Shown here: piece after piece, positions 1 through 64,000 of the stretch
Position numbering within the stretch: position 1 is the stretch's first letter
How the letters are laid out: each line of letters opens with the position of its first letter
Assembly: GCA_015689645.1 (NCBI GenBank)
Contig: WVSM01000004.1
Span: 248,001 to 312,000, forward strand
DNA length: 64,000 nucleotides
Reading direction: 5' to 3'
DNA from: Rhodobacterales bacterium HKCCE4037
GTDB taxonomy: Bacteria > Pseudomonadota > Alphaproteobacteria > Rhodobacterales > Rhodobacteraceae
Notes under the pieces: model-generated
What the model saw: only the letters and a program-made list of their open reading frames with translations
What the model was told of the DNA's origin: nothing
Database searches by the model: none
Position numbers and translations under genes: made by a program

Positions 1-395
1 GCGAAGGCCAAGGCGCGCCCGGCGCCTGGCACGCAAAGACGCGCGGCGATCCAGCCCGACAAGGCCCAGAACAGCGCAAGGCCGCCCGACAGAAGAACAA
101 TGGCAAACGGCGCCATCCAGCCGTGCCGGACCGGGTCGACGAAGAAGGGCTGAACGATCCAGTGCATCGCGACCGCGAACCAACCCGCCCCGGCGAACCA
201 TGCAAGCCACGCGGCGCTGCGCCGATCCGGCGCGAGCGCGACAAGACCACAGACCACGGCCATCGCAGGAAACAGCACGGGCCACAGGCCGAAGGGCGGC
301 ATGGAGAGCGCGGCCGCGGCACCGGCCAACGCCGCCAGCCCGCGCCCTTGCCATCGTCCCGACTTTGAGGGTTCGGCGCTTGCGCCTTCGTTCAC
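1..395 (-). CDS. lnt: Apolipoprotein N-acyltransferase, N-terminal part (cut by window edge)
   Basis: Lnt transfers the third acyl chain onto the N-terminal cysteine of lipoproteins in the inner membrane. About 131 N-terminal codons are present. They encode hydrophobic helices beginning near residue 20 (AALAGAAAALSMPPFGLWP), and the SMPPFGLWP stretch after the first helix is typical of Lnt N-termini. The nitrilase-like catalytic domain would lie beyond the left edge. A GTG at 393-395 overlaps the TGA of the upstream CorC-like gene as GTGA, so the two are probably translationally coupled. The order phoH, ybeY, corC, lnt is a familiar alphaproteobacterial neighbourhood. The identification rests on the N-terminal sequence and on this context. 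Confidence 0.82.
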   Translation of the reverse strand, partial: MNEGASAEPSKSGRWQGRGLAALAGAAAALSMPPFGLWPVLFPAMAVVCGLVALAPDRRSAAWLAWFAGAGWFAVAMHWIVQPFFVDPVRHGWMAPFAIVLLSGGLALFWALSGWIAARLCVPGAGRALAF

Positions 396-1291
396 TCCGC
401 CGCCTCTTTCGGCAGACGGACGCGCAGGCGCTTGATCCGGCGCGGATCGGCGTCGATCACTTCGAATTCGACGCCCGAGGGATGTGGCACCACTTCGCCA
501 CGGGTCGGAACGCGACCGGACAGCAGGAAGACAAGACCGCCGAGGGTGTCGACCTCCTCTTCCTCGTCTTCATCCACGAGGTCGAGACCGATCTCGCCTT
601 CGAATTCATCGAGCGGCGCACGGGCCAGCGCAAGAAACGCGCCGTCGTCCTCGCGCAGCCATGGCTGCGCTTCTTCGACGTCGTGTTCGTCCTCGATCTC
701 CCCGATCACCTGTTCGATCAGGTCTTCGATGGTGAGCAATCCGTCGACGCCGCCATATTCGTCAATCACCAGCGCCATGTGGGTCCGTTCGGTCTGCATC
801 TTCGTCAGCAGAATCCCGATCGGCATCGACGGCGGCACGTAAAGCACCGGTCGCAGGCTTTCCGACAGGGTAAAGGCTTCTTCATCGTTGCCGTTGAACC
901 CATGCTTGAGAGCGATGTCCTTGAGGTGCACGAGGCCCACCGGCTCATCGAGCGTGCCGTCGTAGACCGGCAGCCGCGTCAGGCCGGATTCGCGAAACAC
1001 CTGCACGAGGTCGGCGAGGCTGACGTCGATGCTGACCGAGACAATCTCGGCCCTTGGAATCGATACGTCCTCGACCCGCATCTTGCGCAGGTTCGACATG
1101 GACGGCTGCGGCGGCCCCAATTGGGCAGGCGCATCGTCGTTCTCATCCTGTGGGTCATCATCGAGTTCATCTTCCGACAGGGAAGGATTGAACAATCGTG
1201 CGAAAAAGCCCGGCCTCTGGGCCGGATTGTCGTCATTGTCCGGGGGCGCGCCACGCGCCGCGGGAGACGACGGATCGGGATTTGAGCTCAT
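392..1291 (-). CDS. CorC/HlyC-family CBS-domain protein
   Basis: This 299-residue soluble protein resembles the CorC/HlyC/TlyC family (magnesium and cobalt efflux accessory, often named hemolysin). An acidic, proline-rich N-terminal segment (residues 1-65) precedes the family entry motif MRVEDVSIPRAEIVSV. Paired CBS domains follow (about 75-205, with MALVIDEYGGVDGLLTIEDL), then a C-terminal transporter-associated domain (about 215-295) containing TLGGLVFLLSGRVPTRGE. There is no DUF21 membrane domain, as is normal for the short CorC form. It lies between ybeY and lnt and overlaps the lnt start by 4 nt. The exact role of this family is poorly settled, and adenosine-nucleotide binding by the CBS pair is inferred. 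Confidence 0.88.
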   Translation of the reverse strand: MSSNPDPSSPAARGAPPDNDDNPAQRPGFFARLFNPSLSEDELDDDPQDENDDAPAQLGPPQPSMSNLRKMRVEDVSIPRAEIVSVSIDVSLADLVQVFRESGLTRLPVYDGTLDEPVGLVHLKDIALKHGFNGNDEEAFTLSESLRPVLYVPPSMPIGILLTKMQTERTHMALVIDEYGGVDGLLTIEDLIEQVIGEIEDEHDVEEAQPWLREDDGAFLALARAPLDEFEGEIGLDLVDEDEEEEVDTLGGLVFLLSGRVPTRGEVVPHPSGVEFEVIDADPRRIKRLRVRLPKEAAE

Positions 1292-1335
1292 GGCTCCTTT
1301 CCAAGAAACAAACCGGGCCGGAATTGCCCGTGGCC

Positions 1336-1833
1336 CTAATATGGGTCAGGGACCCCCAACGTTGCAAGTACGCGTGTTTCCAAACTCTCCATGAGGGCGG
1401 CATCCGGGTCGTTTTCATGGTCGAACCCGAGGCAGTGGAGCAGGCCATGCAGGATAAGGTGGGTCACATGGTGGGCAAGCGGTTTGCCGCCTTCTTCGGC
1501 CTCGCGGGCGCAGGTCTCGTAGGCCAGGGCGATATCGCCAACCTCTACCGGAGGGCGGGACAGGTCCGCCTTGGGCAATTCAGGGATGGCGCCCGGTGTA
1601 GCCGCGGCGCGGTCCTCCGAGGGCCAGGACAGGACGTTGGTGGGCGTCGGCTTGCCCCGGAATTCCGCGTTGAGGGTGGCAATGCGCGCATCGTCCGCGG
1701 CCAATAGAGACAGGGAAAATCCCTCAGGCGCGAGGTCCAATTCGGTGAAAGCGGCATGCGCCACCTTTTCTGCGATCGCCTGCAGATCAAGCGCGTCCCA
1801 CGCTTCGGCTTCAATCAGAACGTCGATGTCCAT
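1336..1833 (-). CDS. ybeY: Endoribonuclease YbeY (rRNA maturation factor)
   Basis: YbeY is a single-domain metallo-endoribonuclease needed for 16S rRNA 3'-end maturation and 70S quality control. The 165-residue protein has the metal triad H129, H133 and H139 in HGLLHCLGFDH, and the upstream family motif NVLSWP followed by GDIALAYE. I start it at MDIDVLIEA because the family begins there; a longer reading from 1869 adds 12 non-conserved residues. It sits 44 nt upstream of the CorC-like gene on the same strand. phoH, usually adjacent, is separated from it here by about 460 nt. Confidence 0.92.
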   Translation of the reverse strand: MDIDVLIEAEAWDALDLQAIAEKVAHAAFTELDLAPEGFSLSLLAADDARIATLNAEFRGKPTPTNVLSWPSEDRAAATPGAIPELPKADLSRPPVEVGDIALAYETCAREAEEGGKPLAHHVTHLILHGLLHCLGFDHENDPDAALMESLETRVLATLGVPDPY

Positions 1834-2139
1834 GGACAACCGCTTAGGCGATAAGTCCGCCGGGAACAATCAACAGGCGGGTGCCGCGGTTTGGGTGTTG
1901 AGGATGGGTTTCAGGCGGGTTCCGGTTGTTCGGCGATCAACTGCCTTCGAACCGGCGGGAAGTTGCCAAGGCGGTATCTCGCTGCTTGCGTCGACTGCGC
2001 CGGGACGGCACGTGGGGACCCAACGTGGGGCGCGGGGATTATCGCGCGTTCCGCCAAAGAGCGCGAACAAGTGTCAAATTTCTGCCCCATTGTTTCGACA
2101 TCGTAAACAAAACAACAGAATCATTGAGGCCGAGCAGCC
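1834..2139. other. Intergenic stretch between ybeY and the microprotein gene
   Basis: No convincing coding sequence or structural RNA was seen. Short open frames on both strands lack family features and good ribosome sites. The segment includes a CCGGTT/GAACCGG inverted repeat near 1921-1954 and, at its right end (about 2090-2130), A-rich DNA that could carry the promoter of the plus-strand microprotein. The ybeY promoter would also lie here if ybeY is not co-transcribed with phoH. Confidence 0.4.
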
Positions 2140-2283
2140 ATGGATAACCTACCAACGTTCCTGATGGACATGAGTGGTTCTTTTGCCACCCTTTTGTCCG
2201 AGAATCCGATTCTCTTCGTGGCGTGCATCGCGATATCCGCCGCGATCTGGCGCTTCAGCGGGACGCCCTCCGACCAGAAATGA
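2140..2283 (+). CDS. 47-residue single-pass membrane microprotein
   Basis: This small frame starts with MDNLPTFLMDMSGSFATLL, continues into one hydrophobic helix (ENPILFVACIAISAAIW) and ends with a polar tail RFSGTPSDQK. A GAGG lies about 12 nt before the ATG. It runs opposite to ybeY and phoH and converges on phoH, its stop being 9 nt from the phoH stop. I do not recognise a family. It has an N-terminal amphipathic part, a transmembrane segment and a basic/polar C-terminus, which is the usual build of small bacterial membrane proteins. Its insertion between phoH and ybeY is unusual. Function unknown. Confidence 0.5.
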   Translation: MDNLPTFLMDMSGSFATLLSENPILFVACIAISAAIWRFSGTPSDQK

Positions 2284-2292
2284 TCGAGCTCC

Positions 2293-3321
2293 TCACCCCT
2301 GCGGCGCATCCCTGTCGTAGGCCTCGATGATCTTGGCGACCATCGGGTGGCGGACGACGTCCTTGGCGGTAAAGTAGTTGAAGCTGATGCCCTCGGTGCC
2401 CTTGAGGATGCGTTCCGCCTCGCTCAAGCCGCTGGTCACGCCGCGCGGCAGGTCGACCTGGCTGCGGTCGCCGGTGATAACCATCCGGCTGCCCTGCCCG
2501 AGACGGGTCAGGAACATCTTCATCTGCATCGCGGTGGCGTTCTGCGCCTCGTCCAGCACGACGTAGGCGTTCGACAGCGTCCGGCCGCGCATGAAGGCCA
2601 ATGGCGCGATCTCGATGGTCTTTTCCTCGATCAACTTCGCAAGCTGCTTGCCGGGCAGGAAATCGTTCAGCGCGTCGTAAAGCGGCTGCATGTAAGGATC
2701 GACCTTGTCCTTCATGTCGCCCGGAAGAAACCCGAGCCGCTCGCCCGCTTCCACCGCCGGACGGCTGAGGATGATCTTGTCGACATGACCGCCCATCATC
2801 TGGTTCACCGCGACAGCCACGGCGAGGTAGGTCTTGCCGGTGCCTGCGGGACCGATGCCGAAGGCAAGTTCGTGGCGGAACAGCGCGCGGACATAGGCCT
2901 GCTGCGCCTGGGTACGCGGCTCGACCGTTTTCTTGCGGGTGCCGATCTCGAGATCACCGCCCTTGAACATCTCGATCTGGTCGCCGTCCCGCACGCCGGT
3001 CCCCTCGTTCGACCCGTCGAGACGGACGGCGGCGTCGATGTCGCCCGGTTCCAGCGATTTGCCGGCCTCGACCCGCTCGTAGAGACCCTGCAGGATTTCC
3101 ACGGCCCGATCGCGTGCCTCGCCCAGAACCGCCAATGCATTGCCGCGCCGCAGGATGTGGACGGACAGGAGGTGTTCGATCTGCGCGAGGTTGCGGTCGA
3201 ATTCGCCGCACAACTCGATCAGCAGCCGGTTGTCGGGAAATTCTAGGAGGCGTTCCGGGGAATCGCTGGCAACTGAGGTTTCGCTGGAGGGGTCTGGGTG
3301 GGGCAGCGGATTGATTGCCAA
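2293..3321 (-). CDS. phoH: PhoH-like P-loop ATPase
   Basis: This is a 342-residue PhoH/PhoL-type cytoplasmic ATPase. An N-terminal region (about 25-105) has the KH-like fold signature found in this family. The ATPase core follows, with Walker A GPAGTGKT at residues 157-164 and Walker B in AYVVLDEAQN near residue 255. RTLSNAYV precedes Walker B, and a sensor-like RMVITGDRSQVDLP follows. PhoH proteins are linked to RNA metabolism and phosphate or stress responses, and often sit with ybeY, as here. The ATG is followed by MAINPLPHPD. A longer upstream frame exists but has no similarity. No dedicated promoter was identified. Confidence 0.93.
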   Translation of the reverse strand: MAINPLPHPDPSSETSVASDSPERLLEFPDNRLLIELCGEFDRNLAQIEHLLSVHILRRGNALAVLGEARDRAVEILQGLYERVEAGKSLEPGDIDAAVRLDGSNEGTGVRDGDQIEMFKGGDLEIGTRKKTVEPRTQAQQAYVRALFRHELAFGIGPAGTGKTYLAVAVAVNQMMGGHVDKIILSRPAVEAGERLGFLPGDMKDKVDPYMQPLYDALNDFLPGKQLAKLIEEKTIEIAPLAFMRGRTLSNAYVVLDEAQNATAMQMKMFLTRLGQGSRMVITGDRSQVDLPRGVTSGLSEAERILKGTEGISFNYFTAKDVVRHPMVAKIIEAYDRDAPQG

Positions 3322-3490
3322 GGAAATCTCCGGTCAGGGTATGCACCCCGGACCATCCGGGGCGTCTGGCTTGGGTCGAGTCTGGCCCTGACGAGGGCGT
3401 CTTGTCCACTGTCGATCTGCGCCTGTCACCAATATTTCGTGGCAGGTGGCCCGGAAAGCGCGAAACCTGCGCAGTTTTGAAACGGCAACA

Positions 3491-3512
3491 GGCGGCCCTT
3501 CGCGGGGCCGCC
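3491..3512 (-). terminator. Hairpin after the lipoprotein gene
   Basis: An 8-bp perfect stem (GGCGGCCC / GGGCCGCC, loop TTCGCG) begins 24 nt past the stop of the minus-strand lipoprotein gene. It is followed on that strand by a weak T-containing tract. It probably ends or protects the OmpA-lipoprotein transcript and separates it from phoH. Confidence 0.5.
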
Positions 3513-3536
3513 TGCCGGTTCGCCGATGGGCGCGTA

Positions 3537-3896
3537 TCAGTTGGCGGAGCGCGGGACGCGATCCCGGATGCCCGGGCTGCCAGAGCTGTAGTCGCCGATG
3601 ATCGAGCCACGCGGCGCGGGTTCCGTGCAGACCGGCAGGCCCGAGCGCGGATCACGGCGGCGCGACCAGTAACCTTCAAGGCCATCGTCGATCATCCAGA
3701 TGTGACAGCCATCGGGGTCGATGTAGATGCCGGCCTCGAGCCGCGAGAGCGAGCCCGAGTCGGTACCCCGGTCTTCGCCGATTGCAACGACGGGCGGCCC
3801 GTCGCCACGCGGCAGGCTGACGCCTTCGAAGCTTTCGACGCAGCCCATGAGTGCCAGGGGAGCCATGGCCAGAAGCGGCAGTTTGAAAAAGTTCAT
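3537..3896 (-). CDS. Small lipoprotein with an IDPDGC...GxPVC module
   Basis: This 119-residue predicted outer-membrane lipoprotein begins MNFFKLPLLAMAPLALMGC, with lipobox LMGC and Cys19 as lipidation site. The mature part contains a compact module (residues 56-90): G-I-Y-I-D-P-D-G-C, then W, D, G-L-E-G-Y, R, P, and G-L-P-V-C. The same pattern occurs in the adjacent OmpA-domain protein, which begins 19 nt upstream and is probably co-transcribed. Two cysteines bracket the module and could form a periplasmic disulfide. I start at 3896 because this gives a canonical lipoprotein signal. The family is not recognised; a cell-envelope role is inferred. Confidence 0.72.
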   Translation of the reverse strand: MNFFKLPLLAMAPLALMGCVESFEGVSLPRGDGPPVVAIGEDRGTDSGSLSRLEAGIYIDPDGCHIWMIDDGLEGYWSRRRDPRSGLPVCTEPAPRGSIIGDYSSGSPGIRDRVPRSAN

Positions 3897-3915
3897 GTGT
3901 CTGTCCCTTTCCGGC

Positions 3916-4488
3916 TCAGCGATAGCACACAATCTCAACACGGCGGTTGAGCTGCATGTTCGCGGCACTGTTGTTCGGTGCAACCGGGCGGCGTTCGCCG
4001 TATCCGATCTCGCGCGCCACGCGGGCCCCGACAGAGCGTGCGACGTTGGCGACGGCAGCGGCCCGACGCTCGCTCAGGCGCATGTTGTATTCGTCGGATG
4101 CGCGGCTGTCGGTATGGCCGTAGATGGCATAGGCAAACGCGCCAGCCTGCTGGAAGAACTGCTGGAGATGCGCACGCCCTCCGGAGGTCAGGCGGGCACT
4201 GTCGGTGTGAAACAGGGTGTCGGTGTTGGCCACGCCACAGGGGTTTACATCGAGGCAGACCGGCATCCCGTTCTCGGGGTTCACCCGACCCTCCATATAT
4301 CCCTCGACCCCGCCATCGGCGACCCAGTGCAGACAGCCGTCCGGGTCGATCCAGAGACCGGGCTGAACCGTTCCGCTGACGATCACCTGTTGTTGCGCCG
4401 AGGCTGGGTTCGCGAGGCCGAAAAAGACCCCAGCGACCAGGGCCATCGCGCCGAATGCACCGGTAAGTGCGCGAGTCAGAGTGTTCAT
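3916..4488 (-). CDS. OmpA-like peptidoglycan-binding protein with N-terminal IDPDGC module
   Basis: A 190-residue exported protein. A signal peptide (about residues 1-31, cleavage after ANPASA) is followed by the module G-L-W-I-D-P-D-G-C ... G-V-E-G-Y ... G-M-P-V-C at residues 44-78. The C-terminal OmpA/Pal domain (about 88-188) contains YGHTDSRASDEYNMRLSERRA and the closing NRRVEIVC, which carry the residues that contact diaminopimelate in the family. It likely anchors an envelope component to peptidoglycan. The next gene downstream encodes a lipoprotein with the same 35-residue module, so the pair may bind a common partner. A GTG one codon upstream is an alternative start. Confidence 0.83.
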   Translation of the reverse strand: MNTLTRALTGAFGAMALVAGVFFGLANPASAQQQVIVSGTVQPGLWIDPDGCLHWVADGGVEGYMEGRVNPENGMPVCLDVNPCGVANTDTLFHTDSARLTSGGRAHLQQFFQQAGAFAYAIYGHTDSRASDEYNMRLSERRAAAVANVARSVGARVAREIGYGERRPVAPNNSAANMQLNRRVEIVCYR

Positions 4489-4976
4489 CACACCTGCATC
4501 CCCCTTTGTTCCGAATTGGCCGACCTGGCAGAGTCGGCGGGACGTTTCTTTGTTCCCTCAAGGCACGTTCGCGGGCGACTGGCAGGTCATCCAGCGAAAA
4601 CGCTTTAGATTTCGGAACGATAGCACCTTATCCCCCCATGGGAAGAGCGAATTTCGCCCATGGGTTGCAGAATCGGAAACGACCTTAGGGTGATTCCCCG
4701 ATTTTTGCCTCCAGACGGACGGTCGGACACCGGATCGCCGAATCCGGGTCGCCGGAAGGCGGACCTTTGCCGCGCGATTTGTCATGCCACGCGAAACAAT
4801 GGCCTGGATTGCAGCCGATTGTCTGGCTTAGCCTCGAATCTTAACCGTCAGGAAAGTTGTGATGGACCTTTTTGACCGATCCTGTGTTACGGTTTCCATG
4901 CGAAGGCTGCGGTTTTCTCTGCCATTTCGGGGAATTAGTCCCCACCGCTGCCACGCATAATGACTGGGGGAACACT
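4489..4976. other. Divergent intergenic region
   Basis: About 490 nt between the OmpA-like gene (minus) and a small exported-protein gene (plus). It should hold both promoters. It includes two CCCATGGG octamers about 14 nt apart near 4636-4666 and an AT-richer patch at 4600-4635. No supported gene or structural RNA was seen; short frames here lack family features. Confidence 0.4.
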
Positions 4977-5303
4977 ATGTTCAAATCTATGACCCGTGCC
5001 GCCCTGTGCGGCGCGTTCCTGCTTGGTGCAGCCGCACCGGCGACCGCAACCACGTATGAATACCGGATGGTTGTGAATACCGTGCAGGTCACGGTGAGCT
5101 GTTTCCGGGGGCCGTTTTCCGAAGTGATCTGGGACCGTCCCAATCCCGTGTTCATCGACAGCCTCGTGAACGCCGGATACACTTTCCCGGAAGCCCACGC
5201 GATCGGTGAACGTGTCTGCCGCGACCCGTCGACGGTCGACCGGCCCGACGCCGCGATCAACGTGATGTACCGGATCTTCGCCGAAAACCCTCCGGGCCGC
5301 TGA
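4977..5303 (+). CDS. Small exported protein of unknown function
   Basis: A 108-residue protein with a clear Sec signal peptide (MFKSMTRAALCGAFLLGAAA, cleavage near ATA-TTYEYR). The mature part is about 84 residues with two cysteines (in VSCFRG and RVCRDP) that could pair in the periplasm. A strong GGGGG ribosome site lies 6-10 nt before the ATG, which fixes the start. It ends 55 nt from the convergent miaB stop. I do not recognise the family, and there is no catalytic signature. Confidence 0.68.
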   Translation: MFKSMTRAALCGAFLLGAAAPATATTYEYRMVVNTVQVTVSCFRGPFSEVIWDRPNPVFIDSLVNAGYTFPEAHAIGERVCRDPSTVDRPDAAINVMYRIFAENPPGR

Positions 5304-5358
5304 GCAGCGCGCAAACCACGGATTATCCGGGCCGGAGTTCGCGCGAATTCCGGCGCGC

Positions 5359-6675
5359 CTAGACCAGCCGTCCTTTCAGGGAATTCGTACGGCTTTCGAT
5401 GATTTCGACCGGAGCGATCTGTCCTTTCAGATCCTCCGGCGCGTCTGCGTGCACGGCGTGCAGGTACTCGGATTTCCCGACCATTTGCCCGGCCTCGCGC
5501 CCGTGCTTTTCGAAAAGCACGTTCACGACCCGCCCGACCATGCTGTCCTGCGTCACCCGCTGCTGTTCAGCCAGAAGCGCCTGCAAGCGGTGCAGCCGGT
5601 CGGTCGCTTCCGCCTCGTCCACCTGCCCGTCCCGCTCCATCGCGGGCGTTCCCGGGCGCGGGGAATACTTGAACGAATAGGCGGTGCCGTAGCCCACTTG
5701 GCGCACCAGATCGAGCGTGTCTTCGAAATCGGCCTCGGTCTCGCCGGGGAATCCGACGATGAAGTCACCTGAAAGATGCAGGTCCGGTCGAGCCGCGCGG
5801 ATGCGCTCGATCAGGCGCATGTAATCGTCGCGGGTGTGCTTGCGGTTCATCGCCTTCAGGATGCGGTCGCTGCCGGCCTGCACCGGCAGATGCAGGTACG
5901 GCATCAGCTTCTCGCAATCGGCGTGGGCGGCGATCAGGTCGTCATCCATGTCGTTTGGATGAGAGGTCGTGAAACGGATACGGTCCAGCCCGTCGATCTT
6001 GGCCAGTTCCCGGATAAGGCGCGCCAGCCCCCATTCGGTGCCGTCGGCGCCCGCCCCGTGATAGGCATTCACGTTCTGGCCCAGAAGCGTGATCTCGCGC
6101 ACGCCGCGGTCCACGAGGTCCTGCGCCTCGCCCAGGAGACGCTCCGCCGGACGGCTTACCTCGGCACCGCGCGTATAGGGCACCACGCAGAAGGAGCAGA
6201 ACTTGTCGCAGCCTTCCTGCACCGTGAGGAATGCAGTCGGGCCCCGGCTGGTGCGCAATTTCGGCAGCCTCGTGAACTTGTCCTCTTCGGGGAAGTCGGT
6301 ATCCAGCGCCTTCTCGCCCCGCTCCAGCGCTTCCATCATCTTCGGAAGGCGGTGGTAGGTCTGCGGCCCGACGACAAGGTCGACCATCGGCTGGCGGCGC
6401 ATGATCTCTTCGCCCTCGGCTTGGGCCACACAGCCCGCGACACCGATCTTCAGGTTCGGGTTGGCCTCGCGCAGGGGGCGGAAGCGTCCAAGCTCGGAAT
6501 AGACCTTCTCGGCCGCCTTCTCGCGGATGTGGCAGGTGTTGAGCAGGATCATGTCGGCCGCTTCGGGGCTGTCGACCTGTTCATAGCCCTCACCGCCCAT
6601 GGCCTCGGCCATGCGCTCGCTGTCATAGACGTTCATCTGACAGCCGTAGGTCTTGACGAAAAGCTTCTTGGTCAT
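5359..6675 (-). CDS. miaB: tRNA-2-methylthio-N6-dimethylallyladenosine synthase MiaB
   Basis: MiaB is a radical-SAM methylthiotransferase that adds the 2-methylthio group to i6A37 of tRNA. The 438-residue protein has the full set. The N-terminal UPF0004 domain carries cluster-binding cysteines C12, C48 and C82 (TYGCQMN, LNTCHIR, GCVAQ). The radical SAM motif CDKFCSFC has C156, C160 and C163. The central TIM-barrel contains ASHPND-like and [16 protein letters not shown] segments, and a TRAM domain ends the protein. The start [15 protein letters not shown] matches the family; in-frame starts upstream (to 6849) add non-conserved residues. It stands alone here, with a divergent gene beginning about 145 nt away. 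Confidence 0.95.
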
Positions 6676-6820
6676 GGCACTGCCTGCCCGTGCAGGTGAT
6701 AGGGACATCTCGATCGCGCCCGTGTATCCCGCCCCTGCCCGCGCATCAACCGACGCTTCAATTGCAAAACGCGCGCGGGGCAGGCATTTTGTCGAAAACG
6801 AGCGGACGGGCACAGGCACA

Positions 6821-7696
6821 ATGGAATTCTCCGACCTGAACAGTTTCAAGGTCTCCGGGGCCGATTTCGGGAAAGGCCCCTTCGCTGTCTTGATCGCTGA
6901 AGACAGGGTGGAACTCGAAAGTTCGCTCGATCACCTGCATTCGCTCGGCTTCAAGGCCATTTTCATCCTCGTCCCGGACGAGGTGGGCGTCCCGCCGGCC
7001 AAGCAGACCGCGAAGGCCGTTCAATATGTCATACGCCACCCCTCCCGCCGGCCGGGTGCAACGGAAGAGATGGTCAACGCGCTGATCGAAAAGGTGCCGG
7101 GGTCGTGGATCCATTACTGCTATAATGGCGAATACCTGTTCTTCCCGTTCTGCGAAGATCGCACAGTCGGTGAGTTGACGACTTGGGTCATGGAAGAACG
7201 GCGCGAGGCGGTCCTGACCTACGTGATCGACCTCTATGCGGGGGATCTGCACGCGCATCCGAATGCGGTGGACCTCGACGGGGCGTTACTGGACAGCTCG
7301 GGTTACTACGCCGACACCCGCCGCGGCGGGGCGGAAGGCGAGGAGGTGATGGAACGGCAGCTGAACTTCTACGGCGGGTTGCGCTGGCGGTTCGAAGAGC
7401 ATGTCGCCAAACCGAAACGCAAGATTGACCGGGTCGGCCTGTTCCAGGCCAAGCCGGGCCTGCGCCTGCGCGGCGACCACACGCTGACAGATGAAGAGAT
7501 GAACACCTATGCCTGCCCGTGGCACCACTCCCTGACGGCTGCGATCTGCTCGTTCCGGGTGGCCAAGGCGCTGCGGACCAATCCCGGATCGCGCCACGAC
7601 ATCACAGATTTCCGCTGGCACAAGTCGACCCAGTTCCACTGGTCGTCCATGCAACTGATGGAGTTGGGGCTGATGGAACCGGGGCAATGGTTCTGA
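6821..7696 (+). CDS. Glycosyltransferase-2-like protein with altered acidic motif
   Basis: A 291-residue soluble protein. The layout resembles GT-A enzymes of the small 'Glyco_tranf_2_4' type: an alpha/beta N-terminal half ([21 protein letters not shown]), a middle block ([20 protein letters not shown]) where that family has D-x-D-E-F, and a conserved-looking C-terminal half with YACPWHHS and [13 protein letters not shown]. If the alignment is right, the metal-binding acidic motif is replaced by C-Y-N-G-E-Y, so classical glycosyl transfer is doubtful. No signal peptide or membrane helix was seen. The ATG at 6821 starts MEFSDLN. It stands between miaB (divergent) and the Hint gene. The family call is tentative. 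Confidence 0.45.
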
Positions 7697-7807
7697 GGGC
7701 GCCGCCATTTTCCCTAAAATCCTAGATAGTTAGTCGCGGGTCTTCACCGGGGTTTAGCCTGTCACATCCTAGCCTGTCGCCCGAGTTTAGCGACAAGGCA
7801 GCGCCCT

Positions 7808-8659
7808 ATGACTCTACGCAAGATCCGGTTGAACGGCCCTGACGCGTCGGATGCGCCGACGTCGATCGGCGGACACCCCCGGCACAAAATCATCCGCGAT
7901 GGCCACGGTTCGGAAGCCGTGACCGATTTCCTGCCAGGCCGCGACACACTCTGTCTCGACATGCGCGAAATCACCGGCCTCTCCGACATTCACGACCGGC
8001 TGACCGAGGTGGCTGAAAACGCAACCCTGACATTCGACAATGGCGACGTGCTGACGTTCGTGGGTGTGGCTGCGTCAGACATCGTCACGGCGACGGTCAC
8101 GTTCGATGCAGGACCCGTGTGTCTTTCCGAAGGCACGCTGCTTTACACAGAACGCGGAGAGGTCGCCGTGGAGGAGCTGCGCCCAGACGATATCATCTGG
8201 ACGAAAGACCACGGCTGGCAGGCGATCCGCCTGGTAACCTTCACGGAAACGATTTTCACGGATCGGGAGGACCCCTCCAAGCCGGTGCTCATTCCCGAAG
8301 GCGCGCTTGGTTTCGCATCTCCCCACTCGGACCTGATCGCCTCCCCTCAGCAACGCATCCTGCGGATAAACGACGACACCGCGGAGGAGGTGCTGGTGCC
8401 GGCGATCGACTTGGTGGGCAGGAACGGCATTCGCCAGATGCGCGGAAGGAAGCGCGCGCGTTACCACAGCGTGGTGATGCAGAGGCACTCCGTCATCCAG
8501 GCGGCCGGATGCTGGGTGGAATCCATGCCGGTCAATCCGCACCTGTTGCAGAGCAACGGTCAGACCGCGCGGCGCCTGATAGAAGCCTGCAGCAAGGTCG
8601 AACCGATGCGCAGGGTCGAGAAAATCGGGGTGCGACCCCGTCGGCTGAAGTCGCGCTGA
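7808..8659 (+). CDS. Hint (hedgehog/intein) domain protein with RTX-like N-terminal segment
   Basis: A 283-residue protein. Residues about 30-100 resemble the tail of RTX/serralysin proteins (VTDFLPGRDTLCLDM, LTFDNGDVLTFVGV). A Hint domain begins at Cys105 (VCLSEGTLLYTERGEVAVEELRPDD) and includes the DLIASPQQRIL block. In most roseobacter Hint proteins that block reads SPQHR; here the His is Gln. The Hint fold performs self-cleavage or splicing in other contexts, but in these stand-alone bacterial proteins the role is not established. No signal peptide was seen, so export may be by a type I system, which is inference. The ATG at 7808 starts MTLRKIRLNG. Confidence 0.8.
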   Translation: MTLRKIRLNGPDASDAPTSIGGHPRHKIIRDGHGSEAVTDFLPGRDTLCLDMREITGLSDIHDRLTEVAENATLTFDNGDVLTFVGVAASDIVTATVTFDAGPVCLSEGTLLYTERGEVAVEELRPDDIIWTKDHGWQAIRLVTFTETIFTDREDPSKPVLIPEGALGFASPHSDLIASPQQRILRINDDTAEEVLVPAIDLVGRNGIRQMRGRKRARYHSVVMQRHSVIQAAGCWVESMPVNPHLLQSNGQTARRLIEACSKVEPMRRVEKIGVRPRRLKSR

Positions 8660-8668
8660 CAACAAGAA

Positions 8669-8691
8669 GGGCGGCCCGAACCGGACCGCCC
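8669..8691 (-). terminator. Convergent hairpin terminator between Hint gene and hsp20
   Basis: Stem GGGCGGCCC / GGACCGCCC with one mismatch, loop GAACC. Read on the minus strand it follows the hsp20 stop by 25 nt and is trailed by TTCTTGTT, as expected for an intrinsic terminator. It may also stop plus-strand transcription of the Hint gene, whose stop is 10 nt away. Confidence 0.65.
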
Positions 8692-8715
8692 CCCGTCAAT
8701 CAACCGTCTCGGAGA

Positions 8716-9180
8716 TCAGGCTTCGACTTTTTCAGCTTCGATCGCCTTGGCGCCGCTGGTTCCGATCTCGATCCGGCGCGGTTTGAGTGACTCGGGCACT
8801 TCACGCACGAGGTCCACGTGCAGCATGCCGTTCTCGGCCACTGCGCCGGTCACGCGGACATGGTCTGCAAGCTGGAACCGCTTTTCGAAGGCGCGGGTCG
8901 CGATGCCACGGTGCAGGTAGGTCCGCTCGGCCGTGTCATCCTTCTCCTTGCGGGCAGAGATCACCAGCTGGTGTTCACGCTGCTCGACGCTCAGATCGGC
9001 GTCGGAAAAGCCGGCCACGGCGACCGAGATGCGATAGGCATTCTCGTCGGTCTTCTCGATATTGTAGGGCGGATAAGTGGTGCCACCGGCATCCTGGCTC
9101 AGCACGCGGTCAAGCATGTCTGCCACGCGGTCGAAACCGACGGTTGCACGGTAAAGCGGCGAGAAATCATAGGTGCGCAT
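8716..9180 (-). CDS. Small heat-shock protein, Hsp20/IbpA type
   Basis: A 154-residue alpha-crystallin-type holdase chaperone that binds unfolding proteins in the cytoplasm without ATP. The N-terminus MRTYDFSPLYRATVGFDRV is characteristic of the IbpA group. The alpha-crystallin domain (about 36-130) contains YRISVAVAGFSDADLSV, LHRGIATRAFEKRFQL and the end-strand ENGMLHVDLVREVPE. A short acidic/Ala C-terminal tail follows. The mRNA leader carries a ROSE-like hairpin that pairs the whole ribosome site, and a sigma-32-like promoter sits upstream; see those entries. Expression should therefore rise with temperature at both transcription and translation. Confidence 0.94.
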   Translation of the reverse strand: MRTYDFSPLYRATVGFDRVADMLDRVLSQDAGGTTYPPYNIEKTDENAYRISVAVAGFSDADLSVEQREHQLVISARKEKDDTAERTYLHRGIATRAFEKRFQLADHVRVTGAVAENGMLHVDLVREVPESLKPRRIEIGTSGAKAIEAEKVEA

Positions 9181-9182
9181 GG

Positions 9183-9205
9183 GTTATCCTCCATTGAGCG
9201 ACAAC
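9183..9205 (-). promoter_or_regulatory. ROSE-like RNA thermometer in the hsp20 leader
   Basis: In the hsp20 mRNA the 23 nt ending 2 nt before AUG fold as GUUGUC-G-CUC, loop AAUG, then GAG-GAUAAC. This gives nine base pairs, one of them G-U, interrupted by a single bulged G. The left arm contains UCGCU, matching the ROSE consensus U-Y-G-C-U with its unpaired G, and the right arm contains the Shine-Dalgarno GGAGGAU. ROSE elements are established thermosensors in front of hsp20 genes of alphaproteobacteria. The fold and motif are read directly from the sequence; thermosensing here is inferred. Confidence 0.85.
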
Positions 9206-9284
9206 GATGTTGATGGGCTGCCCTGCTGTCAGGCGCAGGCCCGTTTGCGGTAGATGCCGGCCCGCTTGGCGGCGCCGACAGCTG

Positions 9285-9315
9285 GAATGTGGGTAGCGGT
9301 TTTCGGGCTTTCAAG
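9285..9315 (-). promoter_or_regulatory. Sigma-32 (RpoH)-type promoter of hsp20
   Basis: On the minus strand CTTGAAA (9309-9315) is followed after 16 nt by CCACATTC (9285-9292). This resembles the heat-shock consensus CTTGAA / CCCCATNT, with an exact -35 and two mismatches in the -10. Transcription would start about 95-100 nt before the ATG, leaving room for the thermometer and one or two additional GC-rich hairpins. Confidence 0.68.
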
Positions 9316-9325
9316 ACCTTTGCGG

Positions 9326-10174
9326 TCAGGGTCGGACGAAGCGCGCCCCGATGCCGTCGCGCGTGTCGCTGGACGGCGAGATGAAGGTGGTCGAACCGCC
9401 CCGGGTGGTGAAGGTGGCCACCGGCGCCTCGGCATCGAATTGCTCCAGAAGCGTGTCGACTTGCCCATCCAGCATGACGGCCAGCGAGACGTTCTCCCCG
9501 TCGACCAAGCCGATGGCCGACATGACGGCAACCACCTCGGGCCGGCCTTGCTCAACACGCAGGATCGGGGCGCCTGACGCGCCACGCACGACTTCGCAAC
9601 TGAGCGACCGCACCAGCCCTTGCGCGGCAAGGATCTCGCAGCCCTCCTCGATCGACGCATAGGCTTCCCGGTCTTCGCCATAGGAAATCACGGTCACAAG
9701 CCCGTCTTCGTTCAATGTGCCCGACGCTGCGATGGCCGGGATCGAGGCAGGCGACACCGGTTGCCTCAGTTCCAGCAAGGCCAGGTCCAGCCCGATCATG
9801 TCGAGATCCGGGCCCCGGTCGTGCCGGTAGCCGGGCATGATCGCCGCGCGCCGCACCTGGCGGATGGCCTCGGCCCGTCCGTTGCGCAGCCCGGCAAGAA
9901 AGCTGAAGTCTTCCGGGTTCAGTCTTGCGTGGGTTTCCGGATGGAACACGCAATGGGCCGCTGTCAGGACAAGATCCGGTGCGATCAGGGTGGCCGAGCA
10001 GAAGGAGATACCGGTATCCAGCCGCCCTACCGCCCGCCATTGCCGCGCTTCGGTGGCATCGGCCATATCGCGCAAACCGGCCCCTGCCGCACCTGAGCGC
10101 AACTGCGGCAGGAATTGCGCCGACAGAGGCATTGCAAGAAAGCTGGCCAGAAGGGCGACAAACAGTCGACGCAT
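9326..10174 (-). CDS. Exported trypsin-like serine protease
   Basis: A 282-residue protease. The signal peptide MRRLFVALLASFLAMPLSAQ is followed by a chymotrypsin-fold domain with catalytic His74 (LTAAHC), Asp130 (GLDLALLEL) and Ser200 (RGASGAPIL). The oxyanion motif reads G-A-S-G-A-P rather than GDSGGP. A cysteine pair C59/C75 next to the His matches the fold. The C-terminal 45 residues extend past the protease core. The ATG at 10174 is chosen because GGAG lies about 10 nt upstream and the signal peptide begins there. Likely periplasmic or secreted; the substrate is unknown. It is not in an evident operon, lying between hsp20 and glcF. Confidence 0.88.
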   Translation of the reverse strand: MRRLFVALLASFLAMPLSAQFLPQLRSGAAGAGLRDMADATEARQWRAVGRLDTGISFCSATLIAPDLVLTAAHCVFHPETHARLNPEDFSFLAGLRNGRAEAIRQVRRAAIMPGYRHDRGPDLDMIGLDLALLELRQPVSPASIPAIAASGTLNEDGLVTVISYGEDREAYASIEEGCEILAAQGLVRSLSCEVVRGASGAPILRVEQGRPEVVAVMSAIGLVDGENVSLAVMLDGQVDTLLEQFDAEAPVATFTTRGGSTTFISPSSDTRDGIGARFVRP

Positions 10175-10251
10175 GAGCGGGCTCCGGAAAGGGATCTCGT
10201 TCAACGCCTAGCCAGCAACCGGGGCGAAAATATGACCCGCTTTGAGCCGCT

Positions 10252-11655
10252 CTATCTTAACTTCGGCACCGCCGGTTCCTCGCGGCCACGATCCAGCGCC
10301 GCGGGACGCGGACCGCCGGTGGCCCAATCCAGTAGCTCGACCGTATGTACAATCGGCACTTCGGTGCCCGAGCCGATCTGCATCATGCACCCGATGTTGC
10401 CCGCCGCGATGATATCCGGTCGCGTCGCCTCCAGCGTTTCGACCTTCCGCGCCTTCAGCTCCTTCGAGATGTCCGGCTGCATCAGGTTGTATGTCCCCGC
10501 GCTGCCGCAGCACAGGTGACTGTCGGCAGGTTCCACCACCTTGAACCCGGCGCGTTTCAGGAGGTCTTTGGGATAGGTCTTGATCTGCTGGCCATGCTGG
10601 AGGGAACAGGCCGCGTGATAGGCGACCCGTATTCCCTCGCCGCGCCCCGCGGGGATGGGTGAGGCTACCGGCACCGCCGCGTCGATTCCCGCGACCGCGT
10701 CCCTCGCGAGATTGGGGGAGAATGCCTCCGCCCCCTCGGGCAGCAGGTCGATCAGCACCTCGGACACGTCCTTGGCGATGCCCGCCACAGCAGCCGCGTC
10801 CTCGGCCAGTTTCGCGTCCTCGCGGAACATGTGGCCGTAATCCTTTACCGTCGTCCCGCAGCCCGAGGTGTTGATGACGATCGCATCGAGCCCCTCGCCC
10901 TTCATCTCCGCCGCCCAGGCGCGGATGTTCTTCGCCGCCGTCGCGTGGCTCTCGGCGGTCTTGCCCATGTGATGAGTCAGCGCCCCGCAACAACCCGCGC
11001 CCTCGGCCACCACGACCTCGGCCCCCAGCCGCGTCAGCAGCCGGATCGTCGCGTCGTTGATATCGGTGTTTAGCGCCTTCTGCGCGCAGCCGGTCATCAG
11101 CGCCACGCGCATCTTCTTCTGTTGGGCCGGGAAAACCTGCGGATCGTCGTTCCGGCTGACCGGCGGGATGTGCTTAGGCGCCATCTCGATCATCGCTCGC
11201 AGCCGCGCATCGGGCATCAGCCGCGCGAAGGGGCGGCCGATCTTGGCCCCCAGCAGCGCCACGCGGAAGCGGGTCGGATAGGGCAGGATCTGCGCCAGCG
11301 TCCAGCGCAGCACACGCTCGAACAGCGGACGCTTGTAGGTCTGCTCGATATACTCCCGCGCATGGTCGACGAGGTGCATGTAATGCACGCCCGAAGGGCA
11401 GGTCGTCATGCAGGCGAGGCACGAGAGGCAGCGGTCGATATGCTTGACCGTCTTCTCGTCCGCCGGGCGCCCTTTCTCCAGCATGTCCTTGATCAGGTAG
11501 ATGCGCCCGCGCGGACTGTCGAGTTCATCGCCGAGCACCTGGTAGGTCGGGCAAGTCGCCGTGCAGAACCCGCAATGCACGCAGCTGCGCAGGATCTCGT
11601 TCGACCGCGCAGTGGCGGCATCCTTCAGTTGGTCGGGCGTGAACATCGTCTGCAT
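10252..11655 (-). CDS. glcF: Glycolate oxidase iron-sulfur subunit
   Basis: GlcF carries electrons from the GlcD flavin to the quinone pool during oxidation of glycolate to glyoxylate. The 467-residue protein has two N-terminal 4Fe-4S ferredoxin motifs (CVHCGFCTATCP near residue 25 and CLSCLACMTTCP near residue 74). Two CCG-type heterodisulfide-reductase domains follow, with GAGCCGALTHHMG, TSGCGTT and HLCCGSAGTYNL. It is the last gene of glcDEF, starting 4 nt after the glcE stop. Length and motif order are normal. Confidence 0.95.
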   Translation of the reverse strand: MQTMFTPDQLKDAATARSNEILRSCVHCGFCTATCPTYQVLGDELDSPRGRIYLIKDMLEKGRPADEKTVKHIDRCLSCLACMTTCPSGVHYMHLVDHAREYIEQTYKRPLFERVLRWTLAQILPYPTRFRVALLGAKIGRPFARLMPDARLRAMIEMAPKHIPPVSRNDDPQVFPAQQKKMRVALMTGCAQKALNTDINDATIRLLTRLGAEVVVAEGAGCCGALTHHMGKTAESHATAAKNIRAWAAEMKGEGLDAIVINTSGCGTTVKDYGHMFREDAKLAEDAAAVAGIAKDVSEVLIDLLPEGAEAFSPNLARDAVAGIDAAVPVASPIPAGRGEGIRVAYHAACSLQHGQQIKTYPKDLLKRAGFKVVEPADSHLCCGSAGTYNLMQPDISKELKARKVETLEATRPDIIAAGNIGCMMQIGSGTEVPIVHTVELLDWATGGPRPAALDRGREEPAVPKLR

Positions 11656-11659
11656 GATT

Positions 11660-12814
11660 TCAGCCCCCCATCAGGCCGGGATTGAGAATGCCACGCGGAT
11701 CGAATTTCTCCCGCAGGCCCCGCGATAGCCGCGCGACACCCGGTGACTCCGGCTGGAACGTGGTTACCTTCGCACTTACGGATTCCGACGCTTTGAAGAG
11801 TGTCGCGTGCCCCTTGGCTCCGTCGCCGCACATATCCTGAAGCTGCCTGTGAAACGCCACGATCTCTTCCTCCACGGCTTCCGGCGTCATCCGCACCCAT
11901 GCAAGGCCGCCCGCCCAATCGAGGCGGTAGTCGAAGCCGGCTGCTCCCATCGAACCGTTCAGGAATACCTCCACCATGTCGCTCGGTTTCATCGATACCC
12001 GCCAGACCGCCGCCGAGCCTTCTGCGAAATCCGAAACGTCCCGCAATCGTCGCCATATCGCGGCGGAGGCCGACGGGTCTTCGGACACCGAGATCTCGCC
12101 CCCGATCAACGTCTTGAGCTGCTCCACCCGGTAGCGGACCGAACTGTCCAGCCCCTCCACCCGCAGATACACCGCCTCATCCGGACTATAGGCCGCGCCG
12201 GTGATGTCGAATGGCGAGGTCACGGCCTTCGTCATCACCTCCAGCGCCATGGCGGCAGAGGGCACCTGGACCGACAGCGTGGCCCCGTCCAGATTCGGCA
12301 GAACCCGGAAGGCCACTTCGCTCAACACGCCCAATGTCCCGTAGGACCCGGCCATCAGCTTCACCAGATCATAGCCGGTCACGTTCTTCATCACGCGCCC
12401 GCCGTTCTTCAGGATCGTCCCGGACCCGTCCACGAAACGCACGCCGATCAGGCAGTCCCGACACGCCCCCGCCTGCATCCGGCGCGGACCCGAGGCGTTG
12501 GCCGCAACCACGCCGCCAATCGTCGACTCGCCTTCGCGTCCGAGCAGTCCGCCCATGCGCGGCGGCTCGAAGGGCAGCATCTGGCCTTCCTTCTCCAGTA
12601 GGGCCTCGACCTCGGACAACAGCGTCCCGGCGCCCACAACCAGCGTCAGCGCACCCGGCTCGTAGAGCTTCACGCCTGACAGTCCCGACAGGGAAAGAAC
12701 CTCCCCCGCCGAGGCGCGCCCGATGGCTCGCGTGCCGCCGCCGACGATCCGCAAGGGGCCAGCCGCTTCTGCCAGCATTCCGGCCAGTTCGGTCTCACTC
12801 GCAGGGCTCAACAT
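11660..12814 (-). CDS. glcE: Glycolate oxidase FAD-binding subunit
   Basis: GlcE is the second flavoprotein-type subunit of membrane-associated glycolate oxidase. The 384-residue protein begins MLSPASETELAGMLAEA and has a truncated FAD_binding_4 (PCMH-type) domain, with the pyrophosphate loop LRIVGGGTRAIGR and the ESTIGGVVAANASGPRR segment. NVTGYDLVKLMAGSYGTLG follows, a strong family marker. The ATG at 12814 has AAGGA 8-12 nt upstream; an in-frame start at 12880 would add residues without similarity. A strong hairpin lies between it and glcD. Confidence 0.93.
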   Translation of the reverse strand: MLSPASETELAGMLAEAAGPLRIVGGGTRAIGRASAGEVLSLSGLSGVKLYEPGALTLVVGAGTLLSEVEALLEKEGQMLPFEPPRMGGLLGREGESTIGGVVAANASGPRRMQAGACRDCLIGVRFVDGSGTILKNGGRVMKNVTGYDLVKLMAGSYGTLGVLSEVAFRVLPNLDGATLSVQVPSAAMALEVMTKAVTSPFDITGAAYSPDEAVYLRVEGLDSSVRYRVEQLKTLIGGEISVSEDPSASAAIWRRLRDVSDFAEGSAAVWRVSMKPSDMVEVFLNGSMGAAGFDYRLDWAGGLAWVRMTPEAVEEEIVAFHRQLQDMCGDGAKGHATLFKASESVSAKVTTFQPESPGVARLSRGLREKFDPRGILNPGLMGG

Positions 12815-12855
12815 CGTGCCCGTCCTTCTTTGTTCCATGAAAATGCTGGGGGAGC

Positions 12856-12878
12856 GCGAGGGGGCAACGCCCCCTCGC
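12856..12878. repeat. Perfect 10-bp stem-loop between glcD and glcE
   Basis: GCGAGGGGGC, loop AAC, GCCCCCTCGC. It sits in the 78-nt gap between the glcD stop and the glcE start. There is no T-tract after it on the minus strand, so it is more likely an mRNA stability or processing element, or a partial terminator, than a full terminator. Confidence 0.75.
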
Positions 12879-12892
12879 ACCGGTCGACGCCG

Positions 12893-14338
12893 TCAGGCGG
12901 CGACATCCCTCTCCCGTCTCGACCGCGACCGCTCCAGCGGAAACACCTTGGCGGGGTTCAGCAGCCAGTCCGGGTCGAAGACGTCCTTCACCCGCATCTG
13001 CGCCTCCATATCCGCATCCGAGAATTGCGCCCCCATCAGGTCGCGCTTCTCGATCCCGACGCCGTGCTCCCCGGTCAGGCATCCGCCGACCTCGACGCAA
13101 AGCCGCAGGATGTCCGCCCCGCATTGCTCGCACAATTCCAGGTCACCCGGCTTGTTGGCGTCGAACATGATCAGCGGATGCATGTTGCCGTCGCCCGCGT
13201 GGAACACGTTGCCGACCTTCAGCCCGTAGCCTGCCGAGATCTCCTCGATCCCTTTCAGGACGCGCGGCAATTCGCTGACCGGGATGGTCCCGTCGAGGCA
13301 CATGTAATCGGCCACCTGGCCAACCGCGCCGAAGGCGCTCTTGCGCCCCAGCCAGATGCGCCCGGCCTCCTCCGCCGTTTCCGCCTCGCGCAACTCAACC
13401 GGGTTGTGGGAGCGTGCGATCTGCTTGATCAGGCCAAGCTGCGCGTCGATCTCTGCAGCGCTGCCTTCGACCTCCACGATCAGCAGCGCTTCGCAATCGG
13501 GATAGCCGGCCTTGGCGTGCTTCTCGGTGATCTCGAGGATCGGGCGATCCATGAACTCGATCGCCACGGGCAGGACACCAGCCTTGATGATGTCGCTGAC
13601 GCAGGCGCCCGCAACCTCGTTGCTGTCGAAAGCGATCAGAACGGGCCGCGCGCCTTCGGGTTTGCGCAGGATGCGCAATGTCGCCTCGGTCACGACGCCC
13701 AATTGCCCCTCGCTGCCACAGATCAGCCCGAGCAGGTCATAGCCCCCCGCATCCAAATGCGCCCCGCCGATCTGAAGGATCTCGCCTTCCATCGTCACCA
13801 GAGTCACGCCGAGAAGGTTGTTCGTCGTCACGCCGTATTTCAGGCAATGCGCCCCGCCGGAGTTCATCGCGATATTGCCCGCGATGGCACAAGCCAGTTG
13901 CGAGGACGGGTCGGGGGCGTAGAAGAAATCCTCGGCCTCCACGGCTCCGGTGACCGACAGATTCGTGCGCCCGGTCTGCACGCGGATGATGCGGTTGTCG
14001 TAATCGGTTTCCAGCACCCGGTTCATCCGCGCGACCCCAAGGATGACCGAATCCGCCGTCGGAAGCGCGCCACCCGCCAGCGACGTGCCCGCCCCGCGTG
14101 GCACCACCGGCACGCCCTCCTCGTGGCAGACCTTCAGGGCCGCGGCGACCTCCTCCGTCGAGGACGGCAGGATCGCCGCCAGTGGCGGGCATTTGTAGGC
14201 GGTGAGCGCGTCACACTCATAGGCCAGCGTCTCGGCCTCGTCATGGATCACCGCGGATGCAGGCAGCACGGATTGCAGCCGCTCGACGATCCGCGCCTTG
14301 CGGGCGAGCACGCTGGTGTCAGGTTGGGGCATCTCCAT
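12893..14338 (-). CDS. glcD: Glycolate oxidase, FAD-linked catalytic subunit
   Basis: GlcD oxidises glycolate (and D-lactate) to the 2-oxo acid with FAD. The 481-residue protein has the PCMH-type FAD domain (VVPRGAGTSLAGGALP near residue 80 and GNIAMNSGGAHCLKYG near residue 155) and the FAD-oxidase C-terminal domain. The latter has the conserved GNVFHAGDGNMHPLIMFD and the family end motif GCLTGEHGVGIEKRDLM. GAGGAGG lies 8 nt before the ATG; a second ATG two codons in is possible. It is the first gene of glcDEF, directly behind a sigma-70 promoter overlapped by an inverted repeat. No glcC-type regulator gene is nearby. Confidence 0.96.
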   Translation of the reverse strand: MEMPQPDTSVLARKARIVERLQSVLPASAVIHDEAETLAYECDALTAYKCPPLAAILPSSTEEVAAALKVCHEEGVPVVPRGAGTSLAGGALPTADSVILGVARMNRVLETDYDNRIIRVQTGRTNLSVTGAVEAEDFFYAPDPSSQLACAIAGNIAMNSGGAHCLKYGVTTNNLLGVTLVTMEGEILQIGGAHLDAGGYDLLGLICGSEGQLGVVTEATLRILRKPEGARPVLIAFDSNEVAGACVSDIIKAGVLPVAIEFMDRPILEITEKHAKAGYPDCEALLIVEVEGSAAEIDAQLGLIKQIARSHNPVELREAETAEEAGRIWLGRKSAFGAVGQVADYMCLDGTIPVSELPRVLKGIEEISAGYGLKVGNVFHAGDGNMHPLIMFDANKPGDLELCEQCGADILRLCVEVGGCLTGEHGVGIEKRDLMGAQFSDADMEAQMRVKDVFDPDWLLNPAKVFPLERSRSRRERDVAA

Positions 14339-14361
14339 CGGCAGACCTCCTCATCCGGCGA

Positions 14362-14399
14362 ATTGGTAAGAATATATAACCAATACGGCGATTTGACAA
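14362..14399 (-). promoter_or_regulatory. glc operon promoter with overlapping inverted repeat
   Basis: On the minus strand TTGTCA (14394-14399) and TATATT (14371-14376) are spaced by exactly 17 nt, each one mismatch from the sigma-70 consensus. An inverted repeat ATTGGT-N11-ACCAAT (14362-14384) covers the -10 box. Such a site would let a repressor block RNA polymerase. A GntR-type glycolate or lactate regulator is a guess based on the GGT/ACC arms. Confidence 0.65.
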
Positions 14400-14464
14400 A
14401 GGATAGTATTTTTGCAGGACTCCTTCACTTGCAGCGGCTCCTATTTGGCCCCACAAGGCAGCCC

Positions 14465-14878
14465 ATGGAATGGGTCAAAGTCCTGCATCTTCTATGTGTT
14501 CTCGGGTGGATGACCGGCATCTTCGCCGCTCCGCGCGCGATCATTTTCTGGAAACGGGAATATGCCGCAACGGGGCAGTTCGGCCCGACCGGCGACCTGA
14601 CAATCCGCATCTACCGCTTTTCGCTCGGCCTCGGTGTCATCGCGATTCTCTCGGGACTTTATCTGGCGCATCTCTGGGGCTGGCCAACGTGGACCCATGC
14701 CAAGATCACCGTCGTCGCCGCCCTCGCCGCCCATTACGGCTGGACCGGGCGGCTCATATTGCGCGCCCGGAAAGGCATTTTCACCGAAAGCGACCGCTGG
14801 CTGCGCGTCTATAACGAGATCAGCGTTCTCGGCGCGATCGGCGTTCTGATCCTTGTCGTCTACAAACCTTGGGGCTGA
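14465..14878 (+). CDS. HemJ/CopD-like four-helix membrane protein
   Basis: A 137-residue polytopic protein with about four transmembrane helices. The start MEWVKVLHLLCVLGWMTGIFAAPR resembles HemJ/UPF0093 proteins, with His8 in the position of the heme-associated histidine. HAKITVVAALAAHYGWTGR matches the W-x-H-A-K segment of the family. HemJ oxidises protoporphyrinogen IX, but several short relatives of unproven function exist and this one is at the small end. It diverges from glcD. An exported-protein gene follows 55 nt downstream. Confidence 0.62.
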   Translation: MEWVKVLHLLCVLGWMTGIFAAPRAIIFWKREYAATGQFGPTGDLTIRIYRFSLGLGVIAILSGLYLAHLWGWPTWTHAKITVVAALAAHYGWTGRLILRARKGIFTESDRWLRVYNEISVLGAIGVLILVVYKPWG

Positions 14879-14933
14879 GACCCCTCCCGCCATTGTGATC
14901 CCCGCAAGGACCGTTCGGTATTAACCTTTGTCC

Positions 14934-15284
14934 ATGCGCGTCCTGATCGCACTTCTCCTTCTTACCCTGCCTGCCCACGCGGATCCGGCGGAGATTGTCG
15001 GCATCGAGGCCGCCCGAAACCCCGACGGCTGGCGCTTCGCCGTCACCATCACCCATGCCGACACCGGTTGGGACGATTACGCCGACGGCTGGCGCGTCGA
15101 ACTTGCCGATGGAACCATCGTTGGCGAACGTCCCCTCGCCCACCCCCACGTCGATGAACAACCTTTTACCCGCTCGACCTCGGGCGTGGCTATCCCCGAG
15201 GGGACGATGCAGGTGTTCATCCGCACGCGCACGTCGGTCGAAGGATGGGCCGAGACCACCACAATATTCGACCTTCCGGGCTGA
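14934..15284 (+). CDS. Small exported protein
   Basis: A 116-residue protein with a signal peptide (MRVLIALLLLTLPAHA, cleavage before DPAEI). The mature part is rich in Asp, Trp and Thr (WRFAVTITHADTGWDDYADG), has a beta-strand character and no cysteines. It resembles periplasmic proteins of unknown function common in roseobacters. The ATG at 14934 is preferred over a TTG two codons upstream. It probably belongs with the HemJ-like gene and the CxxC mini-gene on the same strand. I cannot assign a function. Confidence 0.62.
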   Translation: MRVLIALLLLTLPAHADPAEIVGIEAARNPDGWRFAVTITHADTGWDDYADGWRVELADGTIVGERPLAHPHVDEQPFTRSTSGVAIPEGTMQVFIRTRTSVEGWAETTTIFDLPG

Positions 15285-15370
15285 AAATCGTCGCGGCACC
15301 GCCGCAGATCAATCCAGAAATTGCCCCAAATGCTTGCCATTCCGTTAACCGCAATGACGGAGGCAGCCCC

Positions 15371-15607
15371 ATGCTCGATACCTACAGACCGCTCCACGCC
15401 ACCCGAAAAGCGAAGCCGGCCCCATCCACACGCCGCTGCCATAGATGCCGGTCGAGCGGGATGTGCCCCTGCAGGACTTGCGGCGGATCGGGCAAGGTGT
15501 TCACCGGCGCCGATCGCACGGGCCGCGCGTCATTTCGCACCTGCCAGGGCTGTTCGGGCCGCAGGCAGATGCGGTGCACCACCTGCAATGGTGCGCTGTT
15601 TATCTGA
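15371..15607 (+). CDS. 78-residue CxxC zinc-ribbon-like mini-protein
   Basis: A basic mini-protein with nine cysteines: C23/C26, C32/C34/C37, C58/C61 and C69/C72. The CRTCGGSGKV and CQGCSGRRQMRCTTCNG blocks look like the CxxCxGxG zinc-finger repeats of DnaJ but without a J domain. GGAGG lies about 9 nt before the ATG, giving good support for translation. The N-terminal 22 residues are basic and probably unstructured. It may bind zinc and act as a stand-alone zinc-finger adaptor or RNA/protein-binding factor, which is inferred from motif only. It converges on the 688-residue membrane-protein gene. Confidence 0.6.
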   Translation: MLDTYRPLHATRKAKPAPSTRRCHRCRSSGMCPCRTCGGSGKVFTGADRTGRASFRTCQGCSGRRQMRCTTCNGALFI

Positions 15608-15670
15608 GGTCTCGTGCGATGCGGGATGGCGGGAGGGGCGATGGCGCCAGCCGAGCGTCTCCGGGCAGCC

Positions 15671-17737
15671 CTAGCGCCGCCCTTCGCGCAGCCACCCAGC
15701 CAGCATCAGCCCCGCCGCAATCAGCAGGAACAGCCAGGCCGAAACCAGCGGCGTCACCGTCACGTCCGTCGTCAGGTAGGCCTCGCGCGTGGTCAACCCG
15801 AGCCATCCCCGCCCATGGGCCACCCGGCCCTCGCCCACGCGGCGAATGTCCGGCAACCCGTCTTCCAGCCGGAAACTCTCGCCGCCGGTCGCCTCGGCCA
15901 GCGGATCGACCTGTTCCGCCCCCGCGATGGTCACTTCGAACTCGCGCGGCGCGGCGGGCCCAAGCGCGATGACCCGCTCCAGATCACCTTCCTCAAGACG
16001 GTAGAGCCCCTGCTCCGCCCCCTCGATCTCGGCGGTGAACGCGCCCGGCGACGTTTCTTCCAATTGCACCTCGACCTCTTCGCCATCGGGCATCGTCACG
16101 GTCACCGCGCCGACGCTATCCGCCAGGGTGCGGCGCGTGATCCGGATGGTTTGACCGTCGACCTCCGCGACCAGCGCCTCTTCCTCGAGGTCCGGCTCAC
16201 CCATCATCCAGTGCGCCAGCCGCCGCAGTAATTCCAGTTGCGGCCCGCCGCCTTCGTAGCCGCGATCCCACAGCCATGCGTGGTCCGACGCAAGCAGCGC
16301 CACGCGCCCCTCGCCCACGCGGTCGAGCATCAGGAGCGGCGCCCCGTTGACGCCCTCCATCACCGTCTGGCCGCTCTCTTCTGTCAGTTCGATCTGCCGG
16401 AACCAGCGGCCCCAGGGATCGTCGCTCGTGGGCAGCGGCGTGTGCTCCATCTCCAGCCCGGTTGTGACCGGGTGACGTTGCCCCAACTCGCTGATCGTCG
16501 GCAGATAGGGCTCTTCCAGCACCCGCGCCGTGGGGCGACCGGGCAGGATATCGGCCAGCGGCGTGCGATAGAGAGACGACGCACCCGCGAAATCCGGACC
16601 TGCGGCGACGAGCAGCGCGCCGCCATCTTCCACGTAGCGGCGGATGTTATCGAGGTACAGCATCGGCAGGATGCCGCGCCGCTGGTAGCGGTCGAAGATG
16701 ATCAGGTCGAATTCGTCCACCGCTTCCATGAACAACTCGCGCGTCGGGAAGGCGATCAGCGACAGTTCCGAAACCGGCACGCCGTCCTGCCGGTCGGGCG
16801 GGCGCAGGATGGTGAAATGCACGAGATCGACGGAGGGGTCGGATTTCAGCAGGTTGCGCCATGTGCGCTGCCCCGGATGCGGTTCGCCCGACACGAGCAG
16901 CACCCGCAGGCGGTCGCGAATACCGTTGATCTGCACCACGGCGGCGTTGTTGCGCGTGGTCAGTTCGCCCTCTGCCTCCGGCACCGTGAATTGCACCACG
17001 TTCTGCCCGGCATGTTCCAGCGTCAGCGGCAGGTCCAGGCTTTCACCCACCGGCACCATGTAGCTTTGCGGCGGCCCGCCATCGAGGGAGATCACGATTT
17101 CCGACCGGCCACCAAGACCCGCCGGGATCGCGCCCTGATCCTCGATCCGGAGGGTCAGTTGCAATTCCTCGCCGATGATGCCGAAGGCAGGTGCCGTTTC
17201 GATCACCAGCCGCCGGTCCCAATCGTCCTCCCGCCCGGTAATCAGCGCATGGATCGGGGCAGGCATGTCGGGCACAAGGTCGGCATCGTGCAAGCGCCCG
17301 TCGGTCAGCAGCAGCGCCCCCGCGATCCGGGCGCGCGGCTCCTCCGCCATCATGCGCTGTAATTCCGCCATCAGGAGCGTGCCGGAATTATCCTCTGCAT
17401 CGCCAACCCGCGCGATGCGCGTTTCCATCCCGAGGGCATCGATTTCCGCTTCCAGCCCTTCCAGCGCTTCCGCCGTCTGGTCCGGCCGATCCGAGATCCG
17501 CTGCGAGGCGCTTTCGTCGACCACTACCAGCACGATATCCGTAAGGGGGTGCCGATCCTCGTTCTGAAGCGACGGATTGACCAGCGCGGCCAGCAACGCC
17601 GCCCCGGCGAGCAGGCGGAACGGCCAGCCCGCCAGCCCGCGCCAGAGCGACAGGGCCACGATCAGCACCAGCACCCCGGCCAGAACGTAGATCACGGGCC
17701 AGTCGAGCAGCGGGTCGAAAAGGATCTGGTTCGCCAT
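15671..17737 (-). CDS. Membrane protein with glutamine-amidotransferase-like domain, partner of MoxR/DUF58
   Basis: A 688-residue protein. Two N-terminal helices (about 15-60, WPVIYVLAGVLVLIVALSL onwards) are followed by a vWA-like segment (DIVLVVVDESASQRIS), a beta-rich middle and a class-I glutamine-amidotransferase-like domain. The latter contains LRVLLVSGEPHPGQ and ALLVAAGPDF; the nucleophile cysteine is absent. One C-terminal helix (about 660-680) closes the chain. It starts 2 nt after the DUF4159 gene stop, so it belongs to the MoxR operon. Such proteins are thought to act in the cell envelope with MoxR chaperone ATPases. The function is not known. Confidence 0.72.
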   Translation of the reverse strand: MANQILFDPLLDWPVIYVLAGVLVLIVALSLWRGLAGWPFRLLAGAALLAALVNPSLQNEDRHPLTDIVLVVVDESASQRISDRPDQTAEALEGLEAEIDALGMETRIARVGDAEDNSGTLLMAELQRMMAEEPRARIAGALLLTDGRLHDADLVPDMPAPIHALITGREDDWDRRLVIETAPAFGIIGEELQLTLRIEDQGAIPAGLGGRSEIVISLDGGPPQSYMVPVGESLDLPLTLEHAGQNVVQFTVPEAEGELTTRNNAAVVQINGIRDRLRVLLVSGEPHPGQRTWRNLLKSDPSVDLVHFTILRPPDRQDGVPVSELSLIAFPTRELFMEAVDEFDLIIFDRYQRRGILPMLYLDNIRRYVEDGGALLVAAGPDFAGASSLYRTPLADILPGRPTARVLEEPYLPTISELGQRHPVTTGLEMEHTPLPTSDDPWGRWFRQIELTEESGQTVMEGVNGAPLLMLDRVGEGRVALLASDHAWLWDRGYEGGGPQLELLRRLAHWMMGEPDLEEEALVAEVDGQTIRITRRTLADSVGAVTVTMPDGEEVEVQLEETSPGAFTAEIEGAEQGLYRLEEGDLERVIALGPAAPREFEVTIAGAEQVDPLAEATGGESFRLEDGLPDIRRVGEGRVAHGRGWLGLTTREAYLTTDVTVTPLVSAWLFLLIAAGLMLAGWLREGRR

Positions 17738-17739
17738 CT

Positions 17740-20505
17740 CTATTGCCCTAACCGGTCCAGCAGCGCAGGCACATGCACCTGGTCGCTTTTGTAATTGCCC
17801 GAGAGCACGTGCATCACGAGGTTCACACCGAACCGCAACGCGATCTCGCGCTGGCGCTCACCGGTCTGGCCACGCCCGACCGGGAACATCGGCCGACCGT
17901 TGTCATCCTGCGCCCAGGCCGCCGCCCAATCGTTGCCACCGATCAGCACCGGCGTGACGCCGTCGTTGAGGTTGCGGAACGGCATCCCCTCGATCTGCTC
18001 GGCATCGGGGGGAGAGGCCTCGACCCAAACGTCGCGGCTGATGTGGCGGCCCGGGAAATCCTGCAGCAGGTAGAACGTGCGGGTCAGGACATGGTCGTCG
18101 GGGATCGGTTCCAGCGGCGGAATATCCAGCGGCGCCGCGATCAGCTGCAGCCGCCGTCCCTCCGGTGTGCCCGACCCGAAACTCCCCACGTGGGCGTCGC
18201 GCGTGTCGAACACGATCATGCCTCCGCCGCGCAGGTAGTCGTTGAGGCGGCGGTAGGCGGCCGCGCTGGGAATATCCTGGTCTGGCGTGATCGGCCAATA
18301 GAGCATCGGGAAAAAGGCCAACTCGTCCAATTCAAGGTCAACGCCGATGGGCGGCGCGGGCTCGACCGAGGTGCGCTGGTAAAGGGTGTTCGACAGACCC
18401 TGCAAACCGGCGCGCGAAATCTCGTCCACCTCCGGATCGCCGGTCAGAACATAGGCCAGCGTCGCCTCCGACGTTGCCAACAGCGCCAGCTCATCCTCCA
18501 CCGTCAGGCCCTGCGCATCGGCCTGCGGTGCCGCCAGCACCACGGCCAGCAACAGTCCCGCGACACTGCGGCTCAGACCGCCCAACCGGCCCGCCAGCCA
18601 CAGCGCAGCGATCGCGTCGATCAGCAGAAGAACGAAGGCCGCGGTCAGGAAAGCCGCCATCAGGTCGGTCGGCTCCACGATCGTCATGCCTTCGACCGGC
18701 ACATCGGCAGGCCAGCTTGCGGCGACCAGGGCCGTGTCCTGCGCCATCACGTTGCGGGCCAGCCGCCGGTCGTCGCCCGCGTAAAGGCCGGGCAGCAAGT
18801 CAGCCGACAGGGGGGCTGCAGCAAGATTTTCGCCCAGAACACCGGGCCGCGTGCCCGCATCGCGCAGCACGCCGAAGCCGTCCAGAACCTCTTCCGGCGT
18901 CCAGACCGTGCCTTCGAGGTCTTCGACATCAGGTGCCACGGGCCGGGTCGAGACCGCCAACCGTTCCAGCATCTGCACGAACAGGCCCGACAGCGGCAGC
19001 GTCGACCAGTCGGCATTCGCGGTGACGTGAAACAACACGACCGAGCCTTGCCCCAGCGGCGCGCGCGTCACCAGAGGTGTACCATCGGTGAGGCTGGCGA
19101 TCGTGCGCTCTGACAAGGTCGGGTCGGGCTGCGCGACCACCTGGCTGGTGACTTCCACATCGTCCGGGATCTGCAGGCCATAGAAGGGCGACCCTTCCTC
19201 GAACGGCTCCAGCGCCTTCGGCTCGCCCCACGACATCGCGCCGCCGACCGTGCGCCCGCCGATGCGCAGTCGTACCGGCATCAGCGGCCCGGCTTCGTCC
19301 CGCGCAACGTCCGATCCGGCCAGTCTAGTGCCTGCAAAGCGCACCAGAAGCCCACCGTTCTCGACCCATTCGATCAGGGCCTCTTCTTCCTCGGGCGCGA
19401 AACTGGCCACGTCGGCCAGCATGATCACGTCGGGCGAAGCCACGAGGATATCGCTCAACGCGCCTTCCATCAGGTCGGCAGTCGGCTCCAGCGCCTCGCG
19501 CAGGTAATGCAGCGGCGACAGCAGCGCCTGCTGCTCATCCTCCGCCCCGCCGGAGATCAGCGCGACCTGGCGCCGTTGCAGGGCGTCGTCGGTCAGGGCA
19601 ATTGCGCCCGCGTGTCGTTCGCCGCTGAGTTCGAACCGCGTCAGGCGGTTGCGCAATTCCGGCGGCAGGTCGAATTGCACCTGCGCCACGGGGGCGCCGG
19701 ACTCGAAATTCGCCGTGGCGCGCGCAAGGTCACGCGGCACGCCAGACGGATCCAGCCCGTAGGCCACGACCGTCACCTCGCGTGGCGTGTCGGAGCCGAT
19801 CCGCGTCAGGTCGGCCCGAACCGCGCCATCCTCGAAACGCGGCGGCGCCAGCGCGATGAGGTCACGCTCGCCCTGGAACACCGACAGCGCCCCGAGATCT
19901 TCGAAGGCAGCGGTCAGGTCCTCGCGGCCCTCGTGCGCCACGCCGTCCGAGAACCAGAAGACCTCGACCGGTCCTTCGAGCGTTTCCGCCCAATCCCGTG
20001 CCGCAACCATGTCGGGCGCGTAAGGCGCAGGTTCCATCGTCGGAACCCGCGGCGCCCAAGCCCCGGCAGTCTGAAAGGCAACCGCGCCACCCGGCAGGTC
20101 GGTTAGCTGCACCACCGCCACCTCGCGCCCATTGCGGCGCGCGTCGTCAAGCAACAGCCCCACCCGCTCCAGCCGCGCGGGCCAGTCGCGAGCCGAAGCC
20201 CAGGAACTATCCATCACGATCAAGAGTGGCCCGTCGCCTGCCACACGCTCTTCCTGCGGGTTCAGGACCGGCCCGGCGAAGCCGATGATCGCCGCCGCGA
20301 CCGCCAGCATGCGCAGCAGCAACAGCCACCACGGCGTCTTGTCGGTCTGGCTCTCATCGTCCTTCAGACCCAGCAGCAACGCGATACCGGGGAACCGCCG
20401 CCGGATCGGCGCGGGCGGCACAGCGCGCAAGAGCCACCACAGCACCGGCAGCGCAACCAGCGCCAGCAGCAGAAGAGGCGTGGCAAAAACGAGGGATCCG
20501 ATCAT
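17740..20505 (-). CDS. BatA-N / DUF4159 membrane protein
   Basis: A 921-residue protein. The N-terminal BatA domain has two helices (SLVFATPLLLLALVALPVLWW and WWLLLLRMLAVAAAIIGFAG). A vWA-like segment (LLIVMDSSWASARDWPARLE) and a long amidotransferase-like periplasmic part follow. Another helix lies near residue 640 (MAAFLTAAFVLLLIDAIAALW), and a C-terminal DUF4159 domain contains ELAFFPMLYWPITPDQDIPS and GGGMIVFDTRDAH. The start at 20505 overlaps the DUF58 stop as ATGA. This domain fusion is a regular member of alphaproteobacterial moxR operons. It probably assembles with DUF58 and the 688-residue protein; its molecular role is unproven. Confidence 0.83.
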   Translation of the reverse strand: MIGSLVFATPLLLLALVALPVLWWLLRAVPPAPIRRRFPGIALLLGLKDDESQTDKTPWWLLLLRMLAVAAAIIGFAGPVLNPQEERVAGDGPLLIVMDSSWASARDWPARLERVGLLLDDARRNGREVAVVQLTDLPGGAVAFQTAGAWAPRVPTMEPAPYAPDMVAARDWAETLEGPVEVFWFSDGVAHEGREDLTAAFEDLGALSVFQGERDLIALAPPRFEDGAVRADLTRIGSDTPREVTVVAYGLDPSGVPRDLARATANFESGAPVAQVQFDLPPELRNRLTRFELSGERHAGAIALTDDALQRRQVALISGGAEDEQQALLSPLHYLREALEPTADLMEGALSDILVASPDVIMLADVASFAPEEEEALIEWVENGGLLVRFAGTRLAGSDVARDEAGPLMPVRLRIGGRTVGGAMSWGEPKALEPFEEGSPFYGLQIPDDVEVTSQVVAQPDPTLSERTIASLTDGTPLVTRAPLGQGSVVLFHVTANADWSTLPLSGLFVQMLERLAVSTRPVAPDVEDLEGTVWTPEEVLDGFGVLRDAGTRPGVLGENLAAAPLSADLLPGLYAGDDRRLARNVMAQDTALVAASWPADVPVEGMTIVEPTDLMAAFLTAAFVLLLIDAIAALWLAGRLGGLSRSVAGLLLAVVLAAPQADAQGLTVEDELALLATSEATLAYVLTGDPEVDEISRAGLQGLSNTLYQRTSVEPAPPIGVDLELDELAFFPMLYWPITPDQDIPSAAAYRRLNDYLRGGGMIVFDTRDAHVGSFGSGTPEGRRLQLIAAPLDIPPLEPIPDDHVLTRTFYLLQDFPGRHISRDVWVEASPPDAEQIEGMPFRNLNDGVTPVLIGGNDWAAAWAQDDNGRPMFPVGRGQTGERQREIALRFGVNLVMHVLSGNYKSDQVHVPALLDRLGQ

Positions 20506-21389
20506 TGCCGCTCCAATACCTGGTAGAGCCACAACAGCGCGGGTTCCGCCGGGCCATCGGTATGGTGAACCTGGAACTGCCAGCCCGTGCGCCGGGCCAT
20601 GTCGCGCAGCATGTCCTTCCGGGCGGCAAGCCGCTCAAGGTATTCCTCGCGCAGGGATTTCGCCTTCAGCGTCTCGAACCGGATCGTGCCGGCCATACTT
20701 TCGAAAAGCGTGCGGCCGTCGAAGGGAAACGCCTCCTCGTCGGGGTCGAGCACCATCACCAGCGCACCCTTCACGCCGCGATCCGCCGCGCGGCCCAAGA
20801 CCGTTTCGATACCAGCGGGCTCTCCAAGAAAATCGCTGAAGAACACCGCCCGCGCGCCCGAAGGCATCATCTGCGGCTTCGGTTCCCCGTATTCCGGGCG
20901 GTCGTCGCCATCCATCAACGCCGCGGCCATCCGCATCAGCTGTGCCTGCCCGCCGCGTGGCGGCTCGGCCAGGTGGGTCAGCCCGACCCGTTCCCCACCG
21001 CGCACCGCGATGATGGCCAGCGCCATCGCCAAGGTCTGTGCGCGCCGCAGCTTGGAGGGCCGCGATTTCGCGCCCGAATAGGTCATCGAGGCCGCATCAT
21101 CGACGCCAAGCATCACCGCCTGCGCCGCCTGCCATTCCGTCTGCCGCAGGAAATGCCCGTCCGACCGGGCCGACCGACGCCAGTCGATCGCGCGGTAGCT
21201 GTCGCCAGCCTCCGCCGGGCGGTATTGCCAGAATTCGTCGCCGGTACCGGCGCGCTTGCGGCCGTGCACCCCCAGCAGGACAGACGCCGCCAGGTGCTGC
21301 GCATCGGCCATCAGCGCAGGAAGTGAGGCCGCGACGGCCTCCGACCGGGATCTCAGGCTGTCCGGCGTATGGAGGGAGAGTTCGCTCAA
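20502..21389 (-). CDS. DUF58 protein
   Basis: A 295-residue cytoplasmic protein of the DUF58 family, which is related to vWA proteins. The signature is GDEFWQYRPAEAGDSYRAIDWRRSARSD, the usual Y-R-x-G-D-x-x-R-x-I-D-W-x-x-x-A-R pattern in variant form. A MIDAS-like region ends in the LVMVLDPDEEAFPFDGR strand. DUF58 proteins are coupled to MoxR AAA ATPases and here overlap moxR and the BatA/DUF4159 gene by 4 nt on each side (ATGA), implying fixed stoichiometry. They are presumed adaptors or substrates of the MoxR chaperone. Confidence 0.9.
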   Translation of the reverse strand: MSELSLHTPDSLRSRSEAVAASLPALMADAQHLAASVLLGVHGRKRAGTGDEFWQYRPAEAGDSYRAIDWRRSARSDGHFLRQTEWQAAQAVMLGVDDAASMTYSGAKSRPSKLRRAQTLAMALAIIAVRGGERVGLTHLAEPPRGGQAQLMRMAAALMDGDDRPEYGEPKPQMMPSGARAVFFSDFLGEPAGIETVLGRAADRGVKGALVMVLDPDEEAFPFDGRTLFESMAGTIRFETLKAKSLREEYLERLAARKDMLRDMARRTGWQFQVHHTDGPAEPALLWLYQVLERQ

Positions 21390-22405
21390 GCGGCGGCCTC
21401 GATGCGGGTCACGCGCGCGGTCACTTCGTCGATCACCTGCTCAAGAACAGCCCCTTCGGCACGGGCAGCAAAAGTCAGCGCCATCCGGTGCGACAGCACG
21501 GGCCGCGCCAGGGCCGCCACATCCTCTGCCGAGGGGGACAACCGTCCGTCCAGCAGCGCCCGCGCCCGCGAGGTCAGCATCAGTGCCTGTGCCGCGCGCG
21601 GCCCGGGGCCCCATGCGACGGCCTTGCGCACCACGTCCGGTGCATCGGCCTCGTCCGGGCGGCAGGCGCGCACAAGGTCGAGGATCAGTTCGACCACCGC
21701 TTCACCCACCGGCATCTGCCGCACGATCTGCTGCGCGCGGATCAGCTCCTCACCGGTGAAGACTTCGCGGGCCACGGCCTCCTCCGTACCGGTCGTCGCC
21801 AGAAGGATGCCGCGCTCGGTATCGCGGTCAGGGTAAGGCACGTCGATCTTCACCAGAAAGCGGTCGAGCTGCGCTTCGGGCAGCGGATACGTCCCCTCCT
21901 GCTCGATCGGGTTCTGCGTGGCGAGCACGTGGAACGGCGCGGGCAGCGGGCGGTGCTCGCCCGCAATGGTCACCTCGCGCTCCTGCATTGCCTGAAGCAA
22001 AGCCGATTGCGTCCGGGGCGACGCGCGGTTGATCTCGTCGGCCATCAGCAGCTGGCAGAAGATCGGCCCTTCCAGGAACCGGAACGCGCGCGAACCGTCC
22101 TGCGCCGTCTCCAACACCTCGGAGCCGAGAATATCCGCCGGCATCAGGTCGGGCGTGAACTGCACCCGGTTCGCAGACAGACCCATCACCGTCGACAGCG
22201 TATCGACCAGCAACGTCTTTCCCAGCCCGGGAAGCCCCATCAGCAACGCGTGGCCACCCGAAAGCATCGCCGCCAGCGACAGCTCCACCACGTTTTCCTG
22301 GCCGATGATCCGCTGCCCGATGGAGGCCTTCGCCTCCCCCAGCTTGACGCCAAGCGCCTCGATGTCGGCGACCAGCTGCGGGCCGGGAAGTTCAGGGGGG
22401 GTCAT
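21386..22405 (-). CDS. MoxR-family AAA+ ATPase
   Basis: A 339-residue MoxR-type AAA ATPase. It has the entry motif IGQRIIGQENVVELSLAAM, Walker A GLPGLGKT, Walker B LLMADEINRASPRTQSALLQ, sensor-1 LATQNPIEQEGTYPLPEAQL and the arginine-finger region LDRFLVKIDVPYP. MoxR proteins act as chaperones for maturation of protein complexes, often metal- or vWA-containing. The ATG at 22405 precedes MTPPELPGPQ; a reading from 22543 adds a non-conserved head. It is the first gene of the four-gene coupled operon and diverges from DUF1285. Confidence 0.93.
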   Translation of the reverse strand: MTPPELPGPQLVADIEALGVKLGEAKASIGQRIIGQENVVELSLAAMLSGGHALLMGLPGLGKTLLVDTLSTVMGLSANRVQFTPDLMPADILGSEVLETAQDGSRAFRFLEGPIFCQLLMADEINRASPRTQSALLQAMQEREVTIAGEHRPLPAPFHVLATQNPIEQEGTYPLPEAQLDRFLVKIDVPYPDRDTERGILLATTGTEEAVAREVFTGEELIRAQQIVRQMPVGEAVVELILDLVRACRPDEADAPDVVRKAVAWGPGPRAAQALMLTSRARALLDGRLSPSAEDVAALARPVLSHRMALTFAARAEGAVLEQVIDEVTARVTRIEAAA

Positions 22406-22530
22406 GGCAATGCTCCGCTGAGACGTTAAATATACATCCAATAGGTAGAGACCTATGCCGCCGACCACAAATGACAAAGCGGGGCGGCGGACAAATGATC
22501 GTGAAACCGCGTGCGAAACGGAGGCCCCCG

Positions 22531-23103
22531 ATGACCCCGGCAACCGACCAACTGCTGAAAGCCGCGCAGGACGCCCAAAAACAGGGCAAATTGCCCCCGG
22601 TCCACCTGTGGAACCCGGAGTTCTGCGGCGATCTGGACATGGAGATCAAACGCGACGGAACGTGGTTCTACCAGGGCACGCCGATTGGCCGGAAACGCCT
22701 TGTCCGGCTGTTTTCGACGATCCTGAAGGTCGAGGACGGCAAGTATTTCCTCGTGACCCCGGTCGAAAAGGTCGGAATCCGCGTGGAGGATGCGCCCTTC
22801 GTCGCGGTGGATATCGAGGCGGTGGGCGAAGGCCGCAACCAGTCCGTGTCTTTTACCACCAATGTCGGCGACACGGTTGTCGCGGGCGAGGATCATCCGA
22901 TCCGCGTCGAGCGCGATGCGGGCGGCGAGCCTTCGCCTTACGTCCATATCCGCGCAGGTCTTGAGGCGCTGATCGACCGCAAGAGCTTCTACCGCCTCGT
23001 GGACATGGGCGAAGCGCACGAGGTCGACGGCACCGACATGTTCGGCGTCTGGTCGGACGGCGTGTTCTTCCCGATCATCCCGGTGGCCGAACTGATGAAT
23101 TGA
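22531..23103 (+). CDS. DUF1285 protein
   Basis: A 190-residue protein of the DUF1285 family, which is common in Rhodobacterales next to moxR. Diagnostic segments are PPVHLWNPEFCGDLDM, GTWFYQGTPIGRKRLVRLFS and YFLVTPVEKVGIRVEDAPF. ACGGAGG lies 7-8 nt before the ATG at 22531, which I prefer over in-frame starts at 22471 or 22495. It diverges from moxR. Usually a tRNA-CCA-adding enzyme gene follows DUF1285 in related genomes; here a VOC gene follows instead. The biochemical role is unknown. Confidence 0.88.
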   Translation: MTPATDQLLKAAQDAQKQGKLPPVHLWNPEFCGDLDMEIKRDGTWFYQGTPIGRKRLVRLFSTILKVEDGKYFLVTPVEKVGIRVEDAPFVAVDIEAVGEGRNQSVSFTTNVGDTVVAGEDHPIRVERDAGGEPSPYVHIRAGLEALIDRKSFYRLVDMGEAHEVDGTDMFGVWSDGVFFPIIPVAELMN

Positions 23104-23117
23104 GCGCCCCCGACATT

Positions 23118-23141
23118 CTCCTGACACAACCCTGTCAGGAG
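23118..23141. promoter_or_regulatory. Perfect 9-bp-arm palindrome in front of the VOC gene
   Basis: CTCCTGACA, spacer CAACCC, TGTCAGGAG, ending 46 nt before the VOC start. No T-run follows, which argues against a terminator for DUF1285. The neighbouring WYL regulator is the obvious candidate to bind it, which is inference. Confidence 0.6.
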
Positions 23142-23187
23142 GTGGATGCTAGGTAGGCTTCATCAAACTTCTGATGGAGTAATCACG

Positions 23188-23580
23188 ATGTCCGACAAAA
23201 TCCAGAACTACGGCTGCTGGTTCGAAATTCCCGTCACCGACCTTGAGGCCGCACGCAAGTTCTACAGCGCAATCTTTGAGATCGACCTCAAGATCACCGA
23301 AGACGGCGGGCCGAATCCGATGGTCTTCTTTCCCTATGATGACGACGCGCCCGGGACCGGCGGGCATCTCTATCCCGGCACGCCCTCGCGCGATGGCAAC
23401 ACCATTCACCTGATGGCCGCCGCAGGCCTTGATACGATGCGGGAGCGGATCGTGGCCGCAGGCGGCAGCGTCGAAAGCCCCGACATTCCGATCCCCGCCG
23501 GCGCGTTCTTCTACGCACGCGACCCCGATGGGAATTCCATCGGCCTTTTCAATCTTGCCGCCAAGGCGAAGGCGGCCTGA
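23188..23580 (+). CDS. VOC-family (glyoxalase-fold) protein
   Basis: A 130-residue vicinal-oxygen-chelate protein made of two beta-alpha-beta3 units (YGCWFEIPVTDLEAARKFYS and a C-terminal FFYARDPDGNSIGLFNL). Conserved positions include the acidic residue in EIPVTDLEAA and the D-P-D-G-N turn. The class includes glyoxalases, dioxygenases and resistance proteins; the substrate cannot be told from sequence. The ATG at 23188 follows a TGATGGAGTAATCACG leader. It sits behind a palindrome and 88 nt ahead of a WYL regulator, a pairing that suggests local control. Confidence 0.85.
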   Translation: MSDKIQNYGCWFEIPVTDLEAARKFYSAIFEIDLKITEDGGPNPMVFFPYDDDAPGTGGHLYPGTPSRDGNTIHLMAAAGLDTMRERIVAAGGSVESPDIPIPAGAFFYARDPDGNSIGLFNLAAKAKAA

Positions 23581-23668
23581 GCATCGCCGCCGTAGCCCCA
23601 CCCTTTTCCGGGCCGGTCGCCAGATCGGCCCGCTTCCCCATGCTCGCAGCCGAAGGTAGAATTCGCCC

Positions 23669-24385
23669 ATGCGCCGTGCTGACCGCCTCTTCCGCCTGAT
23701 CGACCGGCTTCGCCCCGGCAAGCTGACCACGGCGCGTGCGCTGGCCGAGGCGATGGAGGTGTCCGAGCGCACGATCTACCGCGACATCGCGCATCTCCAG
23801 GCCTCGGGTGTTCCGGTCGAGGGCGAGGCCGGTCTCGGCTACATGATGCGCGACGGCTACGACCTGCCGCCGTTGATGTTCACCGAAGAGGAGATCATCG
23901 CGCTCAGCGTCGGCGCGCGGATGGTCCAGACATGGGGCGGGGCGGGCATGGCGCGCGGGGCCGAACAGGCGCTGGAGAAGATCACCGGCGTCATCCCCGA
24001 TGCGACACGGGCACGGGCCGAGAAGCTGCAGTTTTACGCATGGGCCAGCCGACCGCTGGATGACCGGACCCGCGCGACGATCGACACGGTCGAGGCCGCG
24101 ATCCGGTCTCCTGAGCGTCTGATGCTGGATTACTCCGACGAAAAGGGCGCGCGCACGGAACGCCCGATCCGCCCGCTCGGGCTGTGGTTCTGGGGTTCCG
24201 TCTGGACGCTGGTGGCGTGGTGCGAGCTGCGCGGCGATTTCCGGATGTTCCGGCTGGACCGCATCGCCGGCGCGCGCCTTCTGGGCGGCTACGTTCCCGA
24301 CCCGGGCCAGACCCTTGAAGCCTTCTGCGCCAGCGAGGCCGGGGCGGATGCGGTTGTGCGCCGCGACTGCGCGAACGGGCGCTAG
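23669..24385 (+). CDS. YafY-type HTH/WYL transcriptional regulator
   Basis: A 238-residue DeoR-like regulator. The N-terminal winged HTH (about 1-60) contains the recognition region VSERTIYRDIAHLQASGVPVEGE. A C-terminal WYL domain (about 130-205, ERPIRPLGLWFWGSVWTLVAWCELR ... FRLDRI) senses ligands or nucleic acids in related proteins. It probably controls the VOC gene just upstream through the 9-bp-arm palindrome and may autoregulate. The start MRRADRLFRLIDRLR matches the family. It lies between the VOC and P450 genes, all plus strand. Confidence 0.9.
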   Translation: MRRADRLFRLIDRLRPGKLTTARALAEAMEVSERTIYRDIAHLQASGVPVEGEAGLGYMMRDGYDLPPLMFTEEEIIALSVGARMVQTWGGAGMARGAEQALEKITGVIPDATRARAEKLQFYAWASRPLDDRTRATIDTVEAAIRSPERLMLDYSDEKGARTERPIRPLGLWFWGSVWTLVAWCELRGDFRMFRLDRIAGARLLGGYVPDPGQTLEAFCASEAGADAVVRRDCANGR

Positions 24386-24448
24386 CCGCACCGCTTTATC
24401 TTGCGGCCACCCGCCGGGACCACGATAGTCCGGGCGGGAGGAATTCTC

Positions 24449-25657
24449 ATGCTGGATATTACCGGGTTCGACCTGAACGCGATCGACGCCGCGTTCATCG
24501 AAGACCCCTACGACACGCTTGCTGAACTGCGCCGCAACAGCCCGGTGCATCGCAATGCGGACGGTTCGGTCTTCCTCACGCGGCACGACGATTGCCTTGC
24601 CACCTACCGCTCACGCGACATGCTGTCGGACAAGACGGAGGCGTTCGGGAAGAAATTCGGGGAATGCCCGCTGAAGGTGCATCACACCACCAGCCTTATC
24701 TTTAACGATCCGCCCTATCACACCGTCGTCCGCAAGCTGATCGCCGGGGCCTTCACCCCGCGCAAGCTCGCGGTGATGGAACGGCTGATCGAGGGGATCG
24801 TGGACCGACTGCTGGATCACGTGGAGGATCTGGGCGAGTTGGACCTGATCGCGGATTTCGGGATGATGCTGCCGACCGAGATCATCAGCTTCATGCTGGG
24901 GGTTCCCGAGGAATACCGCGCGAAGCTGCGCGGGTATTCGGTCGCGATCCTCGGCGCGCTCGATCCGGTGGTGCCGCCGGAGCGGATGGCGGCGGGCAAT
25001 GCGGCGGTCGAGGAGTTCGGCGCGATCCTGTCGGACCTGATCGACCATCGCCGCGCCAACCCGGACGGCGCGGGAGAGGGCGAGGTGCTGGAATCGCTGA
25101 TCTTCGGCGAGCATGACGGGCGCAGGCTGACGCAGGAGGAGTTGGTTCAGAACTGTATCTTCCTGCTGAACGCGGGGCACGAGACGACGACGTCCCTGGT
25201 GGGCAACTCGATTGGCCTTCTGCTCGATCATCCGGACCAGCATCGCCGGCTTCTGGACAAGCCGGAGCTGATCAAAGGGATGGTGGAGGAGAGTTTGCGG
25301 ATGGAAAGCCCGCTTCAGATCGGGAACCGGACGGCGGGGGAGGATATCGCGCTGCCGTCGGGCACCGTGCTGCCGAAGGGGACCTATATCCACACCTCGA
25401 TCGCCGGGGCGAACCGGGATCCGGAGGTGTTCGACCAGCCGGACCGGTTCGATATCGCGCGCTCTCCCAACCCCCAGATCGCCTTCATCACGGGCATCCA
25501 TGTCTGCCTTGGCGCGACGCTTGCGCGGATGGAGGGGCGGATCGCCCTGGGGCGGTTCGTGCAGAGGTTCCCGAAGCTCAGCCAGAACGGCCCGCGGGAG
25601 CGGCTGGGGCTGGCGCGGTTCAGGGGCTATACCAGCCTGCCAATCCGGGTTCAGTAA
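24449..25657 (+). CDS. Cytochrome P450
   Basis: A 402-residue soluble bacterial P450 monooxygenase. The I-helix reads LLNAGHETTTS (oxygen-binding groove), the K-helix E-x-x-R lies in EESLRMESP, and the heme loop is FITGIHVCLGATLAR with Cys353 as axial ligand. The heme motif reads F-x-x-G-x-H-x-C-L-G, normal for CYP families of alphaproteobacteria. GGGAGGAATTCTC before the ATG fixes the start. No ferredoxin or reductase gene is adjacent, so electrons come from elsewhere. The substrate is unknown. Confidence 0.95.
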   Translation: MLDITGFDLNAIDAAFIEDPYDTLAELRRNSPVHRNADGSVFLTRHDDCLATYRSRDMLSDKTEAFGKKFGECPLKVHHTTSLIFNDPPYHTVVRKLIAGAFTPRKLAVMERLIEGIVDRLLDHVEDLGELDLIADFGMMLPTEIISFMLGVPEEYRAKLRGYSVAILGALDPVVPPERMAAGNAAVEEFGAILSDLIDHRRANPDGAGEGEVLESLIFGEHDGRRLTQEELVQNCIFLLNAGHETTTSLVGNSIGLLLDHPDQHRRLLDKPELIKGMVEESLRMESPLQIGNRTAGEDIALPSGTVLPKGTYIHTSIAGANRDPEVFDQPDRFDIARSPNPQIAFITGIHVCLGATLARMEGRIALGRFVQRFPKLSQNGPRERLGLARFRGYTSLPIRVQ

Positions 25658-25660
25658 GGC

Positions 25661-25686
25661 TGTGCAAGGTTGCACACCTGTGTTAA
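25661..25686. repeat. Palindrome-GTTAA unit, copy 1
   Basis: TGTGCAAGGTTGCACA (one mismatched pair), 5 nt, then GTTAA. It begins 4 nt after the P450 stop codon. A second copy lies after the pcaF stop near 63.1 kb, in the same orientation relative to its gene. Confidence 0.6.
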
Positions 25687-25755
25687 ATAACTGAAAACGA
25701 TTTATAAAGTGATTTTCGGTAACTCTTTTTTAACCTGCTCCGCCCCCACTGTTCA

Positions 25756-26229
25756 TCAGCTCATCGCGATATGGGCCAAGCCAGCCAGGCCGATGCTGAG
25801 GCCGACCGGAAACCGACCCTTCTTCTCGTCCAGTGCGCGCCAGCCGGTGGGCGGCGAAACACGCCTCCGCACAAGCTCCAGCACCAGAATCCCGAAGAAC
25901 AGCGCGCCGCAGAGCAGGCCGAAGAACAGCAGCAGCGCGCCGGTGGGAATGTTGAGCACGAGGGCGGCCAGCACCTTCACGTCGCCGCCGCCGACCAGTT
26001 TCGCCGCGTTCGCCGCCAGCCCGATGGCAAAGACGATCGCCGCTGCCAGAACCTGAAAACCCGCGTCGCGCCAGTCCGCCGCCCACGGCAGGCTGACAAG
26101 GAAGACCAGCACGAAAAGCCACGACAGAAGGTTTGGCAATCGCATCAGGCGCAGGTCGAAATAGATCACCGCGCCCAGAAGCGGCACGAGCAGCCATTGG
26201 TTCGCGATCACGGAAGACATTTCCGGCAT
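25756..26229 (-). CDS. cpaA: Prepilin peptidase of the Tad system (A24 family)
   Basis: CpaA/TadV cleaves the leader of Flp pilin and TadE/F pseudopilins in the inner membrane. The 157-residue protein has about five hydrophobic helices and both catalytic aspartates: the first in IYFDLRLMRLPN and the second in the GGGDVK motif of KLVGGGDVKVLAAL. The short form without the methyltransferase domain is typical of Tad loci. I start at MPEMSS (26229); a start three codons on (MSSVIAN) is also possible. It diverges from flp across a 351-nt region. Confidence 0.9.
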   Translation of the reverse strand: MPEMSSVIANQWLLVPLLGAVIYFDLRLMRLPNLLSWLFVLVFLVSLPWAADWRDAGFQVLAAAIVFAIGLAANAAKLVGGGDVKVLAALVLNIPTGALLLFFGLLCGALFFGILVLELVRRRVSPPTGWRALDEKKGRFPVGLSIGLAGLAHIAMS

Positions 26230-26580
26230 CGTTGATTCTTTTCCTCCAACCGGGGCTTCGACAACCCGCCCTGTCCGGCGTTTTTCCCCTCCGGCGCACG
26301 GAAAGTCGAGGCGAATCCCCCGATGAGTCGTGTCACGGAGACCGGGGACGCGCGGGTGAGAGGGTGAGTCCCATCCGCGCTGCCGCACCGTTGCCACAGG
26401 CTGGACGGTTCCGGCCAAAGCGTTGCCTTATTTGCCTACGACCTTGGTCGTACGGCCCTCATTCATCGGGGTCTGATGCGGCGTCGACACCATGGGAGGA
26501 TAGCGCCGCAATCGGCTCATCCGTCATTTACCGCTCATTCCGGGTCACCCCGACCCGCCAACCAAGAGTGAGACAAGACC
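26230..26580. other. cpaA-flp divergent intergenic region with inverted repeat
   Basis: This region should hold the promoters for cpaA and the flp-tad operon. It contains an inverted repeat TACGACC-TT-GGTCGTA at 26437-26452, about 130 nt before the flp start, a good size for a dimeric regulator site. No gene was seen. Confidence 0.5.
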
Positions 26581-26817
26581 ATGAAACTGAACCGTGTAAC
26601 GATCAAAGCCTTCGCCCGCAGCTTCGCAAAGGATGACGAGGGCGCCACCGCAATCGAGTACGGCCTTTTCGCCGCGCTCGTGGGCGCCGTCATCGTGGGT
26701 ACCGTGGCGACCCTTGGCCAGCAGACCAACTCGGGCTTCAGCGAAATCAGTGCAGAGATGACCAACGCCGGCATCGAGGCCGATGCGGCGCCGGTTGAGG
26801 AACAGGTGGACGGTTAA
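26581..26817 (+). CDS. flp: Flp-type pilin
   Basis: A 78-residue major pilin precursor. The basic leader MKLNRVTIKAFARSFAKDDE precedes the processing site after G in EGATAIEYGLFAALVGAVI, with the Flp-characteristic E-Y pair. After the hydrophobic helix comes a short acidic tail (EISAEMTNAGIEADAAPVEE), longer than in minimal Flp proteins. It is cleaved by CpaA and polymerised by the TadA/B/C machine. It lies 102 nt before tadZ and starts the tad operon. Confidence 0.95.
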   Translation: MKLNRVTIKAFARSFAKDDEGATAIEYGLFAALVGAVIVGTVATLGQQTNSGFSEISAEMTNAGIEADAAPVEEQVDG

Positions 26818-26918
26818 GCTCCGAACCGTCCAACCGAAGGGGCGGCGTGATGGCCGAATGGCCCGCCGCCCCGACCCAATACCTACAGCCACAAGTTCCC
26901 GATCACCGGAGTCTTTCG

Positions 26919-28112
26919 ATGCCGTTCGACAGCCAGGACATTCGACACAAACCTTTCGTCGCCTTCGTCTGCACCGACGTGGGCGCGGCGACCGCGCGCG
27001 CCGTCATGACCGCGAGCGGCGGATCCGAAGAGACCATTCACGGCGGCGGGTTGAGCGGTGCCGCGCGCCTTTCGCCCGATACGTTCACCGGGCAGGTGGT
27101 TCTGGCCGAGCTTGGGCAGATCGGCCTTGAGATGGCCTGTGAATGTGTCAGCGAGTTGCGGCAGTCCGGCATCGACGTCATCGTGCTTGGCAAGCCCGAC
27201 GACCTGGGCACCTACCGCGCCCTGAGACAGGTGGGTGCGCTGGATTACTTCCCGTTTCCGGTGGAGGCGAACGACATTCTTGCCGTCGACGCGGTTCCGG
27301 TTTCCGCGCAGGTTGTGCCGATGGCTCCGACAAAAGGCAGGTCCATCGGCGTTGTCGGGTGCAAGGGCGGCGTCGGCGCGAGCCTGCTGGCCCAGAACCT
27401 TGCCGCCCATGCCGCGGCCGAAAAGGGCGCCGCCCTGCGCACGGCGCTGGTGGATGCCGATCTGGAATTCGGCACGCAGGCCATCGACCTCGACCGGGAG
27501 GACACGCGCGGATTGTTCGACGCCCTGAGCGCGCCCGAGCGGGTGGACAGCACCTTCATCACGGCGACGATGGAACAGATCGGCGAGCGTCTGTCGCTTT
27601 ATTCCGGACAGGTGCGGGCGGGGCAGGAGGCGGGCGGGTTCGAGGCAGGCTTCGCGGCACTTCTGCCCCGTCTGCAAAGCGACTTCGACGCCGTCATCAC
27701 CGACATTCCGCGCGGCATGTTGCTGCGCCACCCCGAGATCGCGGCGGGTCTGAACAGCCTCGTGCTTGTGATCCCCGCCGGTTATGGCGCGGTCAATGCG
27801 GCCAGCCGGTTGATCGACCATGTTGCACGCGCGTCATCGGACCTGACCATTCTGCCGGTGCTGTCCGAGGTCCGGATGGATGCCGGGATCTCGGACAAGG
27901 ACATCGCCAACACGTTGGGCCGTGCGCTGACTGCCCGCCTGCCCCGCTGTGACGCGGCGCTTGCCAAGGCGCATCGCGCGGCGAAGCCGCTGGTCCTGCA
28001 CCAACGCCGCGCGCCATGGGCCAAGGCCGTTGGACATATCTGGGACGCGGCGATGGCCGATGCAAAGCCGCAGACTGCGCCAGCGAAGCGCCGGAAGGGG
28101 CTGTTCGGATGA
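26919..28112 (+). CDS. cpaE: TadZ/CpaE, ParA/MinD-like pilus localisation ATPase
   Basis: TadZ localises the Tad apparatus to the pole and belongs to the ParA/MinD superfamily. The 397-residue protein has an N-terminal receiver-like domain (KPFVAFVCTDVGAATARAVM ... IDVIVLGKPDD). The ATPase domain carries the deviant Walker A GCKGGVGAS near residue 145, then ALVDADLEFGTQAIDLD and FDAVITDIPRG. GGAG lies 8-11 nt before the ATG at 26919. Its stop overlaps tadA as ATGA. Confidence 0.9.
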   Translation: MPFDSQDIRHKPFVAFVCTDVGAATARAVMTASGGSEETIHGGGLSGAARLSPDTFTGQVVLAELGQIGLEMACECVSELRQSGIDVIVLGKPDDLGTYRALRQVGALDYFPFPVEANDILAVDAVPVSAQVVPMAPTKGRSIGVVGCKGGVGASLLAQNLAAHAAAEKGAALRTALVDADLEFGTQAIDLDREDTRGLFDALSAPERVDSTFITATMEQIGERLSLYSGQVRAGQEAGGFEAGFAALLPRLQSDFDAVITDIPRGMLLRHPEIAAGLNSLVLVIPAGYGAVNAASRLIDHVARASSDLTILPVLSEVRMDAGISDKDIANTLGRALTARLPRCDAALAKAHRAAKPLVLHQRRAPWAKAVGHIWDAAMADAKPQTAPAKRRKGLFG

Positions 28113-29758
28113 GCCCGCAGAGTTTCAGCACGACGTCGCGGCGGATCCTCGAACAGGTGGTGTCGACCGCGCGCCAGATCGACGCGACCGGCATGTCGTC
28201 CGAGGAAAAGGCCAATACCGCCCTGACGCTGGTGATCGAAGCCACGGAAGAGGTCATGCCCCTGTCGGTGCAGCGCAGCATCCTTTCGGAAGCCTGCGCG
28301 ATGCTGGACGCGGCGAACGAGACAACCGCGCCGGATCGGGCCTCGCGCCTTGCCGAAGCGCGCGAAGCGAGAAACCAATCCAGGGGGACGATGGCGCGTA
28401 ACGAGTCGCAAACCGTTGAAGATGTCATCGCACCCCTGGTGGGGCCGGGCCCTGGTCCGCGCCCCCCGGCCCCGGGACAGGTCGCTGACCTGCCGGGGTC
28501 GGACCTGATGGCGATGGCGTCGCAGATGGTCGCGGCCCTGTCGGAGGTGCTGGATTTTCGTGACCTGGCGGGCCTGCCCCGCGCCGAGCAGGAGGCCGCC
28601 ATTCACGAGGCGATCCGCGACGTGTCGGAAGACCGCAAGATGCACCTGAACGGGCGCGAAGTCGCGGACCTGGTGCAGGCGGTGCTGGCGGACATGCTGG
28701 GGCTGGGGCCGCTGGAGCGGCTGCTGGCGGACGAGAGCGTGACCGACATCATGGTGAACGGCCCGGACCAGATCTACATCGAGCGGGGCGGCAAGCTGGA
28801 GCTGACGCCGGTGCGGTTCCGCGACAACGAGCATGTCACGGCGGTGGCGAGCCGGATCGTGTCGGCGGTGGGCCGGCGGATCGACGAGGCGCAGCCGATG
28901 GTCGATGCGCGCCTGAAGGATGGCAGCCGCGTGAACGTGGCGGTGCCGCCGCTGGCGATCGACGGCACCACGATCACGATCCGCAAGTTCCCGACCAACC
29001 CGGTGCAGCTTGATGCGCTGGTCGCCGGTGGCAGCCTGTCGCGGCAGATGGCGGGGTTCCTGGGGCTGGCGGCGTATCTGCGGCTGAACGTGCTGATCTC
29101 GGGCGGGACAGGCTCGGGCAAGACGACGCTCATGAACGCGATGTCGAATTACATCCCGGCGGGCGAGCGGCTGGTCACGATCGAGGACGCGGCGGAGTTG
29201 CGGCTGCAGAAGCCCCATGTCGTGCGGTTCGAGACACGACCCCCGAACGTGGAGGGCACCGGCGAGATCACGATGCGGACGCTGATGCGCAATGCGCTGA
29301 GGATGCGGCCGGACCGGATCATCATCGGCGAGATCCGGGGCGACGAGGTGCTGGACCTGTTGCAGGCGATGAACACCGGGCACGACGGCTCGATGAGCAC
29401 GCTGCACGCGAATTCGCCGCGCGAGGCGCTGACGCGGGTGGAGAGCATGGCGGCGTTCGCGGGCTTCGACCCGAGCAGCGGCGTGGTGCGGCGGCAGCTG
29501 ACCGACGCGGTGCAGCTGATCGTGCAGGTCTCGCGCATGCGCGACGGCAAACGGCGCGTCACTTCGATCTCGGAAGTGGCCGGGATGGAGGGGGACACGA
29601 TCACGCTGCAGGAGCTGTTCACCTTCGATGCCGATCCGAACAGCACCCGGGCCGAGGTGCGGGGAGAATTCCGCTATTCCGGCTATCGCCCGAAATTCGC
29701 CCGTCGCGCCGCGGAATACGGCGTCGCGGACGAGCTTGACGCCTTGCTGAGGGGGTGA
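28109..29758 (+). CDS. cpaF: TadA/CpaF secretion ATPase with long N-terminal extension
   Basis: TadA is the hexameric ATPase that powers Flp pilus assembly. The 549-residue protein has Walker A GGTGSGKT at 332-339, Asp-box [13 protein letters not shown], Walker [23 protein letters not shown] and the His-box [13 protein letters not shown]. Residues 1-130 are an extra helical region ending in a G/P-rich linker ([12 protein letters not shown] near 113-123); family members are usually 80-120 residues shorter. The ATG overlaps the tadZ stop by 4 nt. An internal ATG at 28391 would give a conventional-length protein. Confidence 0.94.
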
Positions 29759-29763
29759 GTGCG

Positions 29764-30705
29764 ATGATGCAGCCCCTCCTCCTTCTGGTGCTCGCGGTGA
29801 TGGTCTTCGCGGGCCTGGGCCTGGGCGGCCTGATGCTGAACGACCGTGCGCGGCGCAGGCACCGGGCGCGGCTGGCGCGCGGGACGACGGGGCCGGAGGC
29901 CCTGCGGGTGGAGGCGACGAAGACCAGGCGGCGCAGGGACAGGAGCGCCTCGGGCCTCACCGCGCGGATCGAGGGGCGGCTGTCGCAGACCGGGTTGCGG
30001 CTGACGCCGGTGGAGCTGCTGGTTCAGGTCTCGGTGGGTGTGCTGGCGATTTATGGCCTGGCGGTCCTGCTGCTAAAACTGCATCCGCTGCTGGCGCTGC
30101 CCATCGCCTTTGTCCTCCCCGTCGGCGCGGCCTTGCTGGTGTTGCGGGTTGCCCGCAACAGGTATCGCGCCGCCTTCACCGACGGGCTGCCCGAGGCGCT
30201 GGATGTCTTCGCGCGGGGGTTGCGCGCCGGGCGGCCGATCTCGGACTCCCTGGGCATCGTCGTCGACACATCGCAAGGGCCGGTGCAGACGGAATGCACC
30301 CGCGTGCACGCGGAAATCTGCATGGGCACACCGCTGGCCAAAAGCCTCGCACGTCTTGCCACGCGCCTCGGCACGCCGGAGGTCTCGTTCTTCGCCGTCG
30401 CCACGGCCATGCAGGCTGAAAGTGGTGGCAACCTGATCGAGACGCTGGAGAGCCTCGCCGACCAGCTGCGCGAACGCCGCAAGCTGCGCAAGAAGGCGCG
30501 CGCCCTGTCGTCGGAGGCGCGGGCAAGTGCGGCGATCCTCGCGTCGCTGCCCTTCGCGGTCGGCCTCGCCATTGCGCTGCTGAACTTCTCCTACCTCGAG
30601 CCGCTGTTCACCGATCCTCGGGGTCGGGTCATGGCGCTGGTCGCGCTGACGAGCGTCAGCTTCGGGGTCTACATGATGGCGCGATTGGGGAAGCTCGATG
30701 TTTGA
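29764..30705 (+). CDS. tadB: TadB inner-membrane platform protein
   Basis: TadB is a GspF-like membrane protein that forms the assembly platform with TadC. The 313-residue chain has an N-terminal helix (LLLVLAVMVFAGLGLGGLM), a basic cytoplasmic segment, two central helices (about 85-130), a T2SSF domain (GRPISDSLGIVVDTSQGP ... MQAESGGNLIETLESLADQLRERR) and C-terminal helices. GAGGGGG lies 8 nt before the ATG at 29764; a GTG at 29755 overlapping the tadA stop is an alternative start. It overlaps tadC by 8 nt. Confidence 0.92.
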   Translation: MMQPLLLLVLAVMVFAGLGLGGLMLNDRARRRHRARLARGTTGPEALRVEATKTRRRRDRSASGLTARIEGRLSQTGLRLTPVELLVQVSVGVLAIYGLAVLLLKLHPLLALPIAFVLPVGAALLVLRVARNRYRAAFTDGLPEALDVFARGLRAGRPISDSLGIVVDTSQGPVQTECTRVHAEICMGTPLAKSLARLATRLGTPEVSFFAVATAMQAESGGNLIETLESLADQLRERRKLRKKARALSSEARASAAILASLPFAVGLAIALLNFSYLEPLFTDPRGRVMALVALTSVSFGVYMMARLGKLDV

Positions 30706-31666
30706 ATCGATCGTTGAACTGACCGGCTTCATCGCCTCCATCGGGCTGATCCTTGCCCTGATCGCGCTGGCTGCGCTGGTGCATACCGAACGCCAGCGTG
30801 CCCGGGTGGACGCGCGGCTGCGCCGGGTCACGGGCGAACGGACCGCGCGGTCCCGTCGCCTGACAGGCCAGACCGGCAGCCTCGCCCATCTGCGCGACCA
30901 GTTGCGGCAGATCGTGGTTCGCATGGGGGAGCGCCTGTCGGTCATCCTGGGCGGCGAGGCGCGGGACACGGCGGCAGATCTGCGGTCAGCCGGATACCGC
31001 AGCCGCGATGCCCTTCTGATCTACGCCTTCGCCAAGACGGTGCTGCCGGTCGCGGCCTTCGGGATCGGCAGCCTCTGGGTTCTGACGACACGGGATTTCG
31101 GCGCGGGCATGATCCTGCCCGCCGCCGCCGTGCTGGCCACGGCGCTGGCGCTGTCGAAGGCCGTGGATTTCGTGATCGACACCAAACGCAAGACCCGGCT
31201 GGCGCGCATCCGGCGCGGCTTTCCCGACCTGCTGGAGCTTCTTGTCATCACCTCCGAGGCCGGTCTTGGCCCGCAACAGGCGCTGCATCGCGTCGCGCGC
31301 GAATTGCAGGTGAGCAGCCCGGAACTGGCGGGGGAAATCCTTCAGATGGTGTCGGAAGTGTCGATGACGAACGACAAGCGCACCGCCTATGACAAGCTGA
31401 CGGCCCGCGTGCCCCTGCCCGAGGTCGGCGTCTTCACGCAGACCCTAGACCAGTCGGACAAATACGGCACGCCGTTTGCCCGCGCCATGCGGTCCCTGAT
31501 CGTCGAACAACGGGCCAACCGCCTGATCTTCATCGAGGAAAAGGCCGCGCGCCTGCCGGTCATCATGACGCTGCCGCTGATCTTCTGCATCATGCCTGCC
31601 GTCTTCGTGGTGCTGGTCGGCCCGGCGGCCCTGTCCATCATCGACAATATCCTGAGCGGAGGCTGA
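30698..31666 (+). CDS. tadC: TadC inner-membrane platform protein
   Basis: TadC is the second GspF-like platform subunit of the Tad secreton. The 322-residue protein has an N-terminal helix, paired central helices (LLIYAFAKTVLPVAAFGIGS, then MILPAAAVLATALALS), a T2SSF domain (RRGFPDLLELLVITSEAGLGPQQAL ... LDQSDKYGTPFARAMR) and a final helix (IMTLPLIFCIMPAVFVVLVGP). The end KAARLPVIMTLPLIFCI is typical of TadC. It starts inside the end of tadB and is followed 3 nt later by tadE. Confidence 0.92.
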   Translation: MFESIVELTGFIASIGLILALIALAALVHTERQRARVDARLRRVTGERTARSRRLTGQTGSLAHLRDQLRQIVVRMGERLSVILGGEARDTAADLRSAGYRSRDALLIYAFAKTVLPVAAFGIGSLWVLTTRDFGAGMILPAAAVLATALALSKAVDFVIDTKRKTRLARIRRGFPDLLELLVITSEAGLGPQQALHRVARELQVSSPELAGEILQMVSEVSMTNDKRTAYDKLTARVPLPEVGVFTQTLDQSDKYGTPFARAMRSLIVEQRANRLIFIEEKAARLPVIMTLPLIFCIMPAVFVVLVGPAALSIIDNILSGG

Positions 31667-31669
31667 GCC

Positions 31670-32092
31670 ATGACCGGACCCCTTTTCCGCCGCTTCGCAA
31701 GGGACGAGCGCGCCGCCGTCGCGGTGGAATTCGTCCTGATCGCGCCGGTGCTTCTGGCGCTGCTGTTCGGGATCGTGATCCTCGGCTACTTCATGGGCAT
31801 CAGCCATTCGGTGAGCCAGCTGGCCGCCGGGGCGGCGCGCGCATCCGTGGCCGGGCTGGACGAGGCCGAGCGGCGCAGCATCGCCACCGCCTACCTCGAC
31901 CGCGCGGAGGAGCGGTACCCGCTGCTGACCAACGAGGCGCTGAGATCGAACCTTAGGTTCGATTACGGCGCGGACGCGGGCATCACCGTGGACGTGAGCT
32001 TCAACGCCGAAGGCACGATGCTGGAGATCGCCAATGGCTTCCTCGGGCTGAACATCGCCACGATCGACGGGAGTGCCTACCTTGCTTACTGA
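31670..32092 (+). CDS. tadE: TadE-like pseudopilin
   Basis: A 140-residue minor pseudopilin. The leader RRFARDERAAVAVEFVLIAPV carries the TadE-like processing site before A-V-A-V-E-F, with the conserved Glu five residues into the mature helix. A periplasmic beta-rich domain follows (RFDYGADAGITVDVSFNAEG). It is processed by CpaA and helps initiate Flp assembly. It ends 19 nt inside the start of the TadG-like gene, so the two are translationally linked. Confidence 0.88.
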   Translation: MTGPLFRRFARDERAAVAVEFVLIAPVLLALLFGIVILGYFMGISHSVSQLAAGAARASVAGLDEAERRSIATAYLDRAEERYPLLTNEALRSNLRFDYGADAGITVDVSFNAEGTMLEIANGFLGLNIATIDGSAYLAY

Positions 32093-33845
32093 TCTTCTGA
32101 TCCGCTTCCGGGACGACGAAGACGGCGCCGTTGCGGTGATCGTGGCGCTGGTGATGCTGGTGCTGGTCGGCTTCGTGGCGTTGGGGGTCGATGTGGCCTC
32201 GCTCTATCGCGACAGGGCACGGTTGCAGGTGGCGTCCGACATGACGGCGATGAGCGCGATGGGGAATACCGACGCGGCGACGGAGCGGGCGGAGAGTGCC
32301 GCGCGGAACAACGACCGTGCGGCGGAGACGATCACCGAGCTGCAACTGGGCCGCTACCTGCGCAACCCGGCGTTGGCACCGGAGGAGCGGTTCACGCCGC
32401 TCGATGCGGGCGCGCCGGGAATCAACGCGGTGCAGGTCGTGCTGCGGGACACATCGCCCCTGCATTTCGCGCAGATCTTCAGCGACGAGACCGAAGTGTC
32501 GATGACCCGCACGGCGATGGCGACGCGCACCGGGGCGGCGAGCTTCTCGCTCGGCAGCGCCGTGGCCCAACTGGACGGTGCCGCGCTGAACCGGCTGCTG
32601 GAGCAGGAATTCGGGGCGTCGGCGCAGATAGCGGTGGGACCGATGCAGGCTTTGGCCAACACGCAGGTGAGCCTTGGCGAAGTACTGAACGGGTTGGGTG
32701 GAGATTTCGCCAACCCGGCGGAGGTTCTGAACGCGGTCTTCGCAATGAATGACGTGGTGGGGGCGCTGCGGGCGCAGGTGCCCCCCACCCTTGCCCAAAG
32801 CCTTGCCGGGCTTGAGGGCGCGATTTCAGGGCAGACAGTGGATGTTGCCGCTTTGGTTGGCGGGATCGAGACCCAGCTTGGCCTGACGGCCACCGGGTTT
32901 CTGGGCGACATCCGCCTGTCTGCCCTGGATGTGATCGGCGCGATGGTGGGCGCGCGGGGTTTCGGACCGGTCGACCTGGAGACGGCGGCGGACGTGGCCG
33001 GGGTGCTGGCACTGGAGACGCGGCTGGTGGCCGGCGAGCCGCCGGCGCAGTCTGGGTGGATCGCCCTCGGCGAGGAAGGTGTGCGCTTGCACCGCGCCGC
33101 CACCCGGCTGTCGCTGGGGCTGGAGGCGGACGCGGGGCTGTTGAGCGGGCTTGGCGGCGGCGTTACGGCGACCGGGTTGGAGCTGCCGCTTTACGTGGAA
33201 CTGGCGGGGGCGACGGCGATGCTGGACGAGATCAGCTGTACGGGCGGGGGTCCGTCGGACCTTGCCGCCTCGTTCCTCGTATCGTCGACGCCCTTGCATC
33301 CGGCGAACGGCACCTCGGTCGCCGCGCTCTACCTGGGGCAATTGCCGGGGGATATGGGGCCGGGGGACTTGGTGAACCCGGCGGATCTGGCGTTCGCGGA
33401 CCTGTTGACGGTGCAGATCGTCGTGGACCTGCCGCTGTTGCCGGACCTGCGCGTCGCCGACCTGGTGATCCAGGCGCGGTCGCACGTGGCGGTCGGTGCG
33501 TCGAGGGTCGACCGCATCGACTTCACGCGAGGTGACGTGGCGGCGGGGAATACCGTGCGGAGTTACGGGTCGGAGGAGTTGCTCTCGACGGCTGTCGCGG
33601 ACCTGCTGTCACCGGAGAACACCGAGCTCCGCATCCAGCCGGGCCAGGAAGGGCTGGTCTCGGGGCTGGTCGCGCCGGTGGTGAACGGGCTGCTCGACGC
33701 CCTGCCGGAGGCCTTGCTGGCCGCGCTGGCCGCGCCGGTGGACGCCGTGCTGGACGGGGCGCTGTCGGACCTTGGGGTCGTGCTGGGGGCCGGCGAGCTT
33801 ACGCTGACCGGCCACCATTGCGAACTTGTTCGGTTGGTGCAGTGA
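32073..33845 (+). CDS. tadG: TadG-like protein
   Basis: A 590-residue Tad-associated protein. The N-terminal TadG-type helix RDDEDGAVAVIVALVMLVLVGFVALGVDVASLY is followed by a periplasmic segment rich in Ala, Leu and Gly without a recognisable vWA domain; this is the DUF2134-type form. The protein is strongly acidic and low in Lys. A GTG (32073) or TTG (32082) start overlaps tadE, and I cannot decide between them. It is the last tad gene and ends 6 nt before the convergent LuxR-type gene. Confidence 0.8.
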   Translation: MPTLLTDLLIRFRDDEDGAVAVIVALVMLVLVGFVALGVDVASLYRDRARLQVASDMTAMSAMGNTDAATERAESAARNNDRAAETITELQLGRYLRNPALAPEERFTPLDAGAPGINAVQVVLRDTSPLHFAQIFSDETEVSMTRTAMATRTGAASFSLGSAVAQLDGAALNRLLEQEFGASAQIAVGPMQALANTQVSLGEVLNGLGGDFANPAEVLNAVFAMNDVVGALRAQVPPTLAQSLAGLEGAISGQTVDVAALVGGIETQLGLTATGFLGDIRLSALDVIGAMVGARGFGPVDLETAADVAGVLALETRLVAGEPPAQSGWIALGEEGVRLHRAATRLSLGLEADAGLLSGLGGGVTATGLELPLYVELAGATAMLDEISCTGGGPSDLAASFLVSSTPLHPANGTSVAALYLGQLPGDMGPGDLVNPADLAFADLLTVQIVVDLPLLPDLRVADLVIQARSHVAVGASRVDRIDFTRGDVAAGNTVRSYGSEELLSTAVADLLSPENTELRIQPGQEGLVSGLVAPVVNGLLDALPEALLAALAAPVDAVLDGALSDLGVVLGAGELTLTGHHCELVRLVQ

Positions 33846-33851
33846 GGCGGC

Positions 33852-34403
33852 TCAGGCCGCCTTTCGGGTGCGGGTGACCAACGGCAGGACCTTGCGGGTC
33901 GGGATCTTGGTGACCGCGGAGTCGGGCTGCTTCACCGTCGCCACGACCTCATCGGTGACGAAGGCGATCAGCTGGTAGCGGGAGTCGAGGCCGGATTTCT
34001 GGTAGATGCGGCCAAGCTGGGATTTCACGGTGGTGATGGCGGAGCCGCGCATCTCGGCGATTTCGCTGTTGGAGAAGCCCTTGGCCACGAAAATCGCCAC
34101 GTCGGCCTCGGCCTGCGACAGGCCCCATTCCGGCGCGTATTGCAGGATCACGCTTTCCTTGGCGACCGGCTCGCTTGCGCCGGGGGCGAGCTTGGTCCTG
34201 CGCTTGGCTTCGAGGAGCGTGCGGAGCTGGGTGAAGGTCACGTAGGCCACCGTCGCGGTAAGCGCGAAGAAGACCGCGAACAGACCAGTGAGCAAGGCAA
34301 GAGTCGGTTCGGCCTCGGTCAGCACGAAACTGTGCACGAGGAAGGTCTTGAGGGCTGCGATGACGGTGACGAGAGCGGTACCAACAATCCAGATGCGTGC
34401 CAT
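33852..34403 (-). CDS. Membrane-anchored LuxR/NarL-type HTH regulator
   Basis: A 183-residue protein. Two N-terminal transmembrane helices (ARIWIVGTALVTVIAALKTFL and LLTGLFAVFFALTATVAYVTF) are followed by a cytoplasmic linker and a C-terminal LuxR-type HTH (GLSQAEADVAIFVAKGFSNSEIAE ... AITTVKSQLGRIYQKSGLDSR, about 110-165). No receiver or autoinducer domain is present. GGAG lies about 11 nt before the ATG at 34403. It converges on tadG and is a plausible regulator of the Tad locus, which is inference from position. Membrane-bound one-component regulators of this type are known in roseobacters. Confidence 0.85.
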   Translation of the reverse strand: MARIWIVGTALVTVIAALKTFLVHSFVLTEAEPTLALLTGLFAVFFALTATVAYVTFTQLRTLLEAKRRTKLAPGASEPVAKESVILQYAPEWGLSQAEADVAIFVAKGFSNSEIAEMRGSAITTVKSQLGRIYQKSGLDSRYQLIAFVTDEVVATVKQPDSAVTKIPTRKVLPLVTRTRKAA

Positions 34404-34504
34404 GCGAGGGAACTCCGTATTTTTCTTGTTACGATATTCTCTCTCTTTCGCCGCACATTGAGGCAGGATTAAGAACCCATTGTGTTTAAAGGATTCTCTG
34501 GACA

Positions 34505-34532
34505 CTGGGATGCCGGTATACAGGCGTCCCAG
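34505..34532. terminator. Hairpin between the fadB-like gene and the LuxR-type gene
   Basis: A 10-bp stem CTGGGATGCC / GGCGTCCCAG containing one G-U pair, loop GGTATACA. It lies about 40 nt after the stop of the minus-strand fadB-like gene at the end of the box operon, and 100 nt before the LuxR-type start. The T-tract is poor, so termination efficiency is uncertain. Confidence 0.4.
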
Positions 34533-34572
34533 GTGCCTTTGTTCATTGGCAAAAGCGGGGGTACATGGCCGC

Positions 34573-36633
34573 TCAGGCCGGCGTCCAATCCGCAAGGGTG
34601 ACGTTACGTTCGGCACAATTCGCCAGCACCGGCGACAGTTTCCAAGCGACCGGGTCCTCCGATTGGAGCGCGGTGATCCGTTCGACGACATGGGCCACGC
34701 CGAGCGTGTCGGCATAATGCATTAGCCCGCCGCGCCAGCGCGGGAAGCCGTAGCCGAACACGGTCACAAGGTCGATGTCGGCGGCCGATTGCGCGATCCC
34801 CTCGGCCAACACGTCCGCCGCCTCGTTGATCATCGCGAGAACCAGACGCTCCACGATCTCGTCCTCCGAATACTCGGTTCGCTCGATCCCGGCGAAATGC
34901 GCCTCTTCCAGCGCAAGGTCGGCGACGATGGGGTCCTCGACCTTACCGCCGCCACCGGGATAGCGATACCAGCCCGCGCCGACCTTCTTGCCCAACTTTC
35001 CTAGCTCGACCATGCGGTCGGCAATCGGGATGTAGCGCCGGTTCGGGTCGCGGGTGGCATCCTGCCGCCGCCGCGCCGCGTAACCGATGTCGAGACCGGA
35101 AAGGTCGGCGACCTCGTAGGGGCCCATGGCATAGCCGAAGGCTTCCATGGCTTCGTCGATTTCCCACGGGGTGGAGCCGTCCATGAAGACGGTGTCCGCC
35201 GCCTCGCGGTAGCGCGAATAGATGCGGTTGCCGATGAAGCCGTCACAGACGCCCGCCAGCACCGGCACCTTCCGCAACAGCTTGCCGAGTGCATAGCCCG
35301 TCGCCAGTGCCTCGGGCGAGGTTTTCGCGCCCTTCACGATCTCCAGCAAGCGCATGATGTGCGCGGGCGCGAAGAAATGCAGGCCCAACACGCGGGACGG
35401 GTCCTTCGTGGAGGCGGCGATTTCATCGACGTCGAGATAGGAGGTGTTGGTCGCCAGAATGGCCCCGGGCGACAGAGCCGCGTCGAGCTTGGCGAAGATT
35501 TCCTTCTTCACCGCCATGTCCTCGAAAGCGGCTTCGATGGCGAGGGGCGCATTGGCGGCGCTGGAATAGTCGGTGGTGCAGGTCAGCCTGTCGCGGAGGG
35601 CCTGCGCGGCCTCTTCCGTGAGACGCCCGCGAGAGACGCCCGCGTCGATCAGCTTGCCCACGTTGGCTTGCGCCCGCGCCACGCCGTCCTCGTCGGTTTC
35701 CAGAAGCGTGACCGCCAGCCTGGCCGAGAGGCAGGCATAGGCGATGCCCGCCCCCATGGTGCCGCCGCCGACCACGGCGACTTCGGTCAGCGTTGGCGCT
35801 GGCGGCAGGTCGTCGGGCGCTTTCGCCGCGCGTTCGGCAAAGAACATGTGCCGCAGGGCGCGGGCCTGGTCGCCCTGTTTCAGCTCCAGAAACGTGGCGC
35901 GTTCCAGCCGCATCGCCTCGTCGAACGGCAGACTGAGGCCCTTCTCCACCGCATCGACGGCGCGCAGGGGCGCAACCTGTCCGGGTGAGCGCTTGGCGAG
36001 CGTTTCGCGGATCGCGGCGAAGGCTCCCTCGTCATGCTCGGGAGCGGGCAGTTCCCAGGTCGGGACGACGCAGCTTAATTCCTCGGTATTGACCATGTCG
36101 GCGGCTCCGACCGGATCATCCTCGATCGCGTGGATCAGGCCGGCCTTCAGCGCCTCATCGGCGCGGAGCGGTTTGCCAAGCGCCACCATCTCGAGCGCGG
36201 TTTCCAGACCGGTCAGACGCATCGCGCGCTGCGTGCCGCCCGCACCTGGCACGACGCCGAGCGTCACCTCGGGCAGACCGATCTGCGCCTTGGGTGAGGC
36301 AATGCGCATCCGGCAGGCCAGCGCGATTTCCGCACCGCCGCCGAGGGCCACGCCATTGATCGCGGCAATCCACGGCACGAAACTTTTCTCGATCCTGTCG
36401 AGCACGTCGGGCAGGTGCGGCTCAAGCGGGTCGCCATCGAACTCGCGGGCATCGGCCCCGGCAGCGAAGGCGCGGCCCGCGCCGGTCACGATCACCCGGT
36501 CGAGATCCTGCTGCTCGGCCCAGGTCACGGCATCGAGCAAGGCCTGTCGCATCGGCTGGCCGATGGCGTTGACGGGCGGGTTGTCGAGGGTGACGAAGCC
36601 GGTACGGCCATCGACGGTCTTGGTGATGCTCAT
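34573..36633 (-). CDS. Fused enoyl-CoA hydratase / 3-hydroxyacyl-CoA dehydrogenase (FadB/FadJ type)
   Basis: A 686-residue bifunctional protein. The N-terminal crotonase domain (about 1-185) contains GAGRAFAAGADAREF, the AAINGVALGGGAEIALAC oxyanion loop and LPEVTLGVVPGAGGTQ with the catalytic Glu pair. The dehydrogenase has its Rossmann motif GGGTMGAGIAYACL near residue 294 and the NTSYLDVDEIA and GLHFFAPAHIMRLLEIV blocks. As the last gene of the box operon, overlapping boxR by 4 nt, it probably serves the lower benzoyl-CoA and phenylacetyl-CoA pathways (hydration and oxidation toward 3-oxoadipyl-CoA) in place of separate PaaF/PaaH. That assignment is inferred from context. Confidence 0.88.
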   Translation of the reverse strand: MSITKTVDGRTGFVTLDNPPVNAIGQPMRQALLDAVTWAEQQDLDRVIVTGAGRAFAAGADAREFDGDPLEPHLPDVLDRIEKSFVPWIAAINGVALGGGAEIALACRMRIASPKAQIGLPEVTLGVVPGAGGTQRAMRLTGLETALEMVALGKPLRADEALKAGLIHAIEDDPVGAADMVNTEELSCVVPTWELPAPEHDEGAFAAIRETLAKRSPGQVAPLRAVDAVEKGLSLPFDEAMRLERATFLELKQGDQARALRHMFFAERAAKAPDDLPPAPTLTEVAVVGGGTMGAGIAYACLSARLAVTLLETDEDGVARAQANVGKLIDAGVSRGRLTEEAAQALRDRLTCTTDYSSAANAPLAIEAAFEDMAVKKEIFAKLDAALSPGAILATNTSYLDVDEIAASTKDPSRVLGLHFFAPAHIMRLLEIVKGAKTSPEALATGYALGKLLRKVPVLAGVCDGFIGNRIYSRYREAADTVFMDGSTPWEIDEAMEAFGYAMGPYEVADLSGLDIGYAARRRQDATRDPNRRYIPIADRMVELGKLGKKVGAGWYRYPGGGGKVEDPIVADLALEEAHFAGIERTEYSEDEIVERLVLAMINEAADVLAEGIAQSAADIDLVTVFGYGFPRWRGGLMHYADTLGVAHVVERITALQSEDPVAWKLSPVLANCAERNVTLADWTPA

Positions 36634-37526
36634 GGGGTCTCCGACGGCAGGTAGCCGTTTGTTGCGATCAGGGTGAGAAGGTCGGAAAGCGACTTGTCCA
36701 CGGTGGCGTCGGACGTGTCGAGCACGGCGTCGGCGCGGGCATATTCGGCCTCTCGCGCGGTCAGGATCAGGCGCAGTTGCGCCATGGCCTGCGGGTTGCC
36801 TTCCATGGGCCGTGTATCGCCCTGCGCGCGGACCCGGGCCATGTGCTGTTCCGGCGCGGCCTTGATCCAGATCGTGTGGAATTTCTCCAGCAGGCTGGCG
36901 AAGGTGGCGGCCTCGGTCACGATACCGCCGCCCACGGCGACGATGGCGCGGGGATGGTCGCGCGCGATCTGGTCGAGCGCGTCAGCCTCCAGCTGGCGAT
37001 AGCCCTCCTGCCCGTAAAGCGCGATGATCTCGCCCACCGGCATCCCGCCTGCATCCTCGATCTGGCGGTTGAGTTCGATGAAGGGCGCGTCAAGGGCCTT
37101 GGCAACCGCCGCGCCCAAAGTGGATTTGCCAGCACCGCGCAGGCCGATCAGGCAGACGCGGCTGTCTTTCTTTCCTGCTTTCGGCAGAAGAAGCTCGCGC
37201 GCCCTCGCCTGTGTCGCGGGATCGGCACGGGCGAAGGCGGCGCCGATGCGCTGCGCTTCGAGGCCGAGGGTGTGGCGCGCGACAAGCGCCTCCATCGGCA
37301 GGTCGAGTGCTGCGGCGACGCGCAGGAGCAGGCCGATGGAGATGTTGCCCTCGCCGGTTTCAAGCTGTGCGAGGTAGCGGGGCGAGACGCCGGAGGTTTC
37401 CGACAGGACCCGGCGCGACATGCCTTTTGCCGAGCGCGCGGCGCGGACACGTTCGCCCACTTGCCGTTGCAGATCCGCAATGGCGCGGTCGAGGGCGACG
37501 GGGGGATGGGGATCGGCGTGGGACAT
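36630..37526 (-). CDS. boxR: BoxR/BzdR-type regulator: HTH-XRE fused to a shikimate-kinase-like domain
   Basis: A 298-residue regulator of the BzdR family. The N-terminal XRE helix-turn-helix (about 25-85) contains RRVLSETSGVSPRYLAQLETGEGNISI. A linker is followed by a shikimate-kinase-like domain with P-loop GLRGAGKSTLG near residue 130 and AIVAVGGGIVTE. Characterised homologues repress aerobic or anaerobic benzoyl-CoA genes and release DNA on binding benzoyl-CoA. The location inside the box operon and TGCA-rich DNA upstream of boxC agree with that. The ATG is 1 nt past the thioesterase stop. It is not the biosynthetic shikimate kinase. Confidence 0.93.
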   Translation of the reverse strand: MSHADPHPPVALDRAIADLQRQVGERVRAARSAKGMSRRVLSETSGVSPRYLAQLETGEGNISIGLLLRVAAALDLPMEALVARHTLGLEAQRIGAAFARADPATQARARELLLPKAGKKDSRVCLIGLRGAGKSTLGAAVAKALDAPFIELNRQIEDAGGMPVGEIIALYGQEGYRQLEADALDQIARDHPRAIVAVGGGIVTEAATFASLLEKFHTIWIKAAPEQHMARVRAQGDTRPMEGNPQAMAQLRLILTAREAEYARADAVLDTSDATVDKSLSDLLTLIATNGYLPSETP

Positions 37527-37527
37527 G

Positions 37528-37965
37528 TCAGGCGGCGGGAATGTGGGCTTCGACCAGCGCGCGGATATCATCGGGCGCGGGTTGCGATTTGAACTGGTCG
37601 GCGACGATGAAGACGCAGGTGAAGCTGCCTTCGAAACAGGTCACGCCGTCCTGAACGCCGTCGACGCGGAAGGTGACCGACTTGGTGCCAAGGGCCGAGG
37701 GCCACGTGTGGCACTTCAGGATGTGGCGCGGCGTGACCGGCGAGCGGAAATCCATCTCCATCCGCACGAAGGGGGTGCCGACGTTGCGGTCAAGCTCCAT
37801 CTCGAACCAGCCGGCGGGGGCGAAATGCTCCGCCCACCAGGCGTTGATCGCGTCAAGCGCGAACCATGGCAGCCGCGCAGTGTAGGCAATGCGCGCCGGG
37901 TCGCAATCGCCCCAGGTGACACGGATGTCGTGGACGAAGGCCGTATCGGGGCGGGTCGTCGCCAT
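37528..37965 (-). CDS. Hotdog-fold acyl-CoA thioesterase (4-hydroxybenzoyl-CoA type)
   Basis: A 145-residue 4HBT-type thioesterase. The active-site motif is VTWGDCDPARIAYTARL, with the catalytic Asp in D-C-D-P, and the hotdog helix follows (WFALDAINAWWAEHF). It likely hydrolyses benzoyl-CoA or a substituted analogue to recycle CoA when flux through BoxB stalls. It is 2 nt after the flavodoxin stop and 1 nt before boxR, clearly within the box operon. The ATG at 37965 precedes MATTRPDTAF. Confidence 0.88.
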   Translation of the reverse strand: MATTRPDTAFVHDIRVTWGDCDPARIAYTARLPWFALDAINAWWAEHFAPAGWFEMELDRNVGTPFVRMEMDFRSPVTPRHILKCHTWPSALGTKSVTFRVDGVQDGVTCFEGSFTCVFIVADQFKSQPAPDDIRALVEAHIPAA

Positions 37966-37967
37966 GG

Positions 37968-38426
37968 TCAGGCGGCCTCGGCCCTTGCCAGCCCCATGAT
38001 TTCCTGCGCCCACGGCACGGCGACATCCTCGGGCAACTCGGGCGAGGAGGCGTCGTGGATGCCACGCTCGCCGACCATCTGCGCACCGCGTTCCAGCAGC
38101 TTCTCCATCAGGATCTTGGAGCCGAAGGCGAAGGTCTCGGAAAACACCATGTCACCGAGGCCGAAGATCGCGAACTTGACGTGGCTGAGGTCGGGTCGGT
38201 CGGCCTCCATCTTGTCGTAGAACGGCTGCGCCGCCATCGGCAGGTCGCCGTTGCCGTAGGTCGAGGTCACGACGAAATAGAAGGTTTCGCCGTCGAGGTC
38301 GGCCGGATCGACATCCCCCAGGGAGGTGATGGTGCAATCGAACCCGTCGCCCAGTTCCGCCTCGATATCCTCGCAGAGGATCTCGGCGGTGCTGGTTTCG
38401 GTGCCGTAGAGAAAATGGATCTTCAT
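37968..38426 (-). CDS. Flavodoxin (MioC/CysJ-N type) in the box operon
   Basis: A 152-residue flavodoxin. The FMN phosphate loop is YGTETSTAEIL (residues 7-17). Aromatic isoalloxazine loops lie in STYGNGDLPMAA and FGLGDMVFSETF. The protein is very acidic, as expected for an electron carrier. It sits 49 nt after boxB and 2 nt before the thioesterase gene. No BoxA reductase (ferredoxin plus FAD domain) is present in the window, so this flavodoxin may deliver electrons to the BoxB di-iron centre; that is inference. ATG at 38426, MKIHFLYGTE. Confidence 0.87.
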   Translation of the reverse strand: MKIHFLYGTETSTAEILCEDIEAELGDGFDCTITSLGDVDPADLDGETFYFVVTSTYGNGDLPMAAQPFYDKMEADRPDLSHVKFAIFGLGDMVFSETFAFGSKILMEKLLERGAQMVGERGIHDASSPELPEDVAVPWAQEIMGLARAEAA

Positions 38427-38475
38427 GGGTCTGCTCCTTCGGATCGGGCGCGGACGATGCCGCGCCCTAGGGCCA

Positions 38476-39924
38476 TCAGGCCATGTGCAATTTCACGTAT
38501 TCGAAATCGCCGGGCTTGTTGTCGATGCCCTGTTTCGGCGGTGCGATCCAGCCCGCGAATTCGCCGGGCTCGTAGCACGGCACCATCAGCGACTGGATGT
38601 ATTCGCCATCTTCCTTGGTGGGCAGCCACTTGTCGACATTCGCGTTCCACTCCTCGGTGCTGATCAGGTCGCCCGCCGGGTTCGCCTTGATCGCCGAGAA
38701 CACGCCGATCTGGCGGTGGAAGGCCTGGTCGGGCAGTGTCAGCTGGAAGTCGATACCGGCCTTTTCGATGACCTTGTTCCAGCGCCGCATCCCGCCGGAG
38801 GCGTCACGGATGTAATCGTCGCGCAGGCGCATGTTGATGGCGGTCAGGGCGGGCACTTCCTTGTCGAAGATCTTGCCGTCCTCGATCGTCTTCACGACGT
38901 ATGTCGCGTCGGTCAGCTTGTGGTCGTCCTCAATCCGCTGCTCCATGTAGCGGCCCTTGATGCCCGCGTTGAACGCGTTGGCGGCGTTGGTCGAGACCTC
39001 CTGCCCGAACAGGTCGAGCGAGAGGGAATAGTGGAGGTTCAGCTTCTTCTGGATCGTCGGCAGGTCGATGACCCCCAGATCGCGGACGCGGCCGATGTCA
39101 TAGGGGTCGGTGATCCCGGCCTCCTTCATCGCCTCGCAGGTACGCTGCACAATGCGGCTGACGCCGGTTTCGCCAACGAACATGTGGTGCGCTTCCTCGG
39201 TCAGCATGAAGCGGCAGGTGCGCGACAGCGGGTCGAAGCCCGATTGCGCCAGCGACTCGAGCTGCATCTTGCCGTCACGGTCGGTGAAATAGGTGAACAT
39301 GAAGAACGACAGCCAGTCCGGCGTCTCCTCGTTGAACGCGCCGAGCATCCGCGGCGCTTCGTCGGACCCGGAGGAGCGGCGGAGCAGGTCGTCGGCCTCC
39401 TCCCGGCCGTCCTTGCCGAAGTATTTCTGCAGCAGGTAGACCATCGCCCAAAGGTGACGGCCCTCTTCCACGTTGACCTGAAAGAGGTTGCGCATGTCGT
39501 AGAGAGACGGCGCGGTCAGGCCGAGGAACCGCTGCTGCTCGACCGAGCCCGGCTCCGTATCGCCCTGGATCACGATGAGGCGCTTGAGCATGTTGCGGTA
39601 TTCGCCCGGCACCTCCTGCCACGCGGGCTGGCCGGCATGTTCACCGCACGGAATGCGCCGATCCTCGACCTGCGGGGCCAGGAGGACACCCCAGCGGTAT
39701 TCCGGCATCTTCACGTAGTCGAACTTGGCCCACCCCTTCGGATCGACCGATACGGCGGTGCGCAGGTAGACCATCGACTCCTGGAAGTTCTGGGGGATCA
39801 GGCGATTCCACCAATCGAGATAGCCGGGATGCCATTTCTCGAGCGCCTTGAGGACCTTGCGGTCGCTCGACAGACCCACGTTGTTGGGGATCTTCGTGTC
39901 GTAGGAAATATCAACTGCGGTCAT
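38476..39924 (-). CDS. boxB: Benzoyl-CoA 2,3-epoxidase, oxygenase component
   Basis: BoxB is a class-I di-iron monooxygenase that epoxidises benzoyl-CoA. The 482-residue protein begins MTAVDISYDTKIPNNVGL, a strong BoxB signature. Di-iron ligands lie in NVEEGRHLW (E154, H157) and LTEEAHHMF, with further acidic ligands in between. Length matches characterised BoxB (about 470). GGGAG lies 9 nt before the ATG at 39924. A 60-nt inverted repeat separates it from boxC. The substrate-binding C-terminal half is intact. Confidence 0.95.
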   Translation of the reverse strand: MTAVDISYDTKIPNNVGLSSDRKVLKALEKWHPGYLDWWNRLIPQNFQESMVYLRTAVSVDPKGWAKFDYVKMPEYRWGVLLAPQVEDRRIPCGEHAGQPAWQEVPGEYRNMLKRLIVIQGDTEPGSVEQQRFLGLTAPSLYDMRNLFQVNVEEGRHLWAMVYLLQKYFGKDGREEADDLLRRSSGSDEAPRMLGAFNEETPDWLSFFMFTYFTDRDGKMQLESLAQSGFDPLSRTCRFMLTEEAHHMFVGETGVSRIVQRTCEAMKEAGITDPYDIGRVRDLGVIDLPTIQKKLNLHYSLSLDLFGQEVSTNAANAFNAGIKGRYMEQRIEDDHKLTDATYVVKTIEDGKIFDKEVPALTAINMRLRDDYIRDASGGMRRWNKVIEKAGIDFQLTLPDQAFHRQIGVFSAIKANPAGDLISTEEWNANVDKWLPTKEDGEYIQSLMVPCYEPGEFAGWIAPPKQGIDNKPGDFEYVKLHMA

Positions 39925-39942
39925 GTTCGGTTCTCCCTTATG

Positions 39943-40002
39943 TCCCGGGCCAAGGCCCGGTCTACACGTCACGTCGCCCGTAGGCCGGGCCTTGGCCCGG
40001 GA
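39943..40002. repeat. REP-like inverted repeat between boxC and boxB
   Basis: Two 23-nt arms (39943-39965 and 39980-40002) match at 22 of 23 positions as an inverted repeat around a 14-nt loop. Each arm itself contains the self-complementary core GGGCC-A/T-A/T-GGCCC and ends in GTAG or CTAC. It abuts the boxC stop and precedes boxB by 18 nt. It looks like a mobile intergenic palindromic repeat that also acts as an mRNA hairpin. Confidence 0.8.
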
Positions 40003-40003
40003 T

Positions 40004-41662
40004 CTACACCCGTTCCATGTTGTAGTCGCCCCGGATGCCCGAGCCGTAACGCTGCAAGGCGCCGTTTTCGCCGACCGCGTTGGGCCGGTTGAAAATCCAG
40101 TTCTGCCAGGCGGTCAGCCGCCCGAAGATACGGGTCTCCATCGTCTCGGGCCCGGCGAAGCGCAGGTTGGCTTCCATGCCGGTCATCGCGTCCGGGCTGA
40201 ACGAGGCGCGTTCTTCGAGGATGATGCGGATCTCGTCCTCCCAATCGATGTCGTCCATGATCATCGTGACGAGGCCGTGGTCATCGGCCTCTTCGGCTTC
40301 CATCGCCTCGCCGATCTGCTCCTGCAGGGCGTCGACGGCGTCGGGCGTGGCGAGGAAGCGTGTCTGGAGCCGGGTCAGATCGTTGCCCATCGGGTAGGTG
40401 CCGAAGTTGTCGGGCGTCAGCGTGATCGTGGCCATCGGGCGGTTGTCGCCTTCGAACTCGTCTTCCATCATGTAGGACCGGTCGGCGGCCCAGATCAGCT
40501 CGGCCAGCACACCGGCGAAGCACGAGCCGTGCTCGACCAGCGTGACAAGGCTGCGTGAGGTCACGTCCAGCCGTTTCAGCGTCCGCTTCCAGTAATGGCG
40601 GATCTCGTTGGCGAGCCAGTGGTCCGCATTGTCGCGCAGCAGCGCCTCGTGGGCGATGACGCCCTCCGGGTCGCCTTGCGTGCGCAGGGTCCACAGGCCG
40701 CATTCCATCTCGTTCAATCGCAGGTGCAGGATCGCATCCTCGAATTCACGGGCGAGGCGCAGCAGGTAGAACCGGTCGCCCTGATCCTGCACCTCGTCCA
40801 TATCCGAAGGCGCATCGCCATCCGGCCCCTTCAGCGTGATCGTCGCGGTGCGCGCGTCGCGGTCGACCTGGACCTCGACCAGCGAATAGGCGAGCGAGCC
40901 ATCGTCGGCGACGCTCTTGTCGAGCGGCCCGAGCGTGATGCCCTTGGCGTCGGCCTTGGTGCTGGCGGCGGCGAATTCCCTTGCCCGCTCGGCCACGACC
41001 TCATCGAAGGTCGAATTCGGCACGACCTCGTCCACCAGCCGCCAATCGACGGCGCGCTTGCCTTTCACCCCCTCTTCCGTGGCGCAGAACACGTCGGCGA
41101 GATCCCGGCGCACCTTGCGCTTGTCGGTGACGCGGGTCAGCCCGCCGGTGCCGGGCAGAACCGCGAGCAGCGGAACCTCGGGCAGCGAGACGGAGGAGGT
41201 CGCATCATCGACCAGCATCAGGTGGTTGCAGGCCAGCGCCAGTTCATAGCCGCCGCCCGCGCAGGCGCCCTTGATCGCGGCGATGTATTTCTGGCCGGAC
41301 TCGGCCTCCGCCGCTTCGTAACTGTTGCGCGTCTCGTTGGTGAATTTGCAGAAGTTCACCTTGTGGGAATGCGCCGCGCCACCGAGCATGCGGATGTTCG
41401 CGCCGGCGCAGAACACCTTGTCCTTGCCCGACTGCATCACGACGACCTTGACCTCGGGATGTTCGAACCGCATCCGCTGCACGATATCGTTGAGCTCGAT
41501 ATCGACGCCCAGGTCGTAGGAATTGAGCTTGAGCTGGTAGCCCTCGAAAAGGCCGCCATTCTCGTCCACATCCATGGTGAGCGTTGCGACCGGGCCATCA
41601 TAGGCCACCTTCCAATGGCGATAGCGGGACGGATCGGTCTGGAAGTCGATGACCTTGGACAT
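40004..41662 (-). CDS. boxC: Benzoyl-CoA-dihydrodiol lyase / 2,3-epoxybenzoyl-CoA dihydrolase
   Basis: BoxC cleaves the epoxybenzoyl-CoA ring hydrolytically, releasing formate and 3,4-dehydroadipyl-CoA semialdehyde. The 552-residue protein is a long crotonase-superfamily member with GKDKVFCAGANIRMLGG and AAIKGACAGGGYELALAC. The extended C-terminal half (NGALQRYGSGIRGDYNMERV end) is specific to BoxC. The start MSKVIDFQTDPSRYRHW matches the family, with AGGAGA 7-12 nt upstream. TGCA repeats and a promoter candidate lie just before it. Confidence 0.95.
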   Translation of the reverse strand: MSKVIDFQTDPSRYRHWKVAYDGPVATLTMDVDENGGLFEGYQLKLNSYDLGVDIELNDIVQRMRFEHPEVKVVVMQSGKDKVFCAGANIRMLGGAAHSHKVNFCKFTNETRNSYEAAEAESGQKYIAAIKGACAGGGYELALACNHLMLVDDATSSVSLPEVPLLAVLPGTGGLTRVTDKRKVRRDLADVFCATEEGVKGKRAVDWRLVDEVVPNSTFDEVVAERAREFAAASTKADAKGITLGPLDKSVADDGSLAYSLVEVQVDRDARTATITLKGPDGDAPSDMDEVQDQGDRFYLLRLAREFEDAILHLRLNEMECGLWTLRTQGDPEGVIAHEALLRDNADHWLANEIRHYWKRTLKRLDVTSRSLVTLVEHGSCFAGVLAELIWAADRSYMMEDEFEGDNRPMATITLTPDNFGTYPMGNDLTRLQTRFLATPDAVDALQEQIGEAMEAEEADDHGLVTMIMDDIDWEDEIRIILEERASFSPDAMTGMEANLRFAGPETMETRIFGRLTAWQNWIFNRPNAVGENGALQRYGSGIRGDYNMERV

Positions 41663-41683
41663 GGGAATCTCCTGTTACGCATA

Positions 41684-41769
41684 TGCACGATAGCGCCGGA
41701 CGAGAGGCAATCAAGCAAGAAGCTGCACTATTTTTCGATTTTTCTCGCGGATAATGCATTATAATGCAT
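41684..41769 (-). promoter_or_regulatory. boxC promoter region with TGCA operator repeats
   Basis: Four TGCA tetramers occur at 41684, 41724, 41755 and 41765. The last two form the 16-nt palindrome ATGCATTATAATGCAT (41754-41769), with a TGCA-N6-TGCA spacing of one helical turn and an embedded TATAAT. On the minus strand TTGATT and TATCGT spaced by 16 nt form a second promoter candidate nearer boxC. BzdR/BoxR regulators are known to bind TGCA repeats. The motif overlaps the 3' end of the upstream hydrolase gene. Confidence 0.7.
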
Positions 41770-42516
41770 AAACTTGGTGATTACGGTTAGCGTAGCCTGC
41801 GGCTGCTCCAAGTGCGGGACGTGGCGGCAGTCCTCCAGCACCGTGACCTGCGCGCCGGCGACCCGGCGGCCGACCGTCTCGATCTGCGCCAGCGTGCCGT
41901 ACTGGTCCTGCCGCCCCTGCAGCGCGAGCACCGGGCCGGTGATCGTGTCGAGGCTTTCCTCCACGTTCCAGTCCCGGAACGCCGGGTCGAGCCAGGCATC
42001 CGCCCACCCGCGAAACGTCGCCACCGGGTCGCGGTGATATTTGCCCATCCGCGCGGCCATGTCGCTTTCGTCGAAGGCCGCGTTGGCGCGGGCGATCTCG
42101 GCCAGCCCGCTCTCCTCGGTAAAGAAATGCGGGGCCATCAGGACGGTGGCGAGTGGTTGGTGGGCGCCTGCGTAGATCGCGGCAATGGTGGCCCCGTCGG
42201 AATGGCCGAGGAGGACCGGCCCGGTGATCTCGAAGGCGGCCAGGACATCGGGCAGCACGTCCAGCGCCTCGCGTGTCATCCAGTCGAGCGGGCGCGGCAG
42301 GCTGTCGGGGTCCGACTGGCCGTAACCCGCACGGCTGTAGACCATGACCGGCCAACCGGTCGCCTTGTGCAGGCGGTCGGGGAAGTCCCGCCACAGGGCC
42401 ACGCACCCAAGACCCTCGTGCAGCAGAACGATGGCCCGCCCGTCAGACGGTGCAGCACCCCAGCAGCGGCATTCGAGCCGCCGCCCGCCGACCTCGATGA
42501 ACGGCTCCCCCCACAT
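41728..42516 (-). CDS. Alpha/beta hydrolase in the box cluster
   Basis: A 262-residue alpha/beta-hydrolase-fold enzyme. The nucleophile elbow GHSDGA has Ser106, the oxyanion region is VLLHEGLGCVALWRDF, an acid lies in LQGRQDQYGT, and the catalytic His is in DCRHVPHLEQ. The ATG shares one base with the benzoate-CoA ligase stop (TGATG), so the two are coupled. Its C-terminal codons overlap the boxC operator. It could hydrolyse a CoA thioester, lactone or formyl ester of the pathway; the sequence does not decide. Confidence 0.86.
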   Translation of the reverse strand: MWGEPFIEVGGRRLECRCWGAAPSDGRAIVLLHEGLGCVALWRDFPDRLHKATGWPVMVYSRAGYGQSDPDSLPRPLDWMTREALDVLPDVLAAFEITGPVLLGHSDGATIAAIYAGAHQPLATVLMAPHFFTEESGLAEIARANAAFDESDMAARMGKYHRDPVATFRGWADAWLDPAFRDWNVEESLDTITGPVLALQGRQDQYGTLAQIETVGRRVAGAQVTVLEDCRHVPHLEQPQATLTVITKFMHYNALSARKIEK

Positions 42517-44030
42517 CAGCCGCGCAAGCGGAAGCGTTGGATCTTGCCGGTCGCGGTCTTTGGCAGGTCCTCCACGAACTCGATCCAGCGCGGGTATTTC
42601 CACATGCCGATCTTGTCCTTCACGAAGGCTTTCAGCGCTTCCGGATCGGGGGCTTCGGCGCCGGATTTCAGCACCACGTAAGCGGCGGGCTTGTCGAGCC
42701 CCGCATCATCGGCGCGGGCCACCACGGCGGCCTCCAGCACCGCCGGATGGTCGATCAGCGCGCTTTCCACCTCGAACGGGCTGACCCAGATGCCGGAGAC
42801 CTTGAACATGTCGTCGGTGCGCCCGCAGTAGACGTAGCGCCCGTCGTGGAACTCGTACTTGTCGCCAGTGCGCGTCCATGCCCCCTCGAACGTCGCCTGG
42901 GATTTGGATCGACGGCACCAGTAGCCCTCGGCGCTGGACGGGCCGCGCACCAGCAATTCGCCGACCTCGCCCTCGGGCACATCCTCGTCATGCTCGTCCA
43001 CCAGCCGCAATTCGTAGCCGGGCACCGCCGTGCCGGAGGTGCCGTAGACGCAATCGCCGGGGCGGTTCGACAGGAAGATGTGCAGCATCTCGGTGGAGCC
43101 GACACCATCGACGATCTCGGCCCCGATGAGCCTTTGCCACCTCTCGCCCACCTCGCGCGGCAGCGCCTCGCCGGCCGAGGTGCAGAGCCGCAAGCAATGG
43201 TCCGGCGCAGCGGGCGCGGCCTGTACCATCGCGGCGAACAGCGTTGGCACGGCGCAGAGGATCGTCGGCTTCTGGTCCGCCATGATCCCGTAGACCGCGT
43301 CGGGCGTGGGCCGCCCGCCGAACAGCACCGTGGTCGCGCCGGCCGACATCGGGAAGGACATGCCATTGCCAAGGCCATAGGCGAAGAAGAGCTTGGCGAC
43401 GGAATAGACCACGTCATCCTCGCGGATGCCCAACACTTGGTCGCCAAAGGTATCGCAGGTCGCCTTCAGCGAGCCATGCACGTGGCGCACACCCTTGGGC
43501 TGGCCGGTGGAACCGGAGGAATAGAGCCAGAAGGCCAGTTCGTCCTCATGCGCCTCGACCGTCTCGACCCGCTCCGCCCCGGCCACGAAATCGCGGTAGC
43601 TTTCCGTGCCCTCGGGGGCCTCGCCAATCACGAGGATCGCACGCAGGAAGCGGTTGTCGCGGGTGGCAGGTTCGACCACCTCCCACATCTCCTCGGACAC
43701 GACGAGGATCGAGGCGCGGCTGTCCGTCAGGATCGTCTCGTAGACATCCGCCGACAGAAGCGTGTTCAGCGGCACCGGGATCGCGCCCGCCTTGAGCGAG
43801 CCCCAGAACACCACCGGAAACTCGATCTGGTCGCGCACGATCATCGCCACGCGTTCCTCGCGCCGCACGCCATGGCGGTAGAGCGCCCCGGCAAAACGCG
43901 CGGTGTGCTCGTGCAGGTCGGCGTAGGTCAGCTTCCGCTTGCGGCCATCGGCCTCGACAAACGCCACCTTGTCACCGCGCCCTTCGGCGACGTGACGGTC
44001 CACGAAATGAAGGGCTGCATTCCCTGTCAT
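42516..44030 (-). CDS. bclA: Benzoate-CoA ligase
   Basis: A 504-residue ANL-superfamily ligase that activates benzoate with ATP and CoA. It has the ATP loop LYSSGSTGQPKGV, KLFFAYGLGNGMSFP (benzoate-ligase group), SAGEALP, GVGSTEMLHIF, the TGD motif WTRTGDKYEFHDG, and the A10 lysine in LPKTATGKIQRFRL. The start MTGNAALHFVDRHV has GAGGAGA upstream. It stands at the head of the box genes, 99 nt downstream of the thiolase stop. Benzoate specificity is inferred from family resemblance and context; related aromatic acids are possible. Confidence 0.9.
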   Translation of the reverse strand: MTGNAALHFVDRHVAEGRGDKVAFVEADGRKRKLTYADLHEHTARFAGALYRHGVRREERVAMIVRDQIEFPVVFWGSLKAGAIPVPLNTLLSADVYETILTDSRASILVVSEEMWEVVEPATRDNRFLRAILVIGEAPEGTESYRDFVAGAERVETVEAHEDELAFWLYSSGSTGQPKGVRHVHGSLKATCDTFGDQVLGIREDDVVYSVAKLFFAYGLGNGMSFPMSAGATTVLFGGRPTPDAVYGIMADQKPTILCAVPTLFAAMVQAAPAAPDHCLRLCTSAGEALPREVGERWQRLIGAEIVDGVGSTEMLHIFLSNRPGDCVYGTSGTAVPGYELRLVDEHDEDVPEGEVGELLVRGPSSAEGYWCRRSKSQATFEGAWTRTGDKYEFHDGRYVYCGRTDDMFKVSGIWVSPFEVESALIDHPAVLEAAVVARADDAGLDKPAAYVVLKSGAEAPDPEALKAFVKDKIGMWKYPRWIEFVEDLPKTATGKIQRFRLRG

Positions 44031-44129
44031 GTGCCTGTCTCCTCCCCTGTTCGGCGGCGCGCGAACCTCCCCGTTCATGCGCCTTTCATCTTGCCAGAAA
44101 AACTCATTCCTCGGCCCACCCCACGCGCC

Positions 44130-45317
44130 TCACCGCACGCGCATAAGCACCGCCATCGCGGAATCCCCCGCCGCACAGCCCTGGAACAGGCCGGTGCCGC
44201 CGCCGCGGATCACAAGTTCTTCTATAAGTTCCATCATCGCGCGCAGGCCGGTCGGCCCCTGAGGGTGCCCCCAAATCAGCGAGCTTCCGTAATTGTTCAT
44301 CGTCCGCCAATCGACACCGAAGGCGCGGGCAAAGGCGATGTCGTTCACCGCGAAGGGGTTGTGCGACTTGATCGCATCCACCTGCGTGATCAGCAGACGC
44401 GCGCGGTCGAGCGCCGCCTCGGCGGCCTTGATCGGCGCGGCGGGCATGAAGCCCTTTTCCTCGCGCGCCTGCGCGATCGCCAGCACCTCGATCAGCGGGT
44501 GATCGACGCCGCCGATTTCCCGCGCGCGCCCCTCGTCCGCGACCACGACCATCCCGGCATTGCCGTCGGCGGGGTGGGTCTGACTGGCGAAGGTGATCGT
44601 GCCATCCGGCATCACCGGGCGCAGGCGGGCGATCTTGTCGGGGTCGGCAGGCTCGACGCCCTCGTCGGTTTCCAGCTGCGCGACAGTCTTGCGGAATCGT
44701 GCATCGGGCACGTCCAGCGGCGCCATGTAGCGGCGCTGAAAGGCACAGTTATCGGCCAGTGCATCGTCGTATTGCGCGCGGCGGTGGAGGGTCAGTTCGT
44801 GCTGCTCCTCCAGTGTGATCCCCTCGCGCGCGGCGACGTTCTCGCCGGTCTGGATCATCGCGTTGCGCGCCCAGGGGTCGTGGCCGAAGCTGTCCATCAC
44901 GATATTCTCGTGGTCGCCGGTTCCGCCGGGCCCATTCGGCGCAGGATAGTAGACATGCGCCCCGTTGGAGGTGCGGTCGCCCGACACGATCAGCGCCTGC
45001 TGAGCGCCCTGCAACGTCTCGCCCACCGCCGTGGCCAGCAGCCGTGCACCGGTGGCGCAGGCCTGGTTGACCATCGGCGCGGCCAGCCCCTCGGCCCCCA
45101 TCATCGCGGTGAACCACGGGCCGCCGTAGAAGCTGCCCTTTTGCAGCACCGTCTGGCCGAAGGCGGCGAAATCGAAGCTGGCAGGTGACAGGCCGATACG
45201 CTCGATCTGGCTCTTTGCGACATGGGCCGCGAATTCGATGGAATTCAGATGCGACAGGCTTCCCTGCCAGCGGGCGAAGGGCGTGGACCAATAGGCGCCG
45301 TAGGGAATGTAGGCCAT
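44130..45317 (-). CDS. Thiolase (acetyl-CoA acetyltransferase family), side-chain beta-oxidation
   Basis: A 395-residue thiolase-fold protein. The nucleophile is Cys87 in NQACATGARLL, with later blocks SHNPFAVND (the NEAFA region in divergent form), SSLIWGHPQGPTGLRA with the catalytic His, and GGGTGLFQGCAAGDSA. It differs from PcaF-type thiolases and resembles those that act on aryl 3-oxopropionyl-CoA esters. It is 1 nt after the ligase stop and is the last gene of the SDR-crotonase-MarR-ligase operon. The likely product is benzoyl-CoA or a hydroxylated analogue plus acetyl-CoA. Confidence 0.84.
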   Translation of the reverse strand: MAYIPYGAYWSTPFARWQGSLSHLNSIEFAAHVAKSQIERIGLSPASFDFAAFGQTVLQKGSFYGGPWFTAMMGAEGLAAPMVNQACATGARLLATAVGETLQGAQQALIVSGDRTSNGAHVYYPAPNGPGGTGDHENIVMDSFGHDPWARNAMIQTGENVAAREGITLEEQHELTLHRRAQYDDALADNCAFQRRYMAPLDVPDARFRKTVAQLETDEGVEPADPDKIARLRPVMPDGTITFASQTHPADGNAGMVVVADEGRAREIGGVDHPLIEVLAIAQAREEKGFMPAAPIKAAEAALDRARLLITQVDAIKSHNPFAVNDIAFARAFGVDWRTMNNYGSSLIWGHPQGPTGLRAMMELIEELVIRGGGTGLFQGCAAGDSAMAVLMRVR

Positions 45318-45318
45318 T

Positions 45319-47073
45319 TCAGCCGTGACCGATGGTGATGGTGGCAGGGTCGGCGTCGTCGTAGAGCCGGTCGATCAGCGGCGCGCGCAGCGCCTTGATC
45401 TTCGCGAAGTTGAGATTCCCCTTCGCGGTGACTTCGCCATCGGCGATGGAGGGTGGCTCGGCCAGCACCAGCGCCCGTGTGATCGTCTGGGCGGAGCCGC
45501 CGCTGAACGGCGCGAGGCGGGCGCGGATCTCCAGAGGGTCGACGATCAGCGCGTCGCCATCGGGCTCGGACGCATCGCGCAACTTTTGCGTCGGCAGGAT
45601 CAGAAGGCCGATCTGGTCGTGGGCCTCCCCGGTCAGGATCACGTCCTGCGCAAGGCCCTTGAGCGCGGCCAGAACCTCCAGCCGCATGGCGGCGGCGCGG
45701 ACCCAGATGCCGGTGGTCAGCTTGAAATCCTCGGAGATACGGCCATCGAAGGCGAGGCCGAGGCTCGGGTTTTCGGGGTCGAGGAACCGCATCGCGTCGC
45801 CGGTGATGAAGAAGCCTTCGTCGTCGAAGGCCTCGGCGGTCTTCTCCGGCGCGGCGAGGTAGGCTTCGAAGATCGAGGGGCCTTTCACGCGGATCTCGAG
45901 CCGGTCGTCGGCGGGCACCAGTTTCACGTCGACGCCGGGAAGCGGCACGCCGACAACGCCCGAACGTTCGGTCGGCTCATGCTGCAACAGCGCCGCCGGG
46001 GCGGTTTCGGTCAGGCCCCACGACGAGGTGAAAAGGGGCTGCTTGCCCGCATCCTCGGCCATCTTCCACAGGTCGGACCAGACATCCTGCGGCAGCGAAG
46101 CGCCGGCGTAGAACAGCATGTCGAGGTCTTCGAAGAACGCCCGCGCGAACCCGGGGTCGTCGCGCATCGCGTCGCGCAGGGCGGCGAAGCCGACCGGCAC
46201 GTTGAAGCAGATCGTGCCCTGCTGCATGCGGTTGTTCTCGATCGTCTTGCCGATCAGCGCCGGGATCGGCTTGCCGCCGTCGATATAGAGGCTGCCGCCG
46301 TTGGCGAGCACGAGGTTGAAATTGTGCGACCCGCCGAAGACGTGGTTCCACGGCAACCAATCGACCAGGACCGGGGGACGTTCGCGCAGGAACGGAAGGC
46401 AGGCGGCCAGCTGCGCCTGGTTGGTGCACATCATCCGGTGCGTGGTCAGCACGCCCTTCGGCGCGGAGGTCGAGCCGCTGGTCATCAGGATCTTCGCGAC
46501 GGTATCGGGGCCGACCTTCGTAGCCAGGTCGCCGCCGGTGCGGGCGAGGTCGTCGAGCGTCAGTCCGGGCCCGTGCACCATCAGCGGGCGCGCATCGCGG
46601 AAGGCTTCGCGGTCGAACACAGCGGCCAGCGCCACGCCGTCCTCTGCGAAAACGGCACCCGGCCGGATCAGCGACGCGATCTCGTCAAGCCGCCCGCGCG
46701 CGGCGGGAATGGCCGCGTATTGCTCCGCCACCGGGCAGACGGGAACGCCCGCGTATTGCGCCGCGAGCGCCAGCAACGCGTGGGCGACGGAATTGCCGGA
46801 GACGATCATCAGCGGCTTGTCCGGCCCCAGCCCGAGACCGACGAGGCCCACCGCCATCGCCCGCACCTGCTGCTGCGCTTCGGCGTAGCTCACCTCGCGC
46901 CAGCCGTCGCCACTCCGCTCGGCGAGGAACAGGGCGTCCGGCGTGGTCGCGGCCCAATGGTCGAGCCAATCGGTCGTCCGCGATGCGACAACGCCAAGCG
47001 GCTCCCGGGCGCGCAGGAGGATCGAACCGTCCGGGCGGTCCTGCCGGATCACGTCATGTGGTTTGAACGACAT
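45319..47073 (-). CDS. Feruloyl-CoA-synthase-like aryl-CoA ligase
   Basis: A 584-residue ANL ligase of the feruloyl-CoA synthetase group. It has the ATP loop LMTSGSTSAPKGVLTTH, LPWNHVFGGSHNFNL (a marker of this group), FTSSWGLTETAPA, the hinge TGDAMRF and a C-terminal GEVTAKGNLNF in place of the usual GKI. The start at 47073 has GGAGAGACG upstream and overlaps the MarR gene by 20 nt. It would activate cinnamate-type acids (cinnamate, coumarate, ferulate or phenylpropionate). The exact substrate is open. Confidence 0.88.
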   Translation of the reverse strand: MSFKPHDVIRQDRPDGSILLRAREPLGVVASRTTDWLDHWAATTPDALFLAERSGDGWREVSYAEAQQQVRAMAVGLVGLGLGPDKPLMIVSGNSVAHALLALAAQYAGVPVCPVAEQYAAIPAARGRLDEIASLIRPGAVFAEDGVALAAVFDREAFRDARPLMVHGPGLTLDDLARTGGDLATKVGPDTVAKILMTSGSTSAPKGVLTTHRMMCTNQAQLAACLPFLRERPPVLVDWLPWNHVFGGSHNFNLVLANGGSLYIDGGKPIPALIGKTIENNRMQQGTICFNVPVGFAALRDAMRDDPGFARAFFEDLDMLFYAGASLPQDVWSDLWKMAEDAGKQPLFTSSWGLTETAPAALLQHEPTERSGVVGVPLPGVDVKLVPADDRLEIRVKGPSIFEAYLAAPEKTAEAFDDEGFFITGDAMRFLDPENPSLGLAFDGRISEDFKLTTGIWVRAAAMRLEVLAALKGLAQDVILTGEAHDQIGLLILPTQKLRDASEPDGDALIVDPLEIRARLAPFSGGSAQTITRALVLAEPPSIADGEVTAKGNLNFAKIKALRAPLIDRLYDDADPATITIGHG

Positions 47074-47533
47074 CGTCTCTCCTGTCCTCCGCCAGTTCGG
47101 CGGATGGGCCTGCGGCCTCGACCGCATTCAGGCCGTCGATCAGGGCCCAGACGGCGGCCTGGTCGAGCGCCGCCGTCAATCTCTTGTCGAAGGCGCTCAG
47201 CGCCGCGTGGGCCTTTGCGTAATGCGTCCGTCCCGCTTCGGTCGGGTACAATTCGTAGGCGCGGCGGTCCCCCTCGGCGCGGCTCCGCGTGATCCAGCCG
47301 GCCTTCTCCAGCGAGTCGATGGTCTGCACGAGATTGGGCCGCTCGATCGCCAGCACTTCGGACACGTCGACCTGCCGCAGGCCGGGTGTCTCGACCACGA
47401 CCGACAGGACGGAATAGGTCGCCCGCCGCAGGCCGAACGGCTTGAGCGTCTTGTTCACACCGGTCATCACGGCGGTCTGCGCCCGCTGCAGGTTGTATCC
47501 CACGAGGGTGCGGAGATCGCGGTCCGTGCTCAT
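47054..47533 (-). CDS. MarR-family regulator inside the phenylpropanoid operon
   Basis: A 159-residue winged-HTH regulator. The MarR core is RATYSVLSVVVETPGLRQVDVSEVLAIERPNLVQTIDSLEKAGWITRSRAEGDRRA, and flanking dimerisation helices are present. It overlaps the crotonase stop by 4 nt and the ligase start by 20 nt. CouR/FerR-type MarR repressors are known to control hydroxycinnamate genes and respond to the aryl-CoA. This one probably binds the inverted repeat in front of the SDR gene, which is inference. Confidence 0.9.
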   Translation of the reverse strand: MSTDRDLRTLVGYNLQRAQTAVMTGVNKTLKPFGLRRATYSVLSVVVETPGLRQVDVSEVLAIERPNLVQTIDSLEKAGWITRSRAEGDRRAYELYPTEAGRTHYAKAHAALSAFDKRLTAALDQAAVWALIDGLNAVEAAGPSAELAEDRRDDVVQTT

Positions 47534-48282
47534 CCGAAATTCGGCGCCCGTTTCTCGAGGAAGGCGCGGAAGCCTTCCTTTGCATCGGGCGACGTCTGCG
47601 CCATCGCGGTGCAGAGCGCCTCGGTGAAATAGCCCTCCTCCGCGCTCATGTCGTTGATCTTCGCGACCCCGTGGATCGCGAAGTAATTCGACATCTCCGC
47701 GTTGGAGGCGATGTGCGCGGCCAGCTCCCGCGCCTTCGCCATCGGGTCATCCGCCACGTAATGGCACAGGCCGATCTGGCGGCCTTCCTCGGCGCCGTAG
47801 CGCCGGCCGGTCAGCATCATCTCGGTCAGGCGATCCGCGCCGATCATCCGGCCCACGCGCACCGTTGCACCGCCGCCGACGAAGAAACCGCGCTGACCTT
47901 CGGGCAATTGGAACACTGCGTCCGGCCCCGCGACACGCACATGGGCGGCACTGGCCACTTCAAGGCCGCCGCCCATCACCGCGCCGCGCATCGCGGTCAC
48001 CACGGGCAGGTCGCCGAAGCGCATCTTCTGCAACTTCTCGTGCCACATCCGCGAATGGGCCATGGCTTCGCCGGGGTCGCGATCCGCCTGCTCGGCCAGG
48101 TCCAGCCCGGCGCAGAAATGGTCGCCTGCCCCGGTCAGGATGGCGACGCGCACGCCTTCGGGCGGGGCGCTGAAGAAGCGCGCGATGTCGTCCAGCAGCG
48201 CATCGTTGATGGCATTGCGCCGCTCGGGCCGGTTCAGGGTCAGCGTGGCGACGCGGCCGTCGATCTCGACATCAAGGCTCAT
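47530..48282 (-). CDS. Crotonase-family enoyl-CoA hydratase
   Basis: A 250-residue crotonase. The CoA/oxyanion segments are GAGDHFCAGLDLAE and AMRGAVMGGGLEVASAAHV, and the acid/base region is QLPEGQRGFFVGGGATVRV. It probably hydrates a cinnamoyl-CoA-type enoyl ester to the 3-hydroxy ester; retro-aldol cleavage (feruloyl-CoA hydratase-lyase) is less likely given the adjacent dehydrogenase and thiolase. The ATG overlaps the SDR stop as ATGA, and the stop overlaps marR by 4 nt. Confidence 0.88.
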   Translation of the reverse strand: MSLDVEIDGRVATLTLNRPERRNAINDALLDDIARFFSAPPEGVRVAILTGAGDHFCAGLDLAEQADRDPGEAMAHSRMWHEKLQKMRFGDLPVVTAMRGAVMGGGLEVASAAHVRVAGPDAVFQLPEGQRGFFVGGGATVRVGRMIGADRLTEMMLTGRRYGAEEGRQIGLCHYVADDPMAKARELAAHIASNAEMSNYFAIHGVAKINDMSAEEGYFTEALCTAMAQTSPDAKEGFRAFLEKRAPNFG

Positions 48283-49043
48283 CTCGGTGGCAACCGTGTT
48301 GCACCGTCCAGGCGGATCACCTCGCCGTTCAGATACGGGTTCTCGACGATGCTGGCGACAAGCTGGCCGAACTCCGCCGGATCGCCGAGGCGATGGGGGA
48401 ACGGCACGTTGGCGACGATGGCTTGTGTGGTTTCCTCGGGCAGGCTTTCCATCATCGGCGTGTTGAACAGGCCCGGCGCGATGGCGTTGACGCGGATGCC
48501 CGGCTTGGCCAGCTCGCGCGCCAGCGGCAGGCACATCGAGGCGATGCCGCCCTTCGACGCGGCATAGGCCGATTGCCCCACCTGCCCGTCCTGGTACGCG
48601 GCGGAGGCCGTGTTGATGACGACGCCCCGTTCCCCGGTGTCGAGCGGCGGCAGCTCCATCATTGCCTGCACCGCGTAGGTCATCACGTTGTAAGTGCCGA
48701 TCAGGTTGACCTCGATCACCTTGCGGAACAGGTCGAGCGAGGTCTTTCCCTCGCGCCCGACGATCCGCGCCGCCAGACCAATGCCGGCGCAGTTCACGCA
48801 GATCCGCGGGGCCTGCCCGAAGCGCGCCATGGCGCTGGTCACGGCGGTGGCGGCATGCTCGGCATCGGTCACGTCACATTGCTGCGAATAGCCGCCGATC
48901 TCGGAGGCCACGTCCCGCGCCCGATCTCCGTTGAAGTCGAGGATCGCGACATCCACGCCCCTGGCGGCGAGATAGCGCGCCGTGGCTTCCCCCAGCCCGC
49001 TTGCACCGCCGGTGACGATGGCGACTTGCCCGTCGAGTTGCAT
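48279..49043 (-). CDS. SDR-family 3-hydroxyacyl-CoA dehydrogenase (HSD10-like)
   Basis: A 254-residue short-chain dehydrogenase. The NAD-binding motif is GGASGLG (residues 12-18), with NCAG, the catalytic Ser in INTASAAYQ, and Y-x-x-x-K in QSAYAASKGG. The C-terminal RLGDPAEFGQLVASIVENPYLNGEVIRLDGA resembles type-10 hydroxysteroid/3-hydroxyacyl-CoA dehydrogenases. It likely oxidises the 3-hydroxy-3-aryl-propionyl-CoA formed by the crotonase. It is the first gene of the five-gene operon, with an AT-rich promoter upstream. Confidence 0.88.
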   Translation of the reverse strand: MQLDGQVAIVTGGASGLGEATARYLAARGVDVAILDFNGDRARDVASEIGGYSQQCDVTDAEHAATAVTSAMARFGQAPRICVNCAGIGLAARIVGREGKTSLDLFRKVIEVNLIGTYNVMTYAVQAMMELPPLDTGERGVVINTASAAYQDGQVGQSAYAASKGGIASMCLPLARELAKPGIRVNAIAPGLFNTPMMESLPEETTQAIVANVPFPHRLGDPAEFGQLVASIVENPYLNGEVIRLDGATRLPPR

Positions 49044-49065
49044 CGAGACCTCCCTTTCCCAAGCA

Positions 49066-49120
49066 AACGATTCTGTAGATCGTTATATCATATAATCTTT
49101 ATTTCGTTATTCATTATAAC
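49066..49120 (-). promoter_or_regulatory. Promoter/operator of the SDR-crotonase-MarR operon
   Basis: An AT-rich segment with inverted repeats AACGAT-N7-ATCGTT (49066-49084) and GTTAT-N5-ATAAC (49106-49120), plus TATAAT-like hexamers between them on the minus strand. The first repeat lies 23 nt before the SDR start. The arm length and spacing suit a MarR dimer, so the internal MarR gene is the natural candidate. Confidence 0.6.
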
Positions 49121-49162
49121 CATTTCCGGCAATGCGCCGGGCTGACCAGCGTTGCCCCTCTT

Positions 49163-50764
49163 TCACCAGGTGATGAACATCAGCGTGATGAAAGGGAACG
49201 CGACCAGCAACGCCACCCGCGCAAGGTCGGAGGCGATGAAATACAGCACTGCGCGGTAGGTCGCGGTCATTTTCGTCGTCTTTTCCATCGCATTTATGAT
49301 GAACAGGTTCATGCCCACCGGCGGCGTGATCAGGCCAACCTCGACCACGATCAGCACCAGAATGCCGAACCAGATCGCCACCTGCTCGGAATTGATCCGG
49401 TTGAGCGCCCCCTCGTTCACGCGCCGCAGGTCCAGCGCGCGGATCTGGTCGCGGGTCAGTTCCTCACCGGCGGCAAGGGCGCGCAGCGCCTCGTCCAGCG
49501 GCACGATATCGGCTACGAAATGGGCCTGAATGCTATCGAACTGCACGGTCTGGACCAGCGACAGCTGCGCGCCTTCGCGGTAAGCGTCCAACAGCGCGTC
49601 GATTTTCCCCTGCGTCATTTCGGGCACCGACAGGAGCGCCTCCAACCCGCGCGCGGCGTGCAACTCGGGCATGGTAACGAAGTTGAAATCGAGGCCCTGC
49701 ATCACCGGCCAGAAAATCGGGATGGTCAGCAGGATCATCGACAGGCTGTCCATGAAACAGCCCAGGATGAGGTAGAAGATCAGGATCAGGATAAGGATCG
49801 TGTAGGGGCTGAAGCCGCTGGTGGTGACCCATTCGGCAATGCCCTGCGGAACCTGCGTCAGCGCGAGGAAACCATTGTAGAAGGCCGCCCCGAGGATGAT
49901 GAAGAAGATCATCGCCGTGGCGCGCGCGGTGACGATGAAGCTGTCGACCAGCGAGGCGCGGTTCAACCCGCCGTTGACCCATGCGATCAGACCGGTGCCC
50001 AGGGCACCGACGGCCGCACCTTCGGTCGGCGTGAACCAGCCCGCGTAGATGCCGCCAACGACCGCGCCGAAGACCAGCAGGACCGGCCAGATCTTGGCGA
50101 GGTCGGTCAGCCGGTCACCCCATGGCACGCGCGGCCCGGTGCCGGCGCTTTCGGGGTTCAGCGCCACGTAGATCCGGATGGCGATGATGTAGCCAAGCGC
50201 CGCGATGACGCCCGGAATGAAGGCGGCGAGGAACAGCTTGGCGATGTTCTGCTCGGTCAGAATGGCGTAGATCACCAGCACGATGGAGGGCGGGATCAGG
50301 ATGCCGAGCGTGCCGCCAGCCGCCAGCGCGGCGGTCGAGAAGCCGCCGTCATAGCCGTAGCGGCGCAGTTCCGGCAGGGCCACGCGGCCCATCGTGGCCG
50401 CCGTCGCCAGGGACGAGCCGCAGATCGCGCCGAAACCCGCGCAGGCCCCGACCGCCGCCATGGCCACCCCGCCCTTGCGATGCCCGAGGAAGCCCTCGGC
50501 GGCCTTGAACAGCGCCTGGCTCATGCCGCCAAGGGTCGCGAAATGGCCCATCAGCAGGAACATCGGGATGATGGTCAGCGAATAGCTGGAGAAGGTCGTG
50601 AAGGTCTCGGACTTCAGGCGTCCGAACGGCACCTGCGTATCGCCGGTCACCATGATCAGGCCGACAAGGCCGGTGAAGAACATCGACAGGCCGATCGGCA
50701 CCCGCAGGAAGATCAGCGTCAGGAGAAAGGGAAACGACAGGATGCCGATCAGCTGGTCGCTCAA
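49163..50764 (-). CDS. dctM: TRAP transporter large permease with a ~95-residue insertion
   Basis: A 533-residue DctM-type permease (12 or so helices) that drives sodium-coupled solute uptake. Family blocks include ALPELRRYGYDGGFSTAALAAGG, LGILIPPSIVLVIYA, PTEGAAVGALG and LGCFMDSLSMILLTIPIF. Typical DctM proteins are about 430 residues. The extra length is a hydrophilic, acidic insert at residues about 362-459, between QGLDFN and EQVAIWFGILVLIVVEVGLITPPVGMN. It overlaps dctQ by 4 nt. The context suggests aromatic-acid uptake. Confidence 0.9.
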   Translation of the reverse strand: MSDQLIGILSFPFLLTLIFLRVPIGLSMFFTGLVGLIMVTGDTQVPFGRLKSETFTTFSSYSLTIIPMFLLMGHFATLGGMSQALFKAAEGFLGHRKGGVAMAAVGACAGFGAICGSSLATAATMGRVALPELRRYGYDGGFSTAALAAGGTLGILIPPSIVLVIYAILTEQNIAKLFLAAFIPGVIAALGYIIAIRIYVALNPESAGTGPRVPWGDRLTDLAKIWPVLLVFGAVVGGIYAGWFTPTEGAAVGALGTGLIAWVNGGLNRASLVDSFIVTARATAMIFFIILGAAFYNGFLALTQVPQGIAEWVTTSGFSPYTILILILIFYLILGCFMDSLSMILLTIPIFWPVMQGLDFNFVTMPELHAARGLEALLSVPEMTQGKIDALLDAYREGAQLSLVQTVQFDSIQAHFVADIVPLDEALRALAAGEELTRDQIRALDLRRVNEGALNRINSEQVAIWFGILVLIVVEVGLITPPVGMNLFIINAMEKTTKMTATYRAVLYFIASDLARVALLVAFPFITLMFITW

Positions 50765-51345
50765 TGCTCCGCCCCCAGGTCAGGGGGCAGCACTTCGCGG
50801 CCCGACACCATTTCGAAGAACCGCACGACGGCGAGGTAGACCGCAACGATGGCCGCCAGCGCCGCGCCGACGAGACCGATCGCGTAGGAATACCAGACCG
50901 GAAGCTGAAGCTCCAACGTGGTCTGGCCGGAATTGTACTTGGTCATCAGCCCGCCGAACAGCTGCACCGCGATCAGCACCATGACGGCGGCGAAGACCAC
51001 CTCGGTGATGCCACGCAGGATGCGGTTGGTGCCGTCGGACATGGCCGAGGTGAAGATGTCGACGGTCGCATGGCCGCCGGTCATCTGGCAGATCGGCAGG
51101 AAGGCGAAGATCACGAAGGCCACGCCCGCCTCGATCAGTTCGAACGTGCCGAGAATGGGGCCGACGCCTGCGTCGATCATCCAGCGGCCGAGGCCCGGCA
51201 GGAAGCCGACCTCGATCATCCAGTGGAACAGCTGGTCGAGCAGCCGGCCGAGGATGGCAAAGACCGTCAGGAAGATCAGCACCGACAGCATGATCCCGCC
51301 AAGAATCGCCATCAGGCGCGACAAGAACAGGAGCGCGCGATACAT
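50761..51345 (-). CDS. dctQ: TRAP transporter small permease
   Basis: A 194-residue DctQ-type four-helix membrane subunit that pairs with DctM. Helices lie near 8-30, 65-88, 112-132 and 150-178. The conserved central block is FVIFAFLPICQMTGGHATVDIFTSAMSD, between the second and third helices. A longer first loop (residues 37-62) is present. Its stop overlaps the dctM ATG by 4 nt. It lies 55 nt after dctP. Confidence 0.88.
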   Translation of the reverse strand: MYRALLFLSRLMAILGGIMLSVLIFLTVFAILGRLLDQLFHWMIEVGFLPGLGRWMIDAGVGPILGTFELIEAGVAFVIFAFLPICQMTGGHATVDIFTSAMSDGTNRILRGITEVVFAAVMVLIAVQLFGGLMTKYNSGQTTLELQLPVWYSYAIGLVGAALAAIVAVYLAVVRFFEMVSGREVLPPDLGAEH

Positions 51346-51400
51346 GGATGTCCCCGAAAAGAGAGAAGGGGCCGCGCGCCGCGCAGCCCCCTCGATTGCC

Positions 51401-52447
51401 TTAGCGACCGGCGTTCGCGCAGTCGCCGTCCATCAGCTCACGCGCCCGGTCGATCAGCGCCTGACCGTCCATGCCGTTCGCTTCCAGGTCCGCGATCCAG
51501 GTGTCGTAGACCGGCTCCACCACCGGCAGCCACACTTCGCGGGCGGTTTCCTCGTCGATCATGACGATGTTGTTGCCAAGCTCCACCGCGATGTCCCGCG
51601 CGGGGCCATCGGCATCGGCCTGCGTGCCACCGGCGAAGATCGAGAATTCGAGGCCCGAGTTCTCGTCGATGACCTGCTGAAGGTCTTCCGGCAGGTTGTT
51701 GTAGGCATCGTTGTTCATCGCCAGCACGAAGGTCAGCGTGTAAAGGCCGGGGCCTTCGAAACCGGTGTGGTTGCCGACCAGTTCCGCCACGCGCAGGGAT
51801 TCCGTTACCTCCCACGGGATCGTGGTGCCGTCGATCACGCCGCGCGACAGGCCTTCGGTCACCGCCGGAACCGGCATGCCGACGGGCGTTGCGCCGACCA
51901 GTTCGAGAAGCTGGTTCACCGTGCGCGAGCCGCCGCGGATCTGCATACCCTCGAGGTCCTCGGGCACTTCGACCGGATCGGCGGTGTGGAACATGCCGGG
52001 GCCATGGACCCAGGTGCCGAGCAGGTGCACGTCGGCGAACTCTTCCTGCATGCTCTCTTCGTACATCGTCCAGTAGGCGCAGGACGCTTCACGCGCATCG
52101 GCCACCATGAACGGCAGTTCGAAGACTTCGGTCGACGGGAAACGGCCCGGCGTGTAGCCGACCACGGTCCAGACGATGTCGGCGACGCCGTCGATTGCCT
52201 GGTCCATCAGCTCCGGCGGGGCACCACCCAGCTGCATCGAGGGATAACGCTCGATCTCGATACGTCCGCCGGACGCTTCCTCGATCTGGTCCGCCCAGAC
52301 ATCGAGAACCAGCGTCGGCACGTTGGCCTGGGCCGGCAGGAACTGGTGCAGCTTCAGCGTGTATTCCGCCTGCGCGAACGCGCCGGTGGCCGCCATTGCG
52401 CCAGCCGCGACGGTGCCCAATGCCGTCATCAGGGTCTTGGTTTTCAT
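51401..52447 (-). CDS. dctP: TRAP transporter periplasmic solute-binding protein
   Basis: A 348-residue DctP-type binding protein. It has the signal peptide MKTKTLMTALGTVAAGAMAATGAFA, then LKLHQFLPAQANVPT, FPSTEVFELPFMV and the carboxylate-binding arginine region LEGMQIRGGSRTVNQLL. RYPSMQLGGAPPELMDQAIDGV is also typical. The ligand is probably an organic, likely aromatic, acid, given the neighbouring ligases; this is inference. It is the first gene of the dctPQM operon and faces a divergent MarR gene across a region with nested inverted repeats. Confidence 0.92.
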   Translation of the reverse strand: MKTKTLMTALGTVAAGAMAATGAFAQAEYTLKLHQFLPAQANVPTLVLDVWADQIEEASGGRIEIERYPSMQLGGAPPELMDQAIDGVADIVWTVVGYTPGRFPSTEVFELPFMVADAREASCAYWTMYEESMQEEFADVHLLGTWVHGPGMFHTADPVEVPEDLEGMQIRGGSRTVNQLLELVGATPVGMPVPAVTEGLSRGVIDGTTIPWEVTESLRVAELVGNHTGFEGPGLYTLTFVLAMNNDAYNNLPEDLQQVIDENSGLEFSIFAGGTQADADGPARDIAVELGNNIVMIDEETAREVWLPVVEPVYDTWIADLEANGMDGQALIDRARELMDGDCANAGR

Positions 52448-52528
52448 TCATCTTCCTCCCAAAGGTTGGTTGTCGCGCGGGTTCGTCCCGCATTCTGGTT
52501 CAGGTCCGGTCCCATCCGGCCCTCATTG

Positions 52529-52567
52529 GATAGGTATGATGCATAACAATTAGCATCTGTCACTATC
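52529..52567. promoter_or_regulatory. Nested inverted repeats between dctP and marR
   Basis: GATGC-N10-GCATC (52538-52557) lies inside outer arms GATAG (52529) and CTATC (52563-52567). The inner repeat extends as GATGC(A)TAA / TTAGCATC. It is 80 nt before the dctP ATG and about 105 nt before the MarR start. This is a likely operator for the divergent MarR protein. Confidence 0.6.
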
Positions 52568-52670
52568 TTCCATCGCTCGGCGCCCAAATCTTTAATCATC
52601 CCGGAAAAAAAAGATAGCGCGCTTATCATCTCGCTTGGCGTTGCCCCCTGCCACGCCTAGAATCACCGCC

Positions 52671-53150
52671 ATGTCCGAAATCTACACCATGCCGGGCCAT
52701 CTGATACGGCGATTGCAACAAATCTCCATCAGCGTCTTCACCGAGCGCATGAAAGCGCTTGGCCATGACCTGACCGCGCCGCAATTCGCCACGCTCGCCG
52801 TGCTGTCCCGAAGCCCGGGCATCGACCAGGCGACGCTGGCGGGGCTGATCGCCCATGACCGTCCCACGATCGGCGGTGTGGTCGAGCGGCTTGAGGCCAA
52901 GGGCCTTGTCACCCGCCGCCGAAACGAGAAGGACCGCCGCGCCATGGTGCTGGACCTGTCCGAGGCCGGGTCCGAGCTTCTTGCCAAGCTTCTGCCCGAG
53001 GTGCGCGACATGCAGACCGACATTCTTCCGGGACTGACCGAGGCGGAGCATGCCGAGTTCGTTCGCCTCGCCTCGAAGGTCGCCAAGCTCGGCAACGAAA
53101 GCTCGCGCGCGCCGATGATCCTGCCCGAACCAGATCATACCAGGACCTGA
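52671..53150 (+). CDS. MarR-family regulator divergent from the TRAP operon
   Basis: A 159-residue winged-HTH regulator. The DNA-binding domain is APQFATLAVLSRSPGIDQATLAGLIAHDRPTIGGVVERLEAKGLVTRRRNEKDRRA, with long dimerisation helices on each side. It is only distantly similar to the MarR gene near 47.3 kb. The start MSEIYTMPGHLIRRLQQI is preferred; MPGHL six codons on is possible. It probably controls dctPQM through the inverted repeats in the intergenic region. Its 3' end overlaps the convergent paaX gene by 16 nt. Confidence 0.9.
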   Translation: MSEIYTMPGHLIRRLQQISISVFTERMKALGHDLTAPQFATLAVLSRSPGIDQATLAGLIAHDRPTIGGVVERLEAKGLVTRRRNEKDRRAMVLDLSEAGSELLAKLLPEVRDMQTDILPGLTEAEHAEFVRLASKVAKLGNESSRAPMILPEPDHTRT

Positions 53151-53923
53151 TCGGCGCGCGGAGGACCGATCGCGTCGAGCAGCGCGAGAACCTGCGTCCG
53201 GCACTCCGCCTCTGCGCGACCCTCACCAAGAGCGGCTTCTGCCGCCGGGTTGGATCGCAGGATCAACCGCCGCCAGCCGTGCAGTACGAGGATGCGAACC
53301 GCGAAAAGACCAAGCGGGTCATCGGGCAGTTCCTCTGCGGACGGCAAGACACGGGACAGGGCCGCGAAGTCGGCCTCGCAGGCGGCTTCGGTCAGGACGC
53401 CGAGAACCCACGACGGCCAGTCGCGGGCGTCCGGGGCGGCCAGAAGCCAATCCTCGGGCAAATCGGCGTCGGCGCCGCTGACAAGCGCGAAGCTGCGGGA
53501 CACCGGCACGGCGGACAACGTGTCGGGCAACAGGGCCAGCGCGTCGGGCGTGTCGGGCGGGAACCCGACCAGACGGCAGGGGACGCCCAGAACCGCCGGG
53601 CCGTAGACCCGCCCGGCCACCGCGCGCACCTGCGCTTTCGCCGAGTCGGTCAGCCGGTGATAGCCCACGCGTCCCTCGCGCCGGCTGTCCACCCAGCCGT
53701 CGCGCTTCAGCCGGTGCAGCGCCACCCGCATCGCCTGCGGCTGCAATCCGATCCGTTCCACCATCGCGGAGAGCACGCGGCCGGATACCTCCGCCTGCCC
53801 CGCCAGCGCACAATCGCCGAGGCAGGACACGATCATCGACCACAGCTTCAGCGGGCTGGACTGCGACAGCGCATTGGCCAGCGCCTCGACAGGACCCTCC
53901 GAACGGATCGAGACCACGTTCAT
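53135..53923 (-). CDS. paaX: PaaX-type regulator of phenylacetate catabolism
   Basis: A 262-residue PaaX-family repressor that responds to phenylacetyl-CoA. The N-terminal winged HTH reads LKLWSMIVSCLGDCALAGQAEVSGRVLSAMVERIGLQPQAMRVALHRLKRDGWV. The central PaaX domain contains REGRVGYHRLTDSAKAQV, and the C-terminal domain ends with LVLHGWRRLILRSNP. Its ATG overlaps the paaZ stop by 4 nt (ATGA), so repressor and PaaZ are co-expressed. The sequence is somewhat divergent from enterobacterial PaaX. Confidence 0.9.
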   Translation of the reverse strand: MNVVSIRSEGPVEALANALSQSSPLKLWSMIVSCLGDCALAGQAEVSGRVLSAMVERIGLQPQAMRVALHRLKRDGWVDSRREGRVGYHRLTDSAKAQVRAVAGRVYGPAVLGVPCRLVGFPPDTPDALALLPDTLSAVPVSRSFALVSGADADLPEDWLLAAPDARDWPSWVLGVLTEAACEADFAALSRVLPSAEELPDDPLGLFAVRILVLHGWRRLILRSNPAAEAALGEGRAEAECRTQVLALLDAIGPPRADQVLV

Positions 53924-55932
53924 TTCGCCACCATCGTCAGAAGCTCGTATTCCGCGACGGGTTCATCGTCCTGATTGCGAACGTCCGCATGCCAGCGCAC
54001 CTCGCCGTACTCCTCGGTGCGGGACTTGCGATCCATGACGGTCAGGTGCACGCGGATGCTGTCGCCGGGGCTGACCGGCTTGAGGAACCGCAGGTTGTCG
54101 AGGCCTGTATTCGCCAGCACCGGCCCCTCGTTCGGTTCCACGAACAGGCCCGCTGCGAAGGACAGGATCAGGTAGCCATGGGCGACGCGCCCCGGGAAGA
54201 ACGGGTTCCGCTTCGCGGCCTCCTCGTCCATGTGGGCATAGAAGGTATCGCCGGTGAAATGGGCGAAGTGCTCGATATCGTCGAGCGTGATCTCGCGCGC
54301 CTCCGTGGTCAGCGTGCGCCCGATCTGCAATTCGTTGAAGCGGAGCTGGAACGGATGCGTGTCGCCGTCGGACTTCGTGGCACCCGGAATGAACCGCCCC
54401 GTGATCGCGCCGAGAATGTCGGGCGAGCCCTGAACCGCCACGCGCTGCATGTAATGCTTCACCGCGCGGATACCGCCCAGTTCCTCGCCACCGCCGGCAC
54501 GGCCCGGGCCGCCGTGCGTCAGATGCGGCATCGGCGCCCCGTGGCCCGTGGCCTCCGCCGCGCTGTCTCGGTTGTTGATGTAGACCCGCCCGTGCCAGGC
54601 GCCGATCCCGGCGACGACCTCGCGCGCGACATCGCCCGAATGGGTGATGAGCGAGGCCACGAGCGACCCCTCACCCCGGTTCGCCAGTGCGCAGGCATGG
54701 CCGAGATCGCGGTAAGGCATCAGGGTGGAGACCGGGCCGAACGCCTCCGTCTCGTGGATCTTCTCGGCCCCGTCGGGGTCACTGCAGACGAACAGGTGCG
54801 GCGCGACAAAGGCGCCTTTCTCCAGGTCGCCTTCCGGCGAGAACCCGTCCTGCCCGCCGAAAACAAGCTCCGCCTCCTGCGCGATGATCCCGGCCTTCTC
54901 CAGTACGTCCCGCCGCTGACTGAGCGACACGACCGACCCCATCCGCACCCCATCCTTGCGCGGGTCGCCCACGACCACCTTGCCAAGCTGCGCCGCCAGC
55001 CGCTCCGACAACGGCTGGAGGAGCGGTTGAGGCACCAGCACGCGCCGGATCGCCGTGCATTTCTGCCCGGCTTTCGTCGTCATCTCGCGGAGGATCTCCT
55101 TCACCGCGATGTCAAATTCCGGGCTCTCGACCGTGATGTCCGGCCCCAGAATGGAGGAATTCAGCGAATCCTGCTCCGCCGTGAAGGGCACGCCGCGCGG
55201 CAGGCCATCGGCCACCACCGCCGCCGTCGCCGCCGAGCCGGTGAAGGTCACGGCATCCTGCGGGCCCAGCACGCTGAGGCCCTTGCCCACGCCGCCGGTC
55301 ACAAGCTGCAAGGCCCCCTCGGGCAGAACCCCGGCCTCCAGCATCAGGCGCACGCAAAGCTCCGTGACATGGGCGGTCGCCGTGGCTGGCTTCACAATGG
55401 AGGGCACACCGGCCAGCAGCGCCGGGGCGACCTTCTCCAGCATGCCCCAGACCGGGAAGTTGAAGGCGTTGATATGGAAGGCCACGCCGAGCCGTGGCGT
55501 GTAAACATGCTGCCCGCCGAACGCGCCGGTCTTGCCCAAGGGCTCCCACGCGCCATCGGTCAGCACGTGTCCCTCCGGCATCTCGCGCCGCCCTTTGGAG
55601 GCGAAGACGAACAGCGTTCCGATCCCGCCGTCGATATCGAAGGCGTGGTCCTTCTGCGTCGCGCCCGTGGTGAAGGAGAGATCGTAAAGCGCCTGCTTGT
55701 TCTTGTTGAGATGCAGCGCCAGCGCCTTCAGCATCCGCGCCCGGTCATGGAAGTCGAGCGCGCGCAGCGCCGGCCCGCCGACCTCGCGCCCGTAAGCCAC
55801 CATGCCCGCCACGTCGAGCGCATCGTTGCCCGCCTCGGCAATGACCTCACCGGTGGCGGCATCGGCAATCGGCCGCGCCCCTGCCCCGGCCTCGATCCAG
55901 ACGCCCTTCGCGTAGCTGCCAATACGTTGCAT
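53920..55932 (-). CDS. paaZ: PaaZ, oxepin-CoA hydrolase / 3-oxo-5,6-dehydrosuberyl-CoA semialdehyde dehydrogenase
   Basis: A 670-residue fusion. The N-terminal aldehyde dehydrogenase (about 1-515) has the catalytic Cys in [14 protein letters not shown] and the substrate/NADP blocks [21 protein letters not shown] and FTGSAATA. The C-terminal MaoC-type R-hydratase (about 535-670) has the [33 protein letters not shown] dyad region. PaaZ opens the oxepin ring and oxidises the resulting aldehyde. GGGAGGGGG lies before the ATG at 55932. It diverges from paaI and is followed by paaX. Confidence 0.95.
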
Positions 55933-55952
55933 GATTTCCCCCTCCCGAAAAA

Positions 55953-55972
55953 TCTTGTAACACTTTGCGAGA
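55953..55972. promoter_or_regulatory. Imperfect palindrome in the paaZ-paaI intergenic region
   Basis: TCTTGTAACACTTTGCGAGA: outer halves match as TCTyGyAA / TTrCrAGA. The half-site TCTyGTAACA recurs upstream of paaA at 57907-57916. This is a PaaX operator candidate, inferred from shared position and sequence. Confidence 0.4.
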
Positions 55973-56005
55973 TGCGGCAGGCTGACGCAAGGGAGGATTT
56001 GAGAC

Positions 56006-56437
56006 ATGGCACTGACAGCCAAAGAGCGCGCCGAGAAAAGCGCCGAGGCCATGTGGGCGGGCGACCGTGCGTCGGCCTGGGTCGGCATGGAAATTGCCGA
56101 GATCGACGAGGGCCGCGCCACGCTCACCCTGCAGATTCGCGAGGATCATTGCAACGGCCACGGCATCGGCCACGGCGGCGTGACCTTCATGCTGGCTGAC
56201 AGCGCCTTCGCCTTCGCCTGCAATTCCCGCAACGTCGTGACCGTGGCGCAGCACAACACCATCAGCTTCCTCGCCGCCGTGCGGCTTGGCGACACGCTGA
56301 CCGCTCGGGCCGTCGAGACGACGCTCAAGGGCCGCTCGGGCATTACCGACGTGACCGTGACCAACCAGAACGGCGAGATCATCGCCCAGTTCCGCGGCGC
56401 CTCCCGTGCGCTCGGCTCACCCCTTTTCGAGGAATAG
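56006..56437 (+). CDS. paaI: PaaI thioesterase
   Basis: A 143-residue hotdog thioesterase that rescues CoA from stalled hydroxyphenylacetyl-CoA intermediates. Active-site region: DHCNGHGIGHGGVTFMLADSAFAFACNS, with the family H-G-G motif and the following Asp. The start MALTAKERAEKSAEAMW is typical. It lies 3 nt before paaK and diverges from paaZ over a 73-nt region with a palindromic site. Confidence 0.94.
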   Translation: MALTAKERAEKSAEAMWAGDRASAWVGMEIAEIDEGRATLTLQIREDHCNGHGIGHGGVTFMLADSAFAFACNSRNVVTVAQHNTISFLAAVRLGDTLTARAVETTLKGRSGITDVTVTNQNGEIIAQFRGASRALGSPLFEE

Positions 56438-56440
56438 GAC

Positions 56441-57745
56441 ATGCGCGACCTGACCCCGCCCCGCGATACGCTAGACCCGATCGAGATCGCCTCCCGCGAT
56501 GAAATCGCCGCCCTTCAGCTTGAGCGGCTGAAATGGTCGCTGAACCACGCCTACGACAACGTGCCGTTCTACCGCGACAAGTTCGACGCGGCAGGCGTGC
56601 ATCCGGACGACCTGAAATCCCTGTCGGATCTCGCGAAGTTCCCCTTCACGGTGAAATCCGACCTGCGCGACAATTACCCCTTCGGCATGTTCGCCGTGCC
56701 GCGGAAGGATATCGTGCGCATCCATGCCTCCTCGGGCACCACAGGCAAGCCGACCGTCGTGGGCTACACCAAGGGCGATATCGAGATGTGGGGCAACATG
56801 GTCGCCCGCTCGATGCGCGCGTCAGGCACCAAGCCCGGCGACATGGTCCATATCGCTTATGGCTATGGCCTCTTCACCGGCGGGCTCGGGGCCCATTACG
56901 GAGCCGAGGCGCTGGGCTGCACCGTCGTCCCGGTCTCCGGCGGCATGACCGCGCGGCAGGTCACTCTTATAGAAGATTTCCAGCCCACCACGATCATGGT
57001 CACGCCGTCCTACATGCTCAACATTCTGGAGGAATATCACCGGCAGGGCATCGACCCGCGGTCGTCCTCGCTCGAGGTCGGCATCTTCGGGGCCGAACCC
57101 TGGACCAACAAGATGCGGGCCGAGGTGGAATCGGCCTTCGACATGCACGCGGTCGATATCTACGGCCTCAGCGAAGTCATGGGGCCCGGTGTCGCCAACG
57201 AATGCGTCGAGACGAAAGACGGCCTCCACATCTGGGAGGATCATTTCTACCCCGAGGTGATCGACCCCCAGACCGGTGAGCCGGTTGCCGATGGCGAGAT
57301 GGGGGAACTTGTGTTCACCACGCTCACCAAGGAAGGCCTGCCGATCATCCGCTACCGCACCCGCGACCTGACCCGGCTTCTGCCCGGCACCGCGCGAAGC
57401 ATGCGGCGGATGGAGAAGATCACCGGGCGCTCGGACGACATGATCATCCTGCGCGGCGTGAACGTCTTCCCCAGCCAGATCGAGGAACAGGTGCTGACGG
57501 TCGAGGGGCTGGCCCCCTACTACCAGATCGAACTGGTCAAGGACGGGCGGATGGACGCGATGAAGGTGCATGTCGAAAGCCTGCCCGAAGCCGGTGACGA
57601 GGAATCGCGCGCCGTGCAGGCGGCGAAGCTGGGGCACCGGATCAAGGAAGTTGTGGGTGTCTCGGCGGAGATCGTGGTCGCGGCCCCGGGAAGCGTCGAA
57701 CGCTCCGAGGGCAAGGCGCGGCGGGTGGTGGACAACCGGGGATAG
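56441..57745 (+). CDS. paaK: Phenylacetate-CoA ligase
   Basis: PaaK activates phenylacetate to phenylacetyl-CoA. The 434-residue protein has the ATP loop SSGTTGKPTVVGYT, HIAYGYGLFTGGLGAHYGAEALG, MVTPSYMLNILE, YGLSEVMGPGVA and RYRTRDLTRLLPG. MIILRGVNVFPSQIEEQVL is the class-specific C-terminal hinge, and the catalytic Lys lies in SEGKARRV. It is 3 nt downstream of paaI. Stem-loops and a promoter-like region separate it from paaA. Confidence 0.96.
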   Translation: MRDLTPPRDTLDPIEIASRDEIAALQLERLKWSLNHAYDNVPFYRDKFDAAGVHPDDLKSLSDLAKFPFTVKSDLRDNYPFGMFAVPRKDIVRIHASSGTTGKPTVVGYTKGDIEMWGNMVARSMRASGTKPGDMVHIAYGYGLFTGGLGAHYGAEALGCTVVPVSGGMTARQVTLIEDFQPTTIMVTPSYMLNILEEYHRQGIDPRSSSLEVGIFGAEPWTNKMRAEVESAFDMHAVDIYGLSEVMGPGVANECVETKDGLHIWEDHFYPEVIDPQTGEPVADGEMGELVFTTLTKEGLPIIRYRTRDLTRLLPGTARSMRRMEKITGRSDDMIILRGVNVFPSQIEEQVLTVEGLAPYYQIELVKDGRMDAMKVHVESLPEAGDEESRAVQAAKLGHRIKEVVGVSAEIVVAAPGSVERSEGKARRVVDNRG

Positions 57746-57749
57746 GATT

Positions 57750-57837
57750 TCGCCCGGCTTGCGCCTTGGGCGACCGACCGGGGGATTTCATCCCCGTCGT
57801 CCATCGGGCTTGAACCGATGGCGCCCTATTGGACGAC
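57750..57837. repeat. Cluster of stem-loops after paaK
   Basis: Three inverted repeats occur in 88 nt: TCGCCC ... GGGCGA (57750-57773), GGGGAT-TTC-ATCCCC (57781-57795) and CCATCGG-N7-CCGATGG (57801-57821). The last is nested in GTCGTCC ... GGACGAC (57796-57837). A T5 run at 57848-57852 follows a short CCC/GGG pair. The block is likely a terminator or stability region separating paaK from paaABCDE. Confidence 0.65.
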
Positions 57838-57879
57838 CCCCTGAGGGTTTTTCCAGCAAGTTGAAAGGGCGCACGTCGC

Positions 57880-57916
57880 GTTACAGAAATCCGACCACAT
57901 ATCGTATCTCGTAACA
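57880..57916 (+). promoter_or_regulatory. paaA upstream region with GTTAC/GTAAC repeat
   Basis: GTTAC (57880-57884) and GTAAC (57911-57915) form an inverted pair 26 nt apart. The second lies in TCTCGTAACA, matching the half-site in the paaZ-paaI gap. The region is 60-95 nt before the paaA start and should contain its promoter. An operator for PaaX is inferred. Confidence 0.4.
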
Positions 57917-57976
57917 TTTCATTGGACCCACGCCGCCGATTCTGCTAGAACAGTCTGCGCGAACGGGAGGTCCGCC

Positions 57977-58954
57977 ATGTATGCCCAGATGATCAAATCC
58001 GAAGCGACGCAGGACGATCCGGCGAAGCTGGAGGAATTCCAGGCCCGCATCGACGCGGGCGACAAGATCGAGCCGAAGGACTGGATGCCGGAAGGCTACC
58101 GCAAGACGCTGATCCGCCAGATCGGCCAGCATGCCCATTCCGAGATCGTCGGCCAATTGCCCGAGGGCAATTGGATCACCCGCGCCCCCACGCTGGAGCG
58201 CAAGGCGATCCTGCTGGCCAAGGTGCAGGACGAGGCCGGGCATGGGCTTTATCTTTATTGCGCCGCCGAAACGCTTGGGGTCTCCCGCGACGAGATGACG
58301 GAAATGCTGCTCGACGGGCGCATGAAGTATTCCTCCATCTTCGCCTACCCGACGCTGACATGGGCGGACATGGGCGCGGTCGGCTGGCTGGTCGATGGCG
58401 CTGCAATCATGAACCAGGTGCCGCTGCAGCGGACCTCGTTTGGCCCCTATTCCCGCGCGATGATCCGCATCTGCAAGGAGGAGTCCTTCCACCAGCGGCA
58501 GGGCTTCGACATCATGATGAAGATGTGTTCAGGCACCGAGGCACAGAAGAAGATGGCGCAGGATGCGCTCAACCGCTTCTGGTTCCCGGCGCTGATGATG
58601 TTCGGGCCGTCGGACGCGGAGAGCAAGCATTCCGAGCAGTCGATGGCCTGGAAGATCAAGATGAATTCCAACGACGAGCTGCGCCAGAAATTCGTCGACC
58701 AGACCGTCCCGCAGGCCGAATACCTCGGCCTGACCGTGCCGGATGAAACGCTGGCATGGAACGAGGAAAAGGGCGGCTACGATTTCGCGGAGCCCGACTG
58801 GAACGAGTTCTTCGAGGTGCTCAAGGGCAACGGCCCCTGCTCGGTCGACCGCATCGCCACCCGCCGGAAGGCTTGGGATGACGGCGCCTGGGTGCGCGAG
58901 GGGCTGATGGCACACGCCGCGAAGAAGCGGGCAGCCAAGGTGGCGGCGGAGTGA
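57977..58954 (+). CDS. paaA: Phenylacetyl-CoA epoxidase, catalytic subunit
   Basis: PaaA is the di-iron catalytic subunit of the PaaABCE epoxidase. The 325-residue protein has the ligand motifs [20 protein letters not shown] and [16 protein letters not shown] (E-x-x-H pairs), and the family start MYAQMIKSE. The N-terminal [36 protein letters not shown] is typical. It is first of the paaABCDE genes, separated from paaB by a run of perfect palindromes. Confidence 0.96.
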
Positions 58955-59062
58955 GGACCTCTTTTCGAAAAGAGGTCCAAGCGCCTTCGAAGGCGCTTGA
59001 ATCGCGCCGCGCGCGCGGCGCGGACCACGCCCTTGCAAGGGCGTGCCACGGCGTTTCGAAAC
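58955..59062. repeat. Array of five consecutive palindromes between paaA and paaB
   Basis: Back-to-back perfect palindromes lie at 58955-58978 (24 nt, centre TTCGAA), 58978-58999 (22 nt, centre TTCGAA), 59003-59022 (20 nt of CG/GC), 59026-59045 (20 nt, centre TTGCAA) and 59053-59062 (GTTTCGAAAC). They begin immediately after the paaA stop and end about 20 nt before the paaB start. Each can form a near loopless hairpin in RNA or extrude in DNA. No known transposon ends were seen. Confidence 0.85.
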
Positions 59063-59081
59063 CCCGTTTCGGGAGGAACAC

Positions 59082-59372
59082 ATGACCGACCAGCAAGAAT
59101 GGCCCCTGTGGGAAATCTTCATCCGTGGCCAGCATGGCGCGTCGCATCGGCATGTCGGCTCGCTCCACGCGCCGGACGCCGAGATGGCGATCAAACACGC
59201 GCGTGACGTCTACACCCGCCGCAAGGAAGGCGTGAGCATCTGGGCCGTACCGTCGGCGGCCATCGCGGCCTCCAGCCCCTCGAAGAAGGGTCCGATGTAT
59301 GACCCGGCGGAGGACAAGACCTACCGCCACCCGACCTTTTTCGACATCCCGAAAGAAGTGGGGCCGATGTGA
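59082..59372 (+). CDS. paaB: Phenylacetyl-CoA epoxidase subunit PaaB
   Basis: A 96-residue small subunit that bridges PaaAC heterodimers in the epoxidase. Family blocks are WPLWEIFIRGQHGASHRHVGSLHAPDAEMAIKHARDVYTRR, then VSIWAVPSAAI and the end TYRHPTFFDIPKEVGPM. GGGAGG lies 5-10 nt before the ATG. Its stop overlaps the GTG start of paaC. The palindrome array sits directly upstream. Confidence 0.95.
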   Translation: MTDQQEWPLWEIFIRGQHGASHRHVGSLHAPDAEMAIKHARDVYTRRKEGVSIWAVPSAAIAASSPSKKGPMYDPAEDKTYRHPTFFDIPKEVGPM

Positions 59373-60109
59373 GCGGGGACAAGTTCGAATTTCTCCTGCG
59401 GATGGGCGACACCACCCTGATCCTCGGCCACCGCCTCAGCGAATGGTGCGGCAAGGCGCCGGTGCTGGAGGAAGACATCGCGCTCGCCAATACCGCGCTG
59501 GACCTGATCGGGCAGACGCAGATGTGGCTGGGCCTCGCGGCGGAGGTCGAGGGCAAGGGCCGCAGCGCCGATGACCTCGCCATGCTGCGCGACGCGTGGG
59601 ATTTCCGCTGCGCGCTGCTGGTCGAACAGCCCAACGGCGATTTCGGCCGGACGATCATGCGCCAGTATCTGTTCGATCAATGGCATATCCTCGCGCTCGG
59701 CGCGCTGAAGGCCAACGCGGATGAGCGCATCGCCGCCATCGCCGCCAAGGCGGAAAAGGAAGTCACCTACCACGTCGAACGTTCGGCCGATCTGGTCGTG
59801 GGCCTCGGCGACGGGACCGAGGAAAGCCACGGACGGATGCAGGCCGCGCTCGACCTGCTTTATCCTTACGTAGGTGAGTTCTTCGACACCGACGCCGCCG
59901 ATCAGGCCGCCGGTTTCGACCCGGCCAGCCTGCGGGACGCCTACGACACCGCCCTCACGGCAACCATGGCCGAAGCCACCCTCACCCTGCCCGACAGCCG
60001 CTTCGCCCACAAAGGCGGGCGCACCGGGCAGCGCCATTCCGAGCATCTGGGCCATCTTCTGACGGAGATGCAGTGGCTCCAACGTGCCTATCCAGGCGCC
60101 TCATGGTAA
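59369..60109 (+). CDS. paaC: Phenylacetyl-CoA epoxidase subunit PaaC
   Basis: A 246-residue structural, ferritin-like subunit paired with PaaA but with degenerate metal ligands. Blocks include RMGDTTLILGHRLSEWCGKAPVLEEDIALANTALDLIGQTQMWL, then VEQPNGDFGRTIMRQYLFDQW and RHSEHLGHLLTEMQWLQRAYPGASW. The GTG start overlaps the paaB stop (GTGA). It overlaps paaD by 7 nt at its end. Confidence 0.95.
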   Translation: MSGDKFEFLLRMGDTTLILGHRLSEWCGKAPVLEEDIALANTALDLIGQTQMWLGLAAEVEGKGRSADDLAMLRDAWDFRCALLVEQPNGDFGRTIMRQYLFDQWHILALGALKANADERIAAIAAKAEKEVTYHVERSADLVVGLGDGTEESHGRMQAALDLLYPYVGEFFDTDAADQAAGFDPASLRDAYDTALTATMAEATLTLPDSRFAHKGGRTGQRHSEHLGHLLTEMQWLQRAYPGASW

Positions 60110-60564
60110 CGCCCACGACCGCTGAGGTCTGGGACTGGCTCGACCATGTCCCCGACCCCGAGATCCCGGTGATCTCCGTCGTCGATCTGGGCATCGTGCG
60201 CGACGTGAAATGGCAGGGCGAGACGCTGGAAGTCACGCTGACGCCCACCTATTCCGGCTGCCCCGCGACAAGCGTCATCGAGATCAGCGTCGAAACCGCG
60301 TTGCGTGACCACGGCCTCACCGACGTCACCCTCAAGCGCCAGATTGCACCGCCCTGGACGACCGACTGGCTCAGCGACAAGGGCCGCGCGAAGCTCTCCG
60401 AATACGGCATCGCGCCGCCGAACCCGGCCGGCGGCCCCAAGGAATGCCCGCTCTGCCACTCGCCCCATGTCGAGCGGATCAGCCAGTTCGGCTCCACCCC
60501 CTGCAAGGCGCAATGGCGGTGCACCGACTGCCTCGAGCCCTTCGACTACTTCAAGTGCATCTGA
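60103..60564 (+). CDS. paaD: PaaD, Fe-S maturation factor of the epoxidase
   Basis: A 153-residue MIP18/DUF59 protein needed for assembly of the PaaE [2Fe-2S] cluster. The N-terminal DUF59 domain is DPEIPVISVVDLGIVRDV ... TPTYSGCPATSVIE, and the C-terminal zinc-ribbon has CPLCHSPH and CTDC. The start at 60103 (MVTPTTAEVWDWL) overlaps the paaC stop. PaaE begins 12 nt downstream. Confidence 0.93.
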   Translation: MVTPTTAEVWDWLDHVPDPEIPVISVVDLGIVRDVKWQGETLEVTLTPTYSGCPATSVIEISVETALRDHGLTDVTLKRQIAPPWTTDWLSDKGRAKLSEYGIAPPNPAGGPKECPLCHSPHVERISQFGSTPCKAQWRCTDCLEPFDYFKCI

Positions 60565-60576
60565 GGACTCCCGCCC

Positions 60577-61638
60577 TTGGCCAAGTTCATCCCCCTCACC
60601 GTCACCGACATTCACCCAACGACCGCCGACGCCATCGCGGTGCGTCTGAAGCCGGTGGACGGCTCCACCCTGCCCTTCACACAAGGCCAGTACCTGACAT
60701 TCCGGACCGAGATCGACGGGACCGAGATCCGCCGCGCCTATTCCATCTGCGCGGGCGTAACCGACGAGACGCTCGAAGTCGGCATCAAGAAGGTGAAAGG
60801 CGGCGCGTTCTCGAACTGGGCCCATGACACTCTCAAACCGGGCGACACGATCGAAGCCCTCTCGCCAATGGGTGCCTTCCACACGCCGCTGTCGCCGAAC
60901 CAAGCCAAGCACTACCTCGGCTTCGCCATCGGCTCCGGCATCACGCCCGTCCTGTCGATTCTGCGCTCCGTCCTCGCGGTCGAGCCGCACTCGCGCTTCA
61001 CGCTGATCTACGCCAACCGCGCCGCCCGCGACGTGATGTTCCGCGAGGAACTGGAAGACCTGAAGAACGAGAACATGGGGCGGCTGAACATCGTTCATAT
61101 CCTCAAGAACGACCCGCAAGGCATCGACCTCTTCACCGGGCGTATCGACGCCGACAAGCTGGAGCAGATGTTCAAGGCCTGGGTGCCCGTCACCTCCGCC
61201 GATGCCGCCTTCATCTGCGGCCCTGAACCGGCCATGCGGACCATCGCGGAAAGCCTTCAGGCCCACGGCATGCCGAAGAACGCCATCAAGTACGAGCTGT
61301 TCGCCAGCGCCCAGACCGGGCAGCTTCCGCAACGAAAGGTCACCGACGACGAGGCCACCGGCACCCGCGCCACCATCATCCTCGACGGCACCGCGCAGGA
61401 GGTCGACGTCGCCCCCGGCGAGACCATTCTGGCCGCCGCCCTCCGCGCTGGCCTCGATGCGCCCTATGCCTGCACCGCAGGTGTCTGCTCCACCTGCATG
61501 TGCACGGTGCGCGACGGGGCCGCCGAGATGCTGACCAACCACGCGCTCGAGGATTACGAGGTCGCACGCGGCGTCGTGCTGTCCTGCCAGGCGGTGCCCA
61601 CGGGCGACACGATCACGGTCGAATATCTCGACCACTGA
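60577..61638 (+). CDS. paaE: Phenylacetyl-CoA epoxidase reductase (PaaE)
   Basis: A 353-residue NADPH:epoxidase reductase. The FNR-type FAD/NADPH module (about 1-235) contains RAYSICAGV, IGSGITPVLSILRS and FICGPEPAMRTIAE. The C-terminal plant-type [2Fe-2S] domain has C-T-A-G-V-C-S-T-C ... LSCQAVP. The start is TTG, with GAGGA 10 nt upstream, because the family begins A-K/R-F-x-P-L at that point. No ATG lies nearby in frame. It ends the paaABCDE run. Confidence 0.94.
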   Translation: MAKFIPLTVTDIHPTTADAIAVRLKPVDGSTLPFTQGQYLTFRTEIDGTEIRRAYSICAGVTDETLEVGIKKVKGGAFSNWAHDTLKPGDTIEALSPMGAFHTPLSPNQAKHYLGFAIGSGITPVLSILRSVLAVEPHSRFTLIYANRAARDVMFREELEDLKNENMGRLNIVHILKNDPQGIDLFTGRIDADKLEQMFKAWVPVTSADAAFICGPEPAMRTIAESLQAHGMPKNAIKYELFASAQTGQLPQRKVTDDEATGTRATIILDGTAQEVDVAPGETILAAALRAGLDAPYACTAGVCSTCMCTVRDGAAEMLTNHALEDYEVARGVVLSCQAVPTGDTITVEYLDH

Positions 61639-61752
61639 ACGCCTTCTCGCCGACGCAGGGGCTATCGGCATAAAACGACATCGCGTCGCAGTTGGGAAAG
61701 ACCGGCCCGAAAAAGTGCGCTGAGTGGTCGCCAGAAAGACTGAGCGATCTCC

Positions 61753-62973
61753 ATGCACGAACGCCGAATACCCGAATGGTTGCGCCACGCACCCGCACCC
61801 AGCGTGCGTGGCTTTGCCATTCTCGCCGGGACCGAAGCGATTGCCCGCGGCATTCTGATCTCCGTCTTTCCGGTCGTGATGTACAACGCGCTTGGCGACG
61901 CGCGCGTGGTGTCCGAGGTCTATTTCACCGTCGGCGCCACGTCGCTGGCCGTCGGGCTTCTCGTGCCCTACCTGATCCGCTTCGTGCCCCGCTGGTGGGT
62001 CTACGTGATCGGCGCGCTCATGTTCGTGTCCGGTGCGTTGATCGCGCCGCAGTCCACCGCTGCCGCCGCCATCACCGGCCTGGCCCTCACCACCCTTGGC
62101 GTGGCCACCACCTTCGTGTGCTTCAACGCCTACGTCCTCGACCACGTCGCCAAGATCGAGCTTGGCAGGTTCGAAACCTCGCGCCTGTTCTACAGCGCCT
62201 TGGGCTGGACCATCGGCCCGGCCCTCGGCACGGTCCTTTACGCCTGGTGGCACCCGGCCCCGTTCCTCATCGCCGCGCTGGGATCCGCCACGATGTTGAC
62301 CGTCTTTCTGGTCATGCGCCTCGGGAACGGCAAACTCATCACCAAAAGCCGCCGTCCCCCCGCCAATCCGCTGGCCTATTTCGCCCGGTTCGCAGCGCAG
62401 CCCCGTCTGGTGACGGGCTGGATCTTTGCCGTGGTCCGGTCCTGCGGCTGGTGGGTCTATGTCGTCTACTTGCCGATCTTCGCCTTGCAGAACGGCCTTG
62501 GAAGCCAGCTTGGCGGGTTTGCCCTGTCCGTTTCCAATGCCGCCCTGTTCCTGACCCCGCTGATGCTGCGCTTCATGCAACGCAAATCGGTGCGCACGGC
62601 GGTTCGCACCGGGTTCCTGATGTCGGGGCTGCTGTTCGTCCTTGCCGGTCTGCCGGATGGCGTGCCCGGGCTTTCGGTCGTTTTGCTGATGGCGGGTTCG
62701 TTCTTCCTGATCCTGCTCGATGTCTCGGCCGGGCTGCCGTTTCTTCTGGCCGTCAAACCCTCGGAACGGACGGAGATGTCGGCGATCTACGCCAGTTTCC
62801 GCGATGTCTCGGGCATCGTGACACCCGGCGCTGCCTGGCTCGTCCTGCTGGTCGCTCCGCTATCGGGGGTTTTTGTTGCCGGCGGCGCGGGGCTGCTTCT
62901 TACGTGGATCCTTGCCCGCAATCTTCACCCAAGGTTGGGCCAGTCGCGTATCGCCGCCGAGGGGGCGGGCTAA
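61753..62973 (+). CDS. MFS transporter
   Basis: A 406-residue major-facilitator protein with about 12 helices (first near residues 20-45, last near 370-395). The loop between TM6 and TM7 is short (GNGKLITKSRRPPAN). No substrate motif is recognised. It lies between paaE and the 3-oxoadipyl-CoA thiolase, so aromatic-acid uptake or efflux is possible but unproven. ATG at 61753, MHERRIPEWLRHAPAP. Confidence 0.78.
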   Translation: MHERRIPEWLRHAPAPSVRGFAILAGTEAIARGILISVFPVVMYNALGDARVVSEVYFTVGATSLAVGLLVPYLIRFVPRWWVYVIGALMFVSGALIAPQSTAAAAITGLALTTLGVATTFVCFNAYVLDHVAKIELGRFETSRLFYSALGWTIGPALGTVLYAWWHPAPFLIAALGSATMLTVFLVMRLGNGKLITKSRRPPANPLAYFARFAAQPRLVTGWIFAVVRSCGWWVYVVYLPIFALQNGLGSQLGGFALSVSNAALFLTPLMLRFMQRKSVRTAVRTGFLMSGLLFVLAGLPDGVPGLSVVLLMAGSFFLILLDVSAGLPFLLAVKPSERTEMSAIYASFRDVSGIVTPGAAWLVLLVAPLSGVFVAGGAGLLLTWILARNLHPRLGQSRIAAEGAG

Positions 62974-63078
62974 GCGATGCTTATGCAAAGTGGTCGCTCG
63001 AAGCGGTAAGGTATCGACGCGCGCTCGACCGTTAACAAAGTGTAAACGCGAAACGCATTCTTGTTTCAAAACAAAGTC

Positions 63079-63104
63079 TTAACCCCCTTGTGCAAGCTTG
63101 CACA
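63079..63104. repeat. Palindrome-GTTAA unit, copy 2
   Basis: On the minus strand TGTGCAAGCTTGCACA (perfect 16-nt palindrome, 63089-63104) is followed by 5 nt and GTTAA (63079-63083). It begins 7 nt after the pcaF stop. It matches copy 1 behind the P450 gene in sequence, spacing and orientation. Confidence 0.65.
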
Positions 63105-63111
63105 CGAACCC

Positions 63112-64000
63112 TCAAACCGCCTCCAGCGCCACCGCGATGCCTTGGCCCACGCCGATACACATCGTCGCCAGGGCCCGCTTGCCGCCGTTGAGTTGCATCT
63201 CCAGCGCTGCCGTTCCTGCGATCCGCGCGCCGCTCATCCCCAGCGGATGGCCGAGCGCGATGGCACCGCCATTCGGGTTTACCCGAGGGTCATCATCGGA
63301 CACGCCAAGTTCGCGTAGAACGGCAAGCCCCTGTGCGGCGAAGGCCTCGTTCAACTCGATCACATCGAAATCGCCGATGGTCATGCCAAGCCGCCCCATC
63401 AGCTTCTGCGACGCCGGCACCGGCCCGATGCCCATCACGCGCGGCGGAACGCCCGCGACGGCACCGCCCAGCACGCGTGCGATCGGGGTCAGCCCATGCG
63501 CCTTCGCGGCATCTTCTGACGCGATGATCAACGCCGCCGCCCCATCGTTGACCCCGCTTGCATTGCCCGCCGTGACCGTCCCACCCTGCCGGAACGGGGC
63601 TTTCAGTGCGGCGAGTTTCTCGAGCGTGGTAGCGCGCGGATGCTCATCCTCCGACACGACCAGATCTTCGCCCTTCCCCTGCGGGATCGTGACCGGCGTG
63701 ATTTCCTGCGCCCGACGCTCCCCCGACGAGGCGGCTTTTTCCTGCGACCGCATAGCGAAGGCATCCTGATCTTCACGGCTGACCTTGTAATCCTCGGCCA
63801 CGTTCTCCGCCGTCTCGGGCATGGAATCGATGCCGTATTGCGCCTTCATCAACGGGTTCACGAAGCGCCAGCCGATGGTTGTATCGAAGATCTCGGCCTT
63901 GCGCGAAAAGGCCGTATCCGCCTTGGGCATAACGAAGGGCGCACGGGACATGCTTTCGACCCCACCTGCGATCATCAACCGGGCTTCCCCGGCCTTCACC
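63112..64000 (-). CDS. pcaF: 3-oxoadipyl-CoA thiolase, C-terminal part (cut by window edge)
   Basis: The last 295 residues of a PcaF/PaaJ-type thiolase that splits 3-oxoadipyl-CoA into succinyl-CoA and acetyl-CoA. Markers are the segment AFSRKAEIFDTTIGWRFVNPLM, with SMPETAENVAEDYKVSREDQD, NEAFAAQGLAVLRELG, GGAIALGHPLGMSGAR with the catalytic His, and MCIGVGQGIA with the second Cys. The nucleophile Cys and the start lie beyond the right edge. It would complete both the phenylacetate and box lower pathways. Confidence 0.95.
   Translation of the reverse strand, partial: VKAGEARLMIAGGVESMSRAPFVMPKADTAFSRKAEIFDTTIGWRFVNPLMKAQYGIDSMPETAENVAEDYKVSREDQDAFAMRSQEKAASSGERRAQEITPVTIPQGKGEDLVVSEDEHPRATTLEKLAALKAPFRQGGTVTAGNASGVNDGAAALIIASEDAAKAHGLTPIARVLGGAVAGVPPRVMGIGPVPASQKLMGRLGMTIGDFDVIELNEAFAAQGLAVLRELGVSDDDPRVNPNGGAIALGHPLGMSGARIAGTAALEMQLNGGKRALATMCIGVGQGIAVALEAV

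Follow-up and report, generated by a model that had tools for sequence, protein, structure and literature searches.

The hsp20 gene and its upstream region

The window, that is, the whole 64,000-nucleotide stretch of DNA analysed here, contains a small heat-shock gene, hsp20, whose protein product matches Pfam family PF00011 with 63.8 bits (cut-off 20.8). The whole feature, comprising promoter, leader, and hsp20, lies on the minus strand with the AUG at 9180, and the order toward the gene is promoter, GC-rich leader, GUUGUCGCUCAAUGGAGGAUAACCC, and AUG. The individual features are as follows.

8716 to 9180, minus strand: hsp20 gene, encoding a 154-aa small heat-shock protein
9183 to 9205, minus strand: ROSE-type hairpin, GUUGUC-G-CUC-AAUG-GAG-GAUAAC, from the fold, RNAalifold, pair counts, and model R2
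9187 to 9192, minus strand: Shine-Dalgarno sequence GGAGGA, paired in the hairpin except for the first G
9197 to 9201, minus strand: UCGCU, the U(U/C)GCU ROSE motif, with the bulged G at 9199, pairing with the Shine-Dalgarno sequence
9215 to 9242, minus strand: leader hairpin II, less certain, GGGC...GCCC with two bulges, from the minimum free energy (MFE) fold of the window only
9255 to 9280, minus strand: leader hairpin I, GC-rich with one bulge, near the expected transcript start, from the MFE fold
9285 to 9292, minus strand: -10 element CCACATTC, separated from the -35 element by 16 nt
9309 to 9315, minus strand: -35 element CTTGAAA of an RpoH (sigma-32)-type promoter, from the sequence and a strict pattern across loci

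The closest named hsp20 protein records are from uncultured Roseicyclus sp. (90% protein identity), and the source genome is Roseicyclus-like (Rhodobacterales). It contains two hsp20 genes, of which the one in the window is referred to here as the first, and an rpoH gene (368.7 bits versus a cut-off of 323.1). On the same strand as hsp20, a trypsin-like protease gene (9326-10204, Pfam Trypsin_2) ends 10 nt before the hsp20 promoter, and a gene for a 283-aa protein with a Hint_2 domain (7808-8659, plus strand) is convergent with hsp20.

RpoH-dependent heat-shock promoters have the consensus CTTGA at -35, a spacer of about 16 nt, and a CCNNAT-type -10 element. The sequence CTTGAAA-N16-CCACATTC, with its 16-nt spacer at 9308-9293, follows this pattern; rpoH is present in the genome, and RpoH would be expected to transcribe hsp20 from here. 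The promoter ends 79 nt from the ROSE-type hairpin, in agreement with an earlier note on this DNA that had described a heat-shock promoter about 80 nt upstream.

Predicted fold of the leader

The 109-nt leader has an MFE of -48.3 kcal/mol (z = -2.71), and equally good folds were obtained in 3 of 200 shuffles. The MFE fold consists of three hairpins (9280-9255, 9242-9215, and 9205-9183). Hairpin I has 10 pairs, each kept in at least 12 of 13 Roseicyclus-group leaders in their consensus structure. The form of hairpin II seen in the window is absent from this 13-sequence consensus, where a different short stem is drawn. The third, ROSE-type hairpin has 6+3 = 9 pairs, an AAUG loop, the bulged G at 9199, and one G-U pair in the lower stem, and it ends 2 nt before the AUG. 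The sequence details in the earlier note, namely a 9-bp hairpin hiding the Shine-Dalgarno sequence, a single bulged G within UCGCU, an AAUG tetraloop, and a G-U pair in the lower stem, proved correct base by base at 9205-9183; the strand (minus) had been left unstated, and the two further predicted hairpins had been overlooked, so that the element is larger than described.

The relevant passages of two reports define ROSE-like leaders by a U(U/C)GCU motif that pairs imperfectly with the Shine-Dalgarno sequence (PMC3669281, PMC11342760). In the window leader the motif does pair imperfectly with the Shine-Dalgarno sequence and holds a single bulged G, and the hairpin is the 3'-proximal one, directly before a gene identified as a small heat-shock gene by Pfam. 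The MFE fold also has the several hairpins (two to four) of a ROSE-like leader; hairpin I and the ROSE-type hairpin recur in the 13-sequence consensus, and hairpin II does not recur there in its window form.

Comparison with Rfam families

At curated cut-offs, Rfam gave no match in the window, and anatomy and comparison were therefore used to judge the case. A permissive scan of 301 bases gave a single match, to RF00435 (ROSE), lying on exactly the hsp20 leader with 20.9 bits and an E value of 0.46 over all families; the upstream hairpins align to the model only with insertions and non-standard pairs. The Rfam ROSE models, which had been proposed beforehand as a check, thus returned a score below the curated cut-off of 45 bits. 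Among 20 relatives' loci, none reached the RF00435 cut-off. A separate permissive scan covered 14 first-hsp20 and 6 second-hsp20 loci. In it, sub-threshold RF00435 matches lay on the leader in L007 (33.4 bits), L059 (28.5 bits), and L072 (26.4 bits), while the other 11 first-hsp20 loci (including the window's own, L003) and 5 of the second-hsp20 loci gave no ROSE match with an E value of 10 or below. The element is ROSE-like by anatomy, and by Rfam's own cut-off it is not a member of RF00435. The only Rfam match above cut-off in the 20 relatives' loci was an FMN riboswitch (L107, 3461-3606, minus strand, 119 bits).

Conservation and covariation of hsp20 leaders

A search with the hsp20 protein gave matches in 51 of 61 related genomes, and the best 30 loci were taken; from a further contig collection, the best 80 of 260 matches were kept. 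From 112 loci, L001 (a paralogue) and L002 (a copy of the window) were removed, leaving 110 that include the window's own locus. These contain contigs present twice from the two collections, and merging identical elements gave 93 distinct leaders.

In all 110 hsp20 loci, window included, the motif T[CT]GCT...AGGA lies within the 60 nt upstream of the start. Counted as T[CT]GCT-N2-10-AGGA, it occurs in 93 of 93 distinct leaders, whereas 100 dinucleotide shuffles gave a mean of 0.28 and a maximum of 2. Within the motif, U, G, C, and U do not vary across the 93 rows, and the bulged G is kept in every one. The strict promoter pattern was found at -160 to -115 in 76 of the 110 loci and is missing from 34. 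Counted by distinct leaders it is present in 64 of 93, where shuffles gave a mean of 0.83 and a maximum of 3, and the reverse strand 3.

RNAalifold on the 93 leaders recovers the bulged-G hairpin with 7 pairs. When the 9-pair hairpin is imposed on the alignment, 90.0% of 836 cells are paired, versus 85.9% in shuffles and 41.4-65.8% in slid versions. The two outermost pairs are unpaired in 28 and 45 of the 93 rows and are not kept across the order. Changes on both sides of a pair were counted in 30 cells versus 10.8 in shuffles, whereas one slid control (+2) exceeds the real hairpin in this count (36 versus 30). They fall at alignment columns 15-41 (9 rows), 16-40 (11 rows), 17-39 (2 rows), 20-36 (1 row), and 24-33 (7 rows). 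None of the 13 Roseicyclus-group leaders lacks any of the 9 pairs, and changes among them are one-sided only. Real pairs of arms have a mean minimum energy of -5.84 kcal/mol (92 of the 93 rows, a row with a gap in an arm being omitted) versus -5.05 when arms are re-dealt among rows, the lowest mean of 200 re-deals being -5.37. The compensating changes in the alignment fit the hairpin pairing.

A "wobble balance", in which a G-U at one lower pair would exclude a G-U at the next, was also considered. The association runs the opposite way (15/22 versus 28/70; odds ratio 3.2, p 0.028, with no correction for relatedness), and the idea was therefore dropped.

The second hsp20 gene and its leaders

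The earlier note described a single element and overlooked a second ROSE-like leader in the same genome. At locus L001 (contig C33, around 39.1 kb), UCGCU...AAGGA lies just before the ATG of the second hsp20 gene, and the leader has a sub-threshold match to RF02523 (ROSE_3; 31.7 of 43 bits). Whole-genome scans with model R1, described below, and with RF02523 did not list L001, and these scans are therefore not exhaustive. A second-hsp20 set of 41 loci was formed from L001 and 40 of the 48 lower-ranked matches that the protein search of related genomes gave outside the window's genome. A start was found for 40 leaders (the exception being L183), and that of L163 was wrongly picked. The strict motif is present in 30 of the 40 and, if AGG suffices, in 37, two of which (L180 and L186) appear to be out of register. 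R2, the other model described below, gives weak matches on second-hsp20 leaders, the best being 14.4 bits.

Covariance model scans

Two covariance models were used: R1, which includes the window row, and R2, built from 47 leader rows with none from Roseicyclus or Roseibacterium. At the window element R2 scores 33.1 bits (E 1.3e-9), the next best score in the 64 kb being 12.0 bits. R1, with the window row as part of the model, scores 39.9 bits there, versus 16.2 bits for the next match in the 3.8-Mb genome.

Across the class, R1 matched at E 0.1 or better in 64 of 142 genomes and gave no match at this level in 78. Of the best 29 class-wide loci, the window's own excluded, 18 match at a same-strand hsp20 frame, and the other 11 lie in mixed non-hsp20 contexts. 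Within the family, 89 of 120 genomes had a match at E 0.01 or better, and 31 had none at that threshold. Twenty-four of the 120 (G013-G036) were checked by locus and also searched with the protein: R1 matched at the first hsp20 in 18, only elsewhere in two (G016 and G017), and nowhere in four.

A wider R1 regulon was examined in 12 further stretches of the family scan, mostly second matches of a genome, and was rejected: one is an hsp20 locus (L209), and the 11 in other contexts are treated as background, as are the 11 class-wide loci without an hsp20 frame. Matches away from hsp20 score 20-27 bits. Their only recurring context is the D-Ala-D-Ala carboxypeptidase gene (L141 and L210; Pfam Peptidase_S11), where R1 matches inside the gene on the coding sequence for ASLTKMMT, a recurrent false positive for such models. 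Seven near-identical matches of about 23 bits occur in genome G055, in L140 and on six other contigs; the L140 match precedes a short frame that by eye resembles the start of a transposase, and may be a chance match carried by a repeat. In the family member G036 (L202), a match of 27.0 bits falls inside what looks, on visual inspection, like a longer, stable hairpin just upstream of a phage-type integrase gene. A single instance in the family member G026 (L203, 26.7 bits) immediately precedes a gene for an ABC-transporter ATPase (Pfam ABC_tran, OB_MalK); the section of PMC11342760 concerned reports ROSE-like leaders before ABC genes.

The leader as a candidate RNA thermometer

The region very probably serves as the 5' leader of a small heat-shock gene that RpoH transcribes, and in this role carries a ROSE-like RNA thermometer, which would melt with temperature and control translation. 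The sequence and position of the element, its conservation, the covariation of its pairing, its link to hsp20, and the rpoH gene support this. The earlier proposal of a ROSE-type thermometer and heat-shock promoter before hsp20 has gained support: the element is conserved in each of the 110 loci, its pairs covary, it accompanies hsp20 in other families of the class, and the genome has rpoH. At normal temperature, the 3'-most hairpin would pair UCGCU with the Shine-Dalgarno sequence and block access by ribosomes. Heat shock would increase the supply of message from the RpoH promoter and would open the hairpin, which the bulged G and the G-U pair weaken, allowing translation of Hsp20. Since the rpoH gene is present, an increase would be expected in both transcription and translation. 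Melting is proposed here by analogy with tested ROSE elements: as far as the portions concerned of PMC3669281 and PMC11342760 describe, ROSE-like leaders elsewhere have been experimentally shown to act as thermometers, and in one of them deletion of the bulged G lowers heat induction.

It is quite improbable that heat induction is purely transcriptional, through RpoH, with the hairpin only lowering basal translation and giving no temperature response in the physiological range. The promoter pattern conserved in most distinct leaders would suit this explanation, and so would the folding calculation, in which the Shine-Dalgarno sequence stays closed as far as 50 °C and is held more tightly than in the Rfam ROSE consensus stem. 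For the isolated window hairpin, the computed joint opening of GGAGG is <0.01% at 42 °C, reaching 0.02% at 50 °C, versus 0.04% and 0.18% for the consensus stem; stem energies at 37 °C are -8.5 and -8.2 kcal/mol, respectively. The "moderate stability suited to melting" ascribed to the hairpin in the earlier note is not borne out by these values. However, the same folding keeps the Rfam consensus stem >99.8% closed up to 50 °C, and because that stem also computes as closed, the calculation is a poor judge. Nearest-neighbour folding across temperatures, run for hairpin and leader with the bulged G present or deleted, thus makes the stem somewhat tighter than that of the consensus and neither confirms nor excludes melting. 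Also against a purely transcriptional response, the bulged G is retained throughout the 93 leaders even though the hairpin would, by computation, be about 3.8 kcal/mol more stable without it, which is what selection for instability would predict.

Another explanation, which we regard as barely tenable, is a protein or small-RNA binding site made up of the UYGCU and Shine-Dalgarno block with only incidental pairing. The core letters are indeed nearly invariant, as such a site would have it, and for this reason the core pairs give little covariation. Nevertheless, both sides change together at the five column pairs listed above, and second-hsp20 leaders swap the pair next to the motif, which is G-C in 18 of the 37 leaders with at least AGG and A-U in 13.

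A chance hairpin at the Shine-Dalgarno site is hardly credible: unrelated R1 matches are found at 11 of the 29 class-wide loci and 11 of the 12 further stretches, two of them inside carboxypeptidase coding sequence, but conservation in every hsp20 locus together with the shuffle controls, the R2 score obtained without Roseicyclus or Roseibacterium rows, and the gap between the first and second R1 scores in the genome, even with the window row in that model, argue against it.

Comparison with known systems

In the rhizobial-type ROSE elements of RF00435, UYGCU with a bulged G is paired to the Shine-Dalgarno sequence in the 3'-most of several leader hairpins. The window element shares this 3'-most hairpin, the several hairpins, the small heat-shock gene, and a similar stem energy, but it falls short of the RF00435 cut-off and is computed to open less. 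RF02523 (ROSE_3) has its sub-threshold match on the second-hsp20 leader of the same genome, whereas no match to it was reported on the window's own element. It is possible, though rather doubtful, that the hsp20 leaders of Rhodobacterales are a ROSE lineage of their own, lying below Rfam's ROSE cut-offs in every locus scanned.

In Pseudomonas ibpA, according to the parts of PMC3669281 that treat it, short ROSE-like thermometers have been shown by experiment to give heat-induced translation. As in the window, a sigma-32-type promoter and a UYGCU/Shine-Dalgarno hairpin precede a small heat-shock gene there, but the Pseudomonas leaders have two hairpins only, whereas three are predicted in the window leader. 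For Nautella sp. R11 of the Roseobacter group, the relevant portion of PMC3230580 reports ROSE-like motifs upstream of ibpA and hspD. This parallels the window's genome in having two small heat-shock genes, each with an upstream ROSE-like motif; the genus is different, and in that portion the motifs are predicted and given without sequences. Because the Nautella motifs have been reported (PMC3230580, in the same portion), this kind of element is already known in the group, and the window leader is an ordinary further example of an established thermometer switch. Understanding of RNA thermometers is unchanged by it. What it adds is a well-supported candidate thermometer in an order whose scanned loci fell below Rfam's ROSE cut-offs, together with a 93-sequence alignment and a model that could extend annotation.
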